Shown here one piece after another: positions 1 through 64,000 of a stretch of 64,000 nt of DNA. Position 1 is the first letter of the stretch. Every line of letters starts with the position of its first letter. The notes under the pieces were generated by a model that worked only from the letters and a program-made list of their open reading frames with translations, was not told where the DNA came from and did no database searches. Source of the stretch: Chelatococcus composti (lineage in GTDB: Bacteria > Pseudomonadota > Alphaproteobacteria > Rhizobiales > Beijerinckiaceae); assembly GCF_014201415.1 (NCBI RefSeq), contig NZ_JACHEH010000005.1, positions 1 to 64,000 of the forward strand, in the 5' to 3' direction. The translations under genes and the position numbers were made by a program.

Positions 1-222
1 TCGGGCAATGCCGTGCTCGCCGACATCCACGAGACGCTGCAGTCGCGCCTCAAGCGCATCCGCTTCCTCGGCAACCAGGAGCCCACAAAGTGGAATGAGG
101 CCGTCGCCGAGCACGAGGAAATGATCGCCGCACTCTCGCAGCGCCAGCCAGACCGCCTCGCCGAAGTCCTCGCACGACACATGCACAACAGCTGGGAACG
201 CGTCAAAAACACCCTCCCGTGA
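1..222 (+). CDS. GntR-family regulator, FCD domain C-terminus (partial)
   Basis: Only the last 73 codons are in the window; the frame is open from base 1, so the start lies upstream. The residues show the end of an FCD ligand-binding domain: a helix with EHEEMIAAL, then a DRLAEVLARHMHNSW helix whose His is in the position of the metal/ligand-binding His of FCD proteins. FCD regulators are FadR-type GntR repressors that usually control nearby catabolic or uptake genes for organic acids. A TRAP-transporter remnant and an 18-bp palindrome follow downstream. The DNA-binding half is not visible, so the subfamily cannot be set. Confidence 0.85.
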   Translation, partial: SGNAVLADIHETLQSRLKRIRFLGNQEPTKWNEAVAEHEEMIAALSQRQPDRLAEVLARHMHNSWERVKNTLP

Positions 223-436
223 GGGAGCGGCGCCCCCGCGGCCCGCTCTGCCTCGGCGCAGGGCGCATCCGCCGGACGGCTTTCGTTCTTCTGCGTCGCC
301 GTGCCGTCCTGAGTCGACAGCAAGAGCCGTCCCTTCACGCCTGGACACACCCCTCCCACCGCTGCCCAGACCTTTCCGACGCTCGGCCGGGCCTGACGAG
401 CACCGCGCCCGTGCGTGCATTGTCCTCAGCCTTTTA

Positions 437-454
437 CATTCTGCATGCAGAATG
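437..454. promoter_or_regulatory. 18-bp perfect palindrome, candidate operator
   Basis: CATTCTGCATGCAGAATG is a perfect 18-bp dyad with no spacer, in an AT-richer stretch between the FCD regulator and a TRAP transporter remnant. Short uninterrupted dyads of this kind are typical binding sites for FCD/GntR dimers. That it is the target of the regulator at 1-222 is an inference from proximity only. Confidence 0.45.
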
Positions 455-534
455 CTTGATGGTGCATTTTTGCGGTGTTAGCGTCGCGAAAAGTCCGATG
501 GGCCAGTGGCGGAAGACCTCCGGCCTGCACGGGA

Positions 535-645
535 AGCGCATTCATCCGCGGCGTGCTGCCGTTCCTCGCTGCCGAGACGGCGATCCTCTTCCTGCTGACG
601 GTCTTCCCGCAGCTCGTGACCGTGCCGGCGCGCTGGCTCTACTGA
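535..645 (+). pseudogene. Remnant of TRAP transporter large permease (DctM) C-terminus
   Basis: Reading codons from 535 to the TGA at 643-645 gives a hydrophobic tail with FIRGVLPFLAAE, then FLLTVFPQLV. This matches the end of TRAP dicarboxylate permeases (DctM), where an 'RGxxPF' motif precedes the last membrane helix and a conserved FP-x-L-V. No DctM sequence is readable in the same frame before about 535 and there is no start codon or ribosome-binding site for it. I take it as the stub left by a deletion that removed the rest of a TRAP operon next to an FCD regulator. The match rests on about 35 residues. Confidence 0.5.
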
Positions 646-660
646 AGGAGCGCGCCGGCC

Positions 661-1290
661 TCAGTGGAGGTTCTCGGTATAGATGAACTTGGGCATGCTC
701 CAGCCGTAGCGCAGGGCGAGCAGCCGCAGCGCCAGGCCCGCGAGCATCGCGATCCCCATGGCGAGAGCGTGCGGCACGCCGGCATGCTGGCAGCCGATGT
801 AGAGCGCCCCCGCCAGGATCGAGACCGTCGCATAGAGCTCGGCGCGGAACAGCAGCGGCACCTCGGTGCACAGGATGTCCCGCAGCACGCCGCCGACGCA
901 ACCCGAGATCATGCCTGAGGCAATGACGATGACGTAGGGCATGCCGAGCCCGCTGGCGATGTTGCAGCCGATGACGGTGAAGACCACCAGCCCGACGGCA
1001 TCGAGGAAGAGGAAGAGCCGGCGCAGGTGGTACATGTAGCGGGCAAGGAAGACTGTGGCGAGCGCCGCGCCGGACGTGATGAGCAGATAGGAGGGATGCT
1101 CGATCCAGGTGAGCGGATGGCGCCCGAGCAGCACGTCCCTCACCGAGCCGCCGCCGAGGGCGGTGATGGACCCCAGCATCGCGACGCCCACCCAGTCCAT
1201 CGACCGTCGGCCGGCGGCAAGGGCCGCCGTCATCGCTTCCGCGATAATGGCGACGATGTAGAGGACGTGCAGGATCTGCTCGGAAGGCAT
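661..1290 (-). CDS. TRIC/UPF0126-family membrane channel
   Basis: A 209-residue integral membrane protein with about seven hydrophobic helices. Two internally repeated glycine-rich motifs are visible, GGGSVRDVLLGRHP near residue 47 and GCVGGVLRDILCTEVP near residue 130; this tandem G-G-x-x-RD-x-L pattern defines the YadS/YicG (UPF0126) family, which is related to trimeric intracellular cation channels. Family members have been linked to potassium flux or glycine uptake; the substrate here cannot be read from sequence. Its length is normal for the family. It stands alone, downstream of the polyamine operon on the same strand and separated from it by a hairpin. Confidence 0.88.
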   Translation of the reverse strand: MPSEQILHVLYIVAIIAEAMTAALAAGRRSMDWVGVAMLGSITALGGGSVRDVLLGRHPLTWIEHPSYLLITSGAALATVFLARYMYHLRRLFLFLDAVGLVVFTVIGCNIASGLGMPYVIVIASGMISGCVGGVLRDILCTEVPLLFRAELYATVSILAGALYIGCQHAGVPHALAMGIAMLAGLALRLLALRYGWSMPKFIYTENLH

Positions 1291-1356
1291 GGTCGGCGCG
1301 ATCGGCTCCCTCGGCGGCGCGGGATTCTACGCGCCCAATCGCCAACAAAAGCTTTC

Positions 1357-1380
1357 GGGCCCCGGCACACGCCGGGGCCC
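1357..1380 (-). terminator. Hairpin terminator after the polyamine operon
   Basis: Perfect 10-bp GC stem (1357-1366 with 1371-1380) and a 4-base loop. On the minus strand it follows the stop of the carboxynorspermidine synthase gene by 52 bases and is followed by GAAAGCTTTTGTT, a short interrupted T-tract. It probably ends the polyamine operon before the TRIC gene. Confidence 0.6.
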
Positions 1381-1432
1381 GTCATTTCTCGCCGTGCCGG
1401 CAGGACGAGAGCCCACCGGCCCCGCAGGACGG

Positions 1433-2716
1433 TCAGCCGGCGGCCGACCGCTGTGCAGCCGCCTGGGCCGGCTCGTCGTCGAACGTCAGGGGACGGTCGC
1501 CGGCCTCGTCGCGGATGCGGGTCGGCAGGCCCATGTGGTTGAGGAGGTTGAGGAACGGCCGCGGCGGCAGCTCCTCTACGTTGGCCATGCCGCGGATGTC
1601 CCACGGGCCCTGCGCGATGAGGATCGCGGCCGCGACGGGCGGCACGCCCGCCGTGTAGGAGATCGCCTGGCTGCCAACCTCCTTGTAGGCCTCCTCGTGG
1701 TCCGAGATATTGTAGATGAACACCTCGCGCGGCTTGCCGTCCTTCTCGCCCTTCACGAGATCGCCGATGCAGGTCTTGCCGGTGTAGTTCGGCGCCAGCG
1801 ACGACGGATCAGGCAGAACCGCCTTCACCACCTTGAGCGGCACGACCTCGAGCCCCTCCGCCGTGCGGATCGGCTGCTCGGACAGAAGCCCAAGGTTCTT
1901 CAGCACGGTGAAGACCGTGATGTACCGCTCGCTAAAGCCCATCCAGAAGCGGATGTGCGGCACGCCCAGGTTCTTGGACAGCGAGTGGATCTCGTCGTGG
2001 CCGGTCATGTAGGTCGTGCGCGTGCCGACCACCGGCAGGTCCCACTCCTTGCGGACCTCGAACATCTTGTTCGACGTCCACTGGTTGTTCTGCCACGACC
2101 ACACCTGGCCCGTGAACTCGCGGAAGTTGATCTCGGGGTCGAAGTTGGTCGCGAAGTAGCGGCCGTGGTCGCCCGCATTGACGTCGATGATGTCGAGCGA
2201 GTCGATGCGATCGAAATATTCGTCACGCGCCAGGGCGGCGTACGCATTGACGACGCCCGGGTCGAAGCCGGCGCCGAGCACGGCCGTCACGCCGGCCTTC
2301 TCGCACTCCTCGCGCCGCTTCCACTCGTAGTTGCCGTACCACGGCGGCGTCTCGCAGATCTTGAGCGGATCCTCGTGGATCGCCGTGTCGATGTAGGCCG
2401 CACCCGTGCGGATGCACGCGGTGAGGACGGACATGTTGAGGAAGGCCTGGCCCACGTTGATGACGATCTGACTGTTCGTGGACCGGATGAGCTCGACCGT
2501 CTTGTCCACGTCGAGGGCGTTGAGCTGATGGGCGACGAGCTTGCCCGCCGTCTTCATGCTCTTCTTCTCGTGGACGGAGCGGACGATCGCCTCACACTTG
2601 GCGAGCGTCCGCGAAGCGATGTGAATGTCGCCGAGGATGTCGTTGTGCTGCGCGCATTTGTGGGCCACGACCTGGCCTACGCCACCGGCACCGATGATCA
2701 GAACGTTTCTCTTCAT
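1433..2716 (-). CDS. Carboxynorspermidine synthase (saccharopine dehydrogenase family)
   Basis: A 427-residue enzyme that reductively condenses aspartate semialdehyde with a diamine (putrescine or diaminopropane) to a carboxy-polyamine using NADPH. The start is the ATG at 2716, with GGAG about 12 bases upstream, giving MKRNVLIIGAGGVGQVVAHK: a Rossmann GxGGxG at residues 8-13. Further family marks are the GAGFDPGVVNAYAA motif in the first half and GKTCIGDLVKGEKDG in the second. The upstream nspC gene ends 37 bases before, so the two are co-transcribed. Together they form the aspartate-semialdehyde route to spermidine, an alternative to the SpeD/SpeE route. Confidence 0.9.
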   Translation of the reverse strand: MKRNVLIIGAGGVGQVVAHKCAQHNDILGDIHIASRTLAKCEAIVRSVHEKKSMKTAGKLVAHQLNALDVDKTVELIRSTNSQIVINVGQAFLNMSVLTACIRTGAAYIDTAIHEDPLKICETPPWYGNYEWKRREECEKAGVTAVLGAGFDPGVVNAYAALARDEYFDRIDSLDIIDVNAGDHGRYFATNFDPEINFREFTGQVWSWQNNQWTSNKMFEVRKEWDLPVVGTRTTYMTGHDEIHSLSKNLGVPHIRFWMGFSERYITVFTVLKNLGLLSEQPIRTAEGLEVVPLKVVKAVLPDPSSLAPNYTGKTCIGDLVKGEKDGKPREVFIYNISDHEEAYKEVGSQAISYTAGVPPVAAAILIAQGPWDIRGMANVEELPPRPFLNLLNHMGLPTRIRDEAGDRPLTFDDEPAQAAAQRSAAG

Positions 2717-2753
2717 TTGGGCTGGGATCTCCTTTCGCTGTTCCGCATGAGCC

Positions 2754-3854
2754 TCAGGACAGGCTCGACTTGTAGTCTTCGAAGGAAAATTCGCGCACAC
2801 ACCGCAGGCTGCCGTCGAGCTCGCGCACGACGATGGACGGCATCTGGACGCCATTGAACCAGTTCTTCTTGACCATAGTGTAGCCGGCCGCATCGTTGAT
2901 CGAGATGCGGTCGCCCGGCTTCAGCGGAGCCTCGAAGGAGAACTCGCCGAAGATGTCACCGGCCAGGCACGACTTGCCGCAGATCATGTAACGGTACGGG
3001 CCGGAGTCGGGACTGACCTTGGCACTCTGGCGGTAGATCAGCAGGTCGAGCATGTGCGCCTCGGTCGAGCTGTCGACGATGGCCAGATCCTTGCCGTTGT
3101 TGAGTGTGTCGAGCACGGTCACCTCGAGGGTGGTGCTCTTCGTCACTGCCGCCTCGCCCGGCTCGAGATAGACCTGCACGCCGTAGCGCTGCGAGAAGGC
3201 CTTCAGCCGCTCGCAGAAGGCATCGACCGGATAACCCTCGCCGGTGAAGTGGATGCCGCCGCCAAGGCTCACCCAGTCGACCCGGGAGAGCAAGGCGCCG
3301 AAGCGCTCCTCAATCTGGCCAAGCAGCCTGTCGAAGCGGCCGAAGTCGGCATTCTCACAGTTGTTGTGGATCATGAAGCCGTCGAGCCGGTCGACGACTG
3401 CCGCGACCTTCTCGGGGTTCCATTCACCGAGCCGGCTGAACGGGCGGGCAGGATCGGCAAGGTCGAAATCCGACGAGCTGACGCCGGGGTTGAGCCGCAG
3501 CCCGCGCGAGAGCGTGTCGGCCCGGCCGGCGAAACGCTCGAACTGGCTGATGGAATTGAAGATGATCTTGTCGGCGTAGGACACCACCTCGTCGATCTCG
3601 TGGTCGGCATAGGCGACGCTGTAGGCGTGCGTCTCGCCGCCGAACGTCTCGCGCCCGAGCCGGACCTCGAAGAGCGAGGATGAGGTCGTGCCGTCCATGT
3701 ACTCGCGCATCAGGTCGAAGACGGACCAGGTGGCGAAGCACTTGAGCGCCAGCAGCACCTTTGCGCCCGATTGCTCGCGCACGCGCTGGATCACGCGCAG
3801 GTTCTTCAGGAGCGCGCTCTTGTCGATGAGGTAATAGGGCGTCTGCAGCTTCAA
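2754..3854 (-). CDS. nspC: Carboxynorspermidine decarboxylase
   Basis: A PLP-dependent, alanine-racemase-fold decarboxylase that removes the carboxyl group of carboxy(nor)spermidine, the second step after the adjacent synthase. The TTG at 3854 gives an N-terminus (LKLQTPYYLIDK) that matches family starts; an ATG at 3947 would add 31 unrelated residues and lacks a ribosome-binding site. The PLP lysine is in LLALKCFATW (residue 38). Other marks are the GGGIHFTGEGYP motif, EPGEAAV, and the late GKSCLAGDIFGEF, whose Cys and Asp contribute to the active site. It has 366 residues, as expected. It is the first enzyme gene of the operon, downstream of a small ORF. Confidence 0.88.
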   Translation of the reverse strand: MKLQTPYYLIDKSALLKNLRVIQRVREQSGAKVLLALKCFATWSVFDLMREYMDGTTSSSLFEVRLGRETFGGETHAYSVAYADHEIDEVVSYADKIIFNSISQFERFAGRADTLSRGLRLNPGVSSSDFDLADPARPFSRLGEWNPEKVAAVVDRLDGFMIHNNCENADFGRFDRLLGQIEERFGALLSRVDWVSLGGGIHFTGEGYPVDAFCERLKAFSQRYGVQVYLEPGEAAVTKSTTLEVTVLDTLNNGKDLAIVDSSTEAHMLDLLIYRQSAKVSPDSGPYRYMICGKSCLAGDIFGEFSFEAPLKPGDRISINDAAGYTMVKKNWFNGVQMPSIVVRELDGSLRCVREFSFEDYKSSLS

Positions 3855-3995
3855 GGTCTCTGGCCCGTCGGGTTTGGTGGTTGATGCGTCGCGGCTCGGC
3901 AGCCGCTGCCTGAAATGCCGTTCTGCGCACGAGCACGCGATGGCCACGGGCCAACAGCGCCGCCGTGCGCGACGAGAAAAGTGATCGGGAAGCGG

Positions 3996-4199
3996 CTAGG
4001 CCCGGCCGGTTGCGCAACCTGTCGCCGGGAAAAGCGCCTTTGCGGCCGCCATGGCCGCATCAGGACTGATGCCCCGATCCGTGGCGCATAGCGCCGTCGC
4101 GCGTGCCCCTATGGCCCGCGCCCCAAAAGGTTCTTCCGTTTGGGTGGCATTCAGTCCGACTGAGCCCATCCCCAATTGGAAGAGGGCGTCGTGAGACAT
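3996..4199 (-). CDS. Small protein upstream of nspC, unknown function
   Basis: A 67-codon ORF starting at the ATG at 4199, preceded by a strong Shine-Dalgarno (GGGGAGGACGCC then ATG). The product begins MSHDALFQLGMGSVGLNATQ, then becomes alanine-rich and low in complexity. It has no membrane segment. It lies on the same strand as nspC, ending 141 bases before it, so it may be the first gene or a translated leader of the polyamine operon. I do not recognise a characterised family. The ribosome-binding site is the best evidence that it is translated; the ordered first 20 residues suggest that the N-terminus is the conserved part. Confidence 0.5.
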   Translation of the reverse strand: MSHDALFQLGMGSVGLNATQTEEPFGARAIGARATALCATDRGISPDAAMAAAKALFPATGCATGRA

Positions 4200-4273
4200 G
4201 GCGTCCTCCCCAACCAGCAGATGAAACCTGCAAAAGGTGAATGGGGCTTATCGCATCGAGGCCCGCAATGCAA

Positions 4274-4346
4274 CAGAGGCAACCGCCCGAACGCATCGGA
4301 TCGGTTGCCTCTGCAGCGCACTGCGGAGCGGCGCGTCGAGCGCCGC
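4274..4346 (-). terminator. Two hairpins between the MBL gene and the polyamine operon
   Basis: A 7-bp stem with 5-base loop (4328-4346) is followed on the minus strand by a 12-bp perfect stem (4302-4313 with 4274-4285, arms CAGAGGCAACCG/CGGTTGCCTCTG) with a 16-base loop. They start 11 bases after the stop of the MBL gene. After the second stem comes TTGTTGCATTG, only a weak T-tract. They may terminate the MBL gene, or form part of the leader of the small ORF and nspC. Confidence 0.45.
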
Positions 4347-4356
4347 GAGATCCGGC

Positions 4357-5313
4357 TCAGCCCGGCAGGCTGTAGTTGACCGGCACCCAGTCGTAGCCCC
4401 TCTCGTCGCGTCGCACGTGGCCAAGCCCGGGAAAGCGGATGTGCGCGCCGCCGACGAGATAGCGCTCGTCCGCCGCCTCAGCAAAGGCGAGCGCCCGCGT
4501 GGCCGCTGCCGCCTCGGAATCCTCATCGAAGGCGATGCCGATGCCGGGTTCGTCGAACTGGATGACGTCGCCATGGGTGATGTCCCCCCACAGCACCAGC
4601 TTCTCCCCGCGGCTATCGACAACAACGGCGCTGTGCCCGGGCGTGTGGCCCGGGCGCAGGACCGTGCGGAAACCCGGCACCGGCTCGGCATCGTCGTCGA
4701 ACGGCATCAGGCGGCCTGCCTCGCGGTAGGGCGCGAGCGAGGCGATCGCGTTCACGAATGACTCCTTCTTGCCCGCCGGCGCCGCGTCCCGGTTTGCCGG
4801 ATTCAGCCAGTAGTCGACATCGCGGCGGTTGGCGTGAACCGTGGCCTTGGGGAAGACCGGCTCCCCGCCCGCGACGAGGCCGCCCGAATGGTCCGCATGG
4901 ATGTGGGTGAGGATGATGTCGTCCACCTGCTCGGGCGAATAGCCCGAAGCCTTCAGCGCCGCGGGCAGCCGCCCCAAGGACGGGCCGAGCAGGGAGCCCG
5001 TGCCCGCATCGATGAGGACGAGCCGCTCCCCGGTATTGAGGAGAAAGGCGTTGACCGAAAGCTCCACGGGCGAGCGCAGGAACGCGGCGCCGAGCGCCTC
5101 CTCCACGTGCTCGGGAGTGGTGTTGTTGTAAAGATCGGCAAGCGGCACCGGCAGGACGCCGTCGAGCAAAGCAGTGAGTTCGTAGTCGCCGAGCTTCATG
5201 CGATGGAAGCCCGGCGCGGGAAAGCCCGCCATCGGCGCGGCAGCGAGCGCCGGCCTGGCCACGGCCGCCGCCGCAGCGGCGGGAACTAGCGACAGAAAGC
5301 TGCGTCTATCCAT
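4357..5313 (-). CDS. Tat-exported MBL-fold metallohydrolase
   Basis: A 318-residue metallo-beta-lactamase-fold hydrolase. The start at 5313 gives MDRRSFLSLVPAAAAAAVARPALA, a twin-arginine signal ending in an Ala-rich region. The binuclear metal site is seen in LTHIHADHSGG (HxHxDH), the RPGHTPGHS histidine, and the WGDITH aspartate/histidine. The layout (DAGTGSLLGPSLGRLP, then LKASGYSPEQVDDIILTH) resembles the methyl-parathion-hydrolase/lactonase branch. The substrate is unknown. It is divergent from the LysR gene at 5409, its likely regulator. A similar Tat-exported protein is encoded at 13365-14348. Confidence 0.85.
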   Translation of the reverse strand: MDRRSFLSLVPAAAAAAVARPALAAAPMAGFPAPGFHRMKLGDYELTALLDGVLPVPLADLYNNTTPEHVEEALGAAFLRSPVELSVNAFLLNTGERLVLIDAGTGSLLGPSLGRLPAALKASGYSPEQVDDIILTHIHADHSGGLVAGGEPVFPKATVHANRRDVDYWLNPANRDAAPAGKKESFVNAIASLAPYREAGRLMPFDDDAEPVPGFRTVLRPGHTPGHSAVVVDSRGEKLVLWGDITHGDVIQFDEPGIGIAFDEDSEAAAATRALAFAEAADERYLVGGAHIRFPGLGHVRRDERGYDWVPVNYSLPG

Positions 5314-5343
5314 GATACCGTCCGATGATCCGCTGTTGCTCTC

Positions 5344-5360
5344 GCGGCGCATTGCGCCGC
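5344..5360. promoter_or_regulatory. 17-bp palindrome in the MBL/LysR divergent promoter
   Basis: GCGGCGCA-T-TGCGCCGC is a perfect 8-1-8 dyad in the 95-base gap between the divergent start codons. LysR regulators usually bind such gaps and control the divergent gene. It is a candidate operator; being GC-only it could arise more easily by chance here than an AT-rich site. Confidence 0.35.
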
Positions 5361-5408
5361 CGCAGAAATCTGGCTACGGCTGATCCAGCAAACAAATCGA
5401 TACGGATC

Positions 5409-6377
5409 ATGAGCTCCATCGATCATTTCGATTTGCGCTCCTTCGATCTCAACCTGCTCGTCGCGTTCGACGCACTGATGCAGGAGCGGACGGTGACGCG
5501 CGCCGCGGCCCGGCTGAAGATCGGCCAGCCCGCCATGAGCCACAGCCTGGCGACGCTGCGCCTGCTGATGCAGGATGAGCTCTTCGTGCGCGTGGGGCAG
5601 ACGATGCAGCCGACGGCGCGGGCGCTGGCGATCGCGCCGCGCGTGCGCCATGCACTCGAGGAGATGCAGCACGCCATCCGCGCCGAGGACAGGTTCGATC
5701 CGGCGACGCACCGGCGCACCTTCCGCATCGGCTTCTCGAGCGAGATGGAGCTGCTGCTGCTTCCCGACCTGGTCGCGCTCACGCGGCACGCGGCGCCGGG
5801 CATCCGGCTGCTCGGGCGCGCCACGGACAAGAAGGACGTGTACGCGCTGCTCGACGACGGCACCATCGACGTCGCCGTCGGCTGCTACGAGGCCGGCGCG
5901 CAGCGCCACCGTCAGCGGCATCTCTTCGAGCCCGAGCTGATGTGCTGCTTCAACGCCGACCTGCTGCCTCTCGCAACGCCCATCGGCCTCGATGCCTACC
6001 ACGCCGCCGAACACGCGCTCGTCAGCCTCGGCCAGTCGTTGCAGGGTTGCCTCGACGAGGCGCTGACCCGCATCGGGGTGTCGCTCAACGTGGTGATGGC
6101 CGGATCCGAATTCCTCACCATCCTGGCTGCCGTTGCCGAGGCGCCGCTTGTCGCCACCCTGCCCGCGCGCATGCTGCGCCGCTTTGCACCCCGCTTCGGC
6201 CTCACCACGAGCCCGCTGCCGCTCGCCCTGGACCTGCCGCCCGTCTCCATGGTCTGGTCCGCGCGCAGCGACCGCGACGCAGCCGCCGCCTGGCTGCGGG
6301 ACAGCATCGTGGCCGTGCTCGGCCCGGGAAACGAGCGGTCACCGGCGGCAAGACCGCAGACCGCGCGCGCCAGCTGA
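5409..6377 (+). CDS. LysR-family transcriptional regulator
   Basis: A 322-residue LTTR. The ATG at 5409 gives MSSIDHFDLRSFDLNLLVAF, then the winged helix-turn-helix (TVTRAAARLKIGQPAMSHSLATLR, residues about 30-55). The PBP2-like effector domain follows; the FDLNLL N-terminus is typical of NodD/PcpR/LinR-type LTTRs. It is divergent from the Tat-exported MBL hydrolase, the usual layout for an LTTR and its target. The last 15 residues are a loose, basic, low-complexity tail. The inducer is unknown. Confidence 0.88.
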   Translation: MSSIDHFDLRSFDLNLLVAFDALMQERTVTRAAARLKIGQPAMSHSLATLRLLMQDELFVRVGQTMQPTARALAIAPRVRHALEEMQHAIRAEDRFDPATHRRTFRIGFSSEMELLLLPDLVALTRHAAPGIRLLGRATDKKDVYALLDDGTIDVAVGCYEAGAQRHRQRHLFEPELMCCFNADLLPLATPIGLDAYHAAEHALVSLGQSLQGCLDEALTRIGVSLNVVMAGSEFLTILAAVAEAPLVATLPARMLRRFAPRFGLTTSPLPLALDLPPVSMVWSARSDRDAAAAWLRDSIVAVLGPGNERSPAARPQTARAS

Positions 6378-6453
6378 TCTCCAGGGGGCAGAGCCGCGAC
6401 GCGCCTTCCCTCTCCCCTCCCCCACCCTCGCTGCAATGGCGCCCTGCCAACCG

Positions 6454-6472
6454 GAAGAACCGAAGGTTCTTC
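6454..6472 (+). terminator. Hairpin between the LysR gene and the ABC operon
   Basis: GAAGAACC-GAA-GGTTCTTC is a perfect 8-bp stem 77 bases after the LysR stop, without a T-tract. It is a possible terminator. The rest of the 256-base gap (6378-6633) holds a 10-bp dyad GCACGCGTGC (6517-6526) with the central CG usual for LacI-family operators, which might serve the LacI regulator at 10738, but I cannot show it. Confidence 0.35.
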
Positions 6473-6633
6473 GAGCGTAATCGCGTGCCCTCATCCCGCT
6501 GCTGCCCATGAATTCGGCACGCGTGCAGTACGAGCTGCCCAAACCGTCATCGGAATGTTATGAATGGAAGCTATCCGGACCTGGCTTGCAGGCAGCGCCA
6601 CTCGGCGATGCACAGCTGTGCAAAGGGGGCTCG

Positions 6634-7785
6634 ATGACACCGGCGCCGTTTCTCGAAGTGAAGAAGGCGAGTGTCGCCTATGGCGCAACCACGGTGCTGG
6701 AGGGCATCGATCTCGCCATCGCCAAGGGAGAGTTCGTTGCCCTGCTCGGCTCCTCCGGCTGCGGCAAGACCACCCTGCTGAGAACCATCGCCGGCTTCGT
6801 GAAACCCGTGGCAGGAACCATCTCTGTTGCGGGGCGCGACGTGACGCGGCTGCCGCCGGACAAGCGGGGCATGGCCCTCGTCTTCCAGTCCTACGCCCTG
6901 TGGCCGCACATGACCGTGGCACAGAACATCGGCTACGGCCTCAAGCTGCGCCGCCAGCCGGCCGATGCGATCGCCCGGCGCGTCGCCGAGATGGAGGCGC
7001 TGCTCGGCCTCACCGGCCTGTCCCGGCGCAAGCCGGCGCAGCTCTCCGGCGGCCAGCGCCAGCGCGTCGCCCTCGGCCGGGCACTCGCCATTGATCCCGA
7101 AATCCTGCTCTTGGACGAACCCCTGTCGAACCTCGACGCCCGCATCCGCCTGTCCGTACGGCACGAGATCCGCGCCCTGCAGCGTCGTCTTGGCATCACT
7201 GCCGTCCACGTCACGCACGACCGCGAGGAGGCCATGGTGATGGCCGACCGCATCGTCATCCTTGACGGCGGGCGCATCGCCCAGGCGGGCACGCCGGAGG
7301 AGGTCTACAACCGCCCCGTCTCGTCCTTCGTCGCTGCCTTCATGGGTGCGGAGAACTGCGTCAGCCTCGCCGGCCGCGTGACGGGAGGGCACTTCGCCAT
7401 CGCCGCCGGCCCGACGAACGCACCCTGCACCGTACCCCTCGCGGGGCGGCCACTGGTGGACGGGCCCGTCGTCGCCCGCTTCCGCGCCGAGGCGGCCACG
7501 CTCGTGCCGGCGGACGACGCCTCGGCGAAGCCGGAGGGCACCCTGGTGCTCTCAGGGCGTGTCGAGAGCGCGAGCTATCCCGGAGGCCACTGGCGCCACG
7601 CCGTCGTCGTCGGCCCCGACACCGTGCTGGTCGATGCGCCCGCGGCCTTCGCCCCCAATACGGCCGTGAAGGTGTGTGTGCCCCCGCAGGCGCTCTTCCT
7701 GTTCAGCCCGGCCGGCGCCGAGACGGCCAAGGCCGGGCCCTCTGCGTACAAGAGCAACAAGGCCAGCGAACTGGCCGGAGCCTGA
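6634..7785 (+). CDS. ABC importer ATP-binding protein (MalK/UgpC/PotA type)
   Basis: A 383-residue ATPase that drives a carbohydrate- or spermidine-type importer. The ATG at 6634 has AAAGGGGG just upstream. Motifs in order: Walker A GSSGCGKTT, Q-loop QSYALWPHM, signature LSGGQRQR, Walker B ILLLDEPLSNLD, H-loop HVTHDRE, then a C-terminal TOBE-like beta domain of about 130 residues. It is the first gene of a unit with a solute-binding protein, two permeases and a LacI regulator. ATPase-first order is less common in sugar importers and more like iron/polyamine/phosphonate types, so the substrate class is open. Confidence 0.92.
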   Translation: MTPAPFLEVKKASVAYGATTVLEGIDLAIAKGEFVALLGSSGCGKTTLLRTIAGFVKPVAGTISVAGRDVTRLPPDKRGMALVFQSYALWPHMTVAQNIGYGLKLRRQPADAIARRVAEMEALLGLTGLSRRKPAQLSGGQRQRVALGRALAIDPEILLLDEPLSNLDARIRLSVRHEIRALQRRLGITAVHVTHDREEAMVMADRIVILDGGRIAQAGTPEEVYNRPVSSFVAAFMGAENCVSLAGRVTGGHFAIAAGPTNAPCTVPLAGRPLVDGPVVARFRAEAATLVPADDASAKPEGTLVLSGRVESASYPGGHWRHAVVVGPDTVLVDAPAAFAPNTAVKVCVPPQALFLFSPAGAETAKAGPSAYKSNKASELAGA

Positions 7786-7821
7786 CATCGGGCCGAGCCC
7801 GACCATAACGGAGACCGAGCG

Positions 7822-8958
7822 ATGAAAACGTTGTTGAATGCGGTTCTCGTCCTCGGCTTCGCGGCTTCCCCGGCCGCGGCAGCCGAGCTCACGGTCGTCA
7901 CCGCCGGCGACCAGAACATGGTCGAGTATGTCAGCGAGTATCTCGGACCGCTGTTCGAGAAGGAGAACCCCGGCACGAAGGTGCGTGTGGTCGGCACCGG
8001 GCCCGGCGATGCCGGCTCCCAGAAGATCCTCGAGCGCTTCGAGGCCCAGCACAAGGCCGGCAGCGAGAAGTGGGACGTCGATGTTGCCGTGGTGCACGAG
8101 AAGTTCGTCGGCCCCATGGTGCAAGGCGGCTATCTCGCCGCCTATCGTGACAAGATCCCGACGGGCAAGCTCGTCACGCGCAGCAATGCGGACATGGCAC
8201 TCGGCACCAAGGTGAGCGGCTACGTCATGCCCATGTTCAACAGCCAGACGGCGCTCGCCTACAATCCGGCCCTCGTGCCCAATCCGCCGAAGAGCTATGC
8301 CGAGCTTGCCGAATGGGCCAAGGAGAACCCCAAGCAGTTCGGCTACAACGGCATCAAGGGCGGCGCCTCAGGCGTCAGCTTCGTCATGGGCTGGATCTAC
8401 GCCTTCGGCGAGGGCGATGCCGAGAAGCTGCAGAACGGCCCCTTCGAGGAGGCCGAGACCAAGAAGTGGGACAAGGCCCTCGCGAGCCTCAAGCACTTCA
8501 CCTCCAACGCGACACTGACGCCCGGCAACGCCGGCACGCTCGACCTCCTGAGCCGCGGAGAGATCGCGATCGGCCCGGTGTGGGTCGACATGTTCTACTC
8601 CTGGCAGGCCGACGGACGGCTGCCGCCGGACCTCAAGCTCGTGCTGCCCGCGCCCGGCATGCCCGGCCAGCCGATGCACTATGTGATCCCTGCCAAGAGC
8701 CCGAACCAGGAGCTGGCGGAGAAGTTCGTCGCCCTGGCAACGAGCCCGAAGGTGCAGGCCGAGGGCATCGTCAAGCGCTTCAACTGGTATCCCGGCATCG
8801 ACGCCCAGCACGTCCAGGCCGAGCTCGACGAGGCGACCTGGAACAAGCTGTTCAAGGACATCACGCCGGAAGACCTCGCCAAGTACGGCAAGCCCTTCCC
8901 CATCGCGCCCTACAACAACGCGATCCTGGAAGCCTACGAGCGCCAGGTCACCAACTGA
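7822..8958 (+). CDS. ABC importer extracellular solute-binding protein (family 1)
   Basis: A 378-residue periplasmic binding protein. It has a short Sec signal (MKTLLNAVLVLGFAASPAAAA, cleavage about residue 21) and then ELTVVTAGDQNMVEYV, the usual first strand of family 1 binding proteins. Later segments such as SGEIAIGPVW-type and HYVIPAKSPN match the hinge and C-lobe pattern of sugar/polyol/spermidine binders. It is the second gene of the operon, 36 bases after the ATPase, and followed by a strong hairpin that could raise the level of its mRNA relative to the permeases. The ligand is not identifiable from sequence. Confidence 0.88.
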   Translation: MKTLLNAVLVLGFAASPAAAAELTVVTAGDQNMVEYVSEYLGPLFEKENPGTKVRVVGTGPGDAGSQKILERFEAQHKAGSEKWDVDVAVVHEKFVGPMVQGGYLAAYRDKIPTGKLVTRSNADMALGTKVSGYVMPMFNSQTALAYNPALVPNPPKSYAELAEWAKENPKQFGYNGIKGGASGVSFVMGWIYAFGEGDAEKLQNGPFEEAETKKWDKALASLKHFTSNATLTPGNAGTLDLLSRGEIAIGPVWVDMFYSWQADGRLPPDLKLVLPAPGMPGQPMHYVIPAKSPNQELAEKFVALATSPKVQAEGIVKRFNWYPGIDAQHVQAELDEATWNKLFKDITPEDLAKYGKPFPIAPYNNAILEAYERQVTN

Positions 8959-9011
8959 CGTCACGAACTGACGAAGGCCTGCGGCATCCGGCGGCCCCGC
9001 CGGGCGCCGCC

Positions 9012-9030
9012 CCCTTCCCGGCGGGAAGGG
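9012..9030 (+). terminator. Intra-operon hairpin after the binding-protein gene
   Basis: CCCTTCCC-GGC-GGGAAGGG, a perfect 8-bp stem with a 3-base loop, lies in the 100-base gap between the binding-protein and permease genes, without a T-tract. In many importer operons such a hairpin protects the upstream mRNA 3' end or partly stops transcription, making the binding protein more abundant than the permeases. Confidence 0.5.
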
Positions 9031-9058
9031 CAACGTTCCCGACATCACGGACCCTCCC

Positions 9059-9880
9059 ATGTCGAAACGCCTTCTCGGCCTCATCCTCGTCCTGCCGGCG
9101 CTCGCAACCATCACGCTGCTCTTTCTCGTGCCGCTCGCCGCCTCGATTATCGGGGCCTTCGAGATCGAGGGCAGCTACGGGCTCGGCAATTTCGACAAGG
9201 CCTTCGCGCTCTACAGCCAGGACATCCTGTTCACGGTCGTCATCGTCAGCCTGTCGACGGCGATCATCGGCCTCGTCGCCATCGCCATCGGCGGCTATCT
9301 GACGCTCGGCGAGAACACGCTTGCGGTCTCCATCCTGCGCTGGCTCTACCGCTGGCCGCTGTTCATCCCCTTCATCGTTGTCGGCCAGGTGCTGCGCACC
9401 TTCCTCGCCAAGAACGGCATGATGAACAACACGCTCGTCTCCCTTGGCGTCATCACGCCGCTCGAGGCGACGAGTTTCCTCGACTGGCGCGGCATCGTCA
9501 TCGCCTTCGTCTGGAAACAGGCACCCTTCGTCGCCCTCCTCGTCTCCGGCGCCATGGCCTCGCTCGACCGCGGCACCATCGAGGCGGCGCGCAACCTCGG
9601 CGCCTCGCGCCTGCGCATCCTCGTGGAAATCGTCGTGCCGCAGGTGGCGACGACACTCATCGTCGGGCTCGTCCTGTCCTTCGTCACGATGATGTCGGTG
9701 CTGTCGGTGCCGCTGATGATCAACGCCCAGTCGCCGACCATGATCACCGCCGACATCGCTTTCCGCCTCAACGCATACCGCGACTACGGCGTCGCCAATG
9801 CGCTCGGCCTCATCTCCCTTCTCATCACGGCGAGCGTCGCCTGGATCTACCTGAAGCACAACGTGAGGAGCCAGGCATGA
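9059..9880 (+). CDS. ABC importer permease, first (UgpA/PotB type)
   Basis: A 273-residue inner-membrane permease with six predicted helices. The EAA cytoplasmic loop that contacts the ATPase is seen as EAARNLGASRLRILVEIVVP (about residues 178-197). It begins directly with a hydrophobic helix (LLGLILVLPALATITLLFLVPL). It overlaps the second permease gene by 4 bases (ATGA), which implies translational coupling and a heterodimeric pore. Confidence 0.92.
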   Translation: MSKRLLGLILVLPALATITLLFLVPLAASIIGAFEIEGSYGLGNFDKAFALYSQDILFTVVIVSLSTAIIGLVAIAIGGYLTLGENTLAVSILRWLYRWPLFIPFIVVGQVLRTFLAKNGMMNNTLVSLGVITPLEATSFLDWRGIVIAFVWKQAPFVALLVSGAMASLDRGTIEAARNLGASRLRILVEIVVPQVATTLIVGLVLSFVTMMSVLSVPLMINAQSPTMITADIAFRLNAYRDYGVANALGLISLLITASVAWIYLKHNVRSQA

Positions 9881-10725
9881 CGAGCCTCGCGACGACGACG
9901 GCCACCGCCCGCCGCCTGCCGCGGATCGACCTTTGGTGGGTGCCGCGCGGGCTCGTCCTCGGCCTTCTCGCCTTCGCCATCTTCGGGCCGCTGACCAATC
10001 TGGTGCTGTGGACGGTGGCGGAGCGCTGGTACTTCCCGCACGCGCTGCCGCTCGAATACGGCTTCAGCTACTGGCAGCGCGTCTTCTCGCCGCGCGGCAA
10101 CGCCATGGAGTCACTCGCCAACAGCGTCTTCGTCGCGAGCCTGACGGTGATCGTGGCGCTCGCGCTCGCCGTGCCGGCGGGCTATGCCCTGGCGCGCCTC
10201 AGACTGCCGCTGCGCAGTCTCATCCTCGTCGCCTTCCTCATTCCGCAGGCGTTCCCGAACCTGCCCGTCTACGTCAACATCGCCCGGCTGTTCTACGGCC
10301 TCGGCCTCAACGGCACGATCCCCGGCGTGGTCCTCGTCCACGTCACGCACGGGCTCGTCTATGCGGTGTGGATCGCCACCGCCGCCTTCTCGGCAATCGA
10401 CCGGGAGCTGGAGGAGGCCGCCCGCTCCATCGGCGCGAGCGCGCTGCGCACCTTCCGCGATGTCACGCTGCCGCTCGCCGCGCCGGGGCTCATGGCGAGT
10501 GCCATCTTCGTCTTCCTCGAGTCGCTCGACGAATTCACAGGCTCGTTCTTCGTCGGCGCGCCGGATGTCAACCTGCTGCCGCTTCTGCTCTATACGGCAG
10601 GTGCCGGCGGCAACTACCAGATCGCGTCGATCACGGCGCTGCTGCTGCTCGTGCCCTCCATCGGCTTCATGCTGGTGGTGGAACGTTTCCTCAAGGCGGA
10701 CGTGCTGTCGCGCGTCGGCCACTGA
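9877..10725 (+). CDS. ABC importer permease, second (UgpE/PotC type)
   Basis: A 282-residue permease, the partner of the preceding one. The EAA loop is EEAARSIGASALRTFRDVTL followed by PLAAPG. A 26-residue cytoplasmic N-terminus precedes the first helix. The start overlaps the previous stop by 4 bases; the LacI regulator gene follows 12 bases after the stop. Confidence 0.92.
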   Translation: MTSLATTTATARRLPRIDLWWVPRGLVLGLLAFAIFGPLTNLVLWTVAERWYFPHALPLEYGFSYWQRVFSPRGNAMESLANSVFVASLTVIVALALAVPAGYALARLRLPLRSLILVAFLIPQAFPNLPVYVNIARLFYGLGLNGTIPGVVLVHVTHGLVYAVWIATAAFSAIDRELEEAARSIGASALRTFRDVTLPLAAPGLMASAIFVFLESLDEFTGSFFVGAPDVNLLPLLLYTAGAGGNYQIASITALLLLVPSIGFMLVVERFLKADVLSRVGH

Positions 10726-10737
10726 CGCAGGGGCTGC

Positions 10738-11781
10738 ATGACCGTGGACGACCTACCCCGCCCGCTCCGCCTCGCTGGCAGACCGCGCTTCGTCAGTGCG
10801 CAGGATGTGGCGCGACGCGCCGGCGTGTCGCGCTCCGCCGTCTCGCGCGCCTTCACGCCCGGCGCCAGCATCGCCCCCCAGACGCGCGAGAAGGTGATGC
10901 AGGCAGCGGCCGAGCTCGGCTACCAGGTCAACGACCTCGCGCGCGGGCTGCTGGCCAACCGCAGCCGCCTCGTCGGCATCGTGGCGACGAGGCCCGAGGT
11001 CGGCTTCCGCGCCGATCTCACCGCGGCGCTTGCCAAGGCGCTCATCCGGCGCGGCAGCGTGCCGCTGCTCATCAACACGGGCGAGACGGCGGAGGAACTC
11101 GCCGCCGCCCAGCAGGCGCTGTTCGGCCATCGCGCCGAGGCGACCATCGTCCTCTCCGGCTCGCCGCCCTCGTCCTTCGTCGATCTCGCCCGGCGCAATG
11201 GCCAGCCGCTCGTCGTTATCGGCCGCTCCGAGCCGGAGACCGACCATGTGATGGTAGACAACATCGCCGCCGCGCGCCTCGCTGCCCGGCTGTTCACGGC
11301 GCGCGGTTTCACGCGCCTCGGCCTCGCCGGCTCGAGCCTGGCGACGCCGAGCATCCTCGAGCGCGAACAGGCGTTCTGCGACGAGGCCGTGCGCCTTGGC
11401 GCCTTCGTCGCCGTCGAGCGCGGAGCCGACACCACCTATGCCAGCGGGCTCGCCGCCGGTCGCGCCCTGCTCGGCCGGCAGCCCCGGCCGCAGGCGGTCT
11501 TCTGCGTCAACGACCTCGTTGCCCTCGGCGTCATGGATGCGGCGCGGACCGATTTCGCCCTCGCCGTGCCAGACGACATCGCGGTGGTCGGCTTTGACGA
11601 CGTGCCCCAGGCGGGCTGGCTCGCCTATCGCCTGACCACCTTCCGCCAGAATCCGGAACTGATGGCGGCACGGGCCGTCGCCGTGCTCGATGCACGCCAG
11701 GCGAACCCCGCCGGGCCGCTTATCAGCGAACGCATCGAGGCCCGGCTCGTGGTGCGCGAGAGCTTCATCCCGGAGCCGTGA
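10738..11781 (+). CDS. LacI-family transcriptional regulator
   Basis: A 347-residue repressor. A 17-residue leader is followed by the LacI headpiece: SAQDVARRAGVSRSAVSRAF helix-turn-helix and a hinge helix (NDLARGLLANRS). The remaining residues form the periplasmic-binding-protein-like effector domain (for example GRSEPETDHVMVDN and AVVGFDDVPQAGW). It is the last gene of the ABC importer unit, 12 bases after the second permease, so it is probably made with the importer and controls it. LacI members mostly sense sugars, which favours a sugar or sugar-alcohol substrate for this importer. Confidence 0.92.
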   Translation: MTVDDLPRPLRLAGRPRFVSAQDVARRAGVSRSAVSRAFTPGASIAPQTREKVMQAAAELGYQVNDLARGLLANRSRLVGIVATRPEVGFRADLTAALAKALIRRGSVPLLINTGETAEELAAAQQALFGHRAEATIVLSGSPPSSFVDLARRNGQPLVVIGRSEPETDHVMVDNIAAARLAARLFTARGFTRLGLAGSSLATPSILEREQAFCDEAVRLGAFVAVERGADTTYASGLAAGRALLGRQPRPQAVFCVNDLVALGVMDAARTDFALAVPDDIAVVGFDDVPQAGWLAYRLTTFRQNPELMAARAVAVLDARQANPAGPLISERIEARLVVRESFIPEP

Positions 11782-11927
11782 AGGGACCTCTTGAAGGCTG
11801 CCTAACCCCGCCTAGATCAAGGATGCCGGTTGCCGACAGGGGCCGGCGGACCGCGGGGTCCGCTCCGCAGCGCCCGCTTGACCATGCTGCTTATGGAAGG
11901 GCATGGGCACCGGGCGACGTTCGACCG

Positions 11928-11999
11928 CTCTCCTCCGGCCCTTGCCGCCCTGCGCCGGCGCTCCGCTTCGGAGCGGCTTCATCCGAACGAAGGAGGAGA
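11928..11999 (+). promoter_or_regulatory. Candidate RNA thermometer in the hsp20 leader
   Basis: The Shine-Dalgarno of hsp20 (GGAGGAGA, 11992-11999) is exactly complementary to TCTCCTCC at 11929-11936. Between them is a perfect 7-bp stem-loop (CGCTCCG-CTT-CGGAGCG, 11959-11975). The leader can therefore fold so that the ribosome-binding site is paired at low temperature. ROSE-type thermometers before small heat-shock genes are well known in rhizobia; this one is not a textbook ROSE sequence, so the assignment is by structure only. Confidence 0.45.
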
Positions 12000-12002
12000 C
12001 CC

Positions 12003-12503
12003 ATGACCTTTCGCGATCTCATTCCCTGGGGCCGCAGCCACGAGACGGCGCCCGTGGCCTATCGTGACCGCGATCCCTTCCTCGCCCTCCACCGCGAGGT
12101 GAACCGGCTGTTCGACGATGTCTTCCGCAGCTTCGACAGGCCCTTCCGCGACGGGCACCTTGCCGCCTTCTCCGACGCCTGGCCGAGCATCGAGGTCAGC
12201 GACGACGACAAGGAGATCCGCGTCGTGGCAGAGCTGCCCGGCCTCGAGGAACGTGACGTCGAGGTGCTCCTCGACAACGGGGTCCTGACGCTGCGCGGCG
12301 AGAAGAAGGCCGAGGTCGAAGACAGGGACCGCCGGTTCTCGGAGCGCTTCTACGGCCGCTTCGAGCGGCGCATCCGGCTCGACGATGAGATCGACGAGGA
12401 CAATGTGAGCGCGAGCTTCCGCAACGGCGTGCTCACGGTGCGGCTGCCGAAAACCGAGAAGGCCCGCAGCAAGGCGCGGCGCATCGCCATCGCCAGCGCC
12501 TGA
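12003..12503 (+). CDS. Hsp20/alpha-crystallin small heat-shock protein
   Basis: A 166-residue ATP-independent chaperone. The ATG at 12003 has AAGGAGGAG a few bases upstream. A 55-residue N-terminal arm rich in Phe/Arg is followed by the alpha-crystallin domain from about residue 57 (WPSIEVSDDDKEIRVVAELP), with the GVLTLRGEKK strand and the closing NGVLTVRLPK motif. A short basic tail ends the protein; the usual C-terminal I-x-I appears as IAIAS. It stands alone and ends 15 bases before a convergent gene. Control by a leader structure is likely (see the thermometer entry). Confidence 0.93.
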   Translation: MTFRDLIPWGRSHETAPVAYRDRDPFLALHREVNRLFDDVFRSFDRPFRDGHLAAFSDAWPSIEVSDDDKEIRVVAELPGLEERDVEVLLDNGVLTLRGEKKAEVEDRDRRFSERFYGRFERRIRLDDEIDEDNVSASFRNGVLTVRLPKTEKARSKARRIAIASA

Positions 12504-12518
12504 CCGGCGCCGCTTGCC

Positions 12519-13316
12519 CTAGCCGCCGCTCGCCGCGAGGATCCGCCGGGCGCGGGCGACGAGCGGGGCATCGATCATCGCCCCGTCGAGCCTGACGGCC
12601 GCGCCCGTCCGCGTCGCGGCAATGACGCGCCTTGCCCAGACGATGTCGGCCTCGCTCGGACGGAAGGCCGCCTGAATGGGTGCGACCTGCCGGGGATGGA
12701 TGGCGAGCTTGCCGCCGAAGCCGAGCGCTGCCGCCCGGCGCGCGTCGGCGGCGGCACTCTCCTCGTCGAGCGCCGTGGTGACGCCGTCGACCGGCGCCGG
12801 CAGGCCCACGAGACGCGAGCGCAGCACCAGCTCGCTGCGCGCCATGAGCAACGCCTCCCACGTGTGCTCGCAGCCGAGGTCGAGCGCAAGATCGAGCGAG
12901 CCGAAGGCCGCCGCCGTCACGCCGGGCGCGGCAAGGACCGAGGACAGCTGCGCCAGCCCCCGCGCTGTCTCGATGAGCGGCACGATGGCCCGCGCCTCGC
13001 CGAGGGCGCGCAGGGCTGCAATGTCGGCCGCCTCCTCCGCCTTGGGCAGCACGACGCCGTGGGCAGCCGAGGCGGCGACGGCCGCAAGGTCATCCTCGAA
13101 CCAGCCACTCGCGCGGCTGTTGATGCGCACCAGCACCGGGCAGGCATCGACGGGCAGGTGTCCGAGGTTGGCGCGCGCGCCCGCCTTGGCGTCCGGCGCC
13201 ACAGCATCCTCGAGATCGACGATGATCGCCCCTGCGCCGCTCGCCGCCGCCTTGGCGAAGCGTTCCGGCCTGTCAGCCGGCACGAAGAGTGGTGAGAGAA
13301 GCGAAAGCTCGGCCAT
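12519..13316 (-). CDS. CitE/HpcH-family CoA-ester lyase (citramalyl-CoA lyase candidate)
   Basis: A 265-residue TIM-barrel aldol lyase. LFVPADRPERF at the N-terminus and IIVDLEDAV (metal/CoA region), VRINSRAS, PLIETARGL and FGSLDLALDLG are all CitE/HpcH marks. The family cleaves malyl-CoA, citramalyl-CoA or similar esters. It is the last gene of a minus-strand run that starts with the Liv-type importer (SBP at 21442) and continues through aldehyde dehydrogenase, SDR and MBL. The CoA-transferase and hydratase of the same locus make citramalyl-CoA lyase (giving acetyl-CoA and pyruvate) the best guess; beta-methylmalyl- or malyl-CoA lyase are alternatives. Confidence 0.85.
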   Translation of the reverse strand: MAELSLLSPLFVPADRPERFAKAAASGAGAIIVDLEDAVAPDAKAGARANLGHLPVDACPVLVRINSRASGWFEDDLAAVAASAAHGVVLPKAEEAADIAALRALGEARAIVPLIETARGLAQLSSVLAAPGVTAAAFGSLDLALDLGCEHTWEALLMARSELVLRSRLVGLPAPVDGVTTALDEESAAADARRAAALGFGGKLAIHPRQVAPIQAAFRPSEADIVWARRVIAATRTGAAVRLDGAMIDAPLVARARRILAASGG

Positions 13317-13364
13317 CGTCGCTCCACGGGCGCACGGCCGCGGCGCGGGCCGCGGCCGGCAGGC

Positions 13365-14348
13365 TCACATTTCCATCTTCATCGGCTCGGGGAAGTAGCG
13401 GAAGCCGTCCCCGTCCTTCGCCACGTGGCCAACGCCCGGCCAGGCGAAGTGATAGGCGAGGACGGGAATGCGGTTCTCCGCCAGCATGGTCAGCATCTTC
13501 ACCCGCGTCTGCGCCGCCTGTTTCGGGTCAGTGTCATAGGCGAATTCCGTCAACGGCTTCTTCATGAGCAGCACGGGGTGGTGCGTGAGGTCGCCGATGT
13601 AGCACATCTGCTTGCCCCCCGAGCTGATCATGAAGATCGTGTGGCCGACGGTGTGGCCGGGGGCGGAAATCGCCTGGATGCCAGGCAGGAACTCTTCCCC
13701 GTCCTTGAAGAAGACGAGACGGTCGCGGTTGGGCAGCAGGTTCTTCTTCGCCGTCTCGAGAAAGACGGTGAAATCCTTCGGCACCTTGGTGTCGTCCGTC
13801 CAGAAGTCGAAGTCCGCCTGGCTGATGTAGTACTGCGCGTTGGGGAAGTGGCGCGTACCGTCGTCCGCCATGCAGCCGCCGCAGTGGTCGACATGGGCAT
13901 GGCTCAGCACCACGGCGTCGATGTCCTTCGGGTCGATGCCGGCCTGCTTCATGGAATTGAGCAGCTTGCCTGTCGACGGGCCGAAAAGCTTGAGGCTGCC
14001 CATGCCGGTGTCGAAGAGGATCAGACGGTCGCCCGTGTTGAGGATGAGCGCGTTCTGCTCGAGCACCGCATCCGTCAGCGGCAGGAAGTGGTCGGTGAGC
14101 TGCTGGTCCATCTCCTCCGGCGTCAGGCCGAGAAAGTTGGTGTGCGGGTTGCCGAGCGGCAGCGTGCCGTCAGAGACCACCGTCGCTTCCGCGTCCCCAA
14201 ACTTGAAGCGGTAGTAGTAGGGTGCCGGCTGGCCGATCATCGGCGCCTTGGCGAGGAGGCTGGCCGGATGCATCAGGGCGAGCGCGCCGCCTGCGGCGGC
14301 TCCCCCGATGAGCTGGCGACGCGACAGACTGAAGTCGAGACCCTTCAT
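13365..14348 (-). CDS. Tat-exported MBL-fold metallohydrolase
   Basis: A 327-residue periplasmic hydrolase. The start at 14348 (GGAGGGAGG upstream) gives MKGLDFSLSRRQLIGGAAAG, a twin-arginine signal. Metal ligands are in LSHAHVDHCGG (HxHxDH), SAPGHTVGHT and YIGDLTHHP. It resembles the protein encoded at 4357-5313 in order of motifs and in the FDTGMGSLKLFGPSTGKLL stretch, so the two are paralogues of the lactonase/methyl-parathion-hydrolase-like branch. Its place between an SDR and the CitE lyase suggests that it opens a lactone or hydrolyses an ester for the pathway, but this is an inference from context. Confidence 0.85.
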   Translation of the reverse strand: MKGLDFSLSRRQLIGGAAAGGALALMHPASLLAKAPMIGQPAPYYYRFKFGDAEATVVSDGTLPLGNPHTNFLGLTPEEMDQQLTDHFLPLTDAVLEQNALILNTGDRLILFDTGMGSLKLFGPSTGKLLNSMKQAGIDPKDIDAVVLSHAHVDHCGGCMADDGTRHFPNAQYYISQADFDFWTDDTKVPKDFTVFLETAKKNLLPNRDRLVFFKDGEEFLPGIQAISAPGHTVGHTIFMISSGGKQMCYIGDLTHHPVLLMKKPLTEFAYDTDPKQAAQTRVKMLTMLAENRIPVLAYHFAWPGVGHVAKDGDGFRYFPEPMKMEM

Positions 14349-14437
14349 CGAACCTCCCTCCAACTTGCTGTTGCGCATCCGCTTGAAAACGCCCCCGGGC
14401 GCGGATGCCCGGCCCGGCACCCCCAGCCCCTTTTCCC

Positions 14438-15190
14438 TCAGACGCAGCGGCCGCCGTCCACCTCCAGCACGACGCCCGTGATGAACTCCGCTTCGTCAGA
14501 TGCGAGAAAAAGGCAGGCGTTGGCGATGTCGCGCGGCGTCGACAGCCGCCCGAGCGGGATGGTGGCGAGGAACTTCGCGCGGTTCTCCGGCGTGTCCGGC
14601 GCACCCATGAAGGCTTCGAGAAGCCCGGTGGCGCCCAGGACAGGGGCGATGCAGTTGACGCGGATCCGGTCCGGCGCGAGCTCGACTGCCATGGAGCGGG
14701 ACAGGAGGTTCACCGCACCCTTGGTGGAGTTGTACCAGGTTAGGCCCGGCCGCGGCCGGATGCCGGCCGTGGAACCGATGTTGATGATGGTGCCGCCGCC
14801 GGCCTTGCGCATCAGCGGCACCACGGCTCGCGTCATGTGGAAGATCGACTTGACGTTGATGTCGTAGACGCGGTCGAATTCCTCCTCCGTCACCTCCAGC
14901 ATCGGCTTGTTGCGGTGCGTCCAGCCGGCATTGTTGACGACGATGTCGATGCGTCCGCCGCCGAGTTCGGTCGTCGCCGCCACGGCCTTCTCGATGTCGG
15001 CCGCCTTCGTCACGTCACCGGCGACGGCACGGGCGGCAGGGCCGATGGAGTCGGCCATCTTCTGCGCGCCCTCGCCGTTGAGGTCCATGATGACGACCCT
15101 GGCGCCCTCTCGGGCGAAGGTCGCGGCGATCTCGGCGCCGAACCCCGAGGCGCCGCCCGTGACCAGTGCCGACTTGTCCTTGAGCCGCAT
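14438..15190 (-). CDS. Short-chain dehydrogenase/reductase (SDR)
   Basis: A 250-residue NAD(P)-dependent oxidoreductase of the classical SDR type. The cofactor motif is TGGASGFGAEIA (residues about 11-22), followed by NNAGWTH, the catalytic Ser in IINIGSTAG, and YNSTK (Tyr/Lys). The tail with FITGVVLEVDGG is typical. An Asp after the second strand (VVIMDLNGEG) favours NAD(H). It lies 23 bases downstream of the aldehyde dehydrogenase gene, so the two may convert an alcohol to an acid in two steps for the imported substrate. Confidence 0.92.
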   Translation of the reverse strand: MRLKDKSALVTGGASGFGAEIAATFAREGARVVIMDLNGEGAQKMADSIGPAARAVAGDVTKAADIEKAVAATTELGGGRIDIVVNNAGWTHRNKPMLEVTEEEFDRVYDINVKSIFHMTRAVVPLMRKAGGGTIINIGSTAGIRPRPGLTWYNSTKGAVNLLSRSMAVELAPDRIRVNCIAPVLGATGLLEAFMGAPDTPENRAKFLATIPLGRLSTPRDIANACLFLASDEAEFITGVVLEVDGGRCV

Positions 15191-15213
15191 GGTGCGTTTC
15201 CTTCCCGTTGGTC

Positions 15214-16701
15214 TCAGTTGTGCTTGAAGACGATGGTGCGCAGCGTCGAGAAGTCGTGCAGCGCCTCGAAGCCCTTCTCCCGGCCGTGGCCCGACTTTCT
15301 CATGCCGCCGAAGGGCAGCTCGATGCCCCCGCCCGCGCCATAGGCGTTGACGTAGACCTGGCCGGCGCGGATGGAGCGGGCGACGCGCGTCGCCCGGCTG
15401 GCGTTCTGCGTCCAGACGCCGGCGATGAGGCCGTAGTCCGTGCCGTTGGCGAGCGCGATGGCGTCAGCCTCGTCGTCGAAGGGAATGACGGCCATGACCG
15501 GGCCGAACACCTCCTCGCGTGCCAGCGGGGTGGACCGCGGCACAGGGCCGAAGAGCTTCGGCGTGACGAAATAGCCCTCGGCCGGCGTGCCCTCGGCGAT
15601 CTGCCCCTCGGCGAGGAGGTCGATGCCGTCCGCACCGGCCCCGTTGCAGAACTGCTCGACCCGCGCCTTCTGGCGGGCACTGATAATCGGTCCGAGGTCG
15701 AGGTCCATCTCCGGCGTGCCGGCGCGCAGAGCGTTGAAGCGCTCCACCACAGCGGCGACAACGCGGTCATAGGCCTGGCGCTCGACGAGCAGGCGCGAGC
15801 CCGCCGAGCAGGTCTGGCCGGCATTCTGCACGATGCCGTTGACGAGCGCCGGCAGCGCCGCCTCGAGATCCACGTCGGCAAAGACAATCTGGGGCGACTT
15901 GCCGCCGAGCTCGAGGGTGCAGCCGATGTGGTTGCGCGCCGCGGCGGTCTGGATGAGGACGCCCACCTCCGGGCTGCCGGTAAACGAAATGAAATCGATG
16001 CCCGGATGCTCAGAGAGTGCGCGTCCCGCAACGCCACCGAGGCCCGGCACAACGTTGATCGCCCCTTCGGGGAAGCCGACCTCCGCCGCCATCTCGGCGA
16101 CGCGCAGGGGCGTGAGGCACGCCTCTTCCGCCGGCTTGATAACCGTCGCATTGCCGACAGCGAGCGCCGGAGCCAGCGTGCGGCCAAACATCTGGGCCGG
16201 ATAGTTCCAGGGGATGATGTGGCCGGTCACACCATGCGGGATGCGTTCCGTGGCGACGAAATAGCCCTGGAGAAAGGGGATCGTCTCGCCATGGAGTTTG
16301 TCAGCCGCGCCGCCGTAGAACTCGAAGTAGCGCGCAAGCGCCGCGATGTCGGCGCGCGCCTGCTTCATCGGCTTGCCGGTGTCGCGCGCCTCGAGGCGGG
16401 CAAGATCCTCTGCAGCCGCGAGCACAGCATCAGCGAGGCGGATGAGGAGCCGTCCGCGCTCGGCCGCGGTGAGGCGCCCCCAGGCGCCCGTTTCATAGGC
16501 CCGGCGCGCGGCCTTCACGGCCTTGTCGACATCCGCCGCGTTGCCCGCGGCGATCTGAGCGAAGGGCCGGCCCTCGGCGGGCGCGATGACATCGATGGTG
16601 CCGCCACTCTCGCTTGGCTGCCACTGATTGTCGATGAAGATGCCCTTGGCGGGTTGGAGGCGGGCGGCTTCGCGTTTCTTGGCGGTGGCGGAAACACTCA
16701 T
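15214..16701 (-). CDS. NAD(P)-dependent aldehyde dehydrogenase
   Basis: A 495-residue ALDH-superfamily enzyme (betaine-aldehyde/phenylacetaldehyde type). I chose the ATG at 16701 (MSVSATAKKRE) over an upstream ATG at 16743 because the latter would overlap the LivF gene. Visible motifs: IIPWNYPAQMF, FTGSPEVG, LELGGKSPQIVF with the general-base Glu, NAGQTCSAGSRLLV with the nucleophilic Cys, and EEVFGPVMAV. It follows the last importer gene by 10 bases, so it is part of the same transcript and probably acts on the imported compound or on the product of the SDR. Confidence 0.92.
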   Translation of the reverse strand: MSVSATAKKREAARLQPAKGIFIDNQWQPSESGGTIDVIAPAEGRPFAQIAAGNAADVDKAVKAARRAYETGAWGRLTAAERGRLLIRLADAVLAAAEDLARLEARDTGKPMKQARADIAALARYFEFYGGAADKLHGETIPFLQGYFVATERIPHGVTGHIIPWNYPAQMFGRTLAPALAVGNATVIKPAEEACLTPLRVAEMAAEVGFPEGAINVVPGLGGVAGRALSEHPGIDFISFTGSPEVGVLIQTAAARNHIGCTLELGGKSPQIVFADVDLEAALPALVNGIVQNAGQTCSAGSRLLVERQAYDRVVAAVVERFNALRAGTPEMDLDLGPIISARQKARVEQFCNGAGADGIDLLAEGQIAEGTPAEGYFVTPKLFGPVPRSTPLAREEVFGPVMAVIPFDDEADAIALANGTDYGLIAGVWTQNASRATRVARSIRAGQVYVNAYGAGGGIELPFGGMRKSGHGREKGFEALHDFSTLRTIVFKHN

Positions 16702-16711
16702 GGCACTGTCC

Positions 16712-17374
16712 TCAGGCAGCAGCCCGGCCGTCGATCTCGCCACGCTCGATGGTGATCGTGCGTTCGGCGAAATGCTTCAGCAGGGCGGGATTGGATTCGG
16801 TGATGATGAGAGAGAGCGTGCGGTCGGCATCGCGCAGGGCGCGCAGCGCCTCGGCGTAGCGATTGGCAAGAACCGGCGCGAGGCCCTGGAAGGGCTCATC
16901 GAGCAGCACCAGCCGCGTGCCGAGCATGAGGGCGCGCCCGAGCGCCACCATCTTGCCCTGCCCGCCGGAGACGGAGCCGGCCGGCCGCTCGGCGAGCTGG
17001 GCGAGCTCCGGCAGGATGGCGTAGACGCGGTCGAGCCGGCGCTTCGTCTCGGCCGCCGACAGCCGCGCAACGCGGGCCGGCAGCAGGATGTTCTCGGCAA
17101 TCGAGAAAGCGGAGAAGAGCCGCCGGTCCTCGGGCGCATAGCCGATGCCGAGGCCCGGGCGCTCGTGCGCCGGCACGGCATCGATGGGCCGGCCGTCGAG
17201 ACGGATCGAGCCCGTGTAGTCGATGAGGCCCATGAGGGCGCGCAACGTCGTCGTCTTGCCCGCGCCGTTGCGGCCGACGAAGGCGACCGTCTCGCCCTCG
17301 CCGACGCGGAAGGCGACGCGCCGCAACACGGGCGTGCCGGCGATGGAGACCGAGATGTCGGCAAGTTCCAGCAT
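16712..17374 (-). CDS. livF: Branched-chain-amino-acid-type ABC importer ATPase
   Basis: A 220-residue ATPase of the LivF kind. Walker A is GRNGAGKTTT, Q-loop region YAPEDRRLF, signature VSGGQGKMVALGRAL, Walker B LVLLDEPFQGLAP, and the H-loop is altered: LIITESNPALL has Glu-Ser where LivF usually has E-Q-N or His. It is slightly short for LivF (about 233-240). It follows livG by 4 bases. Liv-type systems import hydrophobic amino acids, amides and other small acids, so the family alone does not fix the substrate. Confidence 0.92.
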   Translation of the reverse strand: MLELADISVSIAGTPVLRRVAFRVGEGETVAFVGRNGAGKTTTLRALMGLIDYTGSIRLDGRPIDAVPAHERPGLGIGYAPEDRRLFSAFSIAENILLPARVARLSAAETKRRLDRVYAILPELAQLAERPAGSVSGGQGKMVALGRALMLGTRLVLLDEPFQGLAPVLANRYAEALRALRDADRTLSLIITESNPALLKHFAERTITIERGEIDGRAAA

Positions 17375-17378
17375 CGCA

Positions 17379-18119
17379 TCAGCCTCCGATCACCGTGCGC
17401 ACGACCTCAGGGTCGTTGAGGATCTCTGCCGGCGGGCCCTGGCGGCTGATGGTGCCGGCGCTCCACACGGCCACGCGGTTGGCGTAGCGGGAGACCATCT
17501 CCATGTCGTGCTCCACGAAGACGGCCGTGACCGCCCGCTCCTTCAGCGCGGCGACCAGCGTGTCCATGATGGCGAACTTCTCCGACGAGGCGACACCCGA
17601 GGTCGGCTCGTCCATCAGCAGCACCTCGGGCTTGAGCGCCAGGGCGAGCGCGATGTCGACGAGTTTGCGCTTGCCCTCGGGCAGCTCGCCCGCCTTGCGG
17701 TCGGCGACGTCGGCACAGTCGACGAGGGCGAGCAGGCTCTCCACGTCGCCGCGTTCGGGAATATCGGCAAGTCGCGCGAAGGGGGCGAAGCGCCGCGCCG
17801 CGGACGCGGCGGCGATCAGCATGTTCTCGCGCACTGTCTGCTCGAGGAAGAGCTGCGGGATCTGGAAGGCCCGGGCGATGCCGAGGCGCGTGATGGCCCG
17901 GGGCGAGGAGCCGAGAATGTCGCGACCCTTGAACTGCACGGTGCCGCGCTGGGGCTTCAGATAGCCCGTGCAGATGTTGAGGAAGGTCGTCTTGCCTGCT
18001 CCGTTGGGCCCGATGATGGCGAGGTGATCGCCGGCGAAGACATCGAGCGAGACCCCGTCGGCCGCCACGACGCCGCCGAAGCGGATGGCAATGTCGCGGA
18101 CAGAGATGAGCGCGTTCAT
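17379..18119 (-). CDS. livG: Branched-chain-amino-acid-type ABC importer ATPase
   Basis: A 246-residue ATPase of the LivG kind: Walker [14 protein letters not shown]-loop AFQIPQLF, signature region ELPEGKRKLVDIALAL (LivG-type Pro-Glu-Gly in place of the usual SGGQ), Walker B VLLMDEPTSGV, H-loop FVEHDMEMV. It starts inside the end of livM (4-base overlap), which indicates translational coupling. Confidence 0.93.
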   Translation of the reverse strand: MNALISVRDIAIRFGGVVAADGVSLDVFAGDHLAIIGPNGAGKTTFLNICTGYLKPQRGTVQFKGRDILGSSPRAITRLGIARAFQIPQLFLEQTVRENMLIAAASAARRFAPFARLADIPERGDVESLLALVDCADVADRKAGELPEGKRKLVDIALALALKPEVLLMDEPTSGVASSEKFAIMDTLVAALKERAVTAVFVEHDMEMVSRYANRVAVWSAGTISRQGPPAEILNDPEVVRTVIGG

Positions 18120-19162
18120 CGGCCGCCTCCCACGATGCGGAGGGGCCGGGCATCACGCGCCGACGCGGCGTCCGGCGCCGCCTCCGGCGAGGCAGCCCCG
18201 TGCCGCGCCGATGCGCTGGTGATCCGGCCCCACAGCTCGGCCGCCATGCCGACGATGCCCCGCGGGGCAAAGAGGATGACGGCGAGCAGGACGATGCCGA
18301 GCGTCATCTGCCAAGTGTCACCCACATAGGCGGCAGCGGCGGAGCGGATGAACTCGTAAACGAAGGCGCCCGCCAGCGCGCCGGCAACGTGGCCGGTGCC
18401 GCCGAGGATGGCGACGAAGACGAACTCGCCCGAGCGCACCCAATAGGCATAGTCGGGTGTCGCGATGCCCTGGACGGCACCGACGAGGGCGCCGCCGACG
18501 CCGGCGAGCACGGCCGATGCCACATAGGCGACGAGAAGCACGAGCCGGGCTGAGATACCGAGATATTCGACGCGCGTCTCGTTCGACTTGATGGCCTTCA
18601 GGGCATGGCCGAGCGGGCTGTCGAGAAAGCGCGCGCCGCCGTATAGCGCGAGTGCCAGGATGGCGAGCGAGACATAGTAGAGCACAGTCTCGTAGTCGCT
18701 CCGCTCCATCGCCGCGCCGAGAACCGCGGGCCGCGCGATGCGCAGCCCGTCCGAACCGCCGGTGATGTGGATGAACTTGTCCAGCATGGAGAACAGCACC
18801 ATGGAGAAGGCGAGGTTCAGCATGCCGAAGAAGATGTAGCGGTAGCGCACCACGAAGACGCCGATCACGAGGCCGGCGAGCAGCGAGGCAAGCGCCGCCG
18901 CGGGAAGCAGCAGCGCCAGGTCCCCACCCGCCATGGCGCGGCCGATGAAGCCGATGGTGTAGGCCCCCACGGCGAAGAACATGGCATGGCCGAAGGACAC
19001 CTGCCCCGCCTGCAGCAGCAGGATGATGCCGAGCACGGGCAGCGCCTTTGCCCAGACGATGGTGAGAAAGCTGCCGGACGAGCCCGTCACGAGGGGATAG
19101 GCGATGGCCGCGAGGGCGGCGACGGCAAGGGCAGTGCGGCGGAGAGAGCTGTGGGTCGCCAT
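18116..19162 (-). CDS. livM: Branched-chain-amino-acid-type ABC importer permease
   Basis: A 348-residue permease with about ten hydrophobic segments. The family motif around GQVSFGHAMFFAVGAYT (residues about 52-68) and the ESxR-like loop KAIKSNETRVEYLGI (which docks the ATPase) are present. The last 35 residues are a hydrophilic Ala/Arg/Asp tail past the final helix. It is 3 bases downstream of livH. Confidence 0.92.
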   Translation of the reverse strand: MATHSSLRRTALAVAALAAIAYPLVTGSSGSFLTIVWAKALPVLGIILLLQAGQVSFGHAMFFAVGAYTIGFIGRAMAGGDLALLLPAAALASLLAGLVIGVFVVRYRYIFFGMLNLAFSMVLFSMLDKFIHITGGSDGLRIARPAVLGAAMERSDYETVLYYVSLAILALALYGGARFLDSPLGHALKAIKSNETRVEYLGISARLVLLVAYVASAVLAGVGGALVGAVQGIATPDYAYWVRSGEFVFVAILGGTGHVAGALAGAFVYEFIRSAAAAYVGDTWQMTLGIVLLAVILFAPRGIVGMAAELWGRITSASARHGAASPEAAPDAASARDARPLRIVGGGR

Positions 19163-19165
19163 GGC

Positions 19166-20068
19166 TCAGATCTTCCGTGCCGTGGCTTTGCCGAAAAGGC
19201 CCTCAGGCCTCACGAGAAGGACGAGCACCATGATGAGATAGGGCATCAGCACCTCGAGCTCGGGAGCGAAGAAGACGGCGAAGGAGCGGCCGAGACCGAT
19301 GGCGAGCGCCGCCACCGCCGTGCCTTCGATCTGGCCGAGGCCCGCCGTCGCAGCGACGGCGAAGGACAGCACGATCATGTCCGCCCCCATGCCAGGCAGA
19401 ATGGAGGTGGTGGGCGCCGCGAGCGCCCCGCCGAGCGAGGCGAGGGTCGTGCCGATGATGAAGGTGATGAGGAAGACGCGGCGCGCGTCGACGCCGATGG
19501 CCGTCGCCGCCTCCCGGTCCTCGGTCACGGCCACGATCACGGCGCCGGCAAGCGTGTGGCGCAGGAAGAGGCGCAGCGCCACGAGCACGGCGATGGCGAC
19601 GAGGGGCAGGAACACCACCTGGTAGGCGGTGTAGGTGATGCCGGCCACGGAGACGTTGCCGAGAAGGCGCAGCGGCTCGCTGTAGAAATAGGGCTGCACG
19701 CCCCAGATGAGGCGCTGCGCGTTGTCGAGGATCATGAACACCGCGAAGGTGACGAGAAGCTGCAGTGCCTCCTCGTGCCGGTAGATCCTCTGCAGCAGCA
19801 GGCGCTCCAGCGCGCCGCCCACGACAACGCCCACCGCCGCCGCCGCCACGACGAAGAGCGGGTAGCTCAGCCACGGGGAAAGGCCGAGGGCCGTGAGCCC
19901 GAGGCCGAGGCTCGCCGCAGCATAGGCGCCGAGGGCATAGAAGCTGCCGTGCGCCACGTTCAGGATACGCATCACGCCGAAGACGAGTGTCAGGCCGACG
20001 GCGACGAGGAAGACGAGGGAGCCGTACGCGATCCCGTCGAGGACGGCGAGGATGATGATGTGTGACAT
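19166..20068 (-). CDS. livH: Branched-chain-amino-acid-type ABC importer permease
   Basis: A 300-residue permease. The ATG at 20068 (MSHIIILAVLDGIAYGSLVF) is preferred over an ATG 20 codons upstream, which would add a Pro/Gly-rich stretch. The LivH mark RILNVAHGSFYALGAY and the ATPase-docking loop VTEDREAATAIGVD are visible. It follows the binding-protein gene after a 63-base gap with a strong hairpin. Confidence 0.92.
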   Translation of the reverse strand: MSHIIILAVLDGIAYGSLVFLVAVGLTLVFGVMRILNVAHGSFYALGAYAAASLGLGLTALGLSPWLSYPLFVVAAAAVGVVVGGALERLLLQRIYRHEEALQLLVTFAVFMILDNAQRLIWGVQPYFYSEPLRLLGNVSVAGITYTAYQVVFLPLVAIAVLVALRLFLRHTLAGAVIVAVTEDREAATAIGVDARRVFLITFIIGTTLASLGGALAAPTTSILPGMGADMIVLSFAVAATAGLGQIEGTAVAALAIGLGRSFAVFFAPELEVLMPYLIMVLVLLVRPEGLFGKATARKI

Positions 20069-20101
20069 CGGACCCGCTGCACCAGGAATGGGAAAGGGGC
20101 A

Positions 20102-20121
20102 CCCGGGGCCGTCGCCCCGGG
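20102..20121 (-). terminator. Intra-operon hairpin after the Liv-type binding-protein gene
   Basis: CCCGGGGC-4 bases-GCCCCGGG, a perfect 8-bp GC stem, 10 bases after the stop of the binding-protein gene and 33 bases before livH. There is no T-tract. Its position matches that of the hairpin at 9012-9030 in the other importer operon and suggests the same role of raising binding-protein output. Confidence 0.5.
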
Positions 20122-20131
20122 CGGGCAAGTG

Positions 20132-21442
20132 TCACTTGCCGTGCTTGTATTCCTTGGCCGGCGTCTCGAGGAAGCTCGCGTCGAGCTCCTGGATCCACTC
20201 GAGCGAGTTCTTGCCGGGCGGCGCCATGATGGTCTCGGCGTCGAAGATCATGATGTCGTCGATGATCGGGAACGGATACTCGCTGGTGGTGCGCGTGACG
20301 CCGATGAGCTGCGCCTCGAGGCCCTGGTTGTCGGGCCGGATGGTGATGGGCCGCCCGTAGCCGCGGAACTGCAGCCCGCTCATGGCATCGACGACCTTCT
20401 CCCGGTCCGGAAAGGCGCCGCCGTTCGCGGCCGCAGCCTTGTCATACGCTGCCTCAAGCGCAGCGAAGGCCTGGGCCATGTGGAAGGCGGGATAGATCGG
20501 ATAGGAGCCGGTCCGCTGCTTGAACTCCTCGACGAAGCTCTTGAAGTCCGCATCATCCTTGTATTCGGGATGCAGGAAATAGTGGTCGCCGCGGGCGCCC
20601 ACGATGACGCCGTCCGGCAACTCGCCGGCGAGCCGCTGCAGCGAGGATTCGGCGAGCGGCAGCACGAAGGTCGACATGCGGAACAGGCCGCGCTGGTTGG
20701 CCTGCCGCACGAAGGTGTCGAGGTCCCCGCCCCAGGAGGTGGAGAGGATGACGTCCGGGCGGGCGGCGAGAAGCCGCGAGATCTCCGCCGAGAAGTCGGG
20801 GGCGCCGAGCTTCGGAAAGAGCTCCGCCACCACCTGCACGTCCGGCTTCAGTTTCTTGAGCGCGGCCGAGAACAGCTCCCAGCTGTCGCGGCCCCAGGCG
20901 TAGTCCTGGTTGACAACGGCGATGGTCTTGAAGTCGGGCTTCTTCTTGAGGAGGTAGAGCAACGCCGCCATCATCTCCGGCGTCGCATTGGCCTGCGAGC
21001 GATAGTTATAGCGGTGCTTGCCCTCCTCGAAGATGCGCTGCGTGCCGCAGTCCCACAGCAGGTTGAGCATCTTGAGGTCCTCGGCAAGCGGCGCGAGGTT
21101 GACGCAGCTGCCCGAGGAGATGGCCGCCATGGTGACATCCACCTTCTCGTTCTCCACGAGACGGCGGTATTCGTTGGTCAGCGTCTCGGCGCCGGCGCCC
21201 TCGTCGATGAAGTAGAGCTTCACCGGCACGCCCTGGAGGCCGCCCTTCTTGTTGATGCGGTCGGCCAGCAGCTCGGCCGCCTGCTTGCCCGGCACGCCGA
21301 AGACGGACGCCGCGCCCGAGGTGAAGGTGGCGATGCCGATCTTGATCTCGCTCGGCTTCTGCTGCGCCAGAACGGGCGCCGAAAGCATGAGCGACAGTCC
21401 GAGCCCGGCCGCCAATGCGGCCCACTTTCCGCCTTGTTTCAC
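20132..21442 (-). CDS. Liv-type ABC importer substrate-binding protein (LivK-like)
   Basis: A 436-residue periplasmic binding protein of the type 1 fold. The start is a GTG at 21442 with GGGAGGA 7 bases upstream; the earlier in-frame ATG at 21691 would read through the divergent promoter. A Sec signal (WAALAAGLGLSLMLSAPVLA) precedes IKIGIATFTSGAASVFG, the usual first strand. At 436 residues it is longer than amino-acid LivK proteins (about 370) and closer to the amide/aromatic-acid or short-chain-acid subgroup. It is the first gene of the run that ends with the CitE lyase at 12519. Confidence 0.88.
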   Translation of the reverse strand: MKQGGKWAALAAGLGLSLMLSAPVLAQQKPSEIKIGIATFTSGAASVFGVPGKQAAELLADRINKKGGLQGVPVKLYFIDEGAGAETLTNEYRRLVENEKVDVTMAAISSGSCVNLAPLAEDLKMLNLLWDCGTQRIFEEGKHRYNYRSQANATPEMMAALLYLLKKKPDFKTIAVVNQDYAWGRDSWELFSAALKKLKPDVQVVAELFPKLGAPDFSAEISRLLAARPDVILSTSWGGDLDTFVRQANQRGLFRMSTFVLPLAESSLQRLAGELPDGVIVGARGDHYFLHPEYKDDADFKSFVEEFKQRTGSYPIYPAFHMAQAFAALEAAYDKAAAANGGAFPDREKVVDAMSGLQFRGYGRPITIRPDNQGLEAQLIGVTRTTSEYPFPIIDDIMIFDAETIMAPPGKNSLEWIQELDASFLETPAKEYKHGK

Positions 21443-21526
21443 GGCTGTATCCTCCCTAGTGACGACGATGCCGGCCTCTTCCGGGCCGTGTAGTCGGTAT
21501 CCCAAACGCTCGGGGAGTTTCGCGTT

Positions 21527-21550
21527 CAAAGCAAAGACAGAGTTGCTTTG
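21527..21550. promoter_or_regulatory. Perfect 8-8-8 inverted repeat, candidate operator
   Basis: CAAAGCAA, 8 bases, then TTGCTTTG: a perfect inverted repeat 85 bases upstream of the binding-protein start and 140 bases upstream of the CoA-transferase start. A third half-site (AAGCAA, 21559-21564) lies 8 bases further on, so TTGCTT-N10-AAGCAA is also possible. Being AT-rich in a GC-rich genome it is unlikely to be random. The protein that binds is unknown. Confidence 0.5.
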
Positions 21551-21619
21551 GCCGGTATAAGCAAATGTTCTTGGTGGCCTCTTGCCGGCACCGAGCTGGA
21601 AGGTGAGCTTATAGCGCGG

Positions 21620-21634
21620 ATATTGCTTCTGTAT
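21620..21634. promoter_or_regulatory. ATA-N9-TAT site upstream of the CoA-transferase gene
   Basis: ATATTGCTTCTGTAT fits ATA-N9-TAT, the published consensus for Nac (a LysR protein). It lies 56 bases before the CoA-transferase start. Two further exact copies flank the Nac-like LysR gene of this locus. Probable operator of that regulator. Confidence 0.5.
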
Positions 21635-21689
21635 TGGCCCCCCTTTAGCAGGACGGCGCAGGATGGCAGCAAATGCCCGGGGAGGACCC

Positions 21690-22835
21690 ATGCCGAGGCC
21701 GTTGAGCGGACTGTTGGTCGTGACGCTGGAACAGGCGGTTGCCGCACCCTATGCCTCGTGCCGGCTCGCCGACGCCGGCGCGCGCGTCATCAAGCTGGAA
21801 CGGACCGAGGGCGACTTCGCGCGCGGCTACGACCGCTTCGCCAAGGGTTCCTCGTCCTATTTCGTCTGGCTCAACCGCGGCAAGCAGTCCTGTCGTGTCG
21901 ACCTGCGCAATCCGGCAGATCTGGCGCTGGTGCGGGCGATGCTGGCGCAGGCGGATGTCTTTATCCAGAACCTCGCGCCCGGCGCCACGGAGCGCCTCGG
22001 CATCGGCAGCGAGGCGCTGCGCCGCGAGCATCCGCGGCTTATCACCTGCGACATCTCGGGCTACGGCGACAGCGGCCCCATGCGCGACCGCAAGGCCTAC
22101 GACCTGCTCGTGCAGGCCGAGAGCGGACTTGCCGCCATCACCGGCACGCCCGAGGGGCCGGCACGCGTCGGCGTCTCCGTCTGCGACATCGCCACGGGCA
22201 TGCACGCCTACGAGGCGATTCTCGAGGCGCTCATCGCCCGTTCCCAGACCGGGCGGGGCACGGGGGTGAAGGTCTCGCTCTTCCACTCCATGATGGACTG
22301 GATGAACGTGCCGTGGATCTCGCACGCCTACGGTGGCAAGACGCCGCAGCGCATCGGCCTCGCCCATCCCTCCATCGCGCCCTACGGCATCTTCACCTGC
22401 GCGGACGGCGCCTCCTTCCTCATCTCCATCCAGAACGAACCGGAATGGCGGATGTTCTGCACCGATGTGCTGGAGCGGCCTGAACTCCTGGAGGATCCCC
22501 GCTTCCGCACCAATAACGACCGCGTCGACAACCGCGCGGCGACCGATGCCGCCGTACAGGAGGCCCTCGGCCGGCTTGACCGCGACACCGTCGTCACGCG
22601 GCTCGACCGGGCGCGCATCGCCTACGGGCGCCTGTCCGAGGTAGCCGACATTGGCAACCATCCGCAGGCACGCTTCATCACGGTGGAGACCCCCGGCGGG
22701 CCACTGCGCATCTTCTCGCCGGCCGCCACTTTCACCGATGGCGAACGCAGCTACGGGCCGGTGCCGGCCCTCGGCAGCCATGACGAGGCCCTGCGCCGCG
22801 AGTTCGGCACCGCCGCCGCAGCGGGCAGGAAGTGA
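21690..22835 (+). CDS. Class III (Frc-type) CoA-transferase, itaconate/C4-C5 dicarboxylate candidate
   Basis: A 381-residue CaiB/BaiF-family CoA-transferase. The ATG at 21690 (MPRPLSGLLVVTLEQ) has GGGAGGA close upstream and fits family N-termini; an ATG 27 bases earlier is the alternative. The catalytic Asp lies in GVSVCDIATGMHAYEA (about residue 169 of the family). The first step it would catalyse is transfer of CoA from succinyl-CoA or similar to a dicarboxylate. In P. aeruginosa the homologous position is held by ict (itaconate CoA-transferase). It is divergent from the Liv-type importer, and its stop abuts that of the LysR gene. Confidence 0.85.
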   Translation: MPRPLSGLLVVTLEQAVAAPYASCRLADAGARVIKLERTEGDFARGYDRFAKGSSSYFVWLNRGKQSCRVDLRNPADLALVRAMLAQADVFIQNLAPGATERLGIGSEALRREHPRLITCDISGYGDSGPMRDRKAYDLLVQAESGLAAITGTPEGPARVGVSVCDIATGMHAYEAILEALIARSQTGRGTGVKVSLFHSMMDWMNVPWISHAYGGKTPQRIGLAHPSIAPYGIFTCADGASFLISIQNEPEWRMFCTDVLERPELLEDPRFRTNNDRVDNRAATDAAVQEALGRLDRDTVVTRLDRARIAYGRLSEVADIGNHPQARFITVETPGGPLRIFSPAATFTDGERSYGPVPALGSHDEALRREFGTAAAAGRK

Positions 22836-23783
22836 TCAGTCCGCCTCGGCGAGGCTCGCGTCCCAGGTGCCTTCGATGACGAGTTGACGCAGGATGTCGT
22901 GGCACAGCGTCTCGATGGCTGCGGCCGCAGCCGGAAGTGGCCTGTCCGACGCCGTGGCGATGAAGACCTTGCGCCGGATCTGCGGGCGCGTCAGCGGCCA
23001 GGCGCGCAGGCGGCCCGCCGCGCATTCGGCCTTGATGGCCATGGCCGGCAGGATCGAGAAGCCGTAGCCCGATTCGACCAGCGTCTTGATGGGCGCGTAG
23101 GAATCGATCTCGGTGTCGGCGTTGAGCGCCGCCCCGCATTCCACCGCCGCCACCTCGTCGAGCAGGTCGCGCAGGCCGTGGCCGGGGCTGGGCACAACGA
23201 GCGGCAGCGTGATCGCCCGCGCGTAGTCGATGGGGTCGCGGAACGGCCGGGCATCGTCCAGCGTCGCGTCAGCCGGGCCAAACAGCAGCAGCTCCTCCGA
23301 CAGGACGTGCTTGAGCTTGAGACCGCGTCCGTCGATGCCCCGATAGAGCACGGCGATGTCGACCTTGCCCTCGCGCAGCCAGTCGAGAATGAAGCCGCTC
23401 ATCGCCTCGGCCACGCGCAGCTTGATGCGCGGATAGAGCTTCGCCGTCTCCTTGATGAGCCGCGCACTCAGAACCTGGCTGACCGTGCCCGGCACGCCGA
23501 AGCGCACCTCGCCCGACGGCGCGTCGCCGTCACCGCGCACCTGGTCCGGCAGGGCGTCGAAAGCCTCCAGGAGACGCCGCGCCTGTGCCAGGAGCCGCTC
23601 GCCCGCTTCGGTGAGCTGCACACCCCGCGACGTGCGGAAGAGCAGCTCGGTCTTGAGGTCAAGCTCCATGTTGCGGACGTGCTGGCTGAGCGCCGGCTGG
23701 GCGACATGCACACGCTCTGCCGCCCGGGAGAGCGAGCCCTCCTCCGCAATGGCAACGAAATAGCGCAGGTGCCGGATGTCCAT
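22836..23783 (-). CDS. LysR-family regulator, Nac/RipR-like
   Basis: A 315-residue LTTR. The helix-turn-helix is GSLSRAAERVHVAQPALSQH (residues 16-35), and the pattern MDIRHLRYFVAIAEEGSL with AEAMSGFILDWLREGKVDIAVLY in the effector domain resembles Nac/Cbl-type LTTRs. It sits between the CoA-transferase (convergent, stops adjacent) and the acyl-CoA dehydrogenase gene (divergent). The corresponding LysR gene in the P. aeruginosa itaconate locus has the same neighbours. ATA-N9-TAT sites at 23797 and 23828 lie just upstream of its start, so self-regulation and control of the divergent operon are likely. Confidence 0.88.
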   Translation of the reverse strand: MDIRHLRYFVAIAEEGSLSRAAERVHVAQPALSQHVRNMELDLKTELLFRTSRGVQLTEAGERLLAQARRLLEAFDALPDQVRGDGDAPSGEVRFGVPGTVSQVLSARLIKETAKLYPRIKLRVAEAMSGFILDWLREGKVDIAVLYRGIDGRGLKLKHVLSEELLLFGPADATLDDARPFRDPIDYARAITLPLVVPSPGHGLRDLLDEVAAVECGAALNADTEIDSYAPIKTLVESGYGFSILPAMAIKAECAAGRLRAWPLTRPQIRRKVFIATASDRPLPAAAAAIETLCHDILRQLVIEGTWDASLAEAD

Positions 23784-23796
23784 GAAAGCAGACGAT

Positions 23797-23811
23797 ATAG
23801 CACAATCTTAT
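23797..23811. promoter_or_regulatory. ATA-N9-TAT site, proximal to the LysR gene
   Basis: ATAGCACAATCTTAT lies 13 bases from the LysR start codon in the divergent promoter. It fits the Nac consensus ATA-N9-TAT and, as T-N11-A, the general LysR box. Binding there would overlap the LysR transcript start and allow autorepression. Confidence 0.55.
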
Positions 23812-23827
23812 CGGTGCCAGCTTCAAA

Positions 23828-23842
23828 ATATCTTTGCAATAT
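23828..23842. promoter_or_regulatory. ATA-N9-TAT site, proximal to the acyl-CoA dehydrogenase gene
   Basis: ATATCTTTGCAATAT fits ATA-N9-TAT and has ATAT arms on both sides. It is 31 bases (about three helical turns) from the first site, so two dimers would sit on the same face of the DNA, the usual layout for an LTTR tetramer. Confidence 0.55.
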
Positions 23843-23891
23843 GCCGCTTTGCCGCGCACGGTCGGGCCGCAGCATGAGGGCCGACCCGGCC

Positions 23892-25082
23892 ATGAACGCG
23901 AGACCGTCCGGCATGCAGGAAGACACGAAAGAGGCGCTCGACCTTGAACCCATCCGCGCGACGACGCGGGCGTTGTGCGCGAAGTTTCCGGGCGAGTACT
24001 GGCGCCGCCTCGACCGCGAGCGCGCCTATCCCACCGAGTTCGTCAACGCCATGGCCGAAGCCGGCCTGCTGGCGGCGCTGATCCCCGAGGAGTACGGCGG
24101 CAGCGGCCTGCCGCTCGCCGCCGCCGCGGCGATCCTCGAGGAGGTGCATGCCAGCGGCGGCAACGGCGGCGCCTGCCACGCGCAGATGTACACCATGGGC
24201 ACGCTGCTGCGGCATGGCAGCGAGGCGCAGAAGAGGCGCTACCTGCCGAAGATCGCGAGCGGCGAGCTGCGGCTGCAGGCCTTCGGCGTGACCGAGCCCG
24301 GCGCCGGCACCGACACGCTCTCCATCACCACGACGGCCGAGCGGCGCGGCGACACCTATGTCGTGCGCGGCCAGAAGGTGTGGACGAGCCGTGCCGAGCA
24401 TTCCGACCTCATGATCCTGCTCGCCCGCACGGCCCCCAAGGGGTCTCTGCCCTCGCGCACGGACGGCCTGTCCGTCTTCCTCGTGGACATGAAGGCGGCA
24501 CCGCCGGAGCGGCTGCGCATCCGGCCCATCCGCACCATGATTAACCACGCTACGACGGAGGTGTTCTTCGACGAGCTCGAGATCCCGGCTGACTCGCTCA
24601 TCGGCGAGGAGCACAAGGGCTTCCGCTACATCCTCGACGGCATGAACGCCGAGCGCATCCTGATCGCGGCCGAATGCGTGGGCGACGCCCGCTGGTTCAT
24701 CGAGAAGGCGACGCACTACGCCAACGAGCGCAAGGTGTTCGGCCGGCCCATCGGGCAGAACCAGGGCGTCCAATTCCCCATCGCCCGCGCCTATGTCGAG
24801 CTGCACGCCGCGCGCCTCGCCGTCGCCCATGCCGTCGCGCTCTACGACGCGGGCCGCCCCTGCGGGGCCGAGGCGAACATGGCCAAGCTCCTCGCCTCGG
24901 AAGCCTCGTGGCACGCTGCCGACACCTGCCTGCAGACGCACGGCGGCTTCGGCTTTGCCGAGGAATACGACGTGGAGCGCAAGTTCCGCGAGACGCGGCT
25001 CTACCAGGTGGCGCCGATCTCGACCAACCTCATCCTGTCCCACGTGGCCGAGAAGGTGCTCGGCCTGCCACGCTCCTTCTGA
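23892..25082 (+). CDS. Acyl-CoA dehydrogenase-family flavoprotein
   Basis: A 396-residue protein with the full ACAD fold: FAD-binding loop AFGVTEPGAGTDTLS, the middle beta domain with GQKVWTSRAEH, the GMNAERILIA helix, RKVFGRPIGQNQGVQF, and QTHGGFGFAEEYDVER. The usual MCAD-type catalytic Glu (in Y-E-G-T) is replaced: the aligned segment reads YQVAPISTN. The family alternative (Glu in helix G) cannot be judged by eye. Start choice is uncertain (ATGs at 23874, 23892 and 23913). It is 7 bases before the hydratase gene. P. aeruginosa has an ACAD gene at the same place in its itaconate locus; its function there is not clear to me. Confidence 0.85.
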   Translation: MNARPSGMQEDTKEALDLEPIRATTRALCAKFPGEYWRRLDRERAYPTEFVNAMAEAGLLAALIPEEYGGSGLPLAAAAAILEEVHASGGNGGACHAQMYTMGTLLRHGSEAQKRRYLPKIASGELRLQAFGVTEPGAGTDTLSITTTAERRGDTYVVRGQKVWTSRAEHSDLMILLARTAPKGSLPSRTDGLSVFLVDMKAAPPERLRIRPIRTMINHATTEVFFDELEIPADSLIGEEHKGFRYILDGMNAERILIAAECVGDARWFIEKATHYANERKVFGRPIGQNQGVQFPIARAYVELHAARLAVAHAVALYDAGRPCGAEANMAKLLASEASWHAADTCLQTHGGFGFAEEYDVERKFRETRLYQVAPISTNLILSHVAEKVLGLPRSF

Positions 25083-25089
25083 GGCGGCC

Positions 25090-25932
25090 ATGAGCGACTG
25101 GAACGACTGGCTCGGCCGTAGCGAGCGGCGCAGCGACGACATCGTCCGCAGCCCGGCCATGCGCCTCGCCGCTACCCTCGGCGACCTGACCTCCTCCTAT
25201 CGTCCCGACGCGGCGACCCTGCCGCCGCTGTGGCACTGGCTCTACTTCCTCGATGCGACGCCGCGCGCCGACATCGGGCCGGACGGCCACGCCGCCAAGG
25301 GCGGCTTTCTGCCGCCGATCCCCCTGCCGCGGCGCATGTATGCCGGCGGACGGCTGACCTTCCCCGGCGGGCTCGCCTTCGGCGCCCCGGCCGAGCGCGT
25401 CTCGACGGTCACCTCGATCGCCGAGAAACGCGGCCGCAGCGGCCCGCTCGCCTTCGTCACCGTGCGCCACGAGATCAGCCAGCACGGCGCCCTCGTCACC
25501 ACCGAGGAGCACGACATCGTCTATCGCGAGGCGGCCCGGCCCGGTGCGCCGCCTGCGCCGGCGCCGCGGGCGGAACGGGCCGTGGCGGTGGAAGAAACGG
25601 TGCAGCCGGACGAGGTGATGCTGTTCCGCTTCTCGGCGCTGACCTTCAACGGCCATCGCATCCACTACGACCACCCCTACGTCACCGGTGTCGAGGGCTA
25701 TCCCGGGCTCATCGTGCATGGGCCGCTGATCGCGATGCTGCTGTTCGAGTTCGCGCGGCGCACCGAGGGCGGGCGGGACGTGGCAGCCTTCAGCTTCCGC
25801 GCCGCCTCTCCCCTCTTCTGCGGCACGCCGCTGCGCCTCGTGCGGACGGACGGGCCGGAAGCGGCTCCCGTCTTCGAGGCCCGCGCCGAGGACGAACGGC
25901 TGGTGATGACGGCGACCGTGACCTTCGCCTGA
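25090..25932 (+). CDS. MaoC/HTD2-type enoyl-CoA hydratase (itaconyl/mesaconyl-CoA hydratase candidate)
   Basis: A 280-residue double hot-dog protein: an N-terminal FAS1-like dehydratase domain (about residues 1-145, with PPIPLPRRMYAGGRL) and a C-terminal MaoC-like domain with FSALTFNGHRIHYDHPYV, the hydratase motif with its His residues. The same architecture is found in mesaconyl-C4-CoA hydratase and in itaconyl-CoA hydratase (ich), which make citramalyl-CoA. Its operon with an ACAD and its closeness to a CoA-transferase and a CitE lyase support the itaconyl/mesaconyl role. Confidence 0.85.
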   Translation: MSDWNDWLGRSERRSDDIVRSPAMRLAATLGDLTSSYRPDAATLPPLWHWLYFLDATPRADIGPDGHAAKGGFLPPIPLPRRMYAGGRLTFPGGLAFGAPAERVSTVTSIAEKRGRSGPLAFVTVRHEISQHGALVTTEEHDIVYREAARPGAPPAPAPRAERAVAVEETVQPDEVMLFRFSALTFNGHRIHYDHPYVTGVEGYPGLIVHGPLIAMLLFEFARRTEGGRDVAAFSFRAASPLFCGTPLRLVRTDGPEAAPVFEARAEDERLVMTATVTFA

Positions 25933-25950
25933 TCCGGCCCGGCCGGCGGC

Positions 25951-27279
25951 TCACATGGCCGCCGCGCTCGCCCGCCCGGCCGGGGCGGCGAAGCACTCGG
26001 AGAACAGCCGCCCGACCGGGGCTCCTTTCGCCAGCGCATAGACGGCCTCGATCACCCGTCCCGCCTCGGCCCGCGCCATGCCGCCGAGGGTGAAGAGGTC
26101 GAGGGCCTTGCCGGTCAGCTCCTCGCGCGTCAGCGGATAGTCCGGGTCGCCCTTGCAGACGGTGCGCAGCTCCTCCAGCCGCTCGCCGCTCTCGAGCGTG
26201 ACCGTGACCCGCGCGCCCCAGGCCCCGGGATAGCCGGCGTTGACGGCCTCGTCGAGGCCGAGCGTCGTCTTCGCCCGCAGGCCGGCGAGCCGCTCGCGCG
26301 CCTCGCCGCCGAAGCTCGCCTCGGCCACCCTGCCGTCGGCAAGCGCCGCGGCAACGCAATGCTGCAGGGAGAACTTGGCGCCATAGGGCTCCTGCGGCTG
26401 CGGCCGGTCGCAGACATCGATGCCGGCGCGGTAGGAGCCGATGGAGACCTCGGCGATGGGCCTGCCGGCGACGCGGCCGTGGAGCGCGATGGCCGCATCG
26501 ATGGCCGGATGCGTGTGCCGGCAGCACGGCCAGGGCTTGATCGAGGTGAGCGCAAGCTGCCACGGGGCGGAGGGTTCGGCGAGGACGGCGGAGGGATTGG
26601 GATCCGGGCAGAGACCGACGAAGAAGCCCTTCTCGCCTTCCAGGATCAAGGCAGGGCCGGTGAATCCCTCGCGCGCCAGCAGGGCGGCGAGCACGCCGGA
26701 TTCGGCGGCCCGCGCCGTGTGCAGATGCTTGCTCATGGCCCCGGCGGCGAGGAACTCCCACAGCCCGCTCGCCTGCGTGCCGGCATTGCCCAGCGCCCAG
26801 ACTGTGCGCTCGTCGTCGAGCGAGAGAAGGTGCGCTGCCGCCATGGCCGCGCCGAAGGGCCCGCACGTCGCCGTGTTGTGCCAGACGCGATAGTGGGCCT
26901 TGCCGACGGCATTGCCGATGCGGCAGGTGGCCTCGTAGCCGTGGAGGACGGCAGTGAGGAAGGCGCGGCCGTCGGCGTTGCCCGCCTCGGCGAGCGCCGC
27001 CGCGGCCGGGATGATCACCGTCCCCGGATGGGTGACGGAAGTGCGGTGAAGGTCGTCGAGCTCGAGGATGTGGGCGAGCCCGCCGAAATGGAATGCCTTG
27101 CGGCCAGTGTCGCCGGTGCCCCACGGGGCGACCGCCGCGATGGCCCGCGCCGGCACCGTATCGCGTGCGCCCACGGCGCAGGCGAGCGTGTCGACGACGA
27201 AAAGCGCCGCCCGTTCCAGGTCGTCCTCACCGATGGGTCTTGAACGGATCAGGCGAACGAGTTCGGTCGTCAGGCTCAT
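25951..27279 (-). CDS. MmgE/PrpD-family protein
   Basis: A 442-residue member of the MmgE/PrpD family (2-methylcitrate dehydratase; cis-aconitate decarboxylase is a relative). The ATG at 27279 follows GGGAGGACAG. Family marks are LELDDLHRTSVTHPG near residue 75 and KPWPCCRHTHPAIDAA in the middle, which hold the conserved Asp and His residues. It converges on the hydratase gene. A family member is also present in the P. aeruginosa itaconate locus. It might isomerise or dehydrate a substrate such as 2-methylcitrate or citramalate; no finer call is possible. Confidence 0.88.
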   Translation of the reverse strand: MSLTTELVRLIRSRPIGEDDLERAALFVVDTLACAVGARDTVPARAIAAVAPWGTGDTGRKAFHFGGLAHILELDDLHRTSVTHPGTVIIPAAAALAEAGNADGRAFLTAVLHGYEATCRIGNAVGKAHYRVWHNTATCGPFGAAMAAAHLLSLDDERTVWALGNAGTQASGLWEFLAAGAMSKHLHTARAAESGVLAALLAREGFTGPALILEGEKGFFVGLCPDPNPSAVLAEPSAPWQLALTSIKPWPCCRHTHPAIDAAIALHGRVAGRPIAEVSIGSYRAGIDVCDRPQPQEPYGAKFSLQHCVAAALADGRVAEASFGGEARERLAGLRAKTTLGLDEAVNAGYPGAWGARVTVTLESGERLEELRTVCKGDPDYPLTREELTGKALDLFTLGGMARAEAGRVIEAVYALAKGAPVGRLFSECFAAPAGRASAAAM

Positions 27280-27395
27280 GCACTGTCCTCCCCTTCCCGG
27301 CGATGGGAGGCGATTTTTCGCGCGCATGCCAATAGAAGATTGCGATGGCGGCTATCGGCGGGACTTTTGGGCCCGCCGCCGGTCGCGCCGGAGCG

Positions 27396-27617
27396 TCAGT
27401 GCAGGGGCGTCGTCAGGAAGACCGAGAAAAGCCGGCTGCCGGTGGCATCGGTGACGTCGAAGCGCCAGCCGTCCCAGTTCGCGAACGGGTTCTCGTCGCG
27501 CAGCTCCTCGATGGCCTGCATGACCTCTATTCGGACCTCGTCGAGGTCTGACCGCTCGAGGCCGCAGTCATCCAGCACGATCTCGCGCCCAGTCGACAGA
27601 TGGAAATAGTACCGCAA
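27396..27617 (-). CDS. DUF6894-family small protein
   Basis: A 73-residue protein reading LRYYFHLSTGREIVLDDCGL from the start, with the RYYFHL beginning and the D-x-x-G-x-E/R spacing of DUF6894 proteins, common in Hyphomicrobiales and of unknown function. I choose a TTG start at 27617: AGGAG lies 6 bases before it. The GTG at 27623 would have the AGGAG directly adjacent, with no spacer. It ends with VFLTTPLH. It is flanked by the PrpD gene and the sugar cassette on the same strand but with gaps of more than 70 bases, so it is likely transcribed alone. Confidence 0.75.
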   Translation of the reverse strand: MRYYFHLSTGREIVLDDCGLERSDLDEVRIEVMQAIEELRDENPFANWDGWRFDVTDATGSRLFSVFLTTPLH

Positions 27618-27688
27618 TGGCACCTCCTGTCCCGGCGGGCCAAGTGACGTTTTCGGAGCAAGGAAGGACCGAGTGAGGCGAGCCTGCC

Positions 27689-28735
27689 CTACGTGACATG
27701 TGACCTGTCCCTGCGGACGGCGTTGCGGGCGAAGCGCTCGCGCCAGAAGGCGATGGTGCGGGCAAGGCCCTCGCGCAGCTCCACCTGCGGGCGCCAGCCG
27801 GTTGCCTTGGTGAAGCGCGTGCTGTCCGCCAGGAGGACGCGCACCTCGGAATTGGCCGGGCGCAGGCGCTCCGTGTCCTGCTCGACAGGCTTGCGCCGGT
27901 CCGTCAGCGTCATGAGGAGATCGACCAGCTCCCCGATGGTGATGCCCTTGCCGTTGCCGGCGTTGTAGGGCCGCCCGAACTCGATGTCCGGCGCGCTGCC
28001 GATGGCGAGGAAGGCGGCCACCGTGTCTTCCACATAGGTGAAGTCCCGGCTCGTCGAGGTGTCGCCGACACGCACCGTCTCCGCATCAGGATCGAGAATC
28101 TGGCGCAGTACCGTCGGGATGACGGCGCGCTCGCTCTGGCGCGGTCCGTAGGTGTTGAACGGGCGCAGGATAGCGACGGGCAGGTCGAAGCTGCGGGCAT
28201 AGGCCTCCGCCATCATGTCGGCACCGATCTTGGAGGCCGAATAGGGGGACTGCCCCTGCAGGGGATGCGTCTCGGCAATCGGCACCGTGATCGCCGTGCC
28301 GTAGACCTCGCTCGTCGAGGTCTGCACCACGCGGCGCACGCGGTGCTCGCGCGCGGCCTCCAGGACGTTGATGAGACCGAGAATATTGGTCTCCACATAG
28401 GACTGCGCGGCCGCATAGGAATGGGGGATCGAGATCAGCGCCGCCAGGTTGAAGACCACCTCCTGCTCCGCGAGGAGCCGGCGCACGAAGGCGGCGTCAC
28501 GCACGTCACCGCGCACGATGCGGATCCTGGTGGCGACATCCGCCGGCACATGGTCAAGCCAGCCGGCGGAATCGAAGGAGTTGTAGAGCGCCAGCGCGGT
28601 GACGTCGGCACCCATGAGCGCGAGCCGCTCGGTGAGATGGGAGCCGATGAACCCATCGGCACCCGTCACCAGCACCCTCACGTTCCTGTAGTTCGATGCG
28701 TGCGGTTGAGACTGGATGATGTGAGGGCGTTCCAT
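27689..28735 (-). CDS. NAD-dependent nucleotide-sugar 4,6-dehydratase (LegB-like)
   Basis: A 348-residue extended SDR. The ATG at 28735 follows AAGAGGC. The cofactor site is VTGADGFIGSHLTE, and LYNSFDSAGWLDHVP after it is characteristic of the LegB/UDP-GlcNAc 4,6-dehydratase branch. The catalytic Thr/Ser-Tyr-Lys set is TSTSEVYG and SPYSASKIGAD. The product would be an NDP-4-keto-6-deoxy-hexose, the substrate of the aminotransferase encoded two genes upstream. It is the last of four minus-strand genes making an activated sugar for the exopolysaccharide. Confidence 0.85.
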   Translation of the reverse strand: MERPHIIQSQPHASNYRNVRVLVTGADGFIGSHLTERLALMGADVTALALYNSFDSAGWLDHVPADVATRIRIVRGDVRDAAFVRRLLAEQEVVFNLAALISIPHSYAAAQSYVETNILGLINVLEAAREHRVRRVVQTSTSEVYGTAITVPIAETHPLQGQSPYSASKIGADMMAEAYARSFDLPVAILRPFNTYGPRQSERAVIPTVLRQILDPDAETVRVGDTSTSRDFTYVEDTVAAFLAIGSAPDIEFGRPYNAGNGKGITIGELVDLLMTLTDRRKPVEQDTERLRPANSEVRVLLADSTRFTKATGWRPQVELREGLARTIAFWRERFARNAVRRDRSHVT

Positions 28736-28759
28736 GGCGTGCCTCTTGTCTGGCATGCG

Positions 28760-29449
28760 CTATTGCAAACGGAGTTCGGGACCATCCGTCACGCCGGCGG
28801 CCGCAATGGCGCGTTCCGGCTCGCTGCCGATGCCGAGGATGGCAAGGCAGCACAGGACGATCCACTTCATGTCCGAAACCAGCGTGCGCTCGGGGTAGTA
28901 GGAGAGGTCGAGCCTCGCCTTGGCCGGGAACAGCGTCTGCCGGTAGAAGGCGACAGGGTCGACGTCCGGCGGATAGAGCGCGCTCTCGTTGCGGAAGGCC
29001 CACTGGCTCGGCCCGAAGATGCCGGGCTTGTGCGCGAGGACGGGCCGGGTCGCGTCGGTGAAGCAGTCCGCGAGTTCCAGGCTCTCCGGGCGCGGGCCGA
29101 CGACGGCCATCTCACCACGCAGGATGTTGAAGAGCTGCGGCACCTCGTCGAGCTTGCTTTTGGCGAGGAAGCGCCCGACCTTCGTCATGCGGTCGTCGGC
29201 CTGCATCGTCAGCGGCAGGGACTTGCCCGTATCGGGCCGGAACTTGCGGAACTTGTACATGCGGAAGTGGCGGCCGCCGACGCCCAGCCGCGTCTGCGCG
29301 AACAGGATCGGCCAGCCCGTCTCGGCCACGATGGCGATGCTGACGAGCACGATCACCGGGCTCAGCACGACGAGGCCGAGCGAGGCGAAGACGATGTCGA
29401 ACAGGCGCGCCAGGCCTGCGGGATAAGAGCCGCTTCGGTTGGTGGTCAT
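28760..29449 (-). CDS. Phosphoglycosyl transferase (undecaprenyl-phosphate sugar-1-phosphate transferase)
   Basis: A 229-residue monotopic phosphoglycosyl transferase (PglC/WcaJ C-terminal type) that attaches the first sugar phosphate to undecaprenyl phosphate. One membrane hairpin near the N-terminus (LFDIVFASLGLVVLSPVIVLVSI) is followed by the catalytic FRKFRPDT, LAKSKLDEVPQLFNILRGEM and VGPRPE motifs with the DE pair. The late YYPERTLVSDMKWIVLC segment is also typical. It lacks the large N-terminal region of WcaJ and is thus the short PglC-like form. It lies between the aminotransferase and dehydratase genes. Confidence 0.9.
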   Translation of the reverse strand: MTTNRSGSYPAGLARLFDIVFASLGLVVLSPVIVLVSIAIVAETGWPILFAQTRLGVGGRHFRMYKFRKFRPDTGKSLPLTMQADDRMTKVGRFLAKSKLDEVPQLFNILRGEMAVVGPRPESLELADCFTDATRPVLAHKPGIFGPSQWAFRNESALYPPDVDPVAFYRQTLFPAKARLDLSYYPERTLVSDMKWIVLCCLAILGIGSEPERAIAAAGVTDGPELRLQ

Positions 29450-29459
29450 GTGCGCCTCG

Positions 29460-30596
29460 TCAGGTCTGTGGCGGGTGGGCGCCCTGGTCGCGCAGGGCGG
29501 CAGCGAGCACCTCGACCACATGCTCGACATCCGCAGGTGTCATCCGGGGATGCAGCGGCAGCGTGAGCTCGCGGCTGGCAAATTCCTCGGTCACCGGCAG
29601 CGGGCCGATGTCCGGCCGCTCGCGGTAGAGGGTGAGGCTGTGGACCGGCGGGTAGTGGATCGTCGTCTGGATGCCGGCATCACGCAGCCGCTCGATGACG
29701 CGGTCCCGGTCGACGCCGGCCGGCAGGATGGCCGGCATGATATGGTGCGAACAGGCGTGCTCGTCCGAGAAGGGCACGCGCACGTCCGGGCAGGCGTTGG
29801 CGATGAGGCGCCGGTAGAGCCGGCCGAAGGCGCGCCGTGTGGCATTCCAGGCCGGCAGGTGGCCGAGCTGGACGAGGCCGACGGCGGCACGCAACTCGTC
29901 CATCCGGTAGTTGAAGCCGAGCATGGTCACGTCGTAGTGCGGCGTTCGGCTGTTGAGGCGCGCGAAGGTGCCACTCGTCATGCCGTGGCCGCGCATCAGC
30001 CTCACCCGCTCGAGCAGCGCCGGGTCGCGCGCCGTGACGACGCCGCCCTCGCCCGTCGTCATGTTCTTGTTGCCGTAGAAACTGAAGGCGGCGGCATCGC
30101 CGATCGTGCCGGGCCCCTCGACGCCGACCGCATGGGCCGAATCCTCGACGAGCAGCAAGCCGTACCGCTCGGCGAGAGCCCGCCACGGCGCCGCGTCCGC
30201 CAGGGCGCCGGCATAGTGAACGAGGATCACGGCCTTCGTCCGCTCGTTGCACAGCTCTTCCGCCCGCGCCGGCGAGATGAGCGGCACGTCAAGGGACTCG
30301 ATGTCGACGAAGACCGGCTTCGCCCCGACATAGAGCACGCTGTTGGCCGTGGCGGCGAAGGTGAGCGAGGGCACCAGCACCTCGTCGCCCGGGCCGATGC
30401 CAGCCGCCAGCAGGATGAGGTGCAGTGCCGCCGTGCACGAGCTCACGGCCACGCAGTCCGGCAGGCCATGGGCCGCGGCGAACGCCTCCTCGAAGGCGCG
30501 TACCCGCGGGCCCATGGTGATCCAGCCGCTTTCGACGACATCCGACAGCGCCGACTTCTCTTCAGCGCCAAGAACGGGTTCCGATACGAGCAACAT
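29460..30596 (-). CDS. DegT/DnrJ/EryC1-family sugar aminotransferase
   Basis: A 378-residue PLP aminotransferase that adds an amino group to a keto sugar. The internal aldimine Lys is in FYGNKNMTTGEGG (about residue 180), with SCTAALHLILLAAG as the phosphate-binding segment, VEDSAHA with the PLP Asp, and GFNYRMDELRAA. With the dehydratase next door it would give an NDP-4-amino-4,6-dideoxy sugar (ArnB/PglE/LegC type). I see no dedicated acetyltransferase for the amine in this cassette. Confidence 0.88.
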   Translation of the reverse strand: MLLVSEPVLGAEEKSALSDVVESGWITMGPRVRAFEEAFAAAHGLPDCVAVSSCTAALHLILLAAGIGPGDEVLVPSLTFAATANSVLYVGAKPVFVDIESLDVPLISPARAEELCNERTKAVILVHYAGALADAAPWRALAERYGLLLVEDSAHAVGVEGPGTIGDAAAFSFYGNKNMTTGEGGVVTARDPALLERVRLMRGHGMTSGTFARLNSRTPHYDVTMLGFNYRMDELRAAVGLVQLGHLPAWNATRRAFGRLYRRLIANACPDVRVPFSDEHACSHHIMPAILPAGVDRDRVIERLRDAGIQTTIHYPPVHSLTLYRERPDIGPLPVTEEFASRELTLPLHPRMTPADVEHVVEVLAAALRDQGAHPPQT

Positions 30597-30646
30597 TGTC
30601 AGCCCCCAAGACCCCGGGCCCTGTCGACGCTGGATGGCGCGCCCGC

Positions 30647-31366
30647 TCAGGCGGCCGCGACCACCTCGAAGGCCGGCAGCTGGTCATCCCAGGCCAGTTC
30701 CTGCGCTGTCTGGAAGTCCTCGATCCGCCCGATATCGAGCCACAGCCCGTCGTGGGCAAAGGTGTAGGCCGGCAGGCCGCGGGCGAGCAGCGTGTGGATG
30801 AGATCGTCGAAGCCAAACGGCACACCGGGCGGGATGTAGTCCAGCACCCGCGGCTCCATGCAGTAGACGCCCATGCTCATCATGTTGGTGAGCGAGGGCT
30901 TCTCCTTGAAGCCGACGATGCGGCCGTTGGTGTGCTCGATGACGCCGAAGTCCAGCTTCGTCTTGCGCACCGAGGCGGCAACGGTGACGAGCGCACCCTG
31001 CTCGCGGTGAACCTGGGTGAAGGCGTTGAGGCTGAGATCCGTCAGCACGTCGCCGTTGATGACGAGGAATGTGCTGTCGAGCTCGTCGCGCAGCATCGTC
31101 AGCGGACCGATGGTGCCGAGCGGCTCCTTCTCCGTCGTGTAACGGATGTTCATGCCCCACTGGTGGCCATCGCCGCAGAAGCTGCGGATGAGATGCCCGA
31201 GATAGCCCGTCGTGATGTATACGTCGCAGAAGTCGTTGCGCCGCAGCCACTGCAGGAGGAGCTCGAGAACCGGTTTCGACTGCACCGGCATGAGGGGCTT
31301 CGGGAGCACCATGGTATAGGGACGCAACCTGGTGCCGCGGCCTCCGCACTGGATGACGACCTTCAT
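30647..31366 (-). CDS. Sugar nucleotidyltransferase (RmlA/GlmU-like NTP_transferase)
   Basis: A 239-residue enzyme that joins a sugar-1-phosphate to an NTP. The ATG at 31366 follows AAGGAGGAC. The nucleotide-binding signature is VIQCGGRGTRLRPYT, then PKPLMPVQSKPVLE; the metal-binding Asp is in LVINGDVLTDL; the sugar site shows FDDLIHTLLARG and WLDIGRIEDFQTA. There is no C-terminal acyltransferase or CBS domain. It is the first gene of the four-gene sugar cassette. Confidence 0.88.
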   Translation of the reverse strand: MKVVIQCGGRGTRLRPYTMVLPKPLMPVQSKPVLELLLQWLRRNDFCDVYITTGYLGHLIRSFCGDGHQWGMNIRYTTEKEPLGTIGPLTMLRDELDSTFLVINGDVLTDLSLNAFTQVHREQGALVTVAASVRKTKLDFGVIEHTNGRIVGFKEKPSLTNMMSMGVYCMEPRVLDYIPPGVPFGFDDLIHTLLARGLPAYTFAHDGLWLDIGRIEDFQTAQELAWDDQLPAFEVVAAA

Positions 31367-31654
31367 CTTGTCCTCCTTCGCCGGCGGCCCCCGGAAAACC
31401 AGGGCGGCCGCGTCCCATGATGAAACAGCGCGGATTACCAGGTGTACAGGGCGCAAAAGGGTAGATGTCGAAAGTAAAGACAGAAGACACGCAGGTTGCC
31501 TGAGCAGAGAACGCATCCGAAATTCGGCATCGTTCCCCTACTCCTTCGGAGGAAGCACGCAATAGGGATAGCGCCGATACTGCCGAAGGGAGCTGCCGAA
31601 TGCCCCCTCCTCTCCCCTTTGGGCAATTGACCGGCCGGCGAGGGCAGCCGCACG
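31367..31654. promoter_or_regulatory. Divergent promoter region of the exopolysaccharide locus
   Basis: The 288 bases between the nucleotidyltransferase gene (minus) and the secreted propeller gene (plus) contain no gene. Visible elements are an 11-bp dyad CCGAAATTCGG (31517-31527) and a small CTCC-TTC-GGAG hairpin (31541-31551). I cannot place promoters with confidence. Confidence 0.3.
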
Positions 31655-33010
31655 ATGAGCACCCTCCACCGGCCGCGGCTGATCCGCAGGGCGACGGCGA
31701 TGCAACGCCAACTCGGTACGCCAGACAGCAGACCCGACCCCGGCTGCACGTCGGCCCACGTGCGCGGCCTTGCCCTGTGCCTTCTCGTCCTGCTGCCGCT
31801 GGGCCTCGCCGGCCCGGCGACGGAGGGGCAATCCTTCACCGGCAGCGTCACCTTCCCCTCCCGGCCCGCGGTTGTCGCGACGCCAGCGATACCCCGGCCG
31901 GCCTATCTCCAGACGGTGCGGGACCCTGTCTTCGGCACGCCCTTCACGCGCGTCACCGATCCGGGAGGCCGGCTCGGCAAGGATATGGCCTGCGACGAGG
32001 AGATGTGCCGGCACCGCTATTCGAGCACACAGGCATGGAACGCGGACCAGAGCCTGCTCGTCATCACCAACGGCTGCTCGGGCATGTGCTTCCTCGATGG
32101 GCGCACCTACCGGCCGCTGTTCCACCGCCCCATGGGCGAGGAATGCAAGTGGCACCCGACGCGCGCGGAGGAGATGGTCTGCGTCTACGACGACCGCGTC
32201 ACCCTGTGGTGGCCGCGAACCGACGAGCATCAGGTCGTCTACAGGCCCGACGACTATTCGGACCTCTCCTTCGGCCCCTACAAGGGCAACGTCTCGGCCG
32301 ACGGCCGCCGCCTCGTGCTGCGCGCCCGCGACGCAACAGGGATGCTCGTCGCCTTCGCCTACGACCTCGAGGAGCGCCGGAAGTTTCCCGACATTCCCGT
32401 GGCCGCCCTGCCCGGCGAGAACGGCTATTGCGGCATCTCCGCCACCGGGCGGTTCGTCATGTGTTTCCAGACCCTGCCGACCGGCCGCGAGACCGTGCAC
32501 GTCTTCAAGGTGGACGGGCAGCTGATCCAGGTCTGGCCGGAGCATCACCGGCCGGGCCACGGCGACATGGCCATCGACGAGGACGGCCGCGACGTCTACA
32601 TCGGCATCAGCAAGGCCGACCCCGACAAATGGCACGTGATCAAGCGGCGCCTGGAGGACGGGGCCGTTACCGTCCTCACCCCGCCCGGCTATGCATCGCA
32701 CGCCTCGGTGCGCAACATCCGGCGCCCCGGCTGGGTCTTCCTGAGCTACGAGGGCAGCTACGACAAGGTGAAGGAGGCGTCCGGCTGGGCGCCCTTCTAC
32801 CGCGAGATCGTGGCGCTGCGCATCGACGGAAGCGGCGAGCTGCGGCGCATCGTGCACACGCACAACGACGTCTCCGACTATTACAGCGAGATCCATGCCT
32901 CGCCGTCGCCGGATGGCTCGCAGGTGATCTGGTCGAGCAACTGGGGCGAGCCCGGCGGGCCCGTGGCCGACTATGTCGCGCGCATCGACTGGCCCGACGC
33001 GAAGCCCTGA
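31655..33010 (+). CDS. Secreted beta-propeller-like protein, unknown function
   Basis: A 451-residue protein. A long basic N-terminus is followed by a hydrophobic stretch GLALCLLVLLPLGLAG (residues about 38-53), a signal peptide or anchor. The rest shows repeated blade-like units of about 45-60 residues with W-x-A/P-D-x-S-type turns (AWNADQSLLVI, GNVSADGRRLVLR, DMAIDEDGRDVYIG, ASPSPDGSQVIWSS), as in TolB/PL22-like propellers. Several Cys pairs (MACDEEMCRH, NGCSGMC) suggest disulphides in the periplasm. It might be a polysaccharide lyase or binding protein acting on the exopolysaccharide; no catalytic motif is recognised. An alternative ATG is at 31700. Confidence 0.7.
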   Translation: MSTLHRPRLIRRATAMQRQLGTPDSRPDPGCTSAHVRGLALCLLVLLPLGLAGPATEGQSFTGSVTFPSRPAVVATPAIPRPAYLQTVRDPVFGTPFTRVTDPGGRLGKDMACDEEMCRHRYSSTQAWNADQSLLVITNGCSGMCFLDGRTYRPLFHRPMGEECKWHPTRAEEMVCVYDDRVTLWWPRTDEHQVVYRPDDYSDLSFGPYKGNVSADGRRLVLRARDATGMLVAFAYDLEERRKFPDIPVAALPGENGYCGISATGRFVMCFQTLPTGRETVHVFKVDGQLIQVWPEHHRPGHGDMAIDEDGRDVYIGISKADPDKWHVIKRRLEDGAVTVLTPPGYASHASVRNIRRPGWVFLSYEGSYDKVKEASGWAPFYREIVALRIDGSGELRRIVHTHNDVSDYYSEIHASPSPDGSQVIWSSNWGEPGGPVADYVARIDWPDAKP

Positions 33011-33026
33011 GCGCGGCCGCCGAACC

Positions 33027-34076
33027 CTAGGGGATATTGCGCACGATATGCGGCCCGAGGCCGTTGGCGATCGGCACAGGCAGCTTCTTCCAGCACGTGA
33101 TGGCGAGCGCGTATTTCGGATTGCTCGGAGCGAGTTCCGGCAGCTCCCCCCCGGCGGGCAGCCAGTAGCACCAGGACAGCGGCACCACATCCGGCTTCCA
33201 CTGCAGCTTGAAGGTGTAGGTGCCGGCGCCGATGCTGGAGCGCCCGAGGTCGAGGCGGCGCACACCCGCGCCGCACGCCATCTCGATCGCGTTCCAGTAG
33301 AGAAACTCGTTCACGTAATACGACGAGACGTCATAGTCCGACGCGATCCACGGCAGCTCGATCGTGTCGCGCGAGGGGATGGCAAGCGCCGTCGCCACGG
33401 GCAGCCCCCCGAGCTCGACCAGCAGGATCTCCGCCCCGGGCACACGCTCGAGGATGGTGCGGAAGAACCGCTGCCGATGCACCGGCGTGCCGAGATCACG
33501 CATGTTCTTGGCGAAGACGCGGTAGAAGCGGTCGAGCCCCTCCATGCCGGTGCGCGAGAAGACCGCGCCCGAGCGTTCGGCCTTGCGCACCTTGCCGCGC
33601 AGGCGCGAGCTGAGTGCCGTCCAGTGCCGCTCCGGATCGGCCTCCACCGGCACGACGAGCGCCGCCTTGTGATGGCGCACCTGCCAGCCTTTCCCGTCCC
33701 CGAGCCCGGGCTGGGAAACTTGCCTGAGCTCGATGTGCCCGACGCCGAGCCGCGCGGCGAGGCGCATGGCTGCTTCCGCCAGGGCCGCCTCCGCCTCGGG
33801 CCCGTCGGCAACGATGCCACCGTAGTTCACGAAGGGCAGCGAGACGAGATAGTGGCCGAAGAGCCAGCTCTTCATCTCGAAAAGCGGCAGCACCCCGACG
33901 ATGGCGCCGCCGGAGCGCGCTGCAAGATAGTGCGGACGGTGGCCGAAGCTCTGGCTCAGGATCTCGCGCCAGACGAGGGCGTGATAGCAGGACGCATCCG
34001 GCCGCGACGCGACGTAGGCGTCCCAGTCCCCTTCCAGCCGCGTCCCGGCCAGGTCGACGATCTCGATGGATGCCAT
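33027..34076 (-). CDS. FemAB/GNAT-like protein of the XrtA/PEP-CTERM type
   Basis: A 349-residue protein with two GNAT-like halves. The first half contains WREILSQSFGHRPHYLAAR, the second PVATALAIPSRDTIELPWIASDYD and RRLDLGRSSIGAGTYTFKLQWK, which is the FemAB/PEP-CTERM-associated pattern. Members sit in exosortase/EPS clusters, where they are thought to transfer an amino acid or acyl group to a sugar or lipid. It is convergent with the propeller gene and divergent from the deacetylase. It could supply the missing N-acylation of the amino sugar made by the neighbouring cassette, but that is speculation. Confidence 0.82.
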   Translation of the reverse strand: MASIEIVDLAGTRLEGDWDAYVASRPDASCYHALVWREILSQSFGHRPHYLAARSGGAIVGVLPLFEMKSWLFGHYLVSLPFVNYGGIVADGPEAEAALAEAAMRLAARLGVGHIELRQVSQPGLGDGKGWQVRHHKAALVVPVEADPERHWTALSSRLRGKVRKAERSGAVFSRTGMEGLDRFYRVFAKNMRDLGTPVHRQRFFRTILERVPGAEILLVELGGLPVATALAIPSRDTIELPWIASDYDVSSYYVNEFLYWNAIEMACGAGVRRLDLGRSSIGAGTYTFKLQWKPDVVPLSWCYWLPAGGELPELAPSNPKYALAITCWKKLPVPIANGLGPHIVRNIP

Positions 34077-34286
34077 CGCAACGCTCTCCCGGCGTCACTG
34101 CTCATGTCGGGAGAATCTATCCGCAGCGACCCGTGGCGTCTGCTGACCAGAAAGGCGGGCGGGCGGACTCTTCCGGCTGGTCCCGCCGTCCTTCCCGGCA
34201 TCCTTTGCGGAAGATCCGCGACCGACCGGCCTCTTGCGAGTATGGCACGTTCGCGTAAGCGCCGGTCGCCGGCCACTTAAGGGATA

Positions 34287-34326
34287 TACCACCACAGAAC
34301 CGGCGCCGATCCATGCCTGTGTGGTA
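34287..34326. promoter_or_regulatory. Imperfect inverted repeat in the FemAB/deacetylase promoter region
   Basis: TACCACCACAG (34287-34297) pairs with CTGTGTGGTA (34317-34326) with one extra base. It lies in the 431-base gene-free region 34077-34507 between divergent genes. It may be an operator or leader hairpin of the deacetylase-polymerase operon. I see no gene and no clear sigma-70 promoter in the rest of the gap. Confidence 0.3.
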
Positions 34327-34507
34327 ATCTGGAAATGTTCCACTTGGCGCTGGAAAGGAAAAAGCCGCGCCTGCGAAGCCTGCCGCATTTCAATGCTGAA
34401 ACCGGCAAGCAACAGTTTCCGGAGGCGCCGGCCAAATTCCATCCAGATCGTCAAAGCGGCAAGAACGAACAAAGCGCCGGAGTTCAGGAGTGCAGGGGAG
34501 AGGTCAC

Positions 34508-35416
34508 ATGCCGGACGCGGCGCGCGCCTGTTTCATGACGGTGGATGTCGAGGACTGGTTTCACAGCTACAACTACGGGCCGCTCGTCTCCAGGGACCAT
34601 TGGCCGAACTACGAAAGTCGTGTCGAGCGCAACACGGAACGCGTCCTCGACATTCTGGCGCGTTGCTCGGTCCGCGGCACCTTCTTCGTTCTCGGCTGGG
34701 TCGGGGAACGCTTTCCGCATCTCGTGCGGCGCGTCGCCGGCGCCGGCCATGAGGTGGCGTCGCACGGCTACTGGCACGAGCCGGTCTATTCGCTCACGCC
34801 CGATGCGTTCCGCGACGACGTGCAGCGGTCGAAGGCGGTGCTGGAGGACGTCACGGGCCTGCCGGTGCTCGGCTACCGCGCGCCCTGCTTTTCCATCACC
34901 AACTGGGCGCTGCCGATCCTGCGCGAGGCGGGCTTCACCTACGATTCCTCGTTTTTCCCCCTTACCGCGCACGACCGCTACGGCCGCCTCGAGGGCATCG
35001 AGCCGAATGCCGGCCCCTTCGAGGTGATCGAGGGGCTCACGGAACTCTGCATCTCGTGCCTGCCGGCCGGGCCCGTCGCTCTGCCCTGGGGCGGCGGCGG
35101 CTACTTCCGCCTGGTGCCCTTCGGGCTGTGGCGCCTCGGCATCGAGCGGATCCTGCGCCGGGGCGCCCCCTACATCTTCTACATCCATCCGTGGGACATG
35201 GACCCCGGGCAGCCGCACATGGCCGGAATGGGCAGGCTCAACGCCTGGCGCCAGCGCGTGAACCTGTCCCGCTGTGCGGAGCGGCTGGAGGCCCTCGCGG
35301 GCGCCTTTTCCTGGCAGCCCATCGGCGAAGCCCTCGCCGCGCCGCGGGCGGCGCCGTCCGCCCCGCGCCCCGCGCCGTTGCCGACGGGGGCCGTCTCCAT
35401 GGCCGGGAGGGCATGA
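34508..35416 (+). CDS. Polysaccharide deacetylase of the XrtA/PEP-CTERM type
   Basis: A 302-residue CE4-family (NodB-like) deacetylase. The ATG at 34508 follows GGGGAGAGG. The metal-binding motifs are MTVDVEDWF (Asp), SHGYWHEPVYSL (H-x3-H with one spacer change) and YRAPCFSITNW; the catalytic end is FYIHPWDMDP. The combination VEDWFHSYNY is typical of the exosortase-associated subfamily. It would remove N-acetyl groups from the exopolysaccharide or its precursor. It is the first gene of a long plus-strand operon; the next gene starts within its stop codon. Confidence 0.88.
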   Translation: MPDAARACFMTVDVEDWFHSYNYGPLVSRDHWPNYESRVERNTERVLDILARCSVRGTFFVLGWVGERFPHLVRRVAGAGHEVASHGYWHEPVYSLTPDAFRDDVQRSKAVLEDVTGLPVLGYRAPCFSITNWALPILREAGFTYDSSFFPLTAHDRYGRLEGIEPNAGPFEVIEGLTELCISCLPAGPVALPWGGGGYFRLVPFGLWRLGIERILRRGAPYIFYIHPWDMDPGQPHMAGMGRLNAWRQRVNLSRCAERLEALAGAFSWQPIGEALAAPRAAPSAPRPAPLPTGAVSMAGRA

Positions 35417-36675
35417 TGCACGGCATGCGCCCCCATCTCCTCTGCATCGGCGGCGATGACCACGCGCTGCGCATTCCCTTCCTTCTCGCCCTGCGCGAGC
35501 AGGGCCTCAACGTGTCGGCCGCCGGCACCGGTGACGGCGAGGCCTTCGCCCGGGCGGAGATCGACTACTATCGCTATGCCATGAGCCGCTTCATCGCCCC
35601 GCGCACGGACAGGGCGGCGGTCGCTGCCCTGGCGGGCCTGATCGACGAGCTGCGGCCGACGATCATCCAGTGCTTCGACACCAAGCCGGACATCCTCGTG
35701 CCCTTCGCCGCCAGCATCGCGGGTGGGGTGCCGGTCGTCAGCACGATCACGGGGCTGGGCTGGCTCTACTCGTCGCGGTCTCCGCTCGCCCTCGGCCTCA
35801 GGCCGGTGTTCACCTTCCTGCAGCGCCGGGCCTCCCGCCGGACGACCACCCTCGTCTTCCAGAACCGGGACGACGAGGCGTTCTTCGCCCGCCGCGGCCT
35901 TCTCGGCGGCGCCGACCACCGGGTCATCCCCGGCTCAGGCATCGACGTCGCTCGCTTCGACCGCGCCGTTGCCGAGGGCCCCTCGCGGGCCGCGCTCCGC
36001 GCCGAGCTGGGGCTCGGCGATGCGCCGGTCGTCGTAACCGTCACGCGTCTCACGCGGCAGAAGGGCATCCCCACGCTGCTCGAGGCGGCTGCCATCGTGC
36101 ACCGGCGCGCGCCCGAGGTGCGCTTTCTCCTCATCGGCCCGCGCGAGAGCGAGGGGCCGCTCGCCGTCAGCGCGGACGAGATCGAGCGGCACTGGCCCTA
36201 TGTCATCGCGCTCGGCGCCAGGAAGGACGTACCGTCGCTGCTGAAGATGGCCGACGTCTTCGCCTTCCCGACCGAGCTGCGCGAGGGCATCCCGCGCGCG
36301 CTGATGGAGGCCTGCGTCGCCGGCCTGCCCTGCGTGACCACCGACATGCCCGGCTGCACGGACGTGATCGAGGACGGGACGAGCGGCCTCGTGGTCCCCG
36401 CCCGCTCGCCAACCCTCCTCGCCGACGCCATCATGTGCCTGCTGCGCAACCGCACCACGGCGGAGGTCTTCGGCGCACGGGCCTCGGCCCATGTGCGCCA
36501 GGAGCTCAACCTCGAGGTCACGGTCGCGCGCTATGCCGCCGTCTACGACGAGATCATCGGCCGCACGGCGGCGGGGGCACGGCTGTGGCCGGCCTATGCC
36601 CCGTTGATGCTCGTCGATCCGTCCGCACGGCGCAGTGCCTCGCCCCCGGGCCCCTCTGCATCCTCGGCGGGGTGA
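35413..36675 (+). CDS. Glycosyltransferase family 4
   Basis: A 420-residue GT-B glycosyltransferase. It starts at the ATG at 35413, overlapping the deacetylase stop (ATGA). The acceptor domain has FDTKPDILVPFAASIAG and TITGLGWLYSSR; the donor domain has VTRLTRQKGIPTLLEAA, FLLIGPRESEG and the E-x7-E motif as FPTELREGIPRALMEACVAG. The layout resembles PssM/Cap4F-type enzymes that act on 6-deoxy or amino sugars. It ends in a 35-residue loose Ala/Ser/Pro tail. Confidence 0.9.
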   Translation: MMHGMRPHLLCIGGDDHALRIPFLLALREQGLNVSAAGTGDGEAFARAEIDYYRYAMSRFIAPRTDRAAVAALAGLIDELRPTIIQCFDTKPDILVPFAASIAGGVPVVSTITGLGWLYSSRSPLALGLRPVFTFLQRRASRRTTTLVFQNRDDEAFFARRGLLGGADHRVIPGSGIDVARFDRAVAEGPSRAALRAELGLGDAPVVVTVTRLTRQKGIPTLLEAAAIVHRRAPEVRFLLIGPRESEGPLAVSADEIERHWPYVIALGARKDVPSLLKMADVFAFPTELREGIPRALMEACVAGLPCVTTDMPGCTDVIEDGTSGLVVPARSPTLLADAIMCLLRNRTTAEVFGARASAHVRQELNLEVTVARYAAVYDEIIGRTAAGARLWPAYAPLMLVDPSARRSASPPGPSASSAG

Positions 36676-36678
36676 GCC

Positions 36679-38022
36679 ATGCTCCTCGATCTTGTGTTCA
36701 TCGCCGGGCTTCTCCTGTCCACCGCCTCGCAGCTGCGCGTCGATGGCATCCCCTTCGGCCCGGGCGAGGGGCTCCTCCTCGCGTGGCTCGCCATCATGGC
36801 GACGCGCGAGGTGGCGCGGCTCGGCCCGCCGCTGACACCGGCGCTGAGCCGCCTCCTGATCTTCTGGTCCGCCTTCGGCGGCGCACTCTGTCTCGGCGCC
36901 ATGACGGGCTACGCGCTGGGGGACCTGCACGATCCGCGCTGGTTCTATCACGACATCGCGGCCTACACCTTTGCCACCCTCCTCAGCTGCTTCGGCCTGG
37001 TCCACCTCGAAACGGACGGCCGGCTGCGGCCGCGCATGTGGCTGTTCGTCGGGCTCGGCGCGGTGCTGCTCGCGCTGCAGGCGGCCATCGGCTGGATGGG
37101 CGACGGCTTCGGCGGCTTCGAGGCCTGGGAATGGGACCGGCTGCGCGGCCTCACCGAGAATGCCAACCAGCTCGCCCTCACCAGCGCCGTCGTCGGCCTC
37201 CTCGCCCTCCACCTCGCCGACACGGCGCGGCGGCCGCTGCCACGGCTTGCGGCGTGCCTGTGCATCGGCGTCGCCGTCGTCGTGGGACGTCTGACGAAGA
37301 GCGATGCCTTCCTGCTCGTCATCGCGGTGTCGGGCGTCGTCTACGTCGTCATGAAGCTGAAGACCTGGATGCTGGCGGAGCAGAACCCGCTGCCGCTGCG
37401 CTCGGCTGCCGCTTGGGGGCTCGCCCTGTCGCTGCCCTTCGCCGTGGCGCTCGCCGCTCCCTTCGGCTCCTCGATCGCGCAGCAGGCCGAGACGGTTGCA
37501 GCGCAGGCGATGCGCGGCGGCGGCCAGCACGAGACGCGTGAGACGGCCAACCTGCGCTTTGTCATCTGGAGCGACGCCGTGCGCCGCGGGCTCGAGGCCC
37601 TCTCGCTCGGCCTCGGCCCCGGACCGCACCTGAAGATCCCGGACGAGATCGCCGTCGGGCGCCGCAGCTCGGGCGGGCCGCGGGACGTGACGCAGCCGGA
37701 GATCCAGCTCGCTCCGAATTTCGAGGCGCACAACACTGTGCTCGACATCTTCGTGCAGGGCGGGCTGCCGGCGCTCCTGTGCCTCGCCTGGCTGCTCGGC
37801 GGCATCGTCGCCGGCGCCTGGCGACGACAGTTCGATGCGGTCACGACCCTCGTCTGCGGCCTCGCCGCCTACAGCCTGTTCCACTTCATCCTGCGCCAGC
37901 CGGTCGTCTGGTTCGCGCTGGTCGTCTGCCTCGCCGCGACGTCCGGGCGGTTCACCGCCGGCGTCCGCACCGGGATGAGCAAGACCTTTCCAAGGGGAGA
38001 GCGGGAACCATGCGTGTACTGA
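36679..38022 (+). CDS. O-antigen polymerase/ligase-like membrane protein (Wzy-like)
   Basis: A 447-residue protein with about ten membrane segments and a large periplasmic loop (about residues 265-350) containing GGGQHETRETANLRFVIWSD and, before the next helix, NFEAHNTVLDIFVQGGLP. The H-N-x-x-L-x motif after the loop is the mark of the Wzy/WaaL (O-antigen ligase) superfamily. It polymerises repeat units or transfers the finished chain. The Wzz/BY-kinase gene starts 13 bases before its stop. Confidence 0.85.
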   Translation: MLLDLVFIAGLLLSTASQLRVDGIPFGPGEGLLLAWLAIMATREVARLGPPLTPALSRLLIFWSAFGGALCLGAMTGYALGDLHDPRWFYHDIAAYTFATLLSCFGLVHLETDGRLRPRMWLFVGLGAVLLALQAAIGWMGDGFGGFEAWEWDRLRGLTENANQLALTSAVVGLLALHLADTARRPLPRLAACLCIGVAVVVGRLTKSDAFLLVIAVSGVVYVVMKLKTWMLAEQNPLPLRSAAAWGLALSLPFAVALAAPFGSSIAQQAETVAAQAMRGGGQHETRETANLRFVIWSDAVRRGLEALSLGLGPGPHLKIPDEIAVGRRSSGGPRDVTQPEIQLAPNFEAHNTVLDIFVQGGLPALLCLAWLLGGIVAGAWRRQFDAVTTLVCGLAAYSLFHFILRQPVVWFALVVCLAATSGRFTAGVRTGMSKTFPRGEREPCVY

Positions 38023-39947
38023 ACCCCGACGGGATCCTGCGCCTCGCCGAAGCCGGCGGACCAAAGAACCTCGCCGATGATCGCGGGCATGGCTCGCTTC
38101 AGGACCCGACGGCGCCTCCCGCCTTCCTGCACCTCATCCAGGCTCTGCTGCGCCGGCGCTGGATGATCCTCGCCATCGCGACGGCGGGCACGCTGTTCGC
38201 GGCGATCCTCGCCCTGCTGGTGCCGCCGCAGTACACGGCCAAGGCGCAGCTCACCGTCGAGCGCCCCTCCGGTGCCGGCCAGGCGTCCGAGCGCGTCCTC
38301 GACGAGATCATCGACACCCACCTCGCGCTCATCGCCTCGCCGGACCACCTGCGCCATGTGGCGGACAGCCTGCGCCCGCCGCAGCCGGAGAATGCCGAAG
38401 CGGCCGCGCCTGCGGCGCCGCCCAGCCAGCCGGAGGCAACGGACGGGTCGCCTCCCGACGGGGCAAAGCAGGAACCCGGGTTCATCCAGCGGATGATGCA
38501 GCGCCTCGCCGTCTGGATCCCCGCTCTGTCGGGACGCAGCGAGGCGGACCTGTTCCTCGAGAACCTTTTCCGCAAGACCCAGGTCATCCAGGAGCGGCGC
38601 TCGCGCCTCATCACGGTGGCCTTCACCTCGCCCGATCCGCAGACGGCGGCCACCTATGCCAACCGCATCGCCGAGGCTTACGTGGACAGTCTGCGGCGAC
38701 AGATGGAGGAGGACGCCGCCGAACGGCTGAAGGAGATCGACCGCCAGATTGCCGCCGCGCGCGCCGAGGTGCAGGCGGCCCAGCAGGCGGTACAGGATGC
38801 CATCCGCCGCCGCGTCGCAGCCTCCTCGCCGGACGCTGCCGCCGACGCGGACCGCGAGATCCGCGACCTGACCCGCGCCAGCCGCGAAACCGTCGAGTTC
38901 CACGACAACCTCCTGCGCCGCCGCACCGAGCTGAAGGAGGCGCAGGCGAGCATCCGGCCCGGCATCGACGTGCATTCGCGCGCCGCCGTGCCGACCTGGC
39001 CGAGCTCGCACAATCCGCTCCTTTTCGTCATTCCGAGCGCCGTCCTGTCCCTCATGGCGGGCTGCTGGCTGGCGCTGATCCTGGAGCGGGCCGACCGCCG
39101 CCTGCGCAGCGAGCGGGAGGTGCAGCGGGTCCTCGGCATCCCCTGCATCGGGCACCTCCCGCGGGTGCGCGCGGGCACCATCGGCGCACCGCGGCTCCAC
39201 ATCCTCAACCATCCGACCTCGCCCTATTCCGAGGCTGTGCGGAACATCGCCGCGGCACTGCAGGCGCACCACACCGGCCGCGGCTCGCGGGTCGTCCTCG
39301 TCACCTCGAGCGTCGCGGGCGAGGGCAAGTCGACGCTGGCGACCGGCCTTTCGGCCTATTTCGGCACCCTCGGCCGCCGGGTGCTGCTGATCGACCTCGA
39401 CATCCTGCCGGCATCGGAGCGGGAGCCGGCGGCGCTCGCCGTCTGCCGCTCGCCCTCGCGCGAGCAGATGCGGGCGATGATCGCCCCCCAGCCCGAACTG
39501 GGGGTGGACTATCTCGGCCTGTCGCGTCTCGGCGTTGATCCTCTGCTGTTCTTCGAGCCCGAGGGCCTGCCGCGCCTGCTGACCGACCTGCGCAAGTCCT
39601 ACGATGTCATCGTCGTGGGCGGCCCGCCGGTGCTCGGCTCCTCCGAGGCGAGGCTGCTCCCCTCCATCGCCGACCAGGTGCTGTTCGTCGTGCGCTGGGC
39701 CTCGACGAAGCGCGACATCGCCGAGCATGCGCTGAGTTTCCTGCGCCGCTTCCGCGCCGTGGATGAGCCCAGCCTCGGCTCCACCTTCGCCGTGCTCTCG
39801 CACGTGAAGGTGAAGCAGGCCCGCCTTTCCGTCGGCGGTGCGGACGGCAGCCCCGTCATCGACCTCGGTCCCGTCAGGCCAAACCGGGAGAAGCGCCTTC
39901 CCGCGCGGACGGCGGAGCCCGCAACCCCTGTTGAAGGGAGCGTCTGA
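38010..39947 (+). CDS. Wzz/BY-kinase-like polysaccharide co-polymerase (ExoP-like)
   Basis: A 645-residue inner-membrane chain-length regulator. Layout: 45-residue cytoplasmic N-terminus, TM1 (WMILAIATAGTLFAAILALLV), a periplasmic Wzz domain with coiled coil (about residues 70-330), TM2 (LLFVIPSAVLSLMAGCWLALIL), and a cytoplasmic ATPase domain with Walker A TSSVAGEGKSTLATGL, Walker A' LLIDLDI and Walker B DVIVVGGPP. The usual C-terminal Tyr cluster is missing: the last 45 residues contain no Tyr. It may therefore not autophosphorylate in the standard way. It overlaps the polymerase gene and abuts the next (start within stop, TGATG). Confidence 0.88.
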   Translation: MRVLNPDGILRLAEAGGPKNLADDRGHGSLQDPTAPPAFLHLIQALLRRRWMILAIATAGTLFAAILALLVPPQYTAKAQLTVERPSGAGQASERVLDEIIDTHLALIASPDHLRHVADSLRPPQPENAEAAAPAAPPSQPEATDGSPPDGAKQEPGFIQRMMQRLAVWIPALSGRSEADLFLENLFRKTQVIQERRSRLITVAFTSPDPQTAATYANRIAEAYVDSLRRQMEEDAAERLKEIDRQIAAARAEVQAAQQAVQDAIRRRVAASSPDAAADADREIRDLTRASRETVEFHDNLLRRRTELKEAQASIRPGIDVHSRAAVPTWPSSHNPLLFVIPSAVLSLMAGCWLALILERADRRLRSEREVQRVLGIPCIGHLPRVRAGTIGAPRLHILNHPTSPYSEAVRNIAAALQAHHTGRGSRVVLVTSSVAGEGKSTLATGLSAYFGTLGRRVLLIDLDILPASEREPAALAVCRSPSREQMRAMIAPQPELGVDYLGLSRLGVDPLLFFEPEGLPRLLTDLRKSYDVIVVGGPPVLGSSEARLLPSIADQVLFVVRWASTKRDIAEHALSFLRRFRAVDEPSLGSTFAVLSHVKVKQARLSVGGADGSPVIDLGPVRPNREKRLPARTAEPATPVEGSV

Positions 39948-41485
39948 TGGCCCGTACGCAGGGAGTCCGGCGCCATATCGACACCCTGCGTCCGGCGCCC
40001 CCGCAGGAGGCGCGGCCAGGCCTTGTCCTCGATCTGCTCGCCCGCTTCGGCCTGCAGCAGATCGCCTATTGCTACTGGAAGAGCACGGACAAGCTCACGA
40101 GCGCCCTCCACGGCGAAGGCGACATTGATCTTCTCGTGTCACGCTCCGACCATGCGCGGGCGCAGGCCATCCTGCTCTGTGCCGGCTTCAAGTTCTTCCC
40201 CTCGGCCGGGGACAGAGAGCCGGTCGGCGTCTCCACCTACCTCGGCTTCGACGAAAGCAGCGGACGGCTCGTCCATGTCCACCTCCACACGCGCCTCGTC
40301 AGCGGCGGGCCGCTGACGCGCTACTGGCACCTGCCGTGGGAGGAGGCTTTGCTGGCCCGGGCCGTCCAGCACGCCCACCTGCCGGTCAGGCATCTCGACC
40401 CGGCGGCGGAGGCGCTGCTGCTCGTCACGCGCTGCTGCCTCGAATGCGGCGGCTGGGACCCCGTCTCGCTGCGGCGCGGTGCCGCGAAGCGGGCAGAGTT
40501 CGCCGCCGCGCGCCAGGCTCTCGCGGCGAAGGTTCCGCGCGAGGAGCTGCACGCCCTCGCCGCGACGCTCCTGCCGGCGAACATTGCCGCGGACCTGGCG
40601 GATGCCTTCGCCGACGGCCCGCTGCCCGACCGGCGTTCACCCCTCGCACGCGCCATCCGGCGGCATCTTTCCGAGGGCGGGTGCAGCTACAACAGGCCCG
40701 AGGCCGCGCTGCGCAGCGTGGCGCGGTCGGTCTCGTGGCTCGTCCGGCGGCTTAACCGGGATGTCATCCGGGCCCCGCGCCCGTGGAACCGCCGCCCCGC
40801 TGCGGGCGGGCTGGTGGTGGCACTCGTCGGTGTCGACGGCAGCGGCAAGTCCACGCTGCTTGCGGAACTGACACGATGGCTCGGGCCGAAGGTGGACGTC
40901 CTGCCGGTCTATTTCGGCACCGGCGACGGGCGCCCCTCGCTCGTCCTGCGGCCGCTGAAGTGGCTGATGCCGCTCGCGACGCGCGCTGCCGGCAGCAAGC
41001 CGCGCGTCGCGTCGCACGGCAAGCCCTCCGCCGGGCCCCCTTCCCTCGCCTACAGCCTCCTGCTCACGGTCTGGGCGCTCGCCGTGGCGGCCGACAAGCG
41101 CAGCAAGCTCACCGCCGCGAGGCGGGGCGCCAACCGCGGCCTTCTCGTGCTGACCGACCGCTACCCGCAGAACGAGACCCGCAGCTTCAACGACGGCCCG
41201 CTGCTGGAGCGCCTGCCGGCCGCGCCGGGCTGGCTGCGTCGGCTGGAGCGGGCGGTCTATGCACGCGCCGAGCGACTGCCACCCCACCTCGTGCTCAAGC
41301 TCGTGGCAGCTCCCGAGACCCTGGCCGCGCGCGAGCCGACGATGGATCCCCTGGTCATCCGCCGCCGGCTCGATGCGCTGTCCGGCCTCGCCTTCGGCGG
41401 CGCGGACATCGTGTGCCTCGATGTCGACAGGCCGCTGCAACAGGTGATCCTGCAGGCGAAAAGGGAAATCTGGCAGCGTCTCTAG
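39947..41485 (+). CDS. Nucleotidyltransferase-like domain fused to a P-loop (thymidylate-kinase-like) domain
   Basis: A 512-residue two-domain protein. The N-terminal part (about residues 25-230) looks like a minimal nucleotidyltransferase: YCYWKSTDKL followed by EGDIDLLVSRSD, a G-D-x-D-L metal motif. The C-terminal part (from about residue 285) is a P-loop kinase: VVALVGVDGSGKSTLLAEL, with VLTDRYPQNE as a lid/substrate motif like that of thymidylate kinase. No membrane segment is evident. Its place between the Wzz-like and Wzx-like genes, with the start overlapping the previous stop, implies a role in making or modifying the exopolysaccharide, perhaps phosphorylation. I do not know a characterised homologue. 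Confidence 0.78.
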   Translation: MARTQGVRRHIDTLRPAPPQEARPGLVLDLLARFGLQQIAYCYWKSTDKLTSALHGEGDIDLLVSRSDHARAQAILLCAGFKFFPSAGDREPVGVSTYLGFDESSGRLVHVHLHTRLVSGGPLTRYWHLPWEEALLARAVQHAHLPVRHLDPAAEALLLVTRCCLECGGWDPVSLRRGAAKRAEFAAARQALAAKVPREELHALAATLLPANIAADLADAFADGPLPDRRSPLARAIRRHLSEGGCSYNRPEAALRSVARSVSWLVRRLNRDVIRAPRPWNRRPAAGGLVVALVGVDGSGKSTLLAELTRWLGPKVDVLPVYFGTGDGRPSLVLRPLKWLMPLATRAAGSKPRVASHGKPSAGPPSLAYSLLLTVWALAVAADKRSKLTAARRGANRGLLVLTDRYPQNETRSFNDGPLLERLPAAPGWLRRLERAVYARAERLPPHLVLKLVAAPETLAAREPTMDPLVIRRRLDALSGLAFGGADIVCLDVDRPLQQVILQAKREIWQRL

Positions 41486-41498
41486 AAAGACAGGCCCC

Positions 41499-42269
41499 AT
41501 GATCGTCGAGTTCTTCGGCCCACCGGGTGCCGGCAAGACCACGCTGGCCCGCATGCTCCTCAATCGACTGAGGGCCCACGGCTACGAGGCGGCCATGTGG
41601 CACAGCAGCCGTCCGACAGAGCTCGTGCCGCCGAGCGGACCGGACCGGATTACGCGCCAGCTCGCTCCAATCCGCCGCATGCACCGCTCCGTGGCCGAGA
41701 CGCTGTCCATCGTCAGCCATCCGCTCGCCAACGCCGAGGAGATCGCGCTCGCCAACCGTCTGCTGAAGGCCCTGCCGCCGCGCGGCCTCCTCACGCGGCT
41801 GCGCGAGGCCCAGTACATCTGCCGCATGGCCCGGGCGTGGTACGCCGCCGCGCGGATGGGGCGGATCACCATCTTCGACCAGGGGCTGGCGCAGGAGCTC
41901 TGCTCGCTCCTTATCCTCTCCGGCCATGGCGAGGCCGCGCCGCTCGCCACGCTGCTCGAGGGCCTTCCACTCGCCCAGCTCTCGGTGCTCGTCACGGTCT
42001 CGCCGACCCTGCTGAAGCGGCGGACGGTCGACAGGCTGTCGCGCCTGCAGTTCGTCGAGCGCCTCCTCGAGCGCCGCAGCAGGCAGGACTTCTTCCCGGT
42101 CGCGCACCAGCTTCATGATGTCCTTTCCAGCAGCGGCCGCACCGTCGTGTGCGCCAGTTCGGTGGACGAGCAAGAGACCGAAACGAGCCTCGAGCGGATC
42201 GAGCAGGAGGTGATCCGCCAGTACGCGGCCGTGCAAGACAAACAAGAAGGGGGGAGGGCCACGGAATGA
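41499..42269 (+). CDS. P-loop kinase-like protein of the exopolysaccharide locus
   Basis: A 256-residue soluble protein. It opens with MIVEFFGPPGAGKTTLARML, a Walker A motif at residues 7-14; ITIFDQGLAQELCSLLIL holds an acidic Walker B-like segment, and VLVTVSPTLLKRRTVDRLSRLQ a basic segment where kinases bind phosphate. It is a dNK/Tmk-like fold in general pattern, without a recognisable substrate motif. It lies 13 bases after the fused nucleotidyltransferase/P-loop gene and overlaps the flippase gene, so it is co-expressed with both. It may work with the fused protein on the same substrate. Confidence 0.75.
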   Translation: MIVEFFGPPGAGKTTLARMLLNRLRAHGYEAAMWHSSRPTELVPPSGPDRITRQLAPIRRMHRSVAETLSIVSHPLANAEEIALANRLLKALPPRGLLTRLREAQYICRMARAWYAAARMGRITIFDQGLAQELCSLLILSGHGEAAPLATLLEGLPLAQLSVLVTVSPTLLKRRTVDRLSRLQFVERLLERRSRQDFFPVAHQLHDVLSSSGRTVVCASSVDEQETETSLERIEQEVIRQYAAVQDKQEGGRATE

Positions 42270-43657
42270 AACCGATGAAGTCGACCATGACGGCCCTCAA
42301 CGCTCCCGGGAGCGAAGCACCGCGAAGCAAGACGGCAGAGGCGCAGCCATTCTCGGTCTCCTCGGCCGCCGGGCGCGTCCGGCGCGGCGGTGTCGTCGCC
42401 TTCTTCGTCTACAGCGTCGGCTACGCCGTCACCTATCTCTCGCAGCTCGTCGTCGCCCGCCTGATCGGCGCGCAGGACTACGGCATCTATGCCTACGTGA
42501 CGGCCTGGGCCACAGTCCTCATCTATGTCTCGACCCTCGGGTTCGATGTCGCGCTGCTGCGTTTCGTGCCCGTCTACCGCGCGAAGGATGCCTGGGGGCT
42601 GATGCGGGGCGTCGTGCGCTACGCCCGGCGCAGCGTCGCCATCGTCGGTTCGGTTCTCGCGCTGGCGAGCGCCGGCCTCTTCCTCGCGTGGCAGCCCGAC
42701 GACGCGCTGGCCGTGCCATTCATCATCGGCTTCGCCACGGTTCCCGTCGTCGCGCTGCTCAGGGTCCAGTGCACCGTGCTGCGGGCTTCGGGCGCCGTCG
42801 TCGCCGCGCTTGCGCCGGACCGCATCGTGCGCGAGGGCAGCCTCGTGGTGCTGGTCTCCATCGCGACCCTCGTCCTCGGATGGCAGGTCAGTGCGCAATG
42901 GGCCCTCACCGCCGCACTGGTCGGCGCCGTGACCGGCCTGCTGCTCGCGTACTATGCCCAGCGCGTGCACCACCCCCTGCCCGGCGGGAGCCTGCCGCCG
43001 TCATACGACACCCCGGCCTGGCGCAAGGCGGCCCTGCCCCTGATGATCGCGGGAGCGACGGAGGTTCTGATCAACCGCACGGGCGTCATCGTGCTCGGCT
43101 GGACGGACCACACGCAGGAAGCCGGCATCTACAGCCTCGCCTTCAACGTGGCGCTTCTCGTCACCCTGCCGCGCGTTGCCGTCAACACGCTCTTCGCCCC
43201 GGCCATCTCCAGCCTGCACGCGGCCGGAGACCGGCAGGCCCTCCAGGCCCTGGTGCGGCGCACGGCCCAGTGGACCCTGGTCGCCGCGGCGGCCATCGCG
43301 GCAGTCATCTTCGTCCTCGCCGACCCGCTGATGTCGTCCTTCGGCGCCGCCTACCGCGAAGGCGTCGCCCCGCTGCGCGTCCTGCTCGTGGCGCAGGTGC
43401 TCGCGGTCGGCGCCGGATCCCAGCTCTACGTGATGACGATGACGGGGCACGAGCGCAGCGCAGCGGTGCTGCTCGTGGCAGCGGCCTCGGCCAACGTCGT
43501 CGTGAGCCTCATGCTGGTGCAGTTCTTCGGCGTCGTCGGCGCCGCCATCGGCTCGGCCGGGACGCTGCTGGCCTGGAACGCCATGATGGCCCTGTGGATC
43601 TGGCGCAGGCTCGGCCTCATGCCGGGCCTGCTGTGCCTGCGCACGTCGCAGGCCTGA
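42266..43657 (+). CDS. Oligosaccharide flippase (Wzx-like, MOP superfamily)
   Basis: A 463-residue protein with 12-14 predicted membrane segments. The first segment region GGVVAFFVYSVGYAVTYLSQLVVARLIGAQDYGIYAYV is the usual polysaccharide-biosynthesis (MVF/MOP) N-terminus, and the middle loop contains LPLMIAGATEVLINRTGVIVLGW. It flips lipid-linked repeat units to the periplasm. Its start overlaps the stop of the preceding gene (ATGA). With the Wzy-like and Wzz-like proteins it indicates a Wzx/Wzy-dependent pathway. Confidence 0.9.
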   Translation: MKPMKSTMTALNAPGSEAPRSKTAEAQPFSVSSAAGRVRRGGVVAFFVYSVGYAVTYLSQLVVARLIGAQDYGIYAYVTAWATVLIYVSTLGFDVALLRFVPVYRAKDAWGLMRGVVRYARRSVAIVGSVLALASAGLFLAWQPDDALAVPFIIGFATVPVVALLRVQCTVLRASGAVVAALAPDRIVREGSLVVLVSIATLVLGWQVSAQWALTAALVGAVTGLLLAYYAQRVHHPLPGGSLPPSYDTPAWRKAALPLMIAGATEVLINRTGVIVLGWTDHTQEAGIYSLAFNVALLVTLPRVAVNTLFAPAISSLHAAGDRQALQALVRRTAQWTLVAAAAIAAVIFVLADPLMSSFGAAYREGVAPLRVLLVAQVLAVGAGSQLYVMTMTGHERSAAVLLVAAASANVVVSLMLVQFFGVVGAAIGSAGTLLAWNAMMALWIWRRLGLMPGLLCLRTSQA

Positions 43658-43803
43658 TTCGCCGGAAAACGCCGCAGGAACCGACTGCGTCGGGGAGGAA
43701 AGGCCGTCTCGCACCCGGTCCGATACTTGCTGCAAAGGCGCTAAACCCGTGCGCCACAACGCCAAAGGGCCGCATCTAATTTAAACAGATTAACTGCCCC
43801 GCT

Positions 43804-43842
43804 TTGATGGGACAGACGATTCGGATAAATTTTACATTGTAA
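43804..43842 (+). promoter_or_regulatory. Candidate promoter and dyad before the LuxR gene
   Basis: The 220 bases between the flippase and LuxR genes become AT-rich after 43775. A possible sigma-70 promoter is TTGATG (43804-43809), 16 bases, TAAATT (43826-43831). Directly after it is the 11-bp dyad TTACA-T-TGTAA (43832-43842), 35 bases before the LuxR start. The dyad would lie over the transcription start and could be an operator. Confidence 0.35.
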
Positions 43843-43877
43843 GCTCTTGCGTACTCTTATTGGCATGGGGCGACGGA

Positions 43878-44738
43878 ATGGGACATGTTCCTGCCACTAC
43901 TGTTGTTGTATCGTCAAATACTCTTCTCAGGGAAGGATTGGCGCAGGTTCTGAGTGGCGCCAATTTTACGGAAATCCTGTCGGTTCCGACCCTCGATGCC
44001 GTGGATATCTCGTCTCTTCCCTCGGCGGAATCAGCCTTGATTATCGTCGACGTCGATTCCGACTTCGACATGAAGATCCGGCAGATCAAGTCGCTGAAGG
44101 CCGCCTGCCCTTCGGTCCGCGTCGCCGTCTTCGGCCAGAACATCCGCCGCAGCGACATCGCCACCGCCCTGCGCGCCGGAGCCAATGCCTGCTTTGCCCA
44201 GGTGTCGGCCTGCGACGTCTTCATCAAGGCGCTGGAACTCGTGATGCTGGGCGAGCCGGTGGTTCAGCCGGTGCTCTGGGCGCTCAACCTCGCCGATGAC
44301 AACGACGGGTCGTCCGGCCGCAGCGAGCCGGCGGAAGGGAACGATGCGGCCGCCGAAGGCTTGGGCCCGGGGACCGGCCCGGACAACGGCCCCAGCCTCG
44401 CCGGCCAGGACACCGAAACGGGCGGAGCGACCGTCACCCAGTTCCCCGAGACCGGGCTGCCGGCCCTCTCGCCGCGCCAGCACTTCATCCTGCGCTGTCT
44501 CGTCCAGGGTGACTCGAACAAGCTCATTGCGCGCAAGATCGCGGTCAGCGAAGGCACGGTGAAGGCGCACCTGAAGGTGCTTCTCAGGAAGATGAAGGTT
44601 CGCAACCGTACGCAGGCTGCCATCTGGGCTCTCAACCACCAGTCCTACCTCTCGGCGGTGGCCGACGACGGCGAGGACCGTGGCCTCGGCGAGGCCCGCC
44701 GCGCGGCCGCTCGTGAGCCCTGCCGGGCGCTGACGTGA
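43878..44738 (+). CDS. LuxR-type regulator with degenerate receiver domain
   Basis: A 286-residue protein. The ATG at 43878 (MGHVPATTVVVSSNTLLREG) is chosen over a TTG at 43860. The N-terminal 125 residues fold like a receiver, but the acidic pair that binds Mg is replaced by Ser-Ser-Asn, and the conserved Lys (in 'GAxGFLxK') reads GANACFAQ; one Asp (IIVDVDSD) remains. A Gly/Pro/Asp-rich linker of about 60 residues leads to the LuxR DNA-binding domain: LSPRQHFILRCLVQGDSNKLIARKIAVSEGTVKAHLKVLLRKMKVRNRTQAA. It probably controls the exopolysaccharide genes without phosphorylation. It lies between the flippase and export genes. Confidence 0.85.
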   Translation: MGHVPATTVVVSSNTLLREGLAQVLSGANFTEILSVPTLDAVDISSLPSAESALIIVDVDSDFDMKIRQIKSLKAACPSVRVAVFGQNIRRSDIATALRAGANACFAQVSACDVFIKALELVMLGEPVVQPVLWALNLADDNDGSSGRSEPAEGNDAAAEGLGPGTGPDNGPSLAGQDTETGGATVTQFPETGLPALSPRQHFILRCLVQGDSNKLIARKIAVSEGTVKAHLKVLLRKMKVRNRTQAAIWALNHQSYLSAVADDGEDRGLGEARRAAAREPCRALT

Positions 44739-44814
44739 CCGCATGCTCCCTGCCCGCCGCCTGCCACCACGCGGGCAAGAAGGGCACCCTCAAACCAGCA
44801 CCAGGGCCGCGACC

Positions 44815-46197
44815 ATGAACGAGACGCTCTTTTCCGACGGCATGGGGCACGGGGCGGGGCGCGACGGCGGCGCCAGCACGGAGCGGCGGTTTGCCCGCGC
44901 CACGATGCTGGCGCCGCAGCGCCGCCCGTTCGCGCGCCTTCCCCTCGCCGTCGCGGCCGCCATGCTGCTCCTCGTCTTGCCGGCACGGGCGGACTTCCGG
45001 GTCGACACGGGGGACGTGATCGAGATCGTCGTGACGTCCGCGCCCGAGCTGCAGCGCCGCCTGCCGGTGCGCATCGACGGCAACATCTCCTTTCCCCTCA
45101 TCGGCACCATGAAGGTCGCCGGCCTCACCGCCTCAGAGCTGCAGGACCGCGTCCAGGCGGCGCTCTCGGCCAAGGTCTTCCAGCGGCGGATGCCCGACGG
45201 CACCCAGGTCGACATCATCATCGGCGCGGACGAGGTCACGGCCAGCGTCGTCGAGTACCGGCCCGTTTACGTCAACGGCGATGTGCTGAAGCCGGGCGAA
45301 TACGCCTATCGCCCGTCCATGACCGTGCGCCAGGCGGTGACGGCGGCCGGCAGCTATTCGCTGGTGCGCTTCGGCACGGGCGACCGCTTCGCCGAGACGG
45401 CCAATTTCGAGGCCGAGTTCGGCGCCCTGTGGGCCGAATACGTGCGCGCCGAGGCGCGCATCTGGGGTCTGCGCAAGCTCCTGGGGCAGGAGCAGCCCTT
45501 CGACTATGCGACGCTGGTGGGCGGGCCCATCACGCGCGCCAGCGCCAGCGAAGTCCTCGCCATCGAATCCGAGCGTGTGGCCGCTGTCGAGGCCGATCAG
45601 CAGCGCCGCCGGGATGCCCTCGTGCGCGCCCTCAAGGAGTGCGACGACGAGATCGCCGTTCTCGCCGAGCGTCAGAAGGTCGAGGACAAGAGCGCCGCCG
45701 ACGACGCGGAGGAGCTGGCGCGCATTACCAAGCTCTACGGCCGCGGCGAACTCATCAGCCAGCGGGTGACGGATGCGCGGCGTGCCGTGATGCTGTCCGA
45801 GTCGCGGCGCCTCGAGACGACGTCACACCTCATGCAGATCCGCCGGCTGCGCGTCGAGCTGCAGTCGCAGCTCGACCGGCTCGACGGCGAGCTGCGCATG
45901 GGCCTGCTGCGCGAGCTGCAGGAGGCCACCGGCAGGGCCGAAGGCCTGCGCGCGCGCATCAACGGCCTGACGCTCGTCCGGCAGCGCACCCTCAGCCTGC
46001 CGGAGGCGTCCCCGAGCGCGGCGCTGAAGCCCCAGATCATGATCGTCCGCAAGACGGACGAGGGCCGCGAGCACTTCGTCGCGGACGAGGACACGGAGCT
46101 CTACCCCGGTGACGTGCTGCAGGTCTCCGTCAGCCCCGTGAACGCTGGCGGCGTCGCCATGGGCACCACGCCGGACGGCGCGGTGGCCGTGCGCTGA
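44815..46197 (+). CDS. Polysaccharide export protein (Wza/ExoF-like)
   Basis: A 460-residue periplasmic/outer-membrane export protein. A signal-like segment RLPLAVAAAMLLLVLPARA (about residues 43-61) precedes the export domain FRVDTGDVIEIVVTSAPELQ with the SLBB-like VYVNGDVLKPGEYAYRPSMTV. A coiled coil of about 180 residues follows (SERVAAVEADQQ to RLRVELQSQLDRLDGE), and a second export-like segment near the end (LYPGDVLQVSV). The long coiled coil after the export domain is the rhizobial ExoF arrangement. It lacks a lipobox Cys. The ribosome-binding site is weak. It is the last gene of the exopolysaccharide locus. Confidence 0.85.
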   Translation: MNETLFSDGMGHGAGRDGGASTERRFARATMLAPQRRPFARLPLAVAAAMLLLVLPARADFRVDTGDVIEIVVTSAPELQRRLPVRIDGNISFPLIGTMKVAGLTASELQDRVQAALSAKVFQRRMPDGTQVDIIIGADEVTASVVEYRPVYVNGDVLKPGEYAYRPSMTVRQAVTAAGSYSLVRFGTGDRFAETANFEAEFGALWAEYVRAEARIWGLRKLLGQEQPFDYATLVGGPITRASASEVLAIESERVAAVEADQQRRRDALVRALKECDDEIAVLAERQKVEDKSAADDAEELARITKLYGRGELISQRVTDARRAVMLSESRRLETTSHLMQIRRLRVELQSQLDRLDGELRMGLLRELQEATGRAEGLRARINGLTLVRQRTLSLPEASPSAALKPQIMIVRKTDEGREHFVADEDTELYPGDVLQVSVSPVNAGGVAMGTTPDGAVAVR

Positions 46198-46210
46198 CGC
46201 GCCGGCCGTC

Positions 46211-47158
46211 TCACGGGGTGTCGTCGAAGCGGCCGAGCCGCGCCATCATCGCCGCGATGTCGGCGGCGAAGAGTTGCGCCGCAGCGCCCAGGGTGCGCCC
46301 GCGCTTCTTCAGCAGCATCGACCGGGCACCGATCAGCGGTCCGTCGGTGAGCGCCACGGTCGCGAGCCCGCCGTCGATGCCGCGGATGGCAAAGCGGGGC
46401 AGGAAGGTAACGCCGCTGCCCTCGCGCGCGAATTCGAGCAGCAGGGCGATGGAATTGCTCTCCACCTGCTTGCGCAGGCGAAAGCCGCCGAGCCATTCGG
46501 CCTGCTCGATGGCACGGCGGGTGCCGTAGCGCGTGAGCTGCAGCGCCGAGGGCACGTCCGCGAAGGCCGACAGCGGCAGCCGCTCGGCGCCGGCATAGGG
46601 ATGGTCCTTGCTCATCACGGCGAAGACCGGCGTCGCCGCCTCGGCGAGGCATTCAAGCGCCGGTGTCAGGCGGGGGCTGAAGGCGAGCGCCAGGTCGAGC
46701 TCGCCGGCGGCGAGACGCTCCAGCATCTGCTCCGTGCCAGCCGTCTCCGCATGCAGCGTCACGTTGGGATGGGTGGCGAGAAAGCGCGCCGTGCGGGTGC
46801 GGAAGGTGGCGGCGATGAAACCCTCGCCGATGGCGAAGCGCACGATGCCGCGCTCTCCCCCCTCGACGGCCGAAAGCTCCTCGATGAGGCGCTCGTCGAG
46901 CCGCCAGCGCTCCTGCGCGTGCTGAGCGAGGACCTCACCGGCGACGGTCGCGCGGATGCCGCGCCGGTCGCGCTCCAGCAGCGGCACGCCGAGGTTGAGC
47001 TCGATGGCGCGCACGGCGCGGCTCACCACGGAGGGCGCCACGCCCATGGCCTCGGCCGCACCGCGGATGGAGCCGGCATCGAAGGCAGCGCGGAAATACT
47101 GCAGCGAGCGATCGTCGATGGAGCGCAGGGCGCGCGCCAGCCGCCCGCGGGGCTGCAT
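46211..47158 (-). CDS. LysR-family transcriptional regulator
   Basis: A 315-residue LTTR. The ATG at 47158 (MQPRGRLARAL) leaves 34 bases to the upstream aldehyde dehydrogenase gene. The helix-turn-helix is AGSIRGAAEAMGVAPSVVSRAVRAIE. It is the last gene of a minus-strand operon that begins with the DUF3100 gene, so it is co-transcribed with its probable targets rather than divergent from them. A 17-bp LTTR-type box at 51061-51077 upstream of the operon is a candidate binding site. Confidence 0.88.
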   Translation of the reverse strand: MQPRGRLARALRSIDDRSLQYFRAAFDAGSIRGAAEAMGVAPSVVSRAVRAIELNLGVPLLERDRRGIRATVAGEVLAQHAQERWRLDERLIEELSAVEGGERGIVRFAIGEGFIAATFRTRTARFLATHPNVTLHAETAGTEQMLERLAAGELDLALAFSPRLTPALECLAEAATPVFAVMSKDHPYAGAERLPLSAFADVPSALQLTRYGTRRAIEQAEWLGGFRLRKQVESNSIALLLEFAREGSGVTFLPRFAIRGIDGGLATVALTDGPLIGARSMLLKKRGRTLGAAAQLFAADIAAMMARLGRFDDTP

Positions 47159-47192
47159 CGCGGCCCGCCGGCTGCGCTCGCCGTCGTCTGTG

Positions 47193-48716
47193 TCAACCGT
47201 AGCCAAAGCTGAAGCCAGGCTTCTCCGCCGTCTCGATCCAGATGCTCTTGGTCTGCAGGTATTCGTCAAGTCCCTCGCGCCCGCTGGAGCGGCCATAGCC
47301 GCTGTCCTTGAAGCCGCCGAAGGGCGTCATCACGCTGATGGTCTTGTACGAGTTGACCCACAGCGTGCCCGCCTCAAGCTGCGAGACGACGCGCATGGCG
47401 CGGCCCACGTCACCGGTCCACACCGCGCCGGCGAGGCCGAAGTCGCTGTCGTTGGCGATGGCAACGGCCTCCGCCTCCCCTTCGAAGGGGATGACGCCGA
47501 CCACCGGCCCGAACACTTCCTCGCGGGCGATCTCGAGATCGTTGGTGACGTCGCCCAGCACCGTCGGACGGTAGAAAAAGCCCTCGCCGCAGCCGGCCGG
47601 GCGGGCGCCGCCGGCAAGAAGCCTAGCCCCGTCGCGCCGGGCCTTGGCCACCATTGTCTCGATGCGCTCGTACTGGCGCGCGTTCTGCACCGGGCCGATC
47701 TGCGTGCCCGCCGCCAGCGGCGGGCCGACCACGATCTTGTCCGCGAGCGCGGCAAGCCGGTCGGCCACCTCGCGATAGATGCTGCGTTCCACGAGAAGCC
47801 GCGAACCGGCGACGCAGCTCTGCCCCGCGCCGGAGAAGATGGCCGCGGCCGCACCGCCAACCGCCTTCTCGATATCAGCATCGGCAAAGACGATGTTGGC
47901 CGACTTGCCGCCAAGCTCGAGCACACAGGGCTTGACGCCTTCCGCGCTCAGGGCGGCGATGCGCCGGCCCGTCGCCGGCGAGCCGATGAAGGCCACCTTG
48001 CGCACGGTGCGGTGGCGGATGGCCGCGGCGCCCGTCGTGTGGCCGAGGCCCGTCAGCACGCCGATGGTCTTTTCCGGCACGCCCGCCTCGATCATGAGCC
48101 GGCCGAGGGCAAGCGCCGTGAGCGGCGTGTTCTCCGAGGGCTTGAGCAACACTGCATTGCCGGTGGCGAGCGCCGGCGCCGTGTTCCAGCCAGCAACGAA
48201 GAGCGGCGCGTTCCACGGCGTGATGATGAGCACGACGCCGTAGGGCACCTTCATGGTCTGGTTGACGTGCGAGGTCGGCACGGGAATGACCTCGCCGTGG
48301 ATCTTGTCGCACCAGCCGGCGTAGTACTCGAACATTTCGGCGACCTTGATCGCCTCGGCGCGGGCATCGGCCAGCGGCTTGCCGACGTTGACCGCCTCCA
48401 TGCGGGCGAGATCCTCGACCCGCTCGCGCACCAGGGCGCCGACGCGGTACAGGATGCGGCCGCGCTCGGCCGCCGTCAGGCTCCACCAGGCGCGGCGCCC
48501 CTCCTCGGCGGCGGCAGCCGCAGCGGCGACGACCGCCTCGCCCGCGTCAGCATAGGTGAGCAGGGCGCGGCCGCTCGCCGGGTCGGCCACCGTCACCGTC
48601 TCGCCGGTGCCGTCGACGAGGCGGCCGGCCACGAGGCTCGCCACCCGCGCATCCCCTCCCCAGAAGGGGGCAAGGAGCGTGCGCGCATCGACAGGTGCTG
48701 AGGACGGAGCGGTCAT
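47193..48716 (-). CDS. NAD(P)-dependent aldehyde dehydrogenase
   Basis: A 507-residue ALDH. Motifs: IITPWNAPLFVAGWNTAPAL, FIGSPATGRRI, LELGGKSANIVFAD (base Glu) and GAGQSCVAGSRLLV (nucleophilic Cys), then EEVFGPVVGV. It overlaps the upstream NAD-binding dehydrogenase gene by 4 bases. The pair could oxidise a hydroxy-acid and its semialdehyde in turn. It is not close to the ALDH at 15214-16701 in motif detail, so I do not see a recent duplication. Confidence 0.92.
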   Translation of the reverse strand: MTAPSSAPVDARTLLAPFWGGDARVASLVAGRLVDGTGETVTVADPASGRALLTYADAGEAVVAAAAAAAEEGRRAWWSLTAAERGRILYRVGALVRERVEDLARMEAVNVGKPLADARAEAIKVAEMFEYYAGWCDKIHGEVIPVPTSHVNQTMKVPYGVVLIITPWNAPLFVAGWNTAPALATGNAVLLKPSENTPLTALALGRLMIEAGVPEKTIGVLTGLGHTTGAAAIRHRTVRKVAFIGSPATGRRIAALSAEGVKPCVLELGGKSANIVFADADIEKAVGGAAAAIFSGAGQSCVAGSRLLVERSIYREVADRLAALADKIVVGPPLAAGTQIGPVQNARQYERIETMVAKARRDGARLLAGGARPAGCGEGFFYRPTVLGDVTNDLEIAREEVFGPVVGVIPFEGEAEAVAIANDSDFGLAGAVWTGDVGRAMRVVSQLEAGTLWVNSYKTISVMTPFGGFKDSGYGRSSGREGLDEYLQTKSIWIETAEKPGFSFGYG

Positions 48717-49588
48717 GCGGGATCTCCCAGAACGGCGCGGTTGAAGTCGGCGGTCGGGCCCCAGCCCTGAGTCAGCGCGTTCCAGCGCTCGCGCACCTCG
48801 CGCAGCATGGGGATGGCGAGGCCCGTGCGCTCGGCGAGCTCGAGCGCAAGGCCGACGTCCTTGGCCATGAGGCCCATGGTGAAGCCGGAATCGAAGCTGC
48901 CGCTCGCGATCCAGCGCGGATAGTTCACCTCCGTCACGGCGCTGCGGCCGGAGGCACCATTGACCACCGTGAGCAGCGCATCCAGCGTCGCGCCGGCCGC
49001 GACGCCGACGCGCATCGCCTCGCCGGCGAGGATGAGATGGCCGGCGACGAGCACGTTGTTGACCAGCTTGGCGATGTGGCCGTCGCCCGGCCCGCCGACG
49101 ACCGAGACCTTCTGGCCGAGGATGTCGAGCACCGGCTTCGCGCGCTCCACAGCCTCGGGCACACCCCCCACCATGATGGAGAGCGCGCCGGACGCCGCGC
49201 CGGCGGGCCCCCCGCTGACGGGGGCGTCGACCAGCGCATGGCCGGCCGCCGCCAGGCGCGCGTGCAGGGTGCGTGTCAGGTCCGGATCGCTCGTCGAGGT
49301 GTCGATGACGAGCCGGTGTCTGGCGGGCGAGCCGAGGAGGCCGCCCTCCCCGGTCAGCACCGCCTCCACGGTCGCCGGGAACGGCAGCGACAGCACGATC
49401 GTCTCGGCCTCCCGCCAGATGACGCCGAGATCCTCGGTAACCTCGACTCCCGGAACGGCGGCCGCCGCCTCGCGCGCACCGGCGGCGACGTCGTAGCCGA
49501 TCACCGGTACGCCGGCCCGCGCCAGCGTCGCGAGCATGCCCTGCCCCATGCGGCCGAGACCGACGACCGCGATCTTGCCTGCTGCCAT
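48713..49588 (-). CDS. NAD-binding beta-hydroxyacid dehydrogenase (HIBADH family)
   Basis: A 291-residue enzyme of the 3-hydroxyisobutyrate/tartronate-semialdehyde reductase family. The ATG at 49588 gives MAAGKIAVVGLGRMGQGM, with the GxGxMG Rossmann motif at residues 10-15. Then come the substrate motif DAPVSGGPAGAASGALSIMVGG, the catalytic Lys in AKLVNNVLVAG, and MAKDVGLALELAE. It oxidises a beta-hydroxyacid or reduces a semialdehyde; partner and direction follow the downstream ALDH. It is 14 bases after the small membrane-protein gene. Confidence 0.88.
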   Translation of the reverse strand: MAAGKIAVVGLGRMGQGMLATLARAGVPVIGYDVAAGAREAAAAVPGVEVTEDLGVIWREAETIVLSLPFPATVEAVLTGEGGLLGSPARHRLVIDTSTSDPDLTRTLHARLAAAGHALVDAPVSGGPAGAASGALSIMVGGVPEAVERAKPVLDILGQKVSVVGGPGDGHIAKLVNNVLVAGHLILAGEAMRVGVAAGATLDALLTVVNGASGRSAVTEVNYPRWIASGSFDSGFTMGLMAKDVGLALELAERTGLAIPMLREVRERWNALTQGWGPTADFNRAVLGDPA

Positions 49589-49602
49589 TGTGCCAGACCT
49601 TC

Positions 49603-50094
49603 TCAGCCCGTGATGCGCAGCGTCAGGTCGGCGATGACGACCGAGCCGATGTAGGTGCCGAACATCACGCAGATGGCGACGACGACGATCTTCCAGCCCG
49701 ACTTGCGGGCGATGGTGAACTCCTGCTGCGTCAGGGCGAGGCCGGCGTAGGCAAGGGCCGGCGTAGCCATGACGAGGAAGTTGATCTTGCTCACCGCCTC
49801 GCTGACGAAGGCCGCGCCCGGCACCCCCGGGATCGTCGCAATGATGGCGACGAGGGAGATCCAGGCGACGCTCGGCAGGTAAAACGGCATGTACTTGGCG
49901 ATGACGAGCCCGACCATCGTCATCACATAGAGGCAGGCCATGCCCGGCAGGGCATCGAGCGGCGTCACCTTCGTCGCCACCCAGTTGCCGACGAGCGCGA
50001 TGGCGCAGACGACGACGAGCAGGACGGCATGGCTGGCGAGGTCGATCGCGCGGCCCTCGGCCGGCGCTTCGGTGATGGAGATCTCGTTGTTCAT
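49603..50094 (-). CDS. Small integral membrane protein, partner of DUF3100 protein
   Basis: A 163-residue protein with four to five hydrophobic segments (HAVLLVVVCAIALVGNWVA, ALPGMACLYVMTMVGLVIA, VAWISLVAIIATIPG, KINFLVMATPALAYAGLAL, KIVVVAICVMFGTYIGSVVIA). The start follows GGAGG. I recognise no family by motif. It is 12 bases downstream of the DUF3100 gene and 14 bases upstream of the dehydrogenase gene, so the two membrane proteins are likely to form one two-subunit carrier for the substrate of the dehydrogenases. Confidence 0.75.
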   Translation of the reverse strand: MNNEISITEAPAEGRAIDLASHAVLLVVVCAIALVGNWVATKVTPLDALPGMACLYVMTMVGLVIAKYMPFYLPSVAWISLVAIIATIPGVPGAAFVSEAVSKINFLVMATPALAYAGLALTQQEFTIARKSGWKIVVVAICVMFGTYIGSVVIADLTLRITG

Positions 50095-50106
50095 GACGGA
50101 GCCTCC

Positions 50107-50934
50107 TCAGTGCTGGAGCGTGCTGGCGCGATCGGCCGGCGCAAAGGTGCGGTAGAGCCACTCCGTGAGCGGCAGGGCGACGAAAAGGCCGGCGTAGAGC
50201 CCGGTGGCGTAGGTCAGGATGTTGCTCGCCGCGGCGAGGGCGAGGATCAGATCCTTCTGGTCCGGCACCACAGCGGCGAGGCCGCCGGTGCAGGCTGCGA
50301 GCATCGAGCCCGAGCCGACGCCGCAGGACATGGCGAGTGCGCGCACGTCGAAGATGCCGAGCCCGTGGATGAGCGGCGGCATGATGGCGAAGATGAAGGT
50401 GCCGATCAGCGTGCCCGTGGCATAGACGCCCATGGCGCCCGCGCCCTCGGGGCTGTTGAGGCCATACTTGTCAGCGATGAGAGCAAGGTTCGGCTCGCGG
50501 TCGATGGAATAGCTCGCGCCCACCGCCTCGCGGCCCATGCGCAGGAGGAAGACGGCAACGGGGAAGGCGACGACGATCGTGCCGAGATTGCCGATCTCCT
50601 GCAGGATGAGCGCCGGCCCCGCAGCGATGATCTCCTTGATCTGCGGCCCCACCGTGGTGCCGAAACGGGCGATGAAGGGCATGATCGCAATGGTGATCAT
50701 GGTCCCGGCGAGCTTCGTCGCCTTGTGGTTGAGGACCTTGCCGGTCACCTTCAGCACGTTGGGATTGAAGATGATGCCCAGTGCAAAGGCATAGAGGATC
50801 GGCAGGAGGATCACCGCTGCGATGCCGATCGGCACGCGGATGAGCCCGATGTACTCCGACACGAGGACGATGGCGAGAACCGCCAGATGAAGAACAATCG
50901 CGGGACCGATCGCCCCGCCGCGGCTGGTAGCCAT
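50107..50934 (-). CDS. DUF3100 membrane protein, putative carrier subunit
   Basis: A 275-residue protein with about eight hydrophobic segments. The ATG at 50934 follows AGAGGGGG. The first part (LVSEYIGLIRVPIGIAAVILLPILYAFALG) and MSCGVGSGSMLAACTGGLAAVVPDQKDL near residue 195 fit the DUF3100 pattern; glycine-rich reentrant stretches of this kind are usual in secondary carriers. The function of the family is not known to me. It is the first gene of the operon with a second small membrane protein, two dehydrogenases and a LysR regulator. Confidence 0.75.
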   Translation of the reverse strand: MATSRGGAIGPAIVLHLAVLAIVLVSEYIGLIRVPIGIAAVILLPILYAFALGIIFNPNVLKVTGKVLNHKATKLAGTMITIAIMPFIARFGTTVGPQIKEIIAAGPALILQEIGNLGTIVVAFPVAVFLLRMGREAVGASYSIDREPNLALIADKYGLNSPEGAGAMGVYATGTLIGTFIFAIMPPLIHGLGIFDVRALAMSCGVGSGSMLAACTGGLAAVVPDQKDLILALAAASNILTYATGLYAGLFVALPLTEWLYRTFAPADRASTLQH

Positions 50935-51060
50935 GAGCAGACCCCCTCTGTGGCGCCGGCCGTCGCTGATTCTCGAACGCTCGCGCCCACGATCAGGCCG
51001 GCAACGAGGCACAATGCCGGCAAAAATGCGTTGCGGATAGAACTCTTTTCGCGCACGAGA

Positions 51061-51077
51061 GTTGCTTTGTGAGCAAC
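51061..51077. promoter_or_regulatory. LTTR-type box upstream of the DUF3100 operon
   Basis: GTTGC-TTTGTGA-GCAAC is a perfect 5-7-5 inverted repeat and contains the T-N11-A core of LysR boxes. It is 127 bases upstream of the DUF3100 start in a 186-base gene-free region. The LysR gene at the end of the operon is the obvious candidate to bind it. Confidence 0.5.
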
Positions 51078-51120
51078 ACACGGCACGCGACCACCCTGGG
51101 AAGGCAGCCGGGCCCCCGCT

Positions 51121-51881
51121 TCAGGTCTTGAGGCGGTAGCCCGTGCGGAAGATCCAGCTGACCGCCACAAGGCAGAGCACGAGAAAGACGAGCGTCATCC
51201 CCACGCTTACGGCGATGTTGACGTCCGAGGTGCCGAAGAAGCTCCAGCGGAAGCCGCTGACGAGATAGACGACCGGGTTGAACAGGCTCACCGTGCGCCA
51301 GAAGGGCGGCAGCATGTCGATGGAATAGAAGCTGCCGCCGAGGAAGGTGAGCGGCGTGACGATGAGCAGCGGCACGAGCTGCAGCTTCTCGAAGTTGTCC
51401 GCCCAGATGCCGATGACGAAGCCGAGGAGGCTGAACGTCACCGCCGTCAGGACGAGGAACGTCACCATCCAGAAGGGATGCTCCACGCGCAACGGCACGA
51501 ACAGGGCCGCCGTCGCCAGGATGATGAGGCCGAGGATGATCGACTTCGTCGCCGCCGCACCGACGTAGCTCACCACGATCTCCATGGGCGAGACCGGCGC
51601 CGACAACACCTCGTAGATGGTGCCGACGAAGCGCGGGAAGTAGATGCCGAACGAGGCGTTGGAGACGCTGTGAGTGAGGAGCGTCAGCATGACGAGCCCG
51701 GGCACCAGGAACGAGCCGTAACCGACGCCGTCGATCTCCGCCATGCGCGGGCCGATGGCCGCACCGAAGACGACGAAATAGAGCGATGTGGAGATGACGG
51801 GCGAAACGATGCTCTGCAGCAGGGTGCGCCCGGCACGCGCCATCTCGAAGCGGTAGATGGCGCTGACGGCGTAGAGGTTCA

Positions 51882-51882
<1 letters not shown>
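51121..51882 (-). CDS. ABC-2 type exporter permease
   Basis: A 253-residue membrane protein with six helices, of the NodJ/DrrB type. The long segment [23 protein letters not shown] is the usual cytoplasmic coupling helix region, and [20 protein letters not shown] is the ABC-2 signature near the C-terminus. It pairs with the ATPase encoded directly upstream: the ATPase TGA and permease ATG share a base. Such pairs export lipids, drugs or polysaccharide; nothing in the context defines the substrate. Confidence 0.9.
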
Positions 51883-52805
<923 letters not shown>

Positions 52806-53042
52806 GGCGGGCAAGATAACGGCTGCGCGGGCCGACGCGACGAGTTTTTTGTGCCCGGCAGTCACCGGCCTGTGCCGTTCGCGCGGGCGGAGGATGCGAC
52901 CGTCCGCAATACGTGCCGAGATGGACGGGCGGAAAACCATTTGCCGTTGGGCGGGAAGCGTTGCGTGCCGCGGGCCTCGGACACGCAGCTGCACGAGATC
53001 TTCGCCATCGCATTCCCGCCAATGGTGGAGATCGGCCGCCCT

Positions 53043-54074
53043 TCAGAAGGCGAGCTGGACCTTCATCGCCTGGTTGCGGTCCGAGGCGAGCTCGAAGGCC
53101 TCCGTCGCGCGCTCGAACGGCAGAATGGCCGTCAACAGCGGCTTGACGTCGATGGCGCCGCCGCCGAGCAGCGCGACGGCAAGCTCGAACTCGCGGTCGA
53201 AGCGGAAGGTGCCGCGCAGCTGCAGCTCCTTCGCCACGAGCACGTTGATCGGCAGGGCGCCGTCGCCGCCGAGGCCGAGCTGGACGATCACGCCGCCCGG
53301 CCGCATGACATCGAGCGCTCCGGCCAGCGCCGCCGCGCTGCCCGAAGCCTCGAAAAGAACGTCGATCGTGCCCTTGTCACGGGCATAGACGGACAGCGCC
53401 TCGGGCTCCTCGGCCACGTTGACGGCACGCGTGATGCCGAGGCGCTCCGCCACGACGAGCGGAGCCGCGGCCACGTCGGTCACGATGATCTCTGCCGCGC
53501 CGGCGTGGCGCGCAACGAGCGCTGCGAGCGCGCCGATGGGACCGCAGCCGGTGATGAGGACACGTGCGCCGAGCAGGTTGCCGGCCCGGCTCGCGGCATG
53601 GAGGCAGACCGCCAGCGGCTCCGCCATCGCGGCTTCGGCCATCGACAGCGTGTCGCTCAGCGGAACGGCCTGGGCGGCATCGACCGTAAGGCTCTGCCGG
53701 AAGCCGCCCTGTACATGGGGAAAGCGCATGGCGCTGCCGAGGAAGCGCATGTCGAGACATTGGTTGCGCTGCCCGCCGAGGCAGAAGCGGCACGCGTTGC
53801 ACGGACGGCTCGGATTGACCGCCACGCGCATGCCGGGAACGAGATGCGAGACGCCGGCACCCACCTCCTCGATGACGCCGGCGACCTCGTGGCCGAGCGC
53901 CATCGGCTCCCTGATGCGCACGGTGCCGAAGCCGCCGTGGCGGTAGTAGTGCAGGTCGGACCCGCAGATGCCGCCGGCCTCGATGCGCACGCGCACCTCG
54001 AGCGGCGCGGGCGGGACGATGGGCACCTCTTCAATCCTCAGATCCCGGGGAGCGTGGATGACGACACCGCGCAA
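53043..54074 (-). CDS. idnD: L-idonate 5-dehydrogenase-like zinc alcohol dehydrogenase
   Basis: A 343-residue medium-chain zinc dehydrogenase. I choose the TTG at 54074 (LRGVVIHAPRDLRIEE), with GAGG 7 bases upstream, because it gives the length of E. coli IdnD (343) and its N-terminal pattern. Zn ligands: CGSDLHYY (Cys), ALGHEVAG (His-Glu), and the structural Zn Cys set in PCNACRFCLGGQRNQC. The NAD motif is TGCGPIGALAALV. GICGSDLHYYRHGGFG is the usual mark of idonate dehydrogenases. It would convert L-idonate to 5-ketogluconate. It is divergent from an MFS transporter. Confidence 0.82.
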   Translation of the reverse strand: MRGVVIHAPRDLRIEEVPIVPPAPLEVRVRIEAGGICGSDLHYYRHGGFGTVRIREPMALGHEVAGVIEEVGAGVSHLVPGMRVAVNPSRPCNACRFCLGGQRNQCLDMRFLGSAMRFPHVQGGFRQSLTVDAAQAVPLSDTLSMAEAAMAEPLAVCLHAASRAGNLLGARVLITGCGPIGALAALVARHAGAAEIIVTDVAAAPLVVAERLGITRAVNVAEEPEALSVYARDKGTIDVLFEASGSAAALAGALDVMRPGGVIVQLGLGGDGALPINVLVAKELQLRGTFRFDREFELAVALLGGGAIDVKPLLTAILPFERATEAFELASDRNQAMKVQLAF

Positions 54075-54150
54075 GACACACCTCGCTGAAAACACCGTGG
54101 CTCGGAGCACAGTCATCATGCGCCGCGGGGACCAGTATCGGCATGCAGGG

Positions 54151-54165
54151 GCTGCATGATGCAGC
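54151..54165. promoter_or_regulatory. 15-bp dyad in the idnD/MFS divergent promoter
   Basis: GCTGCAT-G-ATGCAGC is a perfect 7-1-7 inverted repeat in the 208-base gap between the divergent starts. Its CTGCAT core is shared with the 18-bp palindrome at 437-454. No regulator gene lies next to it, so the binding protein is unknown. Confidence 0.35.
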
Positions 54166-54282
54166 GCCCATCCATGCGCCGCCCTCACGTCCGGCCCGAT
54201 GACGAAACGTCTGGACCAGAACACGATAGCAGTACGCCCGAGACCCGCTTATGGAAGAAGCCCCAAGCCGCCGGAGCCGCCC

Positions 54283-55491
54283 GTGACCGACACGCCCGCC
54301 GCAACCGCCAGATCCCAGGCCGAGACCACGGCCTTCCTCGTGATCGCGGCGGTGAGCCTGTGCCATCTCATCAACGACGTCATGCAGTCGCTGCTGGCGG
54401 CGATCTATCCGATGCTGAAGCGGGACTACGGGCTCGACTTCTGGCAGGTCGGGCTCCTGACCATGACCTTCCAGGGCACGGCCTCGCTGCTGCAGCCGAT
54501 GATCGGGCTCTATACCGACAAGAAGCCGATGCCCTATTCGCTGCCCGTGGGCATGGGCTCCACCTTCCTCGGCCTCATGGTGCTCGCCTTCGCCAGCGAC
54601 TACCTGCTCCTCGTCTGCGGTGCGGCGCTCATCGGCATCGGCTCGGCCGTCTTCCACCCGGAGGCGTCGCGCGTCGCGCGCCTCGCTTCGGGCGGGCGCT
54701 ACGGCCTTGCCCAGTCGCTCTTCCAGGTGGGCGGCAATTTCGGCTCGTCGCTCGGCCCCCTGCTCGCCGCCTTCATCGTCGTGCCCCGCGGCCAGGCGAG
54801 CGTCGCCTGGTTCTCGGTCATCGCCTTCGTCGGCATGGCCATCCTGTGGCAGGTCGGCGGCTGGTACGCACGCTACCAGGCCAGGGCGAAGCAGCGGCCG
54901 AAGACAACGCGCCCCGTCACCATCGCGCGGCACAAGGTCGTCCTCGCGCTCGCCATCCTCGCCATCCTGACCTTCTCGAAAAACGTCTACACGGCGAGCA
55001 TCTCGAGCTTCTACACCTTCTATGTGATCGACCGCTTCGGCGTGTCCGTGCAGATGTCGCAGGTGATGCTGTTCGTCTACCTTGGCTCGGCGGCCCTCGG
55101 CACCATCATCGGCGGCCCCATCGGGGACCGCATCGGCGCCAAGGCGGTGATCTGGATCTCCATCCTCGGCGTGCTGCCGTTCACCCTCGCCCTGCCCTAC
55201 GCCAGCCTCGAATGGACGATTGTGCTCTCGGCCATCATCGGCCTCGTGCTCGCGTCCGCCTTTCCGGCCATCGTCGTCCTGGCGCAGGAGCTCGTCCCCG
55301 GCCGCGTCGGCATGGTCGCCGGCATCTTCTTCGGCCTCGCCTTCGGCACGGCCGCCGTCGCGGCAGCGCTGCTCGGCATCGTGGCGGATGCAAAGGGCAT
55401 CGGCTTCGTCTACTGGCTGTGCTCCTTCATGCCGATGCTGGGGCTCCTCACCGTCTTCCTGCCCAACCTGAGACGCGCCCCCGTGGCCTGA
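54283..55491 (+). CDS. MFS transporter, fosmidomycin-resistance (Fsr) type
   Basis: A 402-residue protein with 12 membrane segments. The GTG at 54283 (GGAG 8 bases upstream) is chosen; an ATG at 54199 would add 28 residues. The pattern SLCHLINDVMQSLLAAIYPMLKRDYGLDFWQVG and GIGSAVFHPEASRVARLASGGRYG is typical of the Fsr/RosA branch, where these are the first and fourth segments. Members pump out fosmidomycin or other small acids. The neighbouring idonate dehydrogenase gives no obvious link. Confidence 0.85.
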   Translation: MTDTPAATARSQAETTAFLVIAAVSLCHLINDVMQSLLAAIYPMLKRDYGLDFWQVGLLTMTFQGTASLLQPMIGLYTDKKPMPYSLPVGMGSTFLGLMVLAFASDYLLLVCGAALIGIGSAVFHPEASRVARLASGGRYGLAQSLFQVGGNFGSSLGPLLAAFIVVPRGQASVAWFSVIAFVGMAILWQVGGWYARYQARAKQRPKTTRPVTIARHKVVLALAILAILTFSKNVYTASISSFYTFYVIDRFGVSVQMSQVMLFVYLGSAALGTIIGGPIGDRIGAKAVIWISILGVLPFTLALPYASLEWTIVLSAIIGLVLASAFPAIVVLAQELVPGRVGMVAGIFFGLAFGTAAVAAALLGIVADAKGIGFVYWLCSFMPMLGLLTVFLPNLRRAPVA

Positions 55492-55577
55492 CGAAGACTG
55501 CACCGCATCCCAAAGGCTCCCGCCGCCGTCCTCGCCGGGTCCGGCGGCAAGCCCTTGTGTCCTGTGCGGGCCGCCAT

Positions 55578-55609
55578 TCCCTGCCAGCCCAGGTCCCTGC
55601 CAGCCCAGG
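55578..55609. repeat. 16-bp exact tandem duplication
   Basis: TCCCTGCCAGCCCAGG occurs twice in direct succession (55578-55593 and 55594-55609) in the gap between the MFS and ohr genes. It is a simple recent duplication; no function is evident, though a third partial copy (GGCCAGCCC) follows. Confidence 0.8.
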
Positions 55610-55629
55610 CGGGCCAGCCCTCGCCTGAC

Positions 55630-55688
55630 TTGACAGCGCAGCATCCCTGCATCATTTATATCGCACGCGATGAACTCGCGCACGATAT
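55630..55688 (+). promoter_or_regulatory. Promoter and candidate OhrR operator of ohr
   Basis: TTGACA (55630-55635) is a perfect -35 box; AT-rich TTTATA (55655-55660) is the best -10, though the 19-base gap is long. Immediately downstream are ATCGC-AC-GCGAT (55660-55671) and, enclosing it, ATATCG (55658-55663) with CGATAT (55683-55688). A dyad at this position would block transcription, as OhrR repressors do for ohr genes. No ohrR gene is in the window. Confidence 0.45.
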
Positions 55689-55725
55689 TGAAGCACAACG
55701 CCCCCTGTCCCCGAAAGGAACTGCC

Positions 55726-56154
55726 ATGTCCGTGAACGTTCTCTACCGCACCTCCGCCCGCGCCACCGGCGGCCGCGACGGCCGCTCGGCAACGCTCGAC
55801 GGCGCTGTCGACGTCAGGCTCACCACGCCGAAGGAGCTGGGCGGACCCGGCGGTGACGGCGTCAATCCCGAGCAGCTGTTCGCCACCGGCTACGCCGCCT
55901 GCTTTCTCGGCGCCATGAAGTTCGTCGCCTCCCAGGGCGGCGGCCCCAAGGTCCCGGCCGACGCCGCCGTCACCGCGACGGTTGGCATCGGGCCACGCGC
56001 AGCCGGCGGCTTCGGCCTCGACATCGCGCTCGAGATCTCGCTGCCCGGCGTCGAGCGCTCCGCCGCCGAGGCACTCGTCGCCAGGGCGCACGAGGTCTGC
56101 CCCTATTCCAACGCCACCCGCAACAACGTGGACGTGCGGCTTTCCGTCGTGTGA
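55726..56154 (+). CDS. ohr: Organic hydroperoxide resistance protein (OsmC/Ohr family)
   Basis: A 142-residue thiol peroxidase that reduces organic hydroperoxides. The ATG at 55726 follows GAAAGGAA. The two redox Cys are in GYAACFLGAM (about residue 60) and HEVCPYSNATRNNVDV (about residue 124), and the Arg-bearing N-terminal part is YRTSARATGGRDGRS. The NPEQLFATGYAACF motif and length are those of Ohr rather than OsmC. It is a single gene between two hairpin/gap regions and is expected to respond to lipid peroxides. Confidence 0.93.
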   Translation: MSVNVLYRTSARATGGRDGRSATLDGAVDVRLTTPKELGGPGGDGVNPEQLFATGYAACFLGAMKFVASQGGGPKVPADAAVTATVGIGPRAAGGFGLDIALEISLPGVERSAAEALVARAHEVCPYSNATRNNVDVRLSVV

Positions 56155-56160
56155 ACCTCC

Positions 56161-56188
56161 GGCGCCCCTCCCCGCCCGGAGGGGCGCC
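56161..56188 (+). terminator. Terminator hairpin of ohr
   Basis: GGCGCCCCTCC-6 bases-GGAGGGGCGCC: a perfect 11-bp stem that starts 6 bases after the ohr stop, followed by CGGCCTTGTGG, a poor T-tract. The remaining gap to 56462 has no gene that I can support. Confidence 0.65.
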
Positions 56189-56462
56189 CGGCCTTGTGGC
56201 CGCCGACGGCACTATCCGATCGAGCGATTTTCGACCAAACTTCCATCGGAATTCGGGAGGTCCACCCGCCGGCCGGCGGCCAGTCCGGCAAATAAAACAG
56301 CTCGAAAATACAACGAGATGCTACCGCTCTTGCAGCGGTGTGCCGCTGCCGGCGGTGGCTTGCTGCTTAGCTGCGGCCTGTCGTCTGCCAAGCTTTTCGG
56401 CAGCGTGGCGGATGTTGCAGGCGCATGATCGTGCTAGTCTTTCCACCGGGCGGGAGCGAGGC

Positions 56463-57787
56463 GTGCTGGTGGACGAGAGCGATCTTTTCTACCTCACCGA
56501 TGATATGCCTCACGAGGAAGAGGCCAGCAGGACGCGACCTTGGACGGTTGCCGTCATCGATGATGACTGGGCCGTGCACGAGGCGACCCGCTTCGCCCTG
56601 CGGGATTACCGGCTCGACGGGCGCGGCCTCGAGATCCTCACCGCCGCCTCGGCCGCCGAGGGCCGCAGGCTCGTCACCGAGCGACCCGACATCGCGGTCA
56701 TCCTGCTCGATGTCGTCATGGAGCGCGACGATGCCGGCCTAAGCCTTGTCGATTTCATCCGTCACGAGCTCGGCAACGAGACGGTGCGCATCATCCTGCG
56801 CACCGGCCAGCCCGGTCAGGCGCCGGAGCGCCGCATCGTCATCGACCACGATATCAACGACTACAAGGCCAAGACCGAACTCACGGCCGACCGGCTCTTC
56901 ACCACGCTGACGGCAGCCCTGCGCAGCTATGCCCAGCTCAAGCGTCTCGAGGTGGCGCGCCGCGAACTCGCCGAGGCGAATGCCCTGCTCGAGCAGCGCG
57001 TGGCCGAGCGCACCGCCAGCCTGCGCGCGAGGCCAACGAGCGCCTTGCCTCCCGCAGCGCCGAGCTTGCCCGCGCCAACCGCCTCAAGTCCGAGATGCTC
57101 GGCACCATCGCGCACGACCTCAAGAACCCGCTCGGCATCATCCTCGGGCGCATGGAGATGCTGGACGACCTCCTGGCGCTGGAGCCGCCACCGCGCGAGG
57201 CCATCCGCGCACAGGTGGAGCACGTGCGCGGCTCGGCCCGCCACATGGGCCGCATGATCGACGCGCTCATCGCCGATGCCATGGGCGATGCCCTCGACAT
57301 CACCCTGCACCGCGGCCCGGTCGACCTCGCCGCGCTCGCGGCCGACGTTGTCGCGAGCAACCGCATCCTCGCCGAGCGCAAGAACCAGCGGATCGCCCTC
57401 GCTGGCCCCGAGCACCTCATGCTGACCGGCGATGCCGACCGCCTGCGCGAGGCACTCGACAACCTCCTCTCCAATGCCATCAAGTACAGCCCTCCCGGCA
57501 CAGGCATCGCCGTGACGCTCGAGCGCGAGGCCGGAAACGCCGTCTGCCACGTGCGCGACGAAGGGCCGGGCCTGTCGGCCGAGGACGAGATGCGCCTCTT
57601 TGGCCGTTTCCAGCGCCTTTCGGCGCAGCCGACGGGCGGCGAGAGCGCGACCGGCCTCGGCCTGTTCATCACCCGCCGCATCGCCCAGCTGCACGGCGGC
57701 ACCGTGACCGCCCGCAGCGGCGGCCCGGGGCACGGCTCCACCTTCAGCCTCGTCCTACCCCTCGACAATGGTATCGACACGCCATGA
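56463..57787 (+). pseudogene. Receiver-histidine kinase hybrid with an internal frameshift
   Basis: From the GTG at 56463 (GGAG upstream) the first frame encodes a receiver domain (VAVIDDDWAVHEATRFAL; phosphoacceptor Asp in ILLDVVM; RIILRTGQPGQAPERR and DINDYKAKTELT, the pattern of DUF3369-associated receivers) and a coiled coil (ANALLEQRVAERTASL). The frame then fails. Near 57024-57029, in GCGCGCG, continuation needs a two-base deletion or one-base insertion; the second frame then gives ERLASRSAELARANRLKSEM, the H-box IAHDLKNPLGII, NLLSNAIKYSP, and DEGPGLS/TGLGLFIT of a kinase up to 57787. It is either a recent pseudogene, a sequencing slip, or two proteins. The stop overlaps the next gene's start. 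Confidence 0.7.
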
Positions 57788-60700
57788 ACACAGGGCCGCA
57801 CATCGCCGTGGTCGACGACGAGCTGGCAACCCGTGAGATGGTGGGCGACTACCTGCGCATGCACGGCTTTGCCGTGACGCTGTGCGACGGCGCCGCCAGC
57901 CTGCGCCATTTCATGGCGCGCCAGCAGCCGGACCTTGTGGTACTCGACCTCAACATGCCCGGCGAGGACGGGCTCTCGGTGGTGCGCCAGCTCAAGGCTT
58001 CAGGCGATGTGCCGGTCATCATGCTGACCGCCACGGCAAGCGCCATCGACAGGATCGTCGGGCTCGAGCTCGGCGCCGACGACTATCTTGCCAAGCCCTG
58101 CGAGCTTCGGGAGCTCGTCGCGCGCATCCGCTCGGTCCTGCGCCGCAGCGCCCGGTCCGCCCCTGCCCAGCCCGAGGCCGGGCGCAGTGTCCGCTTCGGC
58201 ACCAAGTGGTTCGACATCGACACCCACCGCCTGCGCGACGAGGACGGCCGCACGCAGCCGCTGACCAAGTCGGAGTTCCTGCTGCTCAAGGCCTTCGCCG
58301 ACCATCCGCGACGGGTGCTGTCGCGCGAGTATCTGCTTGACATCGCCGATGCGCGCGACGCCGAGGCCTTCGACCGGGCCATCGACGTGCGCATCACGCG
58401 CATCCGGCGCAAGATCGAGCCGGATCCGGCCAATCCGCGCTTCATCCGCACCGTCCGCGGCCTCGGCTACGCCTTTGAGCCGGACGGCGCCTTGCCCCGC
58501 GTTTCGTGCCCGACGGGGACACGAAACATCGTGTCATGCCGGAAAAGAAACGGCGCCTTGCCCCACCGGCGACGCAAAAGCCCCGCAACGGCGCGCGGGC
58601 AGGATGCCTGCCAGTCCGTAGGAGAGCTCATGCGGATCCGAAACAAGATCATGCTCGTGGGTGGCATTCCCATTGCGATCGCCGCCGGCATCGCCGTGGC
58701 CGCCTGGCTGCTGCTAAGCGAGGCCGAACGGGCCCGCAGCGGCGCCGTCCTCGCCGGCGCCATCTACCGCGACCTTCTGGTCGCCATGAGCGTGCGCGAC
58801 GACTATGTGGGCGCCAACCCGGCCGAGCGCGACCCGCATGCCGAGCGCTTCCGCGAGCTGGCGGCGCGGGCGCAGGTGCAGCTCGCATCGCTCGCTCCGC
58901 TCGCGCGCACGCAGGAGCAGCGCCGCGAGGTGACGAGCTTCCAGGACACGCTCGCCCGCTATGCCGCGCGCATGGACGACTACATCGCCGTGACGACGGT
59001 GAACGACCGGCTGATCGCCGAAATGTCGCTGCGCGCGGCAAGGCTCGTCACCCTGGCGGAGGAGGCACGCGCCCGGCAGCACGCATCCAATGCCGACATC
59101 ATCACCACCCTCACCGAGAAGGACCAGCAGCTGAGACGCCTGCGCGACATCGTCGACAGCGCCTACCAGCTGCGCGCCACCCTGTGGGGCCTGCAGACGG
59201 TGCTCCAGCGTCCGGATGGCAGCGACCCCAGCTTCGCTCTGGCGCAGATGCAGCACGCCGCGACCGGCCTCGGCGAGGCGCTGGGAACGCGGCGCGGCGG
59301 CGAGGCGCGCGAACTTGGCGACCTCTCGCGCGCCGCGGCGTCGGCGGAACGCGCGGATCTCGCCGCGATCACGGAGCGACTGCTTGCCTGGTGCGACCGC
59401 CTGCTCAAGATCGAGGTGACCGCCCAGCGCGCCCTTCAGGAGGAGGTAGCCCAGCTTCTCACCTATTCTGTCGAGGCCAACGAAACCGAGCAGGCGACAC
59501 AGAACGTCGCCGTCGCCACCCTCAGGCTCGGCCAGGAGACGCACGAGGCCCTGACCCGTCGCGACGCCGACCTCGCCGAGCGCAAGCTCGCGCGCAGCGG
59601 CGAGCTTGCCGACATCGCCGCCGCCCTGCCGATCTCGCCCCTCATCCAGACCGACATGATCGACGCCATCACCGAATGGCGCGAGCGGCTCGGCACCACC
59701 ATCGAGGGCATACGCAAGCAGAACGCGATGATCGCCGACATGGACCAGACGGCCGCGGCCATGGTGGCCAAGGCGCGCTCGCTCAACGACCTCTTCACGG
59801 GCGACGCCGACTGGCTCGGCGACTTCATCGGCCACGTGCTTGTCATCGGTGCGACCGTCGGCCTGCTCTTCGGCTCGGTGGCGGCCTTCGCGGCAGCACG
59901 CTCCATCACCATGCCGCTGCGCCGCCTGCAGGGCAGCATGCTCGCCCTCGCCGCCGATCCGCTCGCCGGCCGCATCGCCGAATCCGACCGGCGCGACGAG
60001 CTTGGCGACATGGCGCGGGCCGCCAACATCTTCGTCACCGAGATCAGCCGGCGCGAGCGCGACCTGCGCCAGGCCAAGGAAAGGACCGACGAGACCCTCG
60101 CCGAGCTGCGGCAGGCCCAGGCCGACCTCATCCAGGCCGAGAAGCTTGCCTCCCTCGGCCAGCTCGTCGCCGGCGTCGCACACGAGATCAATACGCCGCT
60201 CGGCATTGCCCTCACCACCGCCACGCTGCTGGGCGACGAGGCGCAGGAATTTGAGCGCGCGCTCAAGGGCAACCAGCTGCCGCGCTCGCGCCTCGCCCAT
60301 TTCCTCGACCGGATGAAGGAGGGCTCGCGCCTGCTCTTCGACAATCTCGGCCGGGCCAGCGACCTCGTGCACAGCTTCAAGCAGGTGGCGGTCGACCAGG
60401 TCAGCGACGAGCCTCGGCGCTTCGAGATGAAGGGCTGGCTCGAGGACGTGATCCGCAGCCTCGGGCCGCTGCTGCGCAAGACGCAGCATGCCGTCGCCAT
60501 CGACTGCCCGGCGCCGCTGCAGGTTGGCACCTATCCGGGGGCGCTGGCGCAGGTGCTGACCAACCTCGTCATCAACGCCGCCCTGCACGCCTACGACGAG
60601 GGCGAGAGCGGGCGCATCGCCATCACCGTGCGGGACGCGGGCGACCAGCTGCATCTCACCGTGAGCGACGACGGCAAGGGCATCGCCCCGCAGCACCTCG

Positions 60701-60906
60701 GACGCATCTTCGACCCCTTCTTCACCACGGCCCGCCACCGGGGCAGCACCGGGCTCGGGCTGCACATCGTCTACAACCTCGTCACCAACAAGCTGCAGGG
60801 GCGCATCGACGTGGAGAGCCGCCCGGGCGCCGGCACGACCTTCCGCATCGAAATGCCGAAGCAGCTTGCCGGCGAGGCCCGCACTGAGGCCATGGCGGCG
60901 CTGTAA
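57784..60906 (+). CDS. OmpR-type response regulator in frame with a membrane histidine kinase
   Basis: The frame is open from the ATG at 57784 to the stop at 60904-60906, 1040 codons. Residues 1-120 are a receiver (DDE pair near residue 11, phosphoacceptor Asp 55 in LVVLDLNMPG, Lys in DDYLAKPCE); 140-235 are an OmpR/TorR-type winged helix ending RGLGYAFEPDG. Then come about 45 low-complexity residues, and from Met 283 a full kinase: TM1 (IMLVGGIPIAIAAGIAVAAWLLL), about 380 periplasmic residues, TM2, HAMP (ITMPLRRLQGSM), H-box with His 800 (VAHEINTPLG), LVINAALHAYD and DDGKGIAPQHLGRIFDPFF. The kinase has its own start and ribosome-binding site, so separate proteins are possible as well as a fusion. 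Confidence 0.75.
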   Translation: MNTGPHIAVVDDELATREMVGDYLRMHGFAVTLCDGAASLRHFMARQQPDLVVLDLNMPGEDGLSVVRQLKASGDVPVIMLTATASAIDRIVGLELGADDYLAKPCELRELVARIRSVLRRSARSAPAQPEAGRSVRFGTKWFDIDTHRLRDEDGRTQPLTKSEFLLLKAFADHPRRVLSREYLLDIADARDAEAFDRAIDVRITRIRRKIEPDPANPRFIRTVRGLGYAFEPDGALPRVSCPTGTRNIVSCRKRNGALPHRRRKSPATARGQDACQSVGELMRIRNKIMLVGGIPIAIAAGIAVAAWLLLSEAERARSGAVLAGAIYRDLLVAMSVRDDYVGANPAERDPHAERFRELAARAQVQLASLAPLARTQEQRREVTSFQDTLARYAARMDDYIAVTTVNDRLIAEMSLRAARLVTLAEEARARQHASNADIITTLTEKDQQLRRLRDIVDSAYQLRATLWGLQTVLQRPDGSDPSFALAQMQHAATGLGEALGTRRGGEARELGDLSRAAASAERADLAAITERLLAWCDRLLKIEVTAQRALQEEVAQLLTYSVEANETEQATQNVAVATLRLGQETHEALTRRDADLAERKLARSGELADIAAALPISPLIQTDMIDAITEWRERLGTTIEGIRKQNAMIADMDQTAAAMVAKARSLNDLFTGDADWLGDFIGHVLVIGATVGLLFGSVAAFAAARSITMPLRRLQGSMLALAADPLAGRIAESDRRDELGDMARAANIFVTEISRRERDLRQAKERTDETLAELRQAQADLIQAEKLASLGQLVAGVAHEINTPLGIALTTATLLGDEAQEFERALKGNQLPRSRLAHFLDRMKEGSRLLFDNLGRASDLVHSFKQVAVDQVSDEPRRFEMKGWLEDVIRSLGPLLRKTQHAVAIDCPAPLQVGTYPGALAQVLTNLVINAALHAYDEGESGRIAITVRDAGDQLHLTVSDDGKGIAPQHLGRIFDPFFTTARHRGSTGLGLHIVYNLVTNKLQGRIDVESRPGAGTTFRIEMPKQLAGEARTEAMAAL
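58484..58632 (+). other. Regulator-kinase junction: direct repeat, hairpin and internal ribosome-binding site
   Basis: ACGGCGCCTTGCCCC occurs at 58484-58498 and again at 58550-58564. Between them is a hairpin (GTTTCGTG at 58501-58508 with CACGAAAC at 58520-58527, extended by CCC/GGG). TAGGAGAGCTC precedes the ATG at 58630, in good spacing. The composition looks like an intergenic region that has no in-frame stop. A stop lost through a small duplication or indel would explain the open frame. Confidence 0.55.
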
Positions 60907-60920
60907 AGGGGAACGGATCC

Positions 60921-62522
60921 ATGACGACGAAGCTGCCAGCCGGCGCCCTCCTGCTCGCCCTCCTCGCCTCGCCCGCGGCCGCCAAGACGCTCGTCTTCTG
61001 TTCGGAAGGCAGCCCCGAGGCCCTCAACCCGCAGATCGTGACGACGACGACGGGCATGAACGCCGGCCGGCCGATGTTCAACAATCTTGTCGAGTTCGCG
61101 CCCGGCACGACGCGGATCGTGCCCGCCCTGGCGCAGTCCTGGGACATCTCCCCGGACGGCACCACCTACACCTTCCGCCTGCGGCGGGGCGTGAAGTTCC
61201 ACGCCAACGGCATCTTCACGCCGACGCGCGACTTCAACGCCGACGATGTCCTCTTCTCGCTCATGCGGCAGTGGAAGGAGGACCACCCCTTCCACAACAC
61301 GCCCGGCGCGACCTTCGACTATTTCCGCGATCTCGGCATGCCGGATCTCATCCGCGCCATCGAGAAAATCGACGACCACACCGTGCGCATCCGCCTCACG
61401 CGGGCCGAAGCACCGTTCCTCGCCAATCTCGCAATGCCGTTCAACGTGGTGCTGTCCGCCGAATATGGCGAGCTTCTGCTGCGCCGTGGCGAGCCCGAGC
61501 GGCTCGACACCGAGCCCATCGGCACGGGGCCCTTCATGTTCGTCGGCTACCAGAAGGACATCGCCATCCGCTACCGGGCCTTGGCCGACTACTGGAACGG
61601 ACGGCCGAAGATCGACACGCTCGTCTTCTCCATCACCCCCAACCCTGTCGTGCGGCTCACCAAGCTCAAGGCAGGCGAGTGCCACGTCATGGCCTTCCCC
61701 AACCCCGGCGACCGGCAGGCCATCGCATCCAATCCCTCGCTGCGGCTGCTGCAGCAGGAGGGGCTCAACATCGGCTATCTCGCCATGAATGCCGCGCGCC
61801 CGCCCTTCGACAACCTCGCCCTGCGCCGGGCGGTGAACATGGCGATCGACAAGTGCGCCATCATCGAGGCCGTCTACCAGGGCACCGGCACGGTGGCCAA
61901 GAACCCGATTCCGCCGACGCTGTGGTCCTACAACGAGGCCGTCGAGGACCATCCCTACGACCCCGAGGAGGCGCGGCGCCTCGTCGCCGAGGCCGGCTAT
62001 CCGCACGGGCTCGACACCGACCTCTGGTACATGCCCGTCAGCCGGCCCTACAACCCGGACGGCCGCCGCGTGGCCGAGCTGATCCAGGCCGATCTGGCGC
62101 GTGTCGGCATCCGCACCCGCCTCATGACGGCGGACTGGGACCAGTACCGCGCGAAGCTGCAGGCCGGCGAGCCCGCCCTCGCGCTCTACGGCTGGACGGG
62201 TGACAACGGCGAGCCGGACAACTTCCTCAACGTGCTCCTGGGCTGCGCCGCAGCCCGCCCCGGCGGCAACAATGTCGCCAAGTGGTGCGATGGCGAATAC
62301 GACGCGCTTGTCACGCGCGCCAAGGCCACCAGCGACCGGGCCGAGCGCGAGGCGCTCTACCGGAAAGCGCAGGAGAGCTTCAAGCGCCAGGCGCCGTGGG
62401 TGCCCCTCGCACACTCGATCGTCTTCATGGCCACCCGCAAGGAGGTGAAGGGTTTCGGCATCGATCCGCTGGGCCGCCACGTCTTCGATGGTGTCGATCT
62501 CGAAGGGGAAGCCACACGTTGA
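60921..62522 (+). CDS. ABC-type solute-binding protein, family 5 (DppA/OppA-like)
   Basis: A 533-residue periplasmic binding protein. A Sec signal (LPAGALLLALLASPAAA) leads to KTLVFCSEGSPEALNPQ; the pattern AQSWDISPDGTTYTFRLRRGVKFH and PTRDFNADDVLFSLMR is typical of family 5 (peptides, nickel, opines, glycosides). It ends FGIDPLGRHVFDGVDLE, as in DppA. It starts 14 bases after the histidine kinase stop, and no permease or ATPase is in view, so it could be a sensor subunit that presents a ligand to the kinase rather than a transport component. Otherwise it is an orphan binding protein. Confidence 0.9.
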   Translation: MTTKLPAGALLLALLASPAAAKTLVFCSEGSPEALNPQIVTTTTGMNAGRPMFNNLVEFAPGTTRIVPALAQSWDISPDGTTYTFRLRRGVKFHANGIFTPTRDFNADDVLFSLMRQWKEDHPFHNTPGATFDYFRDLGMPDLIRAIEKIDDHTVRIRLTRAEAPFLANLAMPFNVVLSAEYGELLLRRGEPERLDTEPIGTGPFMFVGYQKDIAIRYRALADYWNGRPKIDTLVFSITPNPVVRLTKLKAGECHVMAFPNPGDRQAIASNPSLRLLQQEGLNIGYLAMNAARPPFDNLALRRAVNMAIDKCAIIEAVYQGTGTVAKNPIPPTLWSYNEAVEDHPYDPEEARRLVAEAGYPHGLDTDLWYMPVSRPYNPDGRRVAELIQADLARVGIRTRLMTADWDQYRAKLQAGEPALALYGWTGDNGEPDNFLNVLLGCAAARPGGNNVAKWCDGEYDALVTRAKATSDRAEREALYRKAQESFKRQAPWVPLAHSIVFMATRKEVKGFGIDPLGRHVFDGVDLEGEATR

Positions 62523-62662
62523 AAGCGAAGGCCAAACGAAACCGCTGATAGGCTGAATCAAACGATTGTTGCGGGAAAACCGCAAGAGACGAAACCAAAA
62601 ACGTTTCGGACGCAATGCGCCTGAAACGCGCCCCGCGCATTCTCCCGCCGTCGGCAGCGCCG

Positions 62663-62680
62663 GCCGGGCCTTCGCCCGGC
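62663..62680 (+). terminator. Hairpin between the binding-protein and cyclase genes
   Basis: GCCGGGC-CTTC-GCCCGGC, a perfect 7-bp stem with a stable CTTC loop, 140 bases after the binding-protein stop and 28 before the cyclase start. No T-tract follows, so it may be a leader structure of the cyclase gene instead of a terminator. Confidence 0.35.
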
Positions 62681-62707
62681 GGCGGGCCTCCGACTCGTGG
62701 GTCAGCC

Positions 62708-64000
62708 ATGCGCGTTCCTGTTTCGCTCATACCGCATCAGCAACCGAGACCGGCGACGTTCGCGCTCGCCCTTCTGCTCCTGCCCGTCGTCATCGGACTT
62801 CCTATTGCCGTGTGGTTCGACCTGAGAAGCCCGTCTGCGCGCATGATGCAGGGCGAGGCGAGCGAGATCGGCCTGCTCATCGACGAGATGCGCGCCTACT
62901 ACGCGAACGAGGTTCTGGGGCGGCTCGAGGGGCACGGCCGGGAAGCGCCCATGCCCACTGCGCTGTCCATCGAGCTGGGCAAGCGCATCAGCGCGCGCGA
63001 CGGCGCCGTCAAGATCCGCATCTTTTCCGACTTTCCCTTCCGCAAGCGGCCGGGCCACCCGATCGACGCGTTCGAGCAGACGGCGCTCGAAAGGCTGCGG
63101 CAGGATGCGACGAAGCCGGTCGTCGATGTCTCGGGCACGCTCGTCGACCGCACGGTGCGCGTCGCCACGCCCATCGTCATGGGCCCGGCCTGCGTGGCCT
63201 GCCACAACAGCCATCCCGACAGCCCCAAGCAGAACTGGCGCGTCGGTGACGTGCGCGGCGTGCAGGAGGTGACGGTGCGCCGGCCCATCGAGGCGAGCAT
63301 TTTCTCCTTCAAGGCCCTGCTCGCGTACATCGCCGTGGTTGCGGCCTGCGGCCTCGCCTTCATCCGCATGCAGAGCCGGCAGGCGGCCCTCGTCCGGCAT
63401 ATGAACGGCGAGCTCGCGCAGGCGAACGCCTTCCTCGGCTCCGTCTCGGCCAAGATCGCCCGTTATCTCTCGCCGCAGGTCTATCGCAGCATCTTCAGCG
63501 GCGCCAAGGACGTGGCCATCACCGCCGAGCGCAAGAAGCTCACCATCGTCTTCTCCGACATCAAGGACTTCACCGCGCTCACCGAGCGGCTGCAGCCAGA
63601 GGATCTCACGGCCCTGCTCAACGAGTATTTCACCGAGATGTCGGTAATCGCCCTGCGCCACGGCGCGACGATCGACAAGTTCGTCGGCGATGCCATGCTA
63701 CTCTTCTTCGGCGATCCGGACACGCGCGGCGTCAGGGAGGATGCGGCGGCTGCCGTGCGCATGGCGCTCGACATGCAGGCGGAACTCGCCCGGCTCAATG
63801 CCGAATGGCGCAAGCGTGGCCTCGCCGAGCCGCTCGAGGTGCGCATGGGCATCAACACCGGCTATTGCCACGTCGGCAATTTCGGCAGCGACAACCGCAT
63901 GGACTACACGATCATCGGGGCGGAGGCGAACCTCGCCGCGCGCCTGCAAGCCGTGGCGCAGCCGGGTTCGATCATCATCAGCTACGAGACCTACGCGCTT
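62708..64000 (+). CDS. Class III nucleotide cyclase with periplasmic haem-type sensor (partial)
   Basis: The frame runs open to the window end (431 codons seen). TM1 is ATFALALLLLPVVIGLPIAV (residues 17-36). The periplasmic part (about 40-205) has the DUF3365/Tll0287-like pattern with GPACVACHNSHPDSP: Cys 162, Cys 165 and His 166 form a CxxCH haem c motif. TM2 is ALLAYIAVVAACGLAFI. A short coiled coil leads to the catalytic domain: LTIVFSDIKDFTALTERL (metal Asp), DKFVGDAMLLFFGDP, VRMGINTGYCHVGNFG and YTIIGAEANLAARLQ. It makes cAMP (or cGMP) in response to redox state or a gas. The signalling context (two kinase genes upstream) is notable. Confidence 0.88.
   Translation, partial: MRVPVSLIPHQQPRPATFALALLLLPVVIGLPIAVWFDLRSPSARMMQGEASEIGLLIDEMRAYYANEVLGRLEGHGREAPMPTALSIELGKRISARDGAVKIRIFSDFPFRKRPGHPIDAFEQTALERLRQDATKPVVDVSGTLVDRTVRVATPIVMGPACVACHNSHPDSPKQNWRVGDVRGVQEVTVRRPIEASIFSFKALLAYIAVVAACGLAFIRMQSRQAALVRHMNGELAQANAFLGSVSAKIARYLSPQVYRSIFSGAKDVAITAERKKLTIVFSDIKDFTALTERLQPEDLTALLNEYFTEMSVIALRHGATIDKFVGDAMLLFFGDPDTRGVREDAAAAVRMALDMQAELARLNAEWRKRGLAEPLEVRMGINTGYCHVGNFGSDNRMDYTIIGAEANLAARLQAVAQPGSIIISYETYAL

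Follow-up and report, generated by a model that had tools for sequence, protein, structure and literature searches.

A putative kinase module beside the Wzx flippase in a polysaccharide locus of Chelatococcus composti

To our knowledge, the general view of Wzx flippases is that they need no partner that uses ATP. In Chelatococcus composti, two genes for P-loop proteins are packed between a Wzz-like and a Wzx-like gene, within the 64,000-nucleotide stretch of contig NZ_JACHEH010000005.1 that was analyzed as a whole and that we call the window, and the question they raise is what such proteins do next to a flippase. A preliminary description of this DNA, made from the sequence, read the pair as a possibly undescribed modification module. 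That reading is partly supported by the results given here. The description of the module as undescribed agrees with the literature searched, in which we found nothing relevant on PF14907, on the combination of a nucleotidyltransferase (NT) with a thymidylate kinase (TMPK) domain, or on fusion of a kinase to Wzx. What the present analysis adds is a coupling between kinase and flippase and a link to Escherichia coli.

The Wzx/Wzy-type locus and its two additional genes

The pair is flanked by genes on the same (forward) strand. Ahead of it lie genes for an XrtA-type polysaccharide deacetylase (34490..35416; TIGR03006, 300 bits), a GT4 glycosyltransferase (35416..36675), a Wzy-like polymerase (36679..38022; PF04932, Wzy_C) and a Wzz/BY-kinase-like co-polymerase (38010..39947), with the starts of the GT4 and Wzz/BY-kinase genes inferred from the annotated genes of C. 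daeguensis. A Wzx flippase (42266..43657; PF01943) and a polysaccharide export (OPX) protein (44743..46197; PF02563) follow. Wzx, Wzy, Wzz/BY-kinase and OPX are thus found all together by Pfam, which identifies this as a Wzx/Wzy-dependent EPS locus. The pair shares an operon with the Wzy, Wzz/BY-kinase and Wzx genes.

The first gene of the pair (39947..41485, forward strand, ATG start) encodes a 512-aa protein in which an NTP_transf_5-like (MNT-type) domain, at residues ∼25–270, is followed by a TMPK-fold kinase domain at residues ∼285–512. The second (41499..42269, forward strand, ATG start) encodes a 256-aa protein, a second TMPK-fold P-loop protein with the motifs GPPGxGKTT and DQGxxQ and the residues R175/R179. 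Both open reading frames had been placed exactly in the preliminary description, and its remark that the starts overlap or adjoin is also correct: the 512-aa gene overlaps at its start the stop codon of the Wzz/BY-kinase ORF ahead of it (TGATG, 39945–39949), 13 bp separate the end of that gene from the start of the 256-aa gene, and the latter overlaps the Wzx start codon (ATG at 42266) in the sequence ATGA. This ATG is preceded by the Shine-Dalgarno-like stretch GGGGAGGG. In comparison with C. sambhunathii, dS/dN is 0.60/0.133 for the 512-aa gene and 0.66/0.149 for the 256-aa gene, and the purifying selection on both equals that on the neighboring Wzx, glycosyltransferase and deacetylase genes. 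Chance open reading frames can be eliminated because of this selection and the synteny of the pair across phyla. By hydropathy, the 512-aa protein has no membrane segment; the 256-aa protein has a single doubtful stretch (residues 149–167), which is part of the soluble fold in the AlphaFold2 model. Neither protein has a convincing membrane segment, and a cytoplasmic location at the flippase is the one we infer.

Genes for an XrtA-type FemAB protein (TIGR03019) and the deacetylase (TIGR03006) occupy 33027–35416; both families are also found in XrtA/PEP-CTERM-type EPS loci, but the C. composti genome contains no exosortase, which rules out XrtA protein sorting. The OPX protein (44743–46197) has a long HlyD-like C-terminal/central stretch, with a type_I_hlyD match at residues 219–415. 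In the Wzz/BY-kinase (38010–39947), VVGGPP stands where BY-kinases carry the Walker B Asp (IDxPP), and the Tyr cluster at the C terminus is missing; the C. composti protein is probably a pseudokinase. Comparable Walker B loss is seen in related loci L007 and L008 (LSGPP) and L021 (INGPP); other loci retain IDGPP.

Two TMPK folds and a nucleotidyltransferase-like domain

AlphaFold2 models computed from 24-sequence alignments are confident, with pLDDT values of 85.8 (512 aa) and 88.5 (256 aa). When these were compared with the PDB by Foldseek, nearly all of the top matches for either protein were thymidylate kinases (best E values of 2.5e-7 for the 512-aa and 6.8e-6 for the 256-aa protein), and a profile search of the 512-aa protein also points to thymidylate kinase. 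Beyond NTP_transf_5, Pfam gives only weak P-loop matches, and no NCBIfam model fits either protein. The thymidylate-kinase-like P-loop domain of the preliminary description is borne out by these models, and the 256-residue protein, which had been called simply a second P-loop protein, has that P-loop and can be described further as a TMPK-fold kinase-like protein. Structure prediction and fold search, suggested at the time as a check on both domains, thus recovered the TMPK fold in both proteins and left the NT fold unconfirmed.

An ordinary dTMP kinase is ruled out: scores against TIGR00041 (dTMP kinase) are 12.7 and 12.6 bits, far below the cut-off of 83.25, and the canonical tmk of C. composti is encoded elsewhere in the genome. 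The TMPK domain has the fold and the P-loop/DR architecture in common with thymidylate kinase but does not have the AYQ motif, which the genome's own Tmk carries. In the 24-sequence alignment, the invariant elements of the TMPK half are the P-loop (GVDGSGKST, residues 295–303; 40829..40855, forward strand), a Y-G-GDG motif, DR-PQ (core DRYPQ, residues 404–408) and R462. The corresponding alignment of the 256-type, whose P-loop in C. composti is GPPGAGKTT, has G12, K13, D127, Q132, R175 and R179 invariant. The Arg of the DR motif, the acceptor-phosphate site in dTMP kinases, is retained in the TMPK half; the 256-type has Gln or Glu there (DQ in the 256-aa protein). A P-loop and a TMPK fold would not by themselves prove phosphotransfer, but the invariance of the kinase motifs makes a phosphorylating role plausible. 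To that extent the earlier proposal that a kinase could add phosphate stands.

The N-terminal half of the 512-aa protein contains the GDIDLL metal motif that had been noted before, and D59 and D61 within it are invariant in all 24 aligned sequences, as are H110 and H112; the GxxDxD metal motif of PF14907 is therefore present. The core motifs CYWKS (residues 42–46), GxxDxDLL (56–63) and HxHxH (110–114) lie at 40070..40288 on the forward strand. With hmmscan, PF14907 (NTP_transf_5) matches residues 58–164 and scores 30.4 bits, the cut-off being 31.2; the score rises to 31.5 bits once neighboring stretches are added in a genome search, and a profile–profile match by hhalign spans 139 columns at 89% probability (E 2e-6). 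For the assignment we draw on Pfam, the motif and hhalign, as TMPK matches fill the list of the whole-chain fold search. With PF14907, an uncharacterised nucleotidyltransferase family, the domain shares the GxxDxDLL motif, but it differs from canonical members, drawn for comparison from other genomes, in having HxH for [DE]xH, CYWKS for lKG, and the fusion to a kinase. The third-carboxylate position, [DE]xH in most canonical PF14907 proteins, is His112 in 24/24 aligned sequences. The nucleotidyltransferase of the preliminary description is thus real as a PF14907-like domain, but nucleotidyl transfer is doubtful because of this His, and the domain may not be an active nucleotidyltransferase.

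Pairing across phyla and fusion to Wzx

Across 84,980 species genomes, 36 loci with relatives were found, and 16 of these match most of the query at an identity of at least 42%. C. sambhunathii has the same locus (80% identity), and C. daeguensis carries it on plasmid pTAD1. A survey of co-occurrence, which had been proposed along with the module, was carried out with profiles and places a 256-type gene directly beside the NT-TMPK gene in 21 of the 24 readable loci. The pairing spans four phyla, from Rhizobiales to Gemmatimonadota, Bacillota and Bacteroidota (including Prevotellaceae); the exceptions have no 256-type gene within 3 kb (L019), one gene in between (L026) or a distance of 8 kb (L029). 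Wzx comes directly after the pair in 12 proteobacterial loci, usually with Wzz/BY-kinase, Wzy and GT4 ahead, and the commonest proteobacterial order is GT4, Wzy, (asparagine synthase), Wzc, NT-TMPK, 256-type, Wzx. In the loci of Bacillota and Bacteroidota, Wzx is kilobases off or undetected and several glycosyltransferases stand beside the pair. The NT-TMPK fusion occurs in 6 and the 256-type in 14 of 397 genomes of the order, in keeping with the earlier statement that neither is a standard part of Wzy-dependent pathways. The two are not strictly interdependent, since several loci with a 256-type gene and Wzx have no NT-TMPK. These sequence comparisons support the view that the pair is an accessory module conserved in some Wzx/Wzy-type loci. 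An oddity confined to the C. composti stretch is ruled out by the relatives and the conserved pairing in other phyla, and a viral origin is unsupported, as no relative of the 256-aa protein was found on viral contigs. Sister loci also contain genes that are absent from the C. composti locus: asparagine synthase between Wzy and Wzc (L088, L090, L011 and L014) and, close by in part of these loci, a ∼920-aa AMP-ligase/thioesterase protein.

The most striking feature of the finding is a kinase–flippase fusion, which falls outside the coordinates given in the preliminary description. By following 256-type matches with long open frames, we traced single ORFs of ∼720–750 aa that join a 256-type kinase to Wzx in five alphaproteobacterial genomes of three genera (g60, g52 and g67): L085 (8273–10531), L088 (9644–11866), L089 (7602–9776), L092 (9338–11500) and L094 (9300–11531). 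Sequencing error is unlikely because the fusions span three genera. Pfam places the P-loop of the L088 fusion at residues 3–25 and PF01943 from residue 303, and in the related loci L090 and L091 the two genes are separate. The kinase is N-terminal to the first Wzx helix; the N terminus of MOP-family flippases is, as far as is known, cytoplasmic. A further chain of 695 aa (L099) combines NT, TMPK and 256-like domains (GLTGAGKS, LDQG), although the third domain is weaker, at only 21 bits. Read together, the fusions suggest that NT-TMPK, 256-type and Wzx act as one functional unit. Natural fusion of the 256-type to Wzx links it to the flippase and a lipid-linked substrate; with regard to the targets offered earlier (the polysaccharide, its lipid carrier or an associated protein), this leads away from the finished polymer or a protein.

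We favor, with a confidence somewhat under one-half, the reading that the two genes encode a cytoplasmic ATP-using tailoring module at Wzx that phosphorylates the lipid-linked repeat unit. Behind it stand the domains themselves, TMPK folds with intact kinase motifs in both proteins, a pairing that is conserved, and natural fusions of NT with TMPK, of NT and TMPK with a 256-like domain, and of the 256-type with Wzx. In this scheme the two TMPK-fold kinases, one forming the C-terminal half of the 512-aa protein and the other the 256-aa protein, would place phosphate on the repeat unit while it is linked to undecaprenyl, or on a small group that it carries, before Wzx flips it, and the NTP_transf_5-like domain would bind the same substrate or attach a further group via the new phosphate. 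There could be two successive phosphorylations, first on a hydroxyl acceptor (256-aa protein, DQ) and then on a phosphate acceptor (TMPK half, DR), an order that would fit the retention of the DR Arg in the TMPK half and of DQ in the 256-aa protein. The lipid-linked unit as the substrate, the order of the steps and the final chemical group are what we infer. The nearest functional precedent is the lasso-peptide pair PsmK/PsmN, a kinase followed by a nucleotidyltransferase homologue that acts on the phosphorylated residue (PMC9266682). The substrate there is a peptide and the genes are separate. Taken more broadly, the kinase pair probably phosphorylates sugar building blocks or controls the flippase.

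The pair could instead supply an activated precursor, the TMPK half phosphorylating a small molecule, the NT half making a nucleotide-activated donor of it and the 256-aa protein adding a second phosphate, with the product passed to the transferases of the locus. Kinase and nucleotidyltransferase-like domains do share one chain here, the locus is a polysaccharide locus, and several glycosyltransferases adjoin the pair in Bacillota and Bacteroidota. HldE and FKP likewise combine a kinase and a nucleotidyltransferase in one chain, in a glycan pathway, but they differ from the 512-aa protein in their unrelated folds, soluble sugar substrates and absence of a flippase link. We consider this route unlikely, given that a membrane-bound substrate better fits a 256-type protein that forms one chain with Wzx in five genomes and accompanies Wzx where NT-TMPK is missing, that the third carboxylate is gone, and that we know of no MNT-type enzymes that make NDP-sugars.

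Direct fusion of a kinase fold to Wzx would also suit P-loop proteins that serve as regulatory or energising ATPases, gating or driving Wzx (or coupling to Wzz/Wzy) and placing no phosphate onto the glycan. The BY-kinase here, without its Walker B Asp and Tyr cluster, might be replaced by such another ATP-using control. We regard this as quite unlikely, because the acceptor-side and lid residues (DRYPQ and R462; R175/R179), which would be needless for a pure switch, match the P-loop in conservation, and because the conserved NT domain would be left unexplained. The natural kinase–flippase fusions offer a direct handle on how a substrate may be finished or licensed ahead of flipping.

Relatives in E. 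coli and in sphingolipid loci

Homologues of the TMPK half in E. coli are YghR, YghS and YghT (about 60–77 bits), single-domain proteins with GxDGxGKST and DR[YF]PQ motifs; no text linking the two was found in the literature searched. Of 5426 complete E. coli genomes, 4651 carry the yghS–yghR region. In a strain whose locus is complete, the neighboring genes encode YghQ, YtfJ, LptF, LptG, serine palmitoyltransferase, an ACP, a reductase/epimerase and an acyl-AMP ligase. In locus L043 (8149–12737), and more generally in E. coli genomes, yghQRST stands beside sphingolipid genes (spt, acp, LptF/LptG paralogues and acyl-AMP ligase). The same grouping occurs on plasmids of Klebsiella michiganensis and Pseudomonas veronii, and in one further genome a true Spt (59%) shares a contig with three YghR/S/T-like kinases. 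The E. coli locus is the sphingolipid locus already reported from strain BL21, and yghQRST goes unmentioned in the excerpts of that account considered here (PMC9386255). The gene neighborhoods suggest that yghQRST is part of sphingolipid head-group formation or transport.

Just as the pair adjoins Wzx, the yghR/S/T genes, in a lipid pathway, adjoin the gene for the MOP-family flippase YghQ, and this argues for a module that works at the flippase. The two arrangements differ in that yghQRST has neither an NT domain nor a 256-type protein, contains three paralogues and belongs to a sphingolipid rather than an EPS locus. A tree separates the NT-fused EPS clade from the unfused sphingolipid clade, with three labels misread, since the contig ends within L022, L031 is split, and L032 has its kinase domains in tandem. 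The placement of the module in a Wzx/Wzy locus is thus true of C. composti, but the kinase family also occurs in sphingolipid loci. The 256-aa protein is not a YghR orthologue: it is to the TMPK half that YghR, YghS and YghT are all homologous, and the 256-type forms a TMPK-fold family of its own. A further reading, to which we give only a small chance, is a Wzx coupled to its own cytoplasmic kinase, a separate protein here and part of one polypeptide elsewhere; by using ATP to phosphorylate the lipid-linked unit or the flippase complex, the kinase would license or drive flipping, and the partnership of kinase and flippase would recur as YghQRST in the E. coli sphingolipid locus.

The sister clade bears on one more alternative, that the target of the kinases is the polyprenol carrier or some other membrane lipid and not the sugar unit. 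YghR/S/T do lie in sphingolipid loci by a flippase, LptF/LptG and serine palmitoyltransferase. However, the C. composti genome has only a generic Spt paralogue (∼30%) and the context of its locus is EPS, which leaves a direct sphingolipid role unsupported; the loci with the fused form are polysaccharide loci; and CpgB, the ceramide kinase from such sphingolipid loci, is of the sphingosine/DAG-kinase type and has no TMPK fold (PMC10331486). Lipid phosphorylation is, on balance, improbable, and we retain the repeat unit as the more plausible acceptor. The homology to YghR/S/T, which are unexplained and present in most complete E. coli genomes, suggests that yghQRST functionally belongs with the sphingolipid pathway and gives a tractable laboratory model. 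A variant of the unfused kinases is found in Bombella apis, where a 475-aa ORF (L032, 9986–11410) contains two tandem YghS-like kinase domains and adjoins a YghQ-like flippase.
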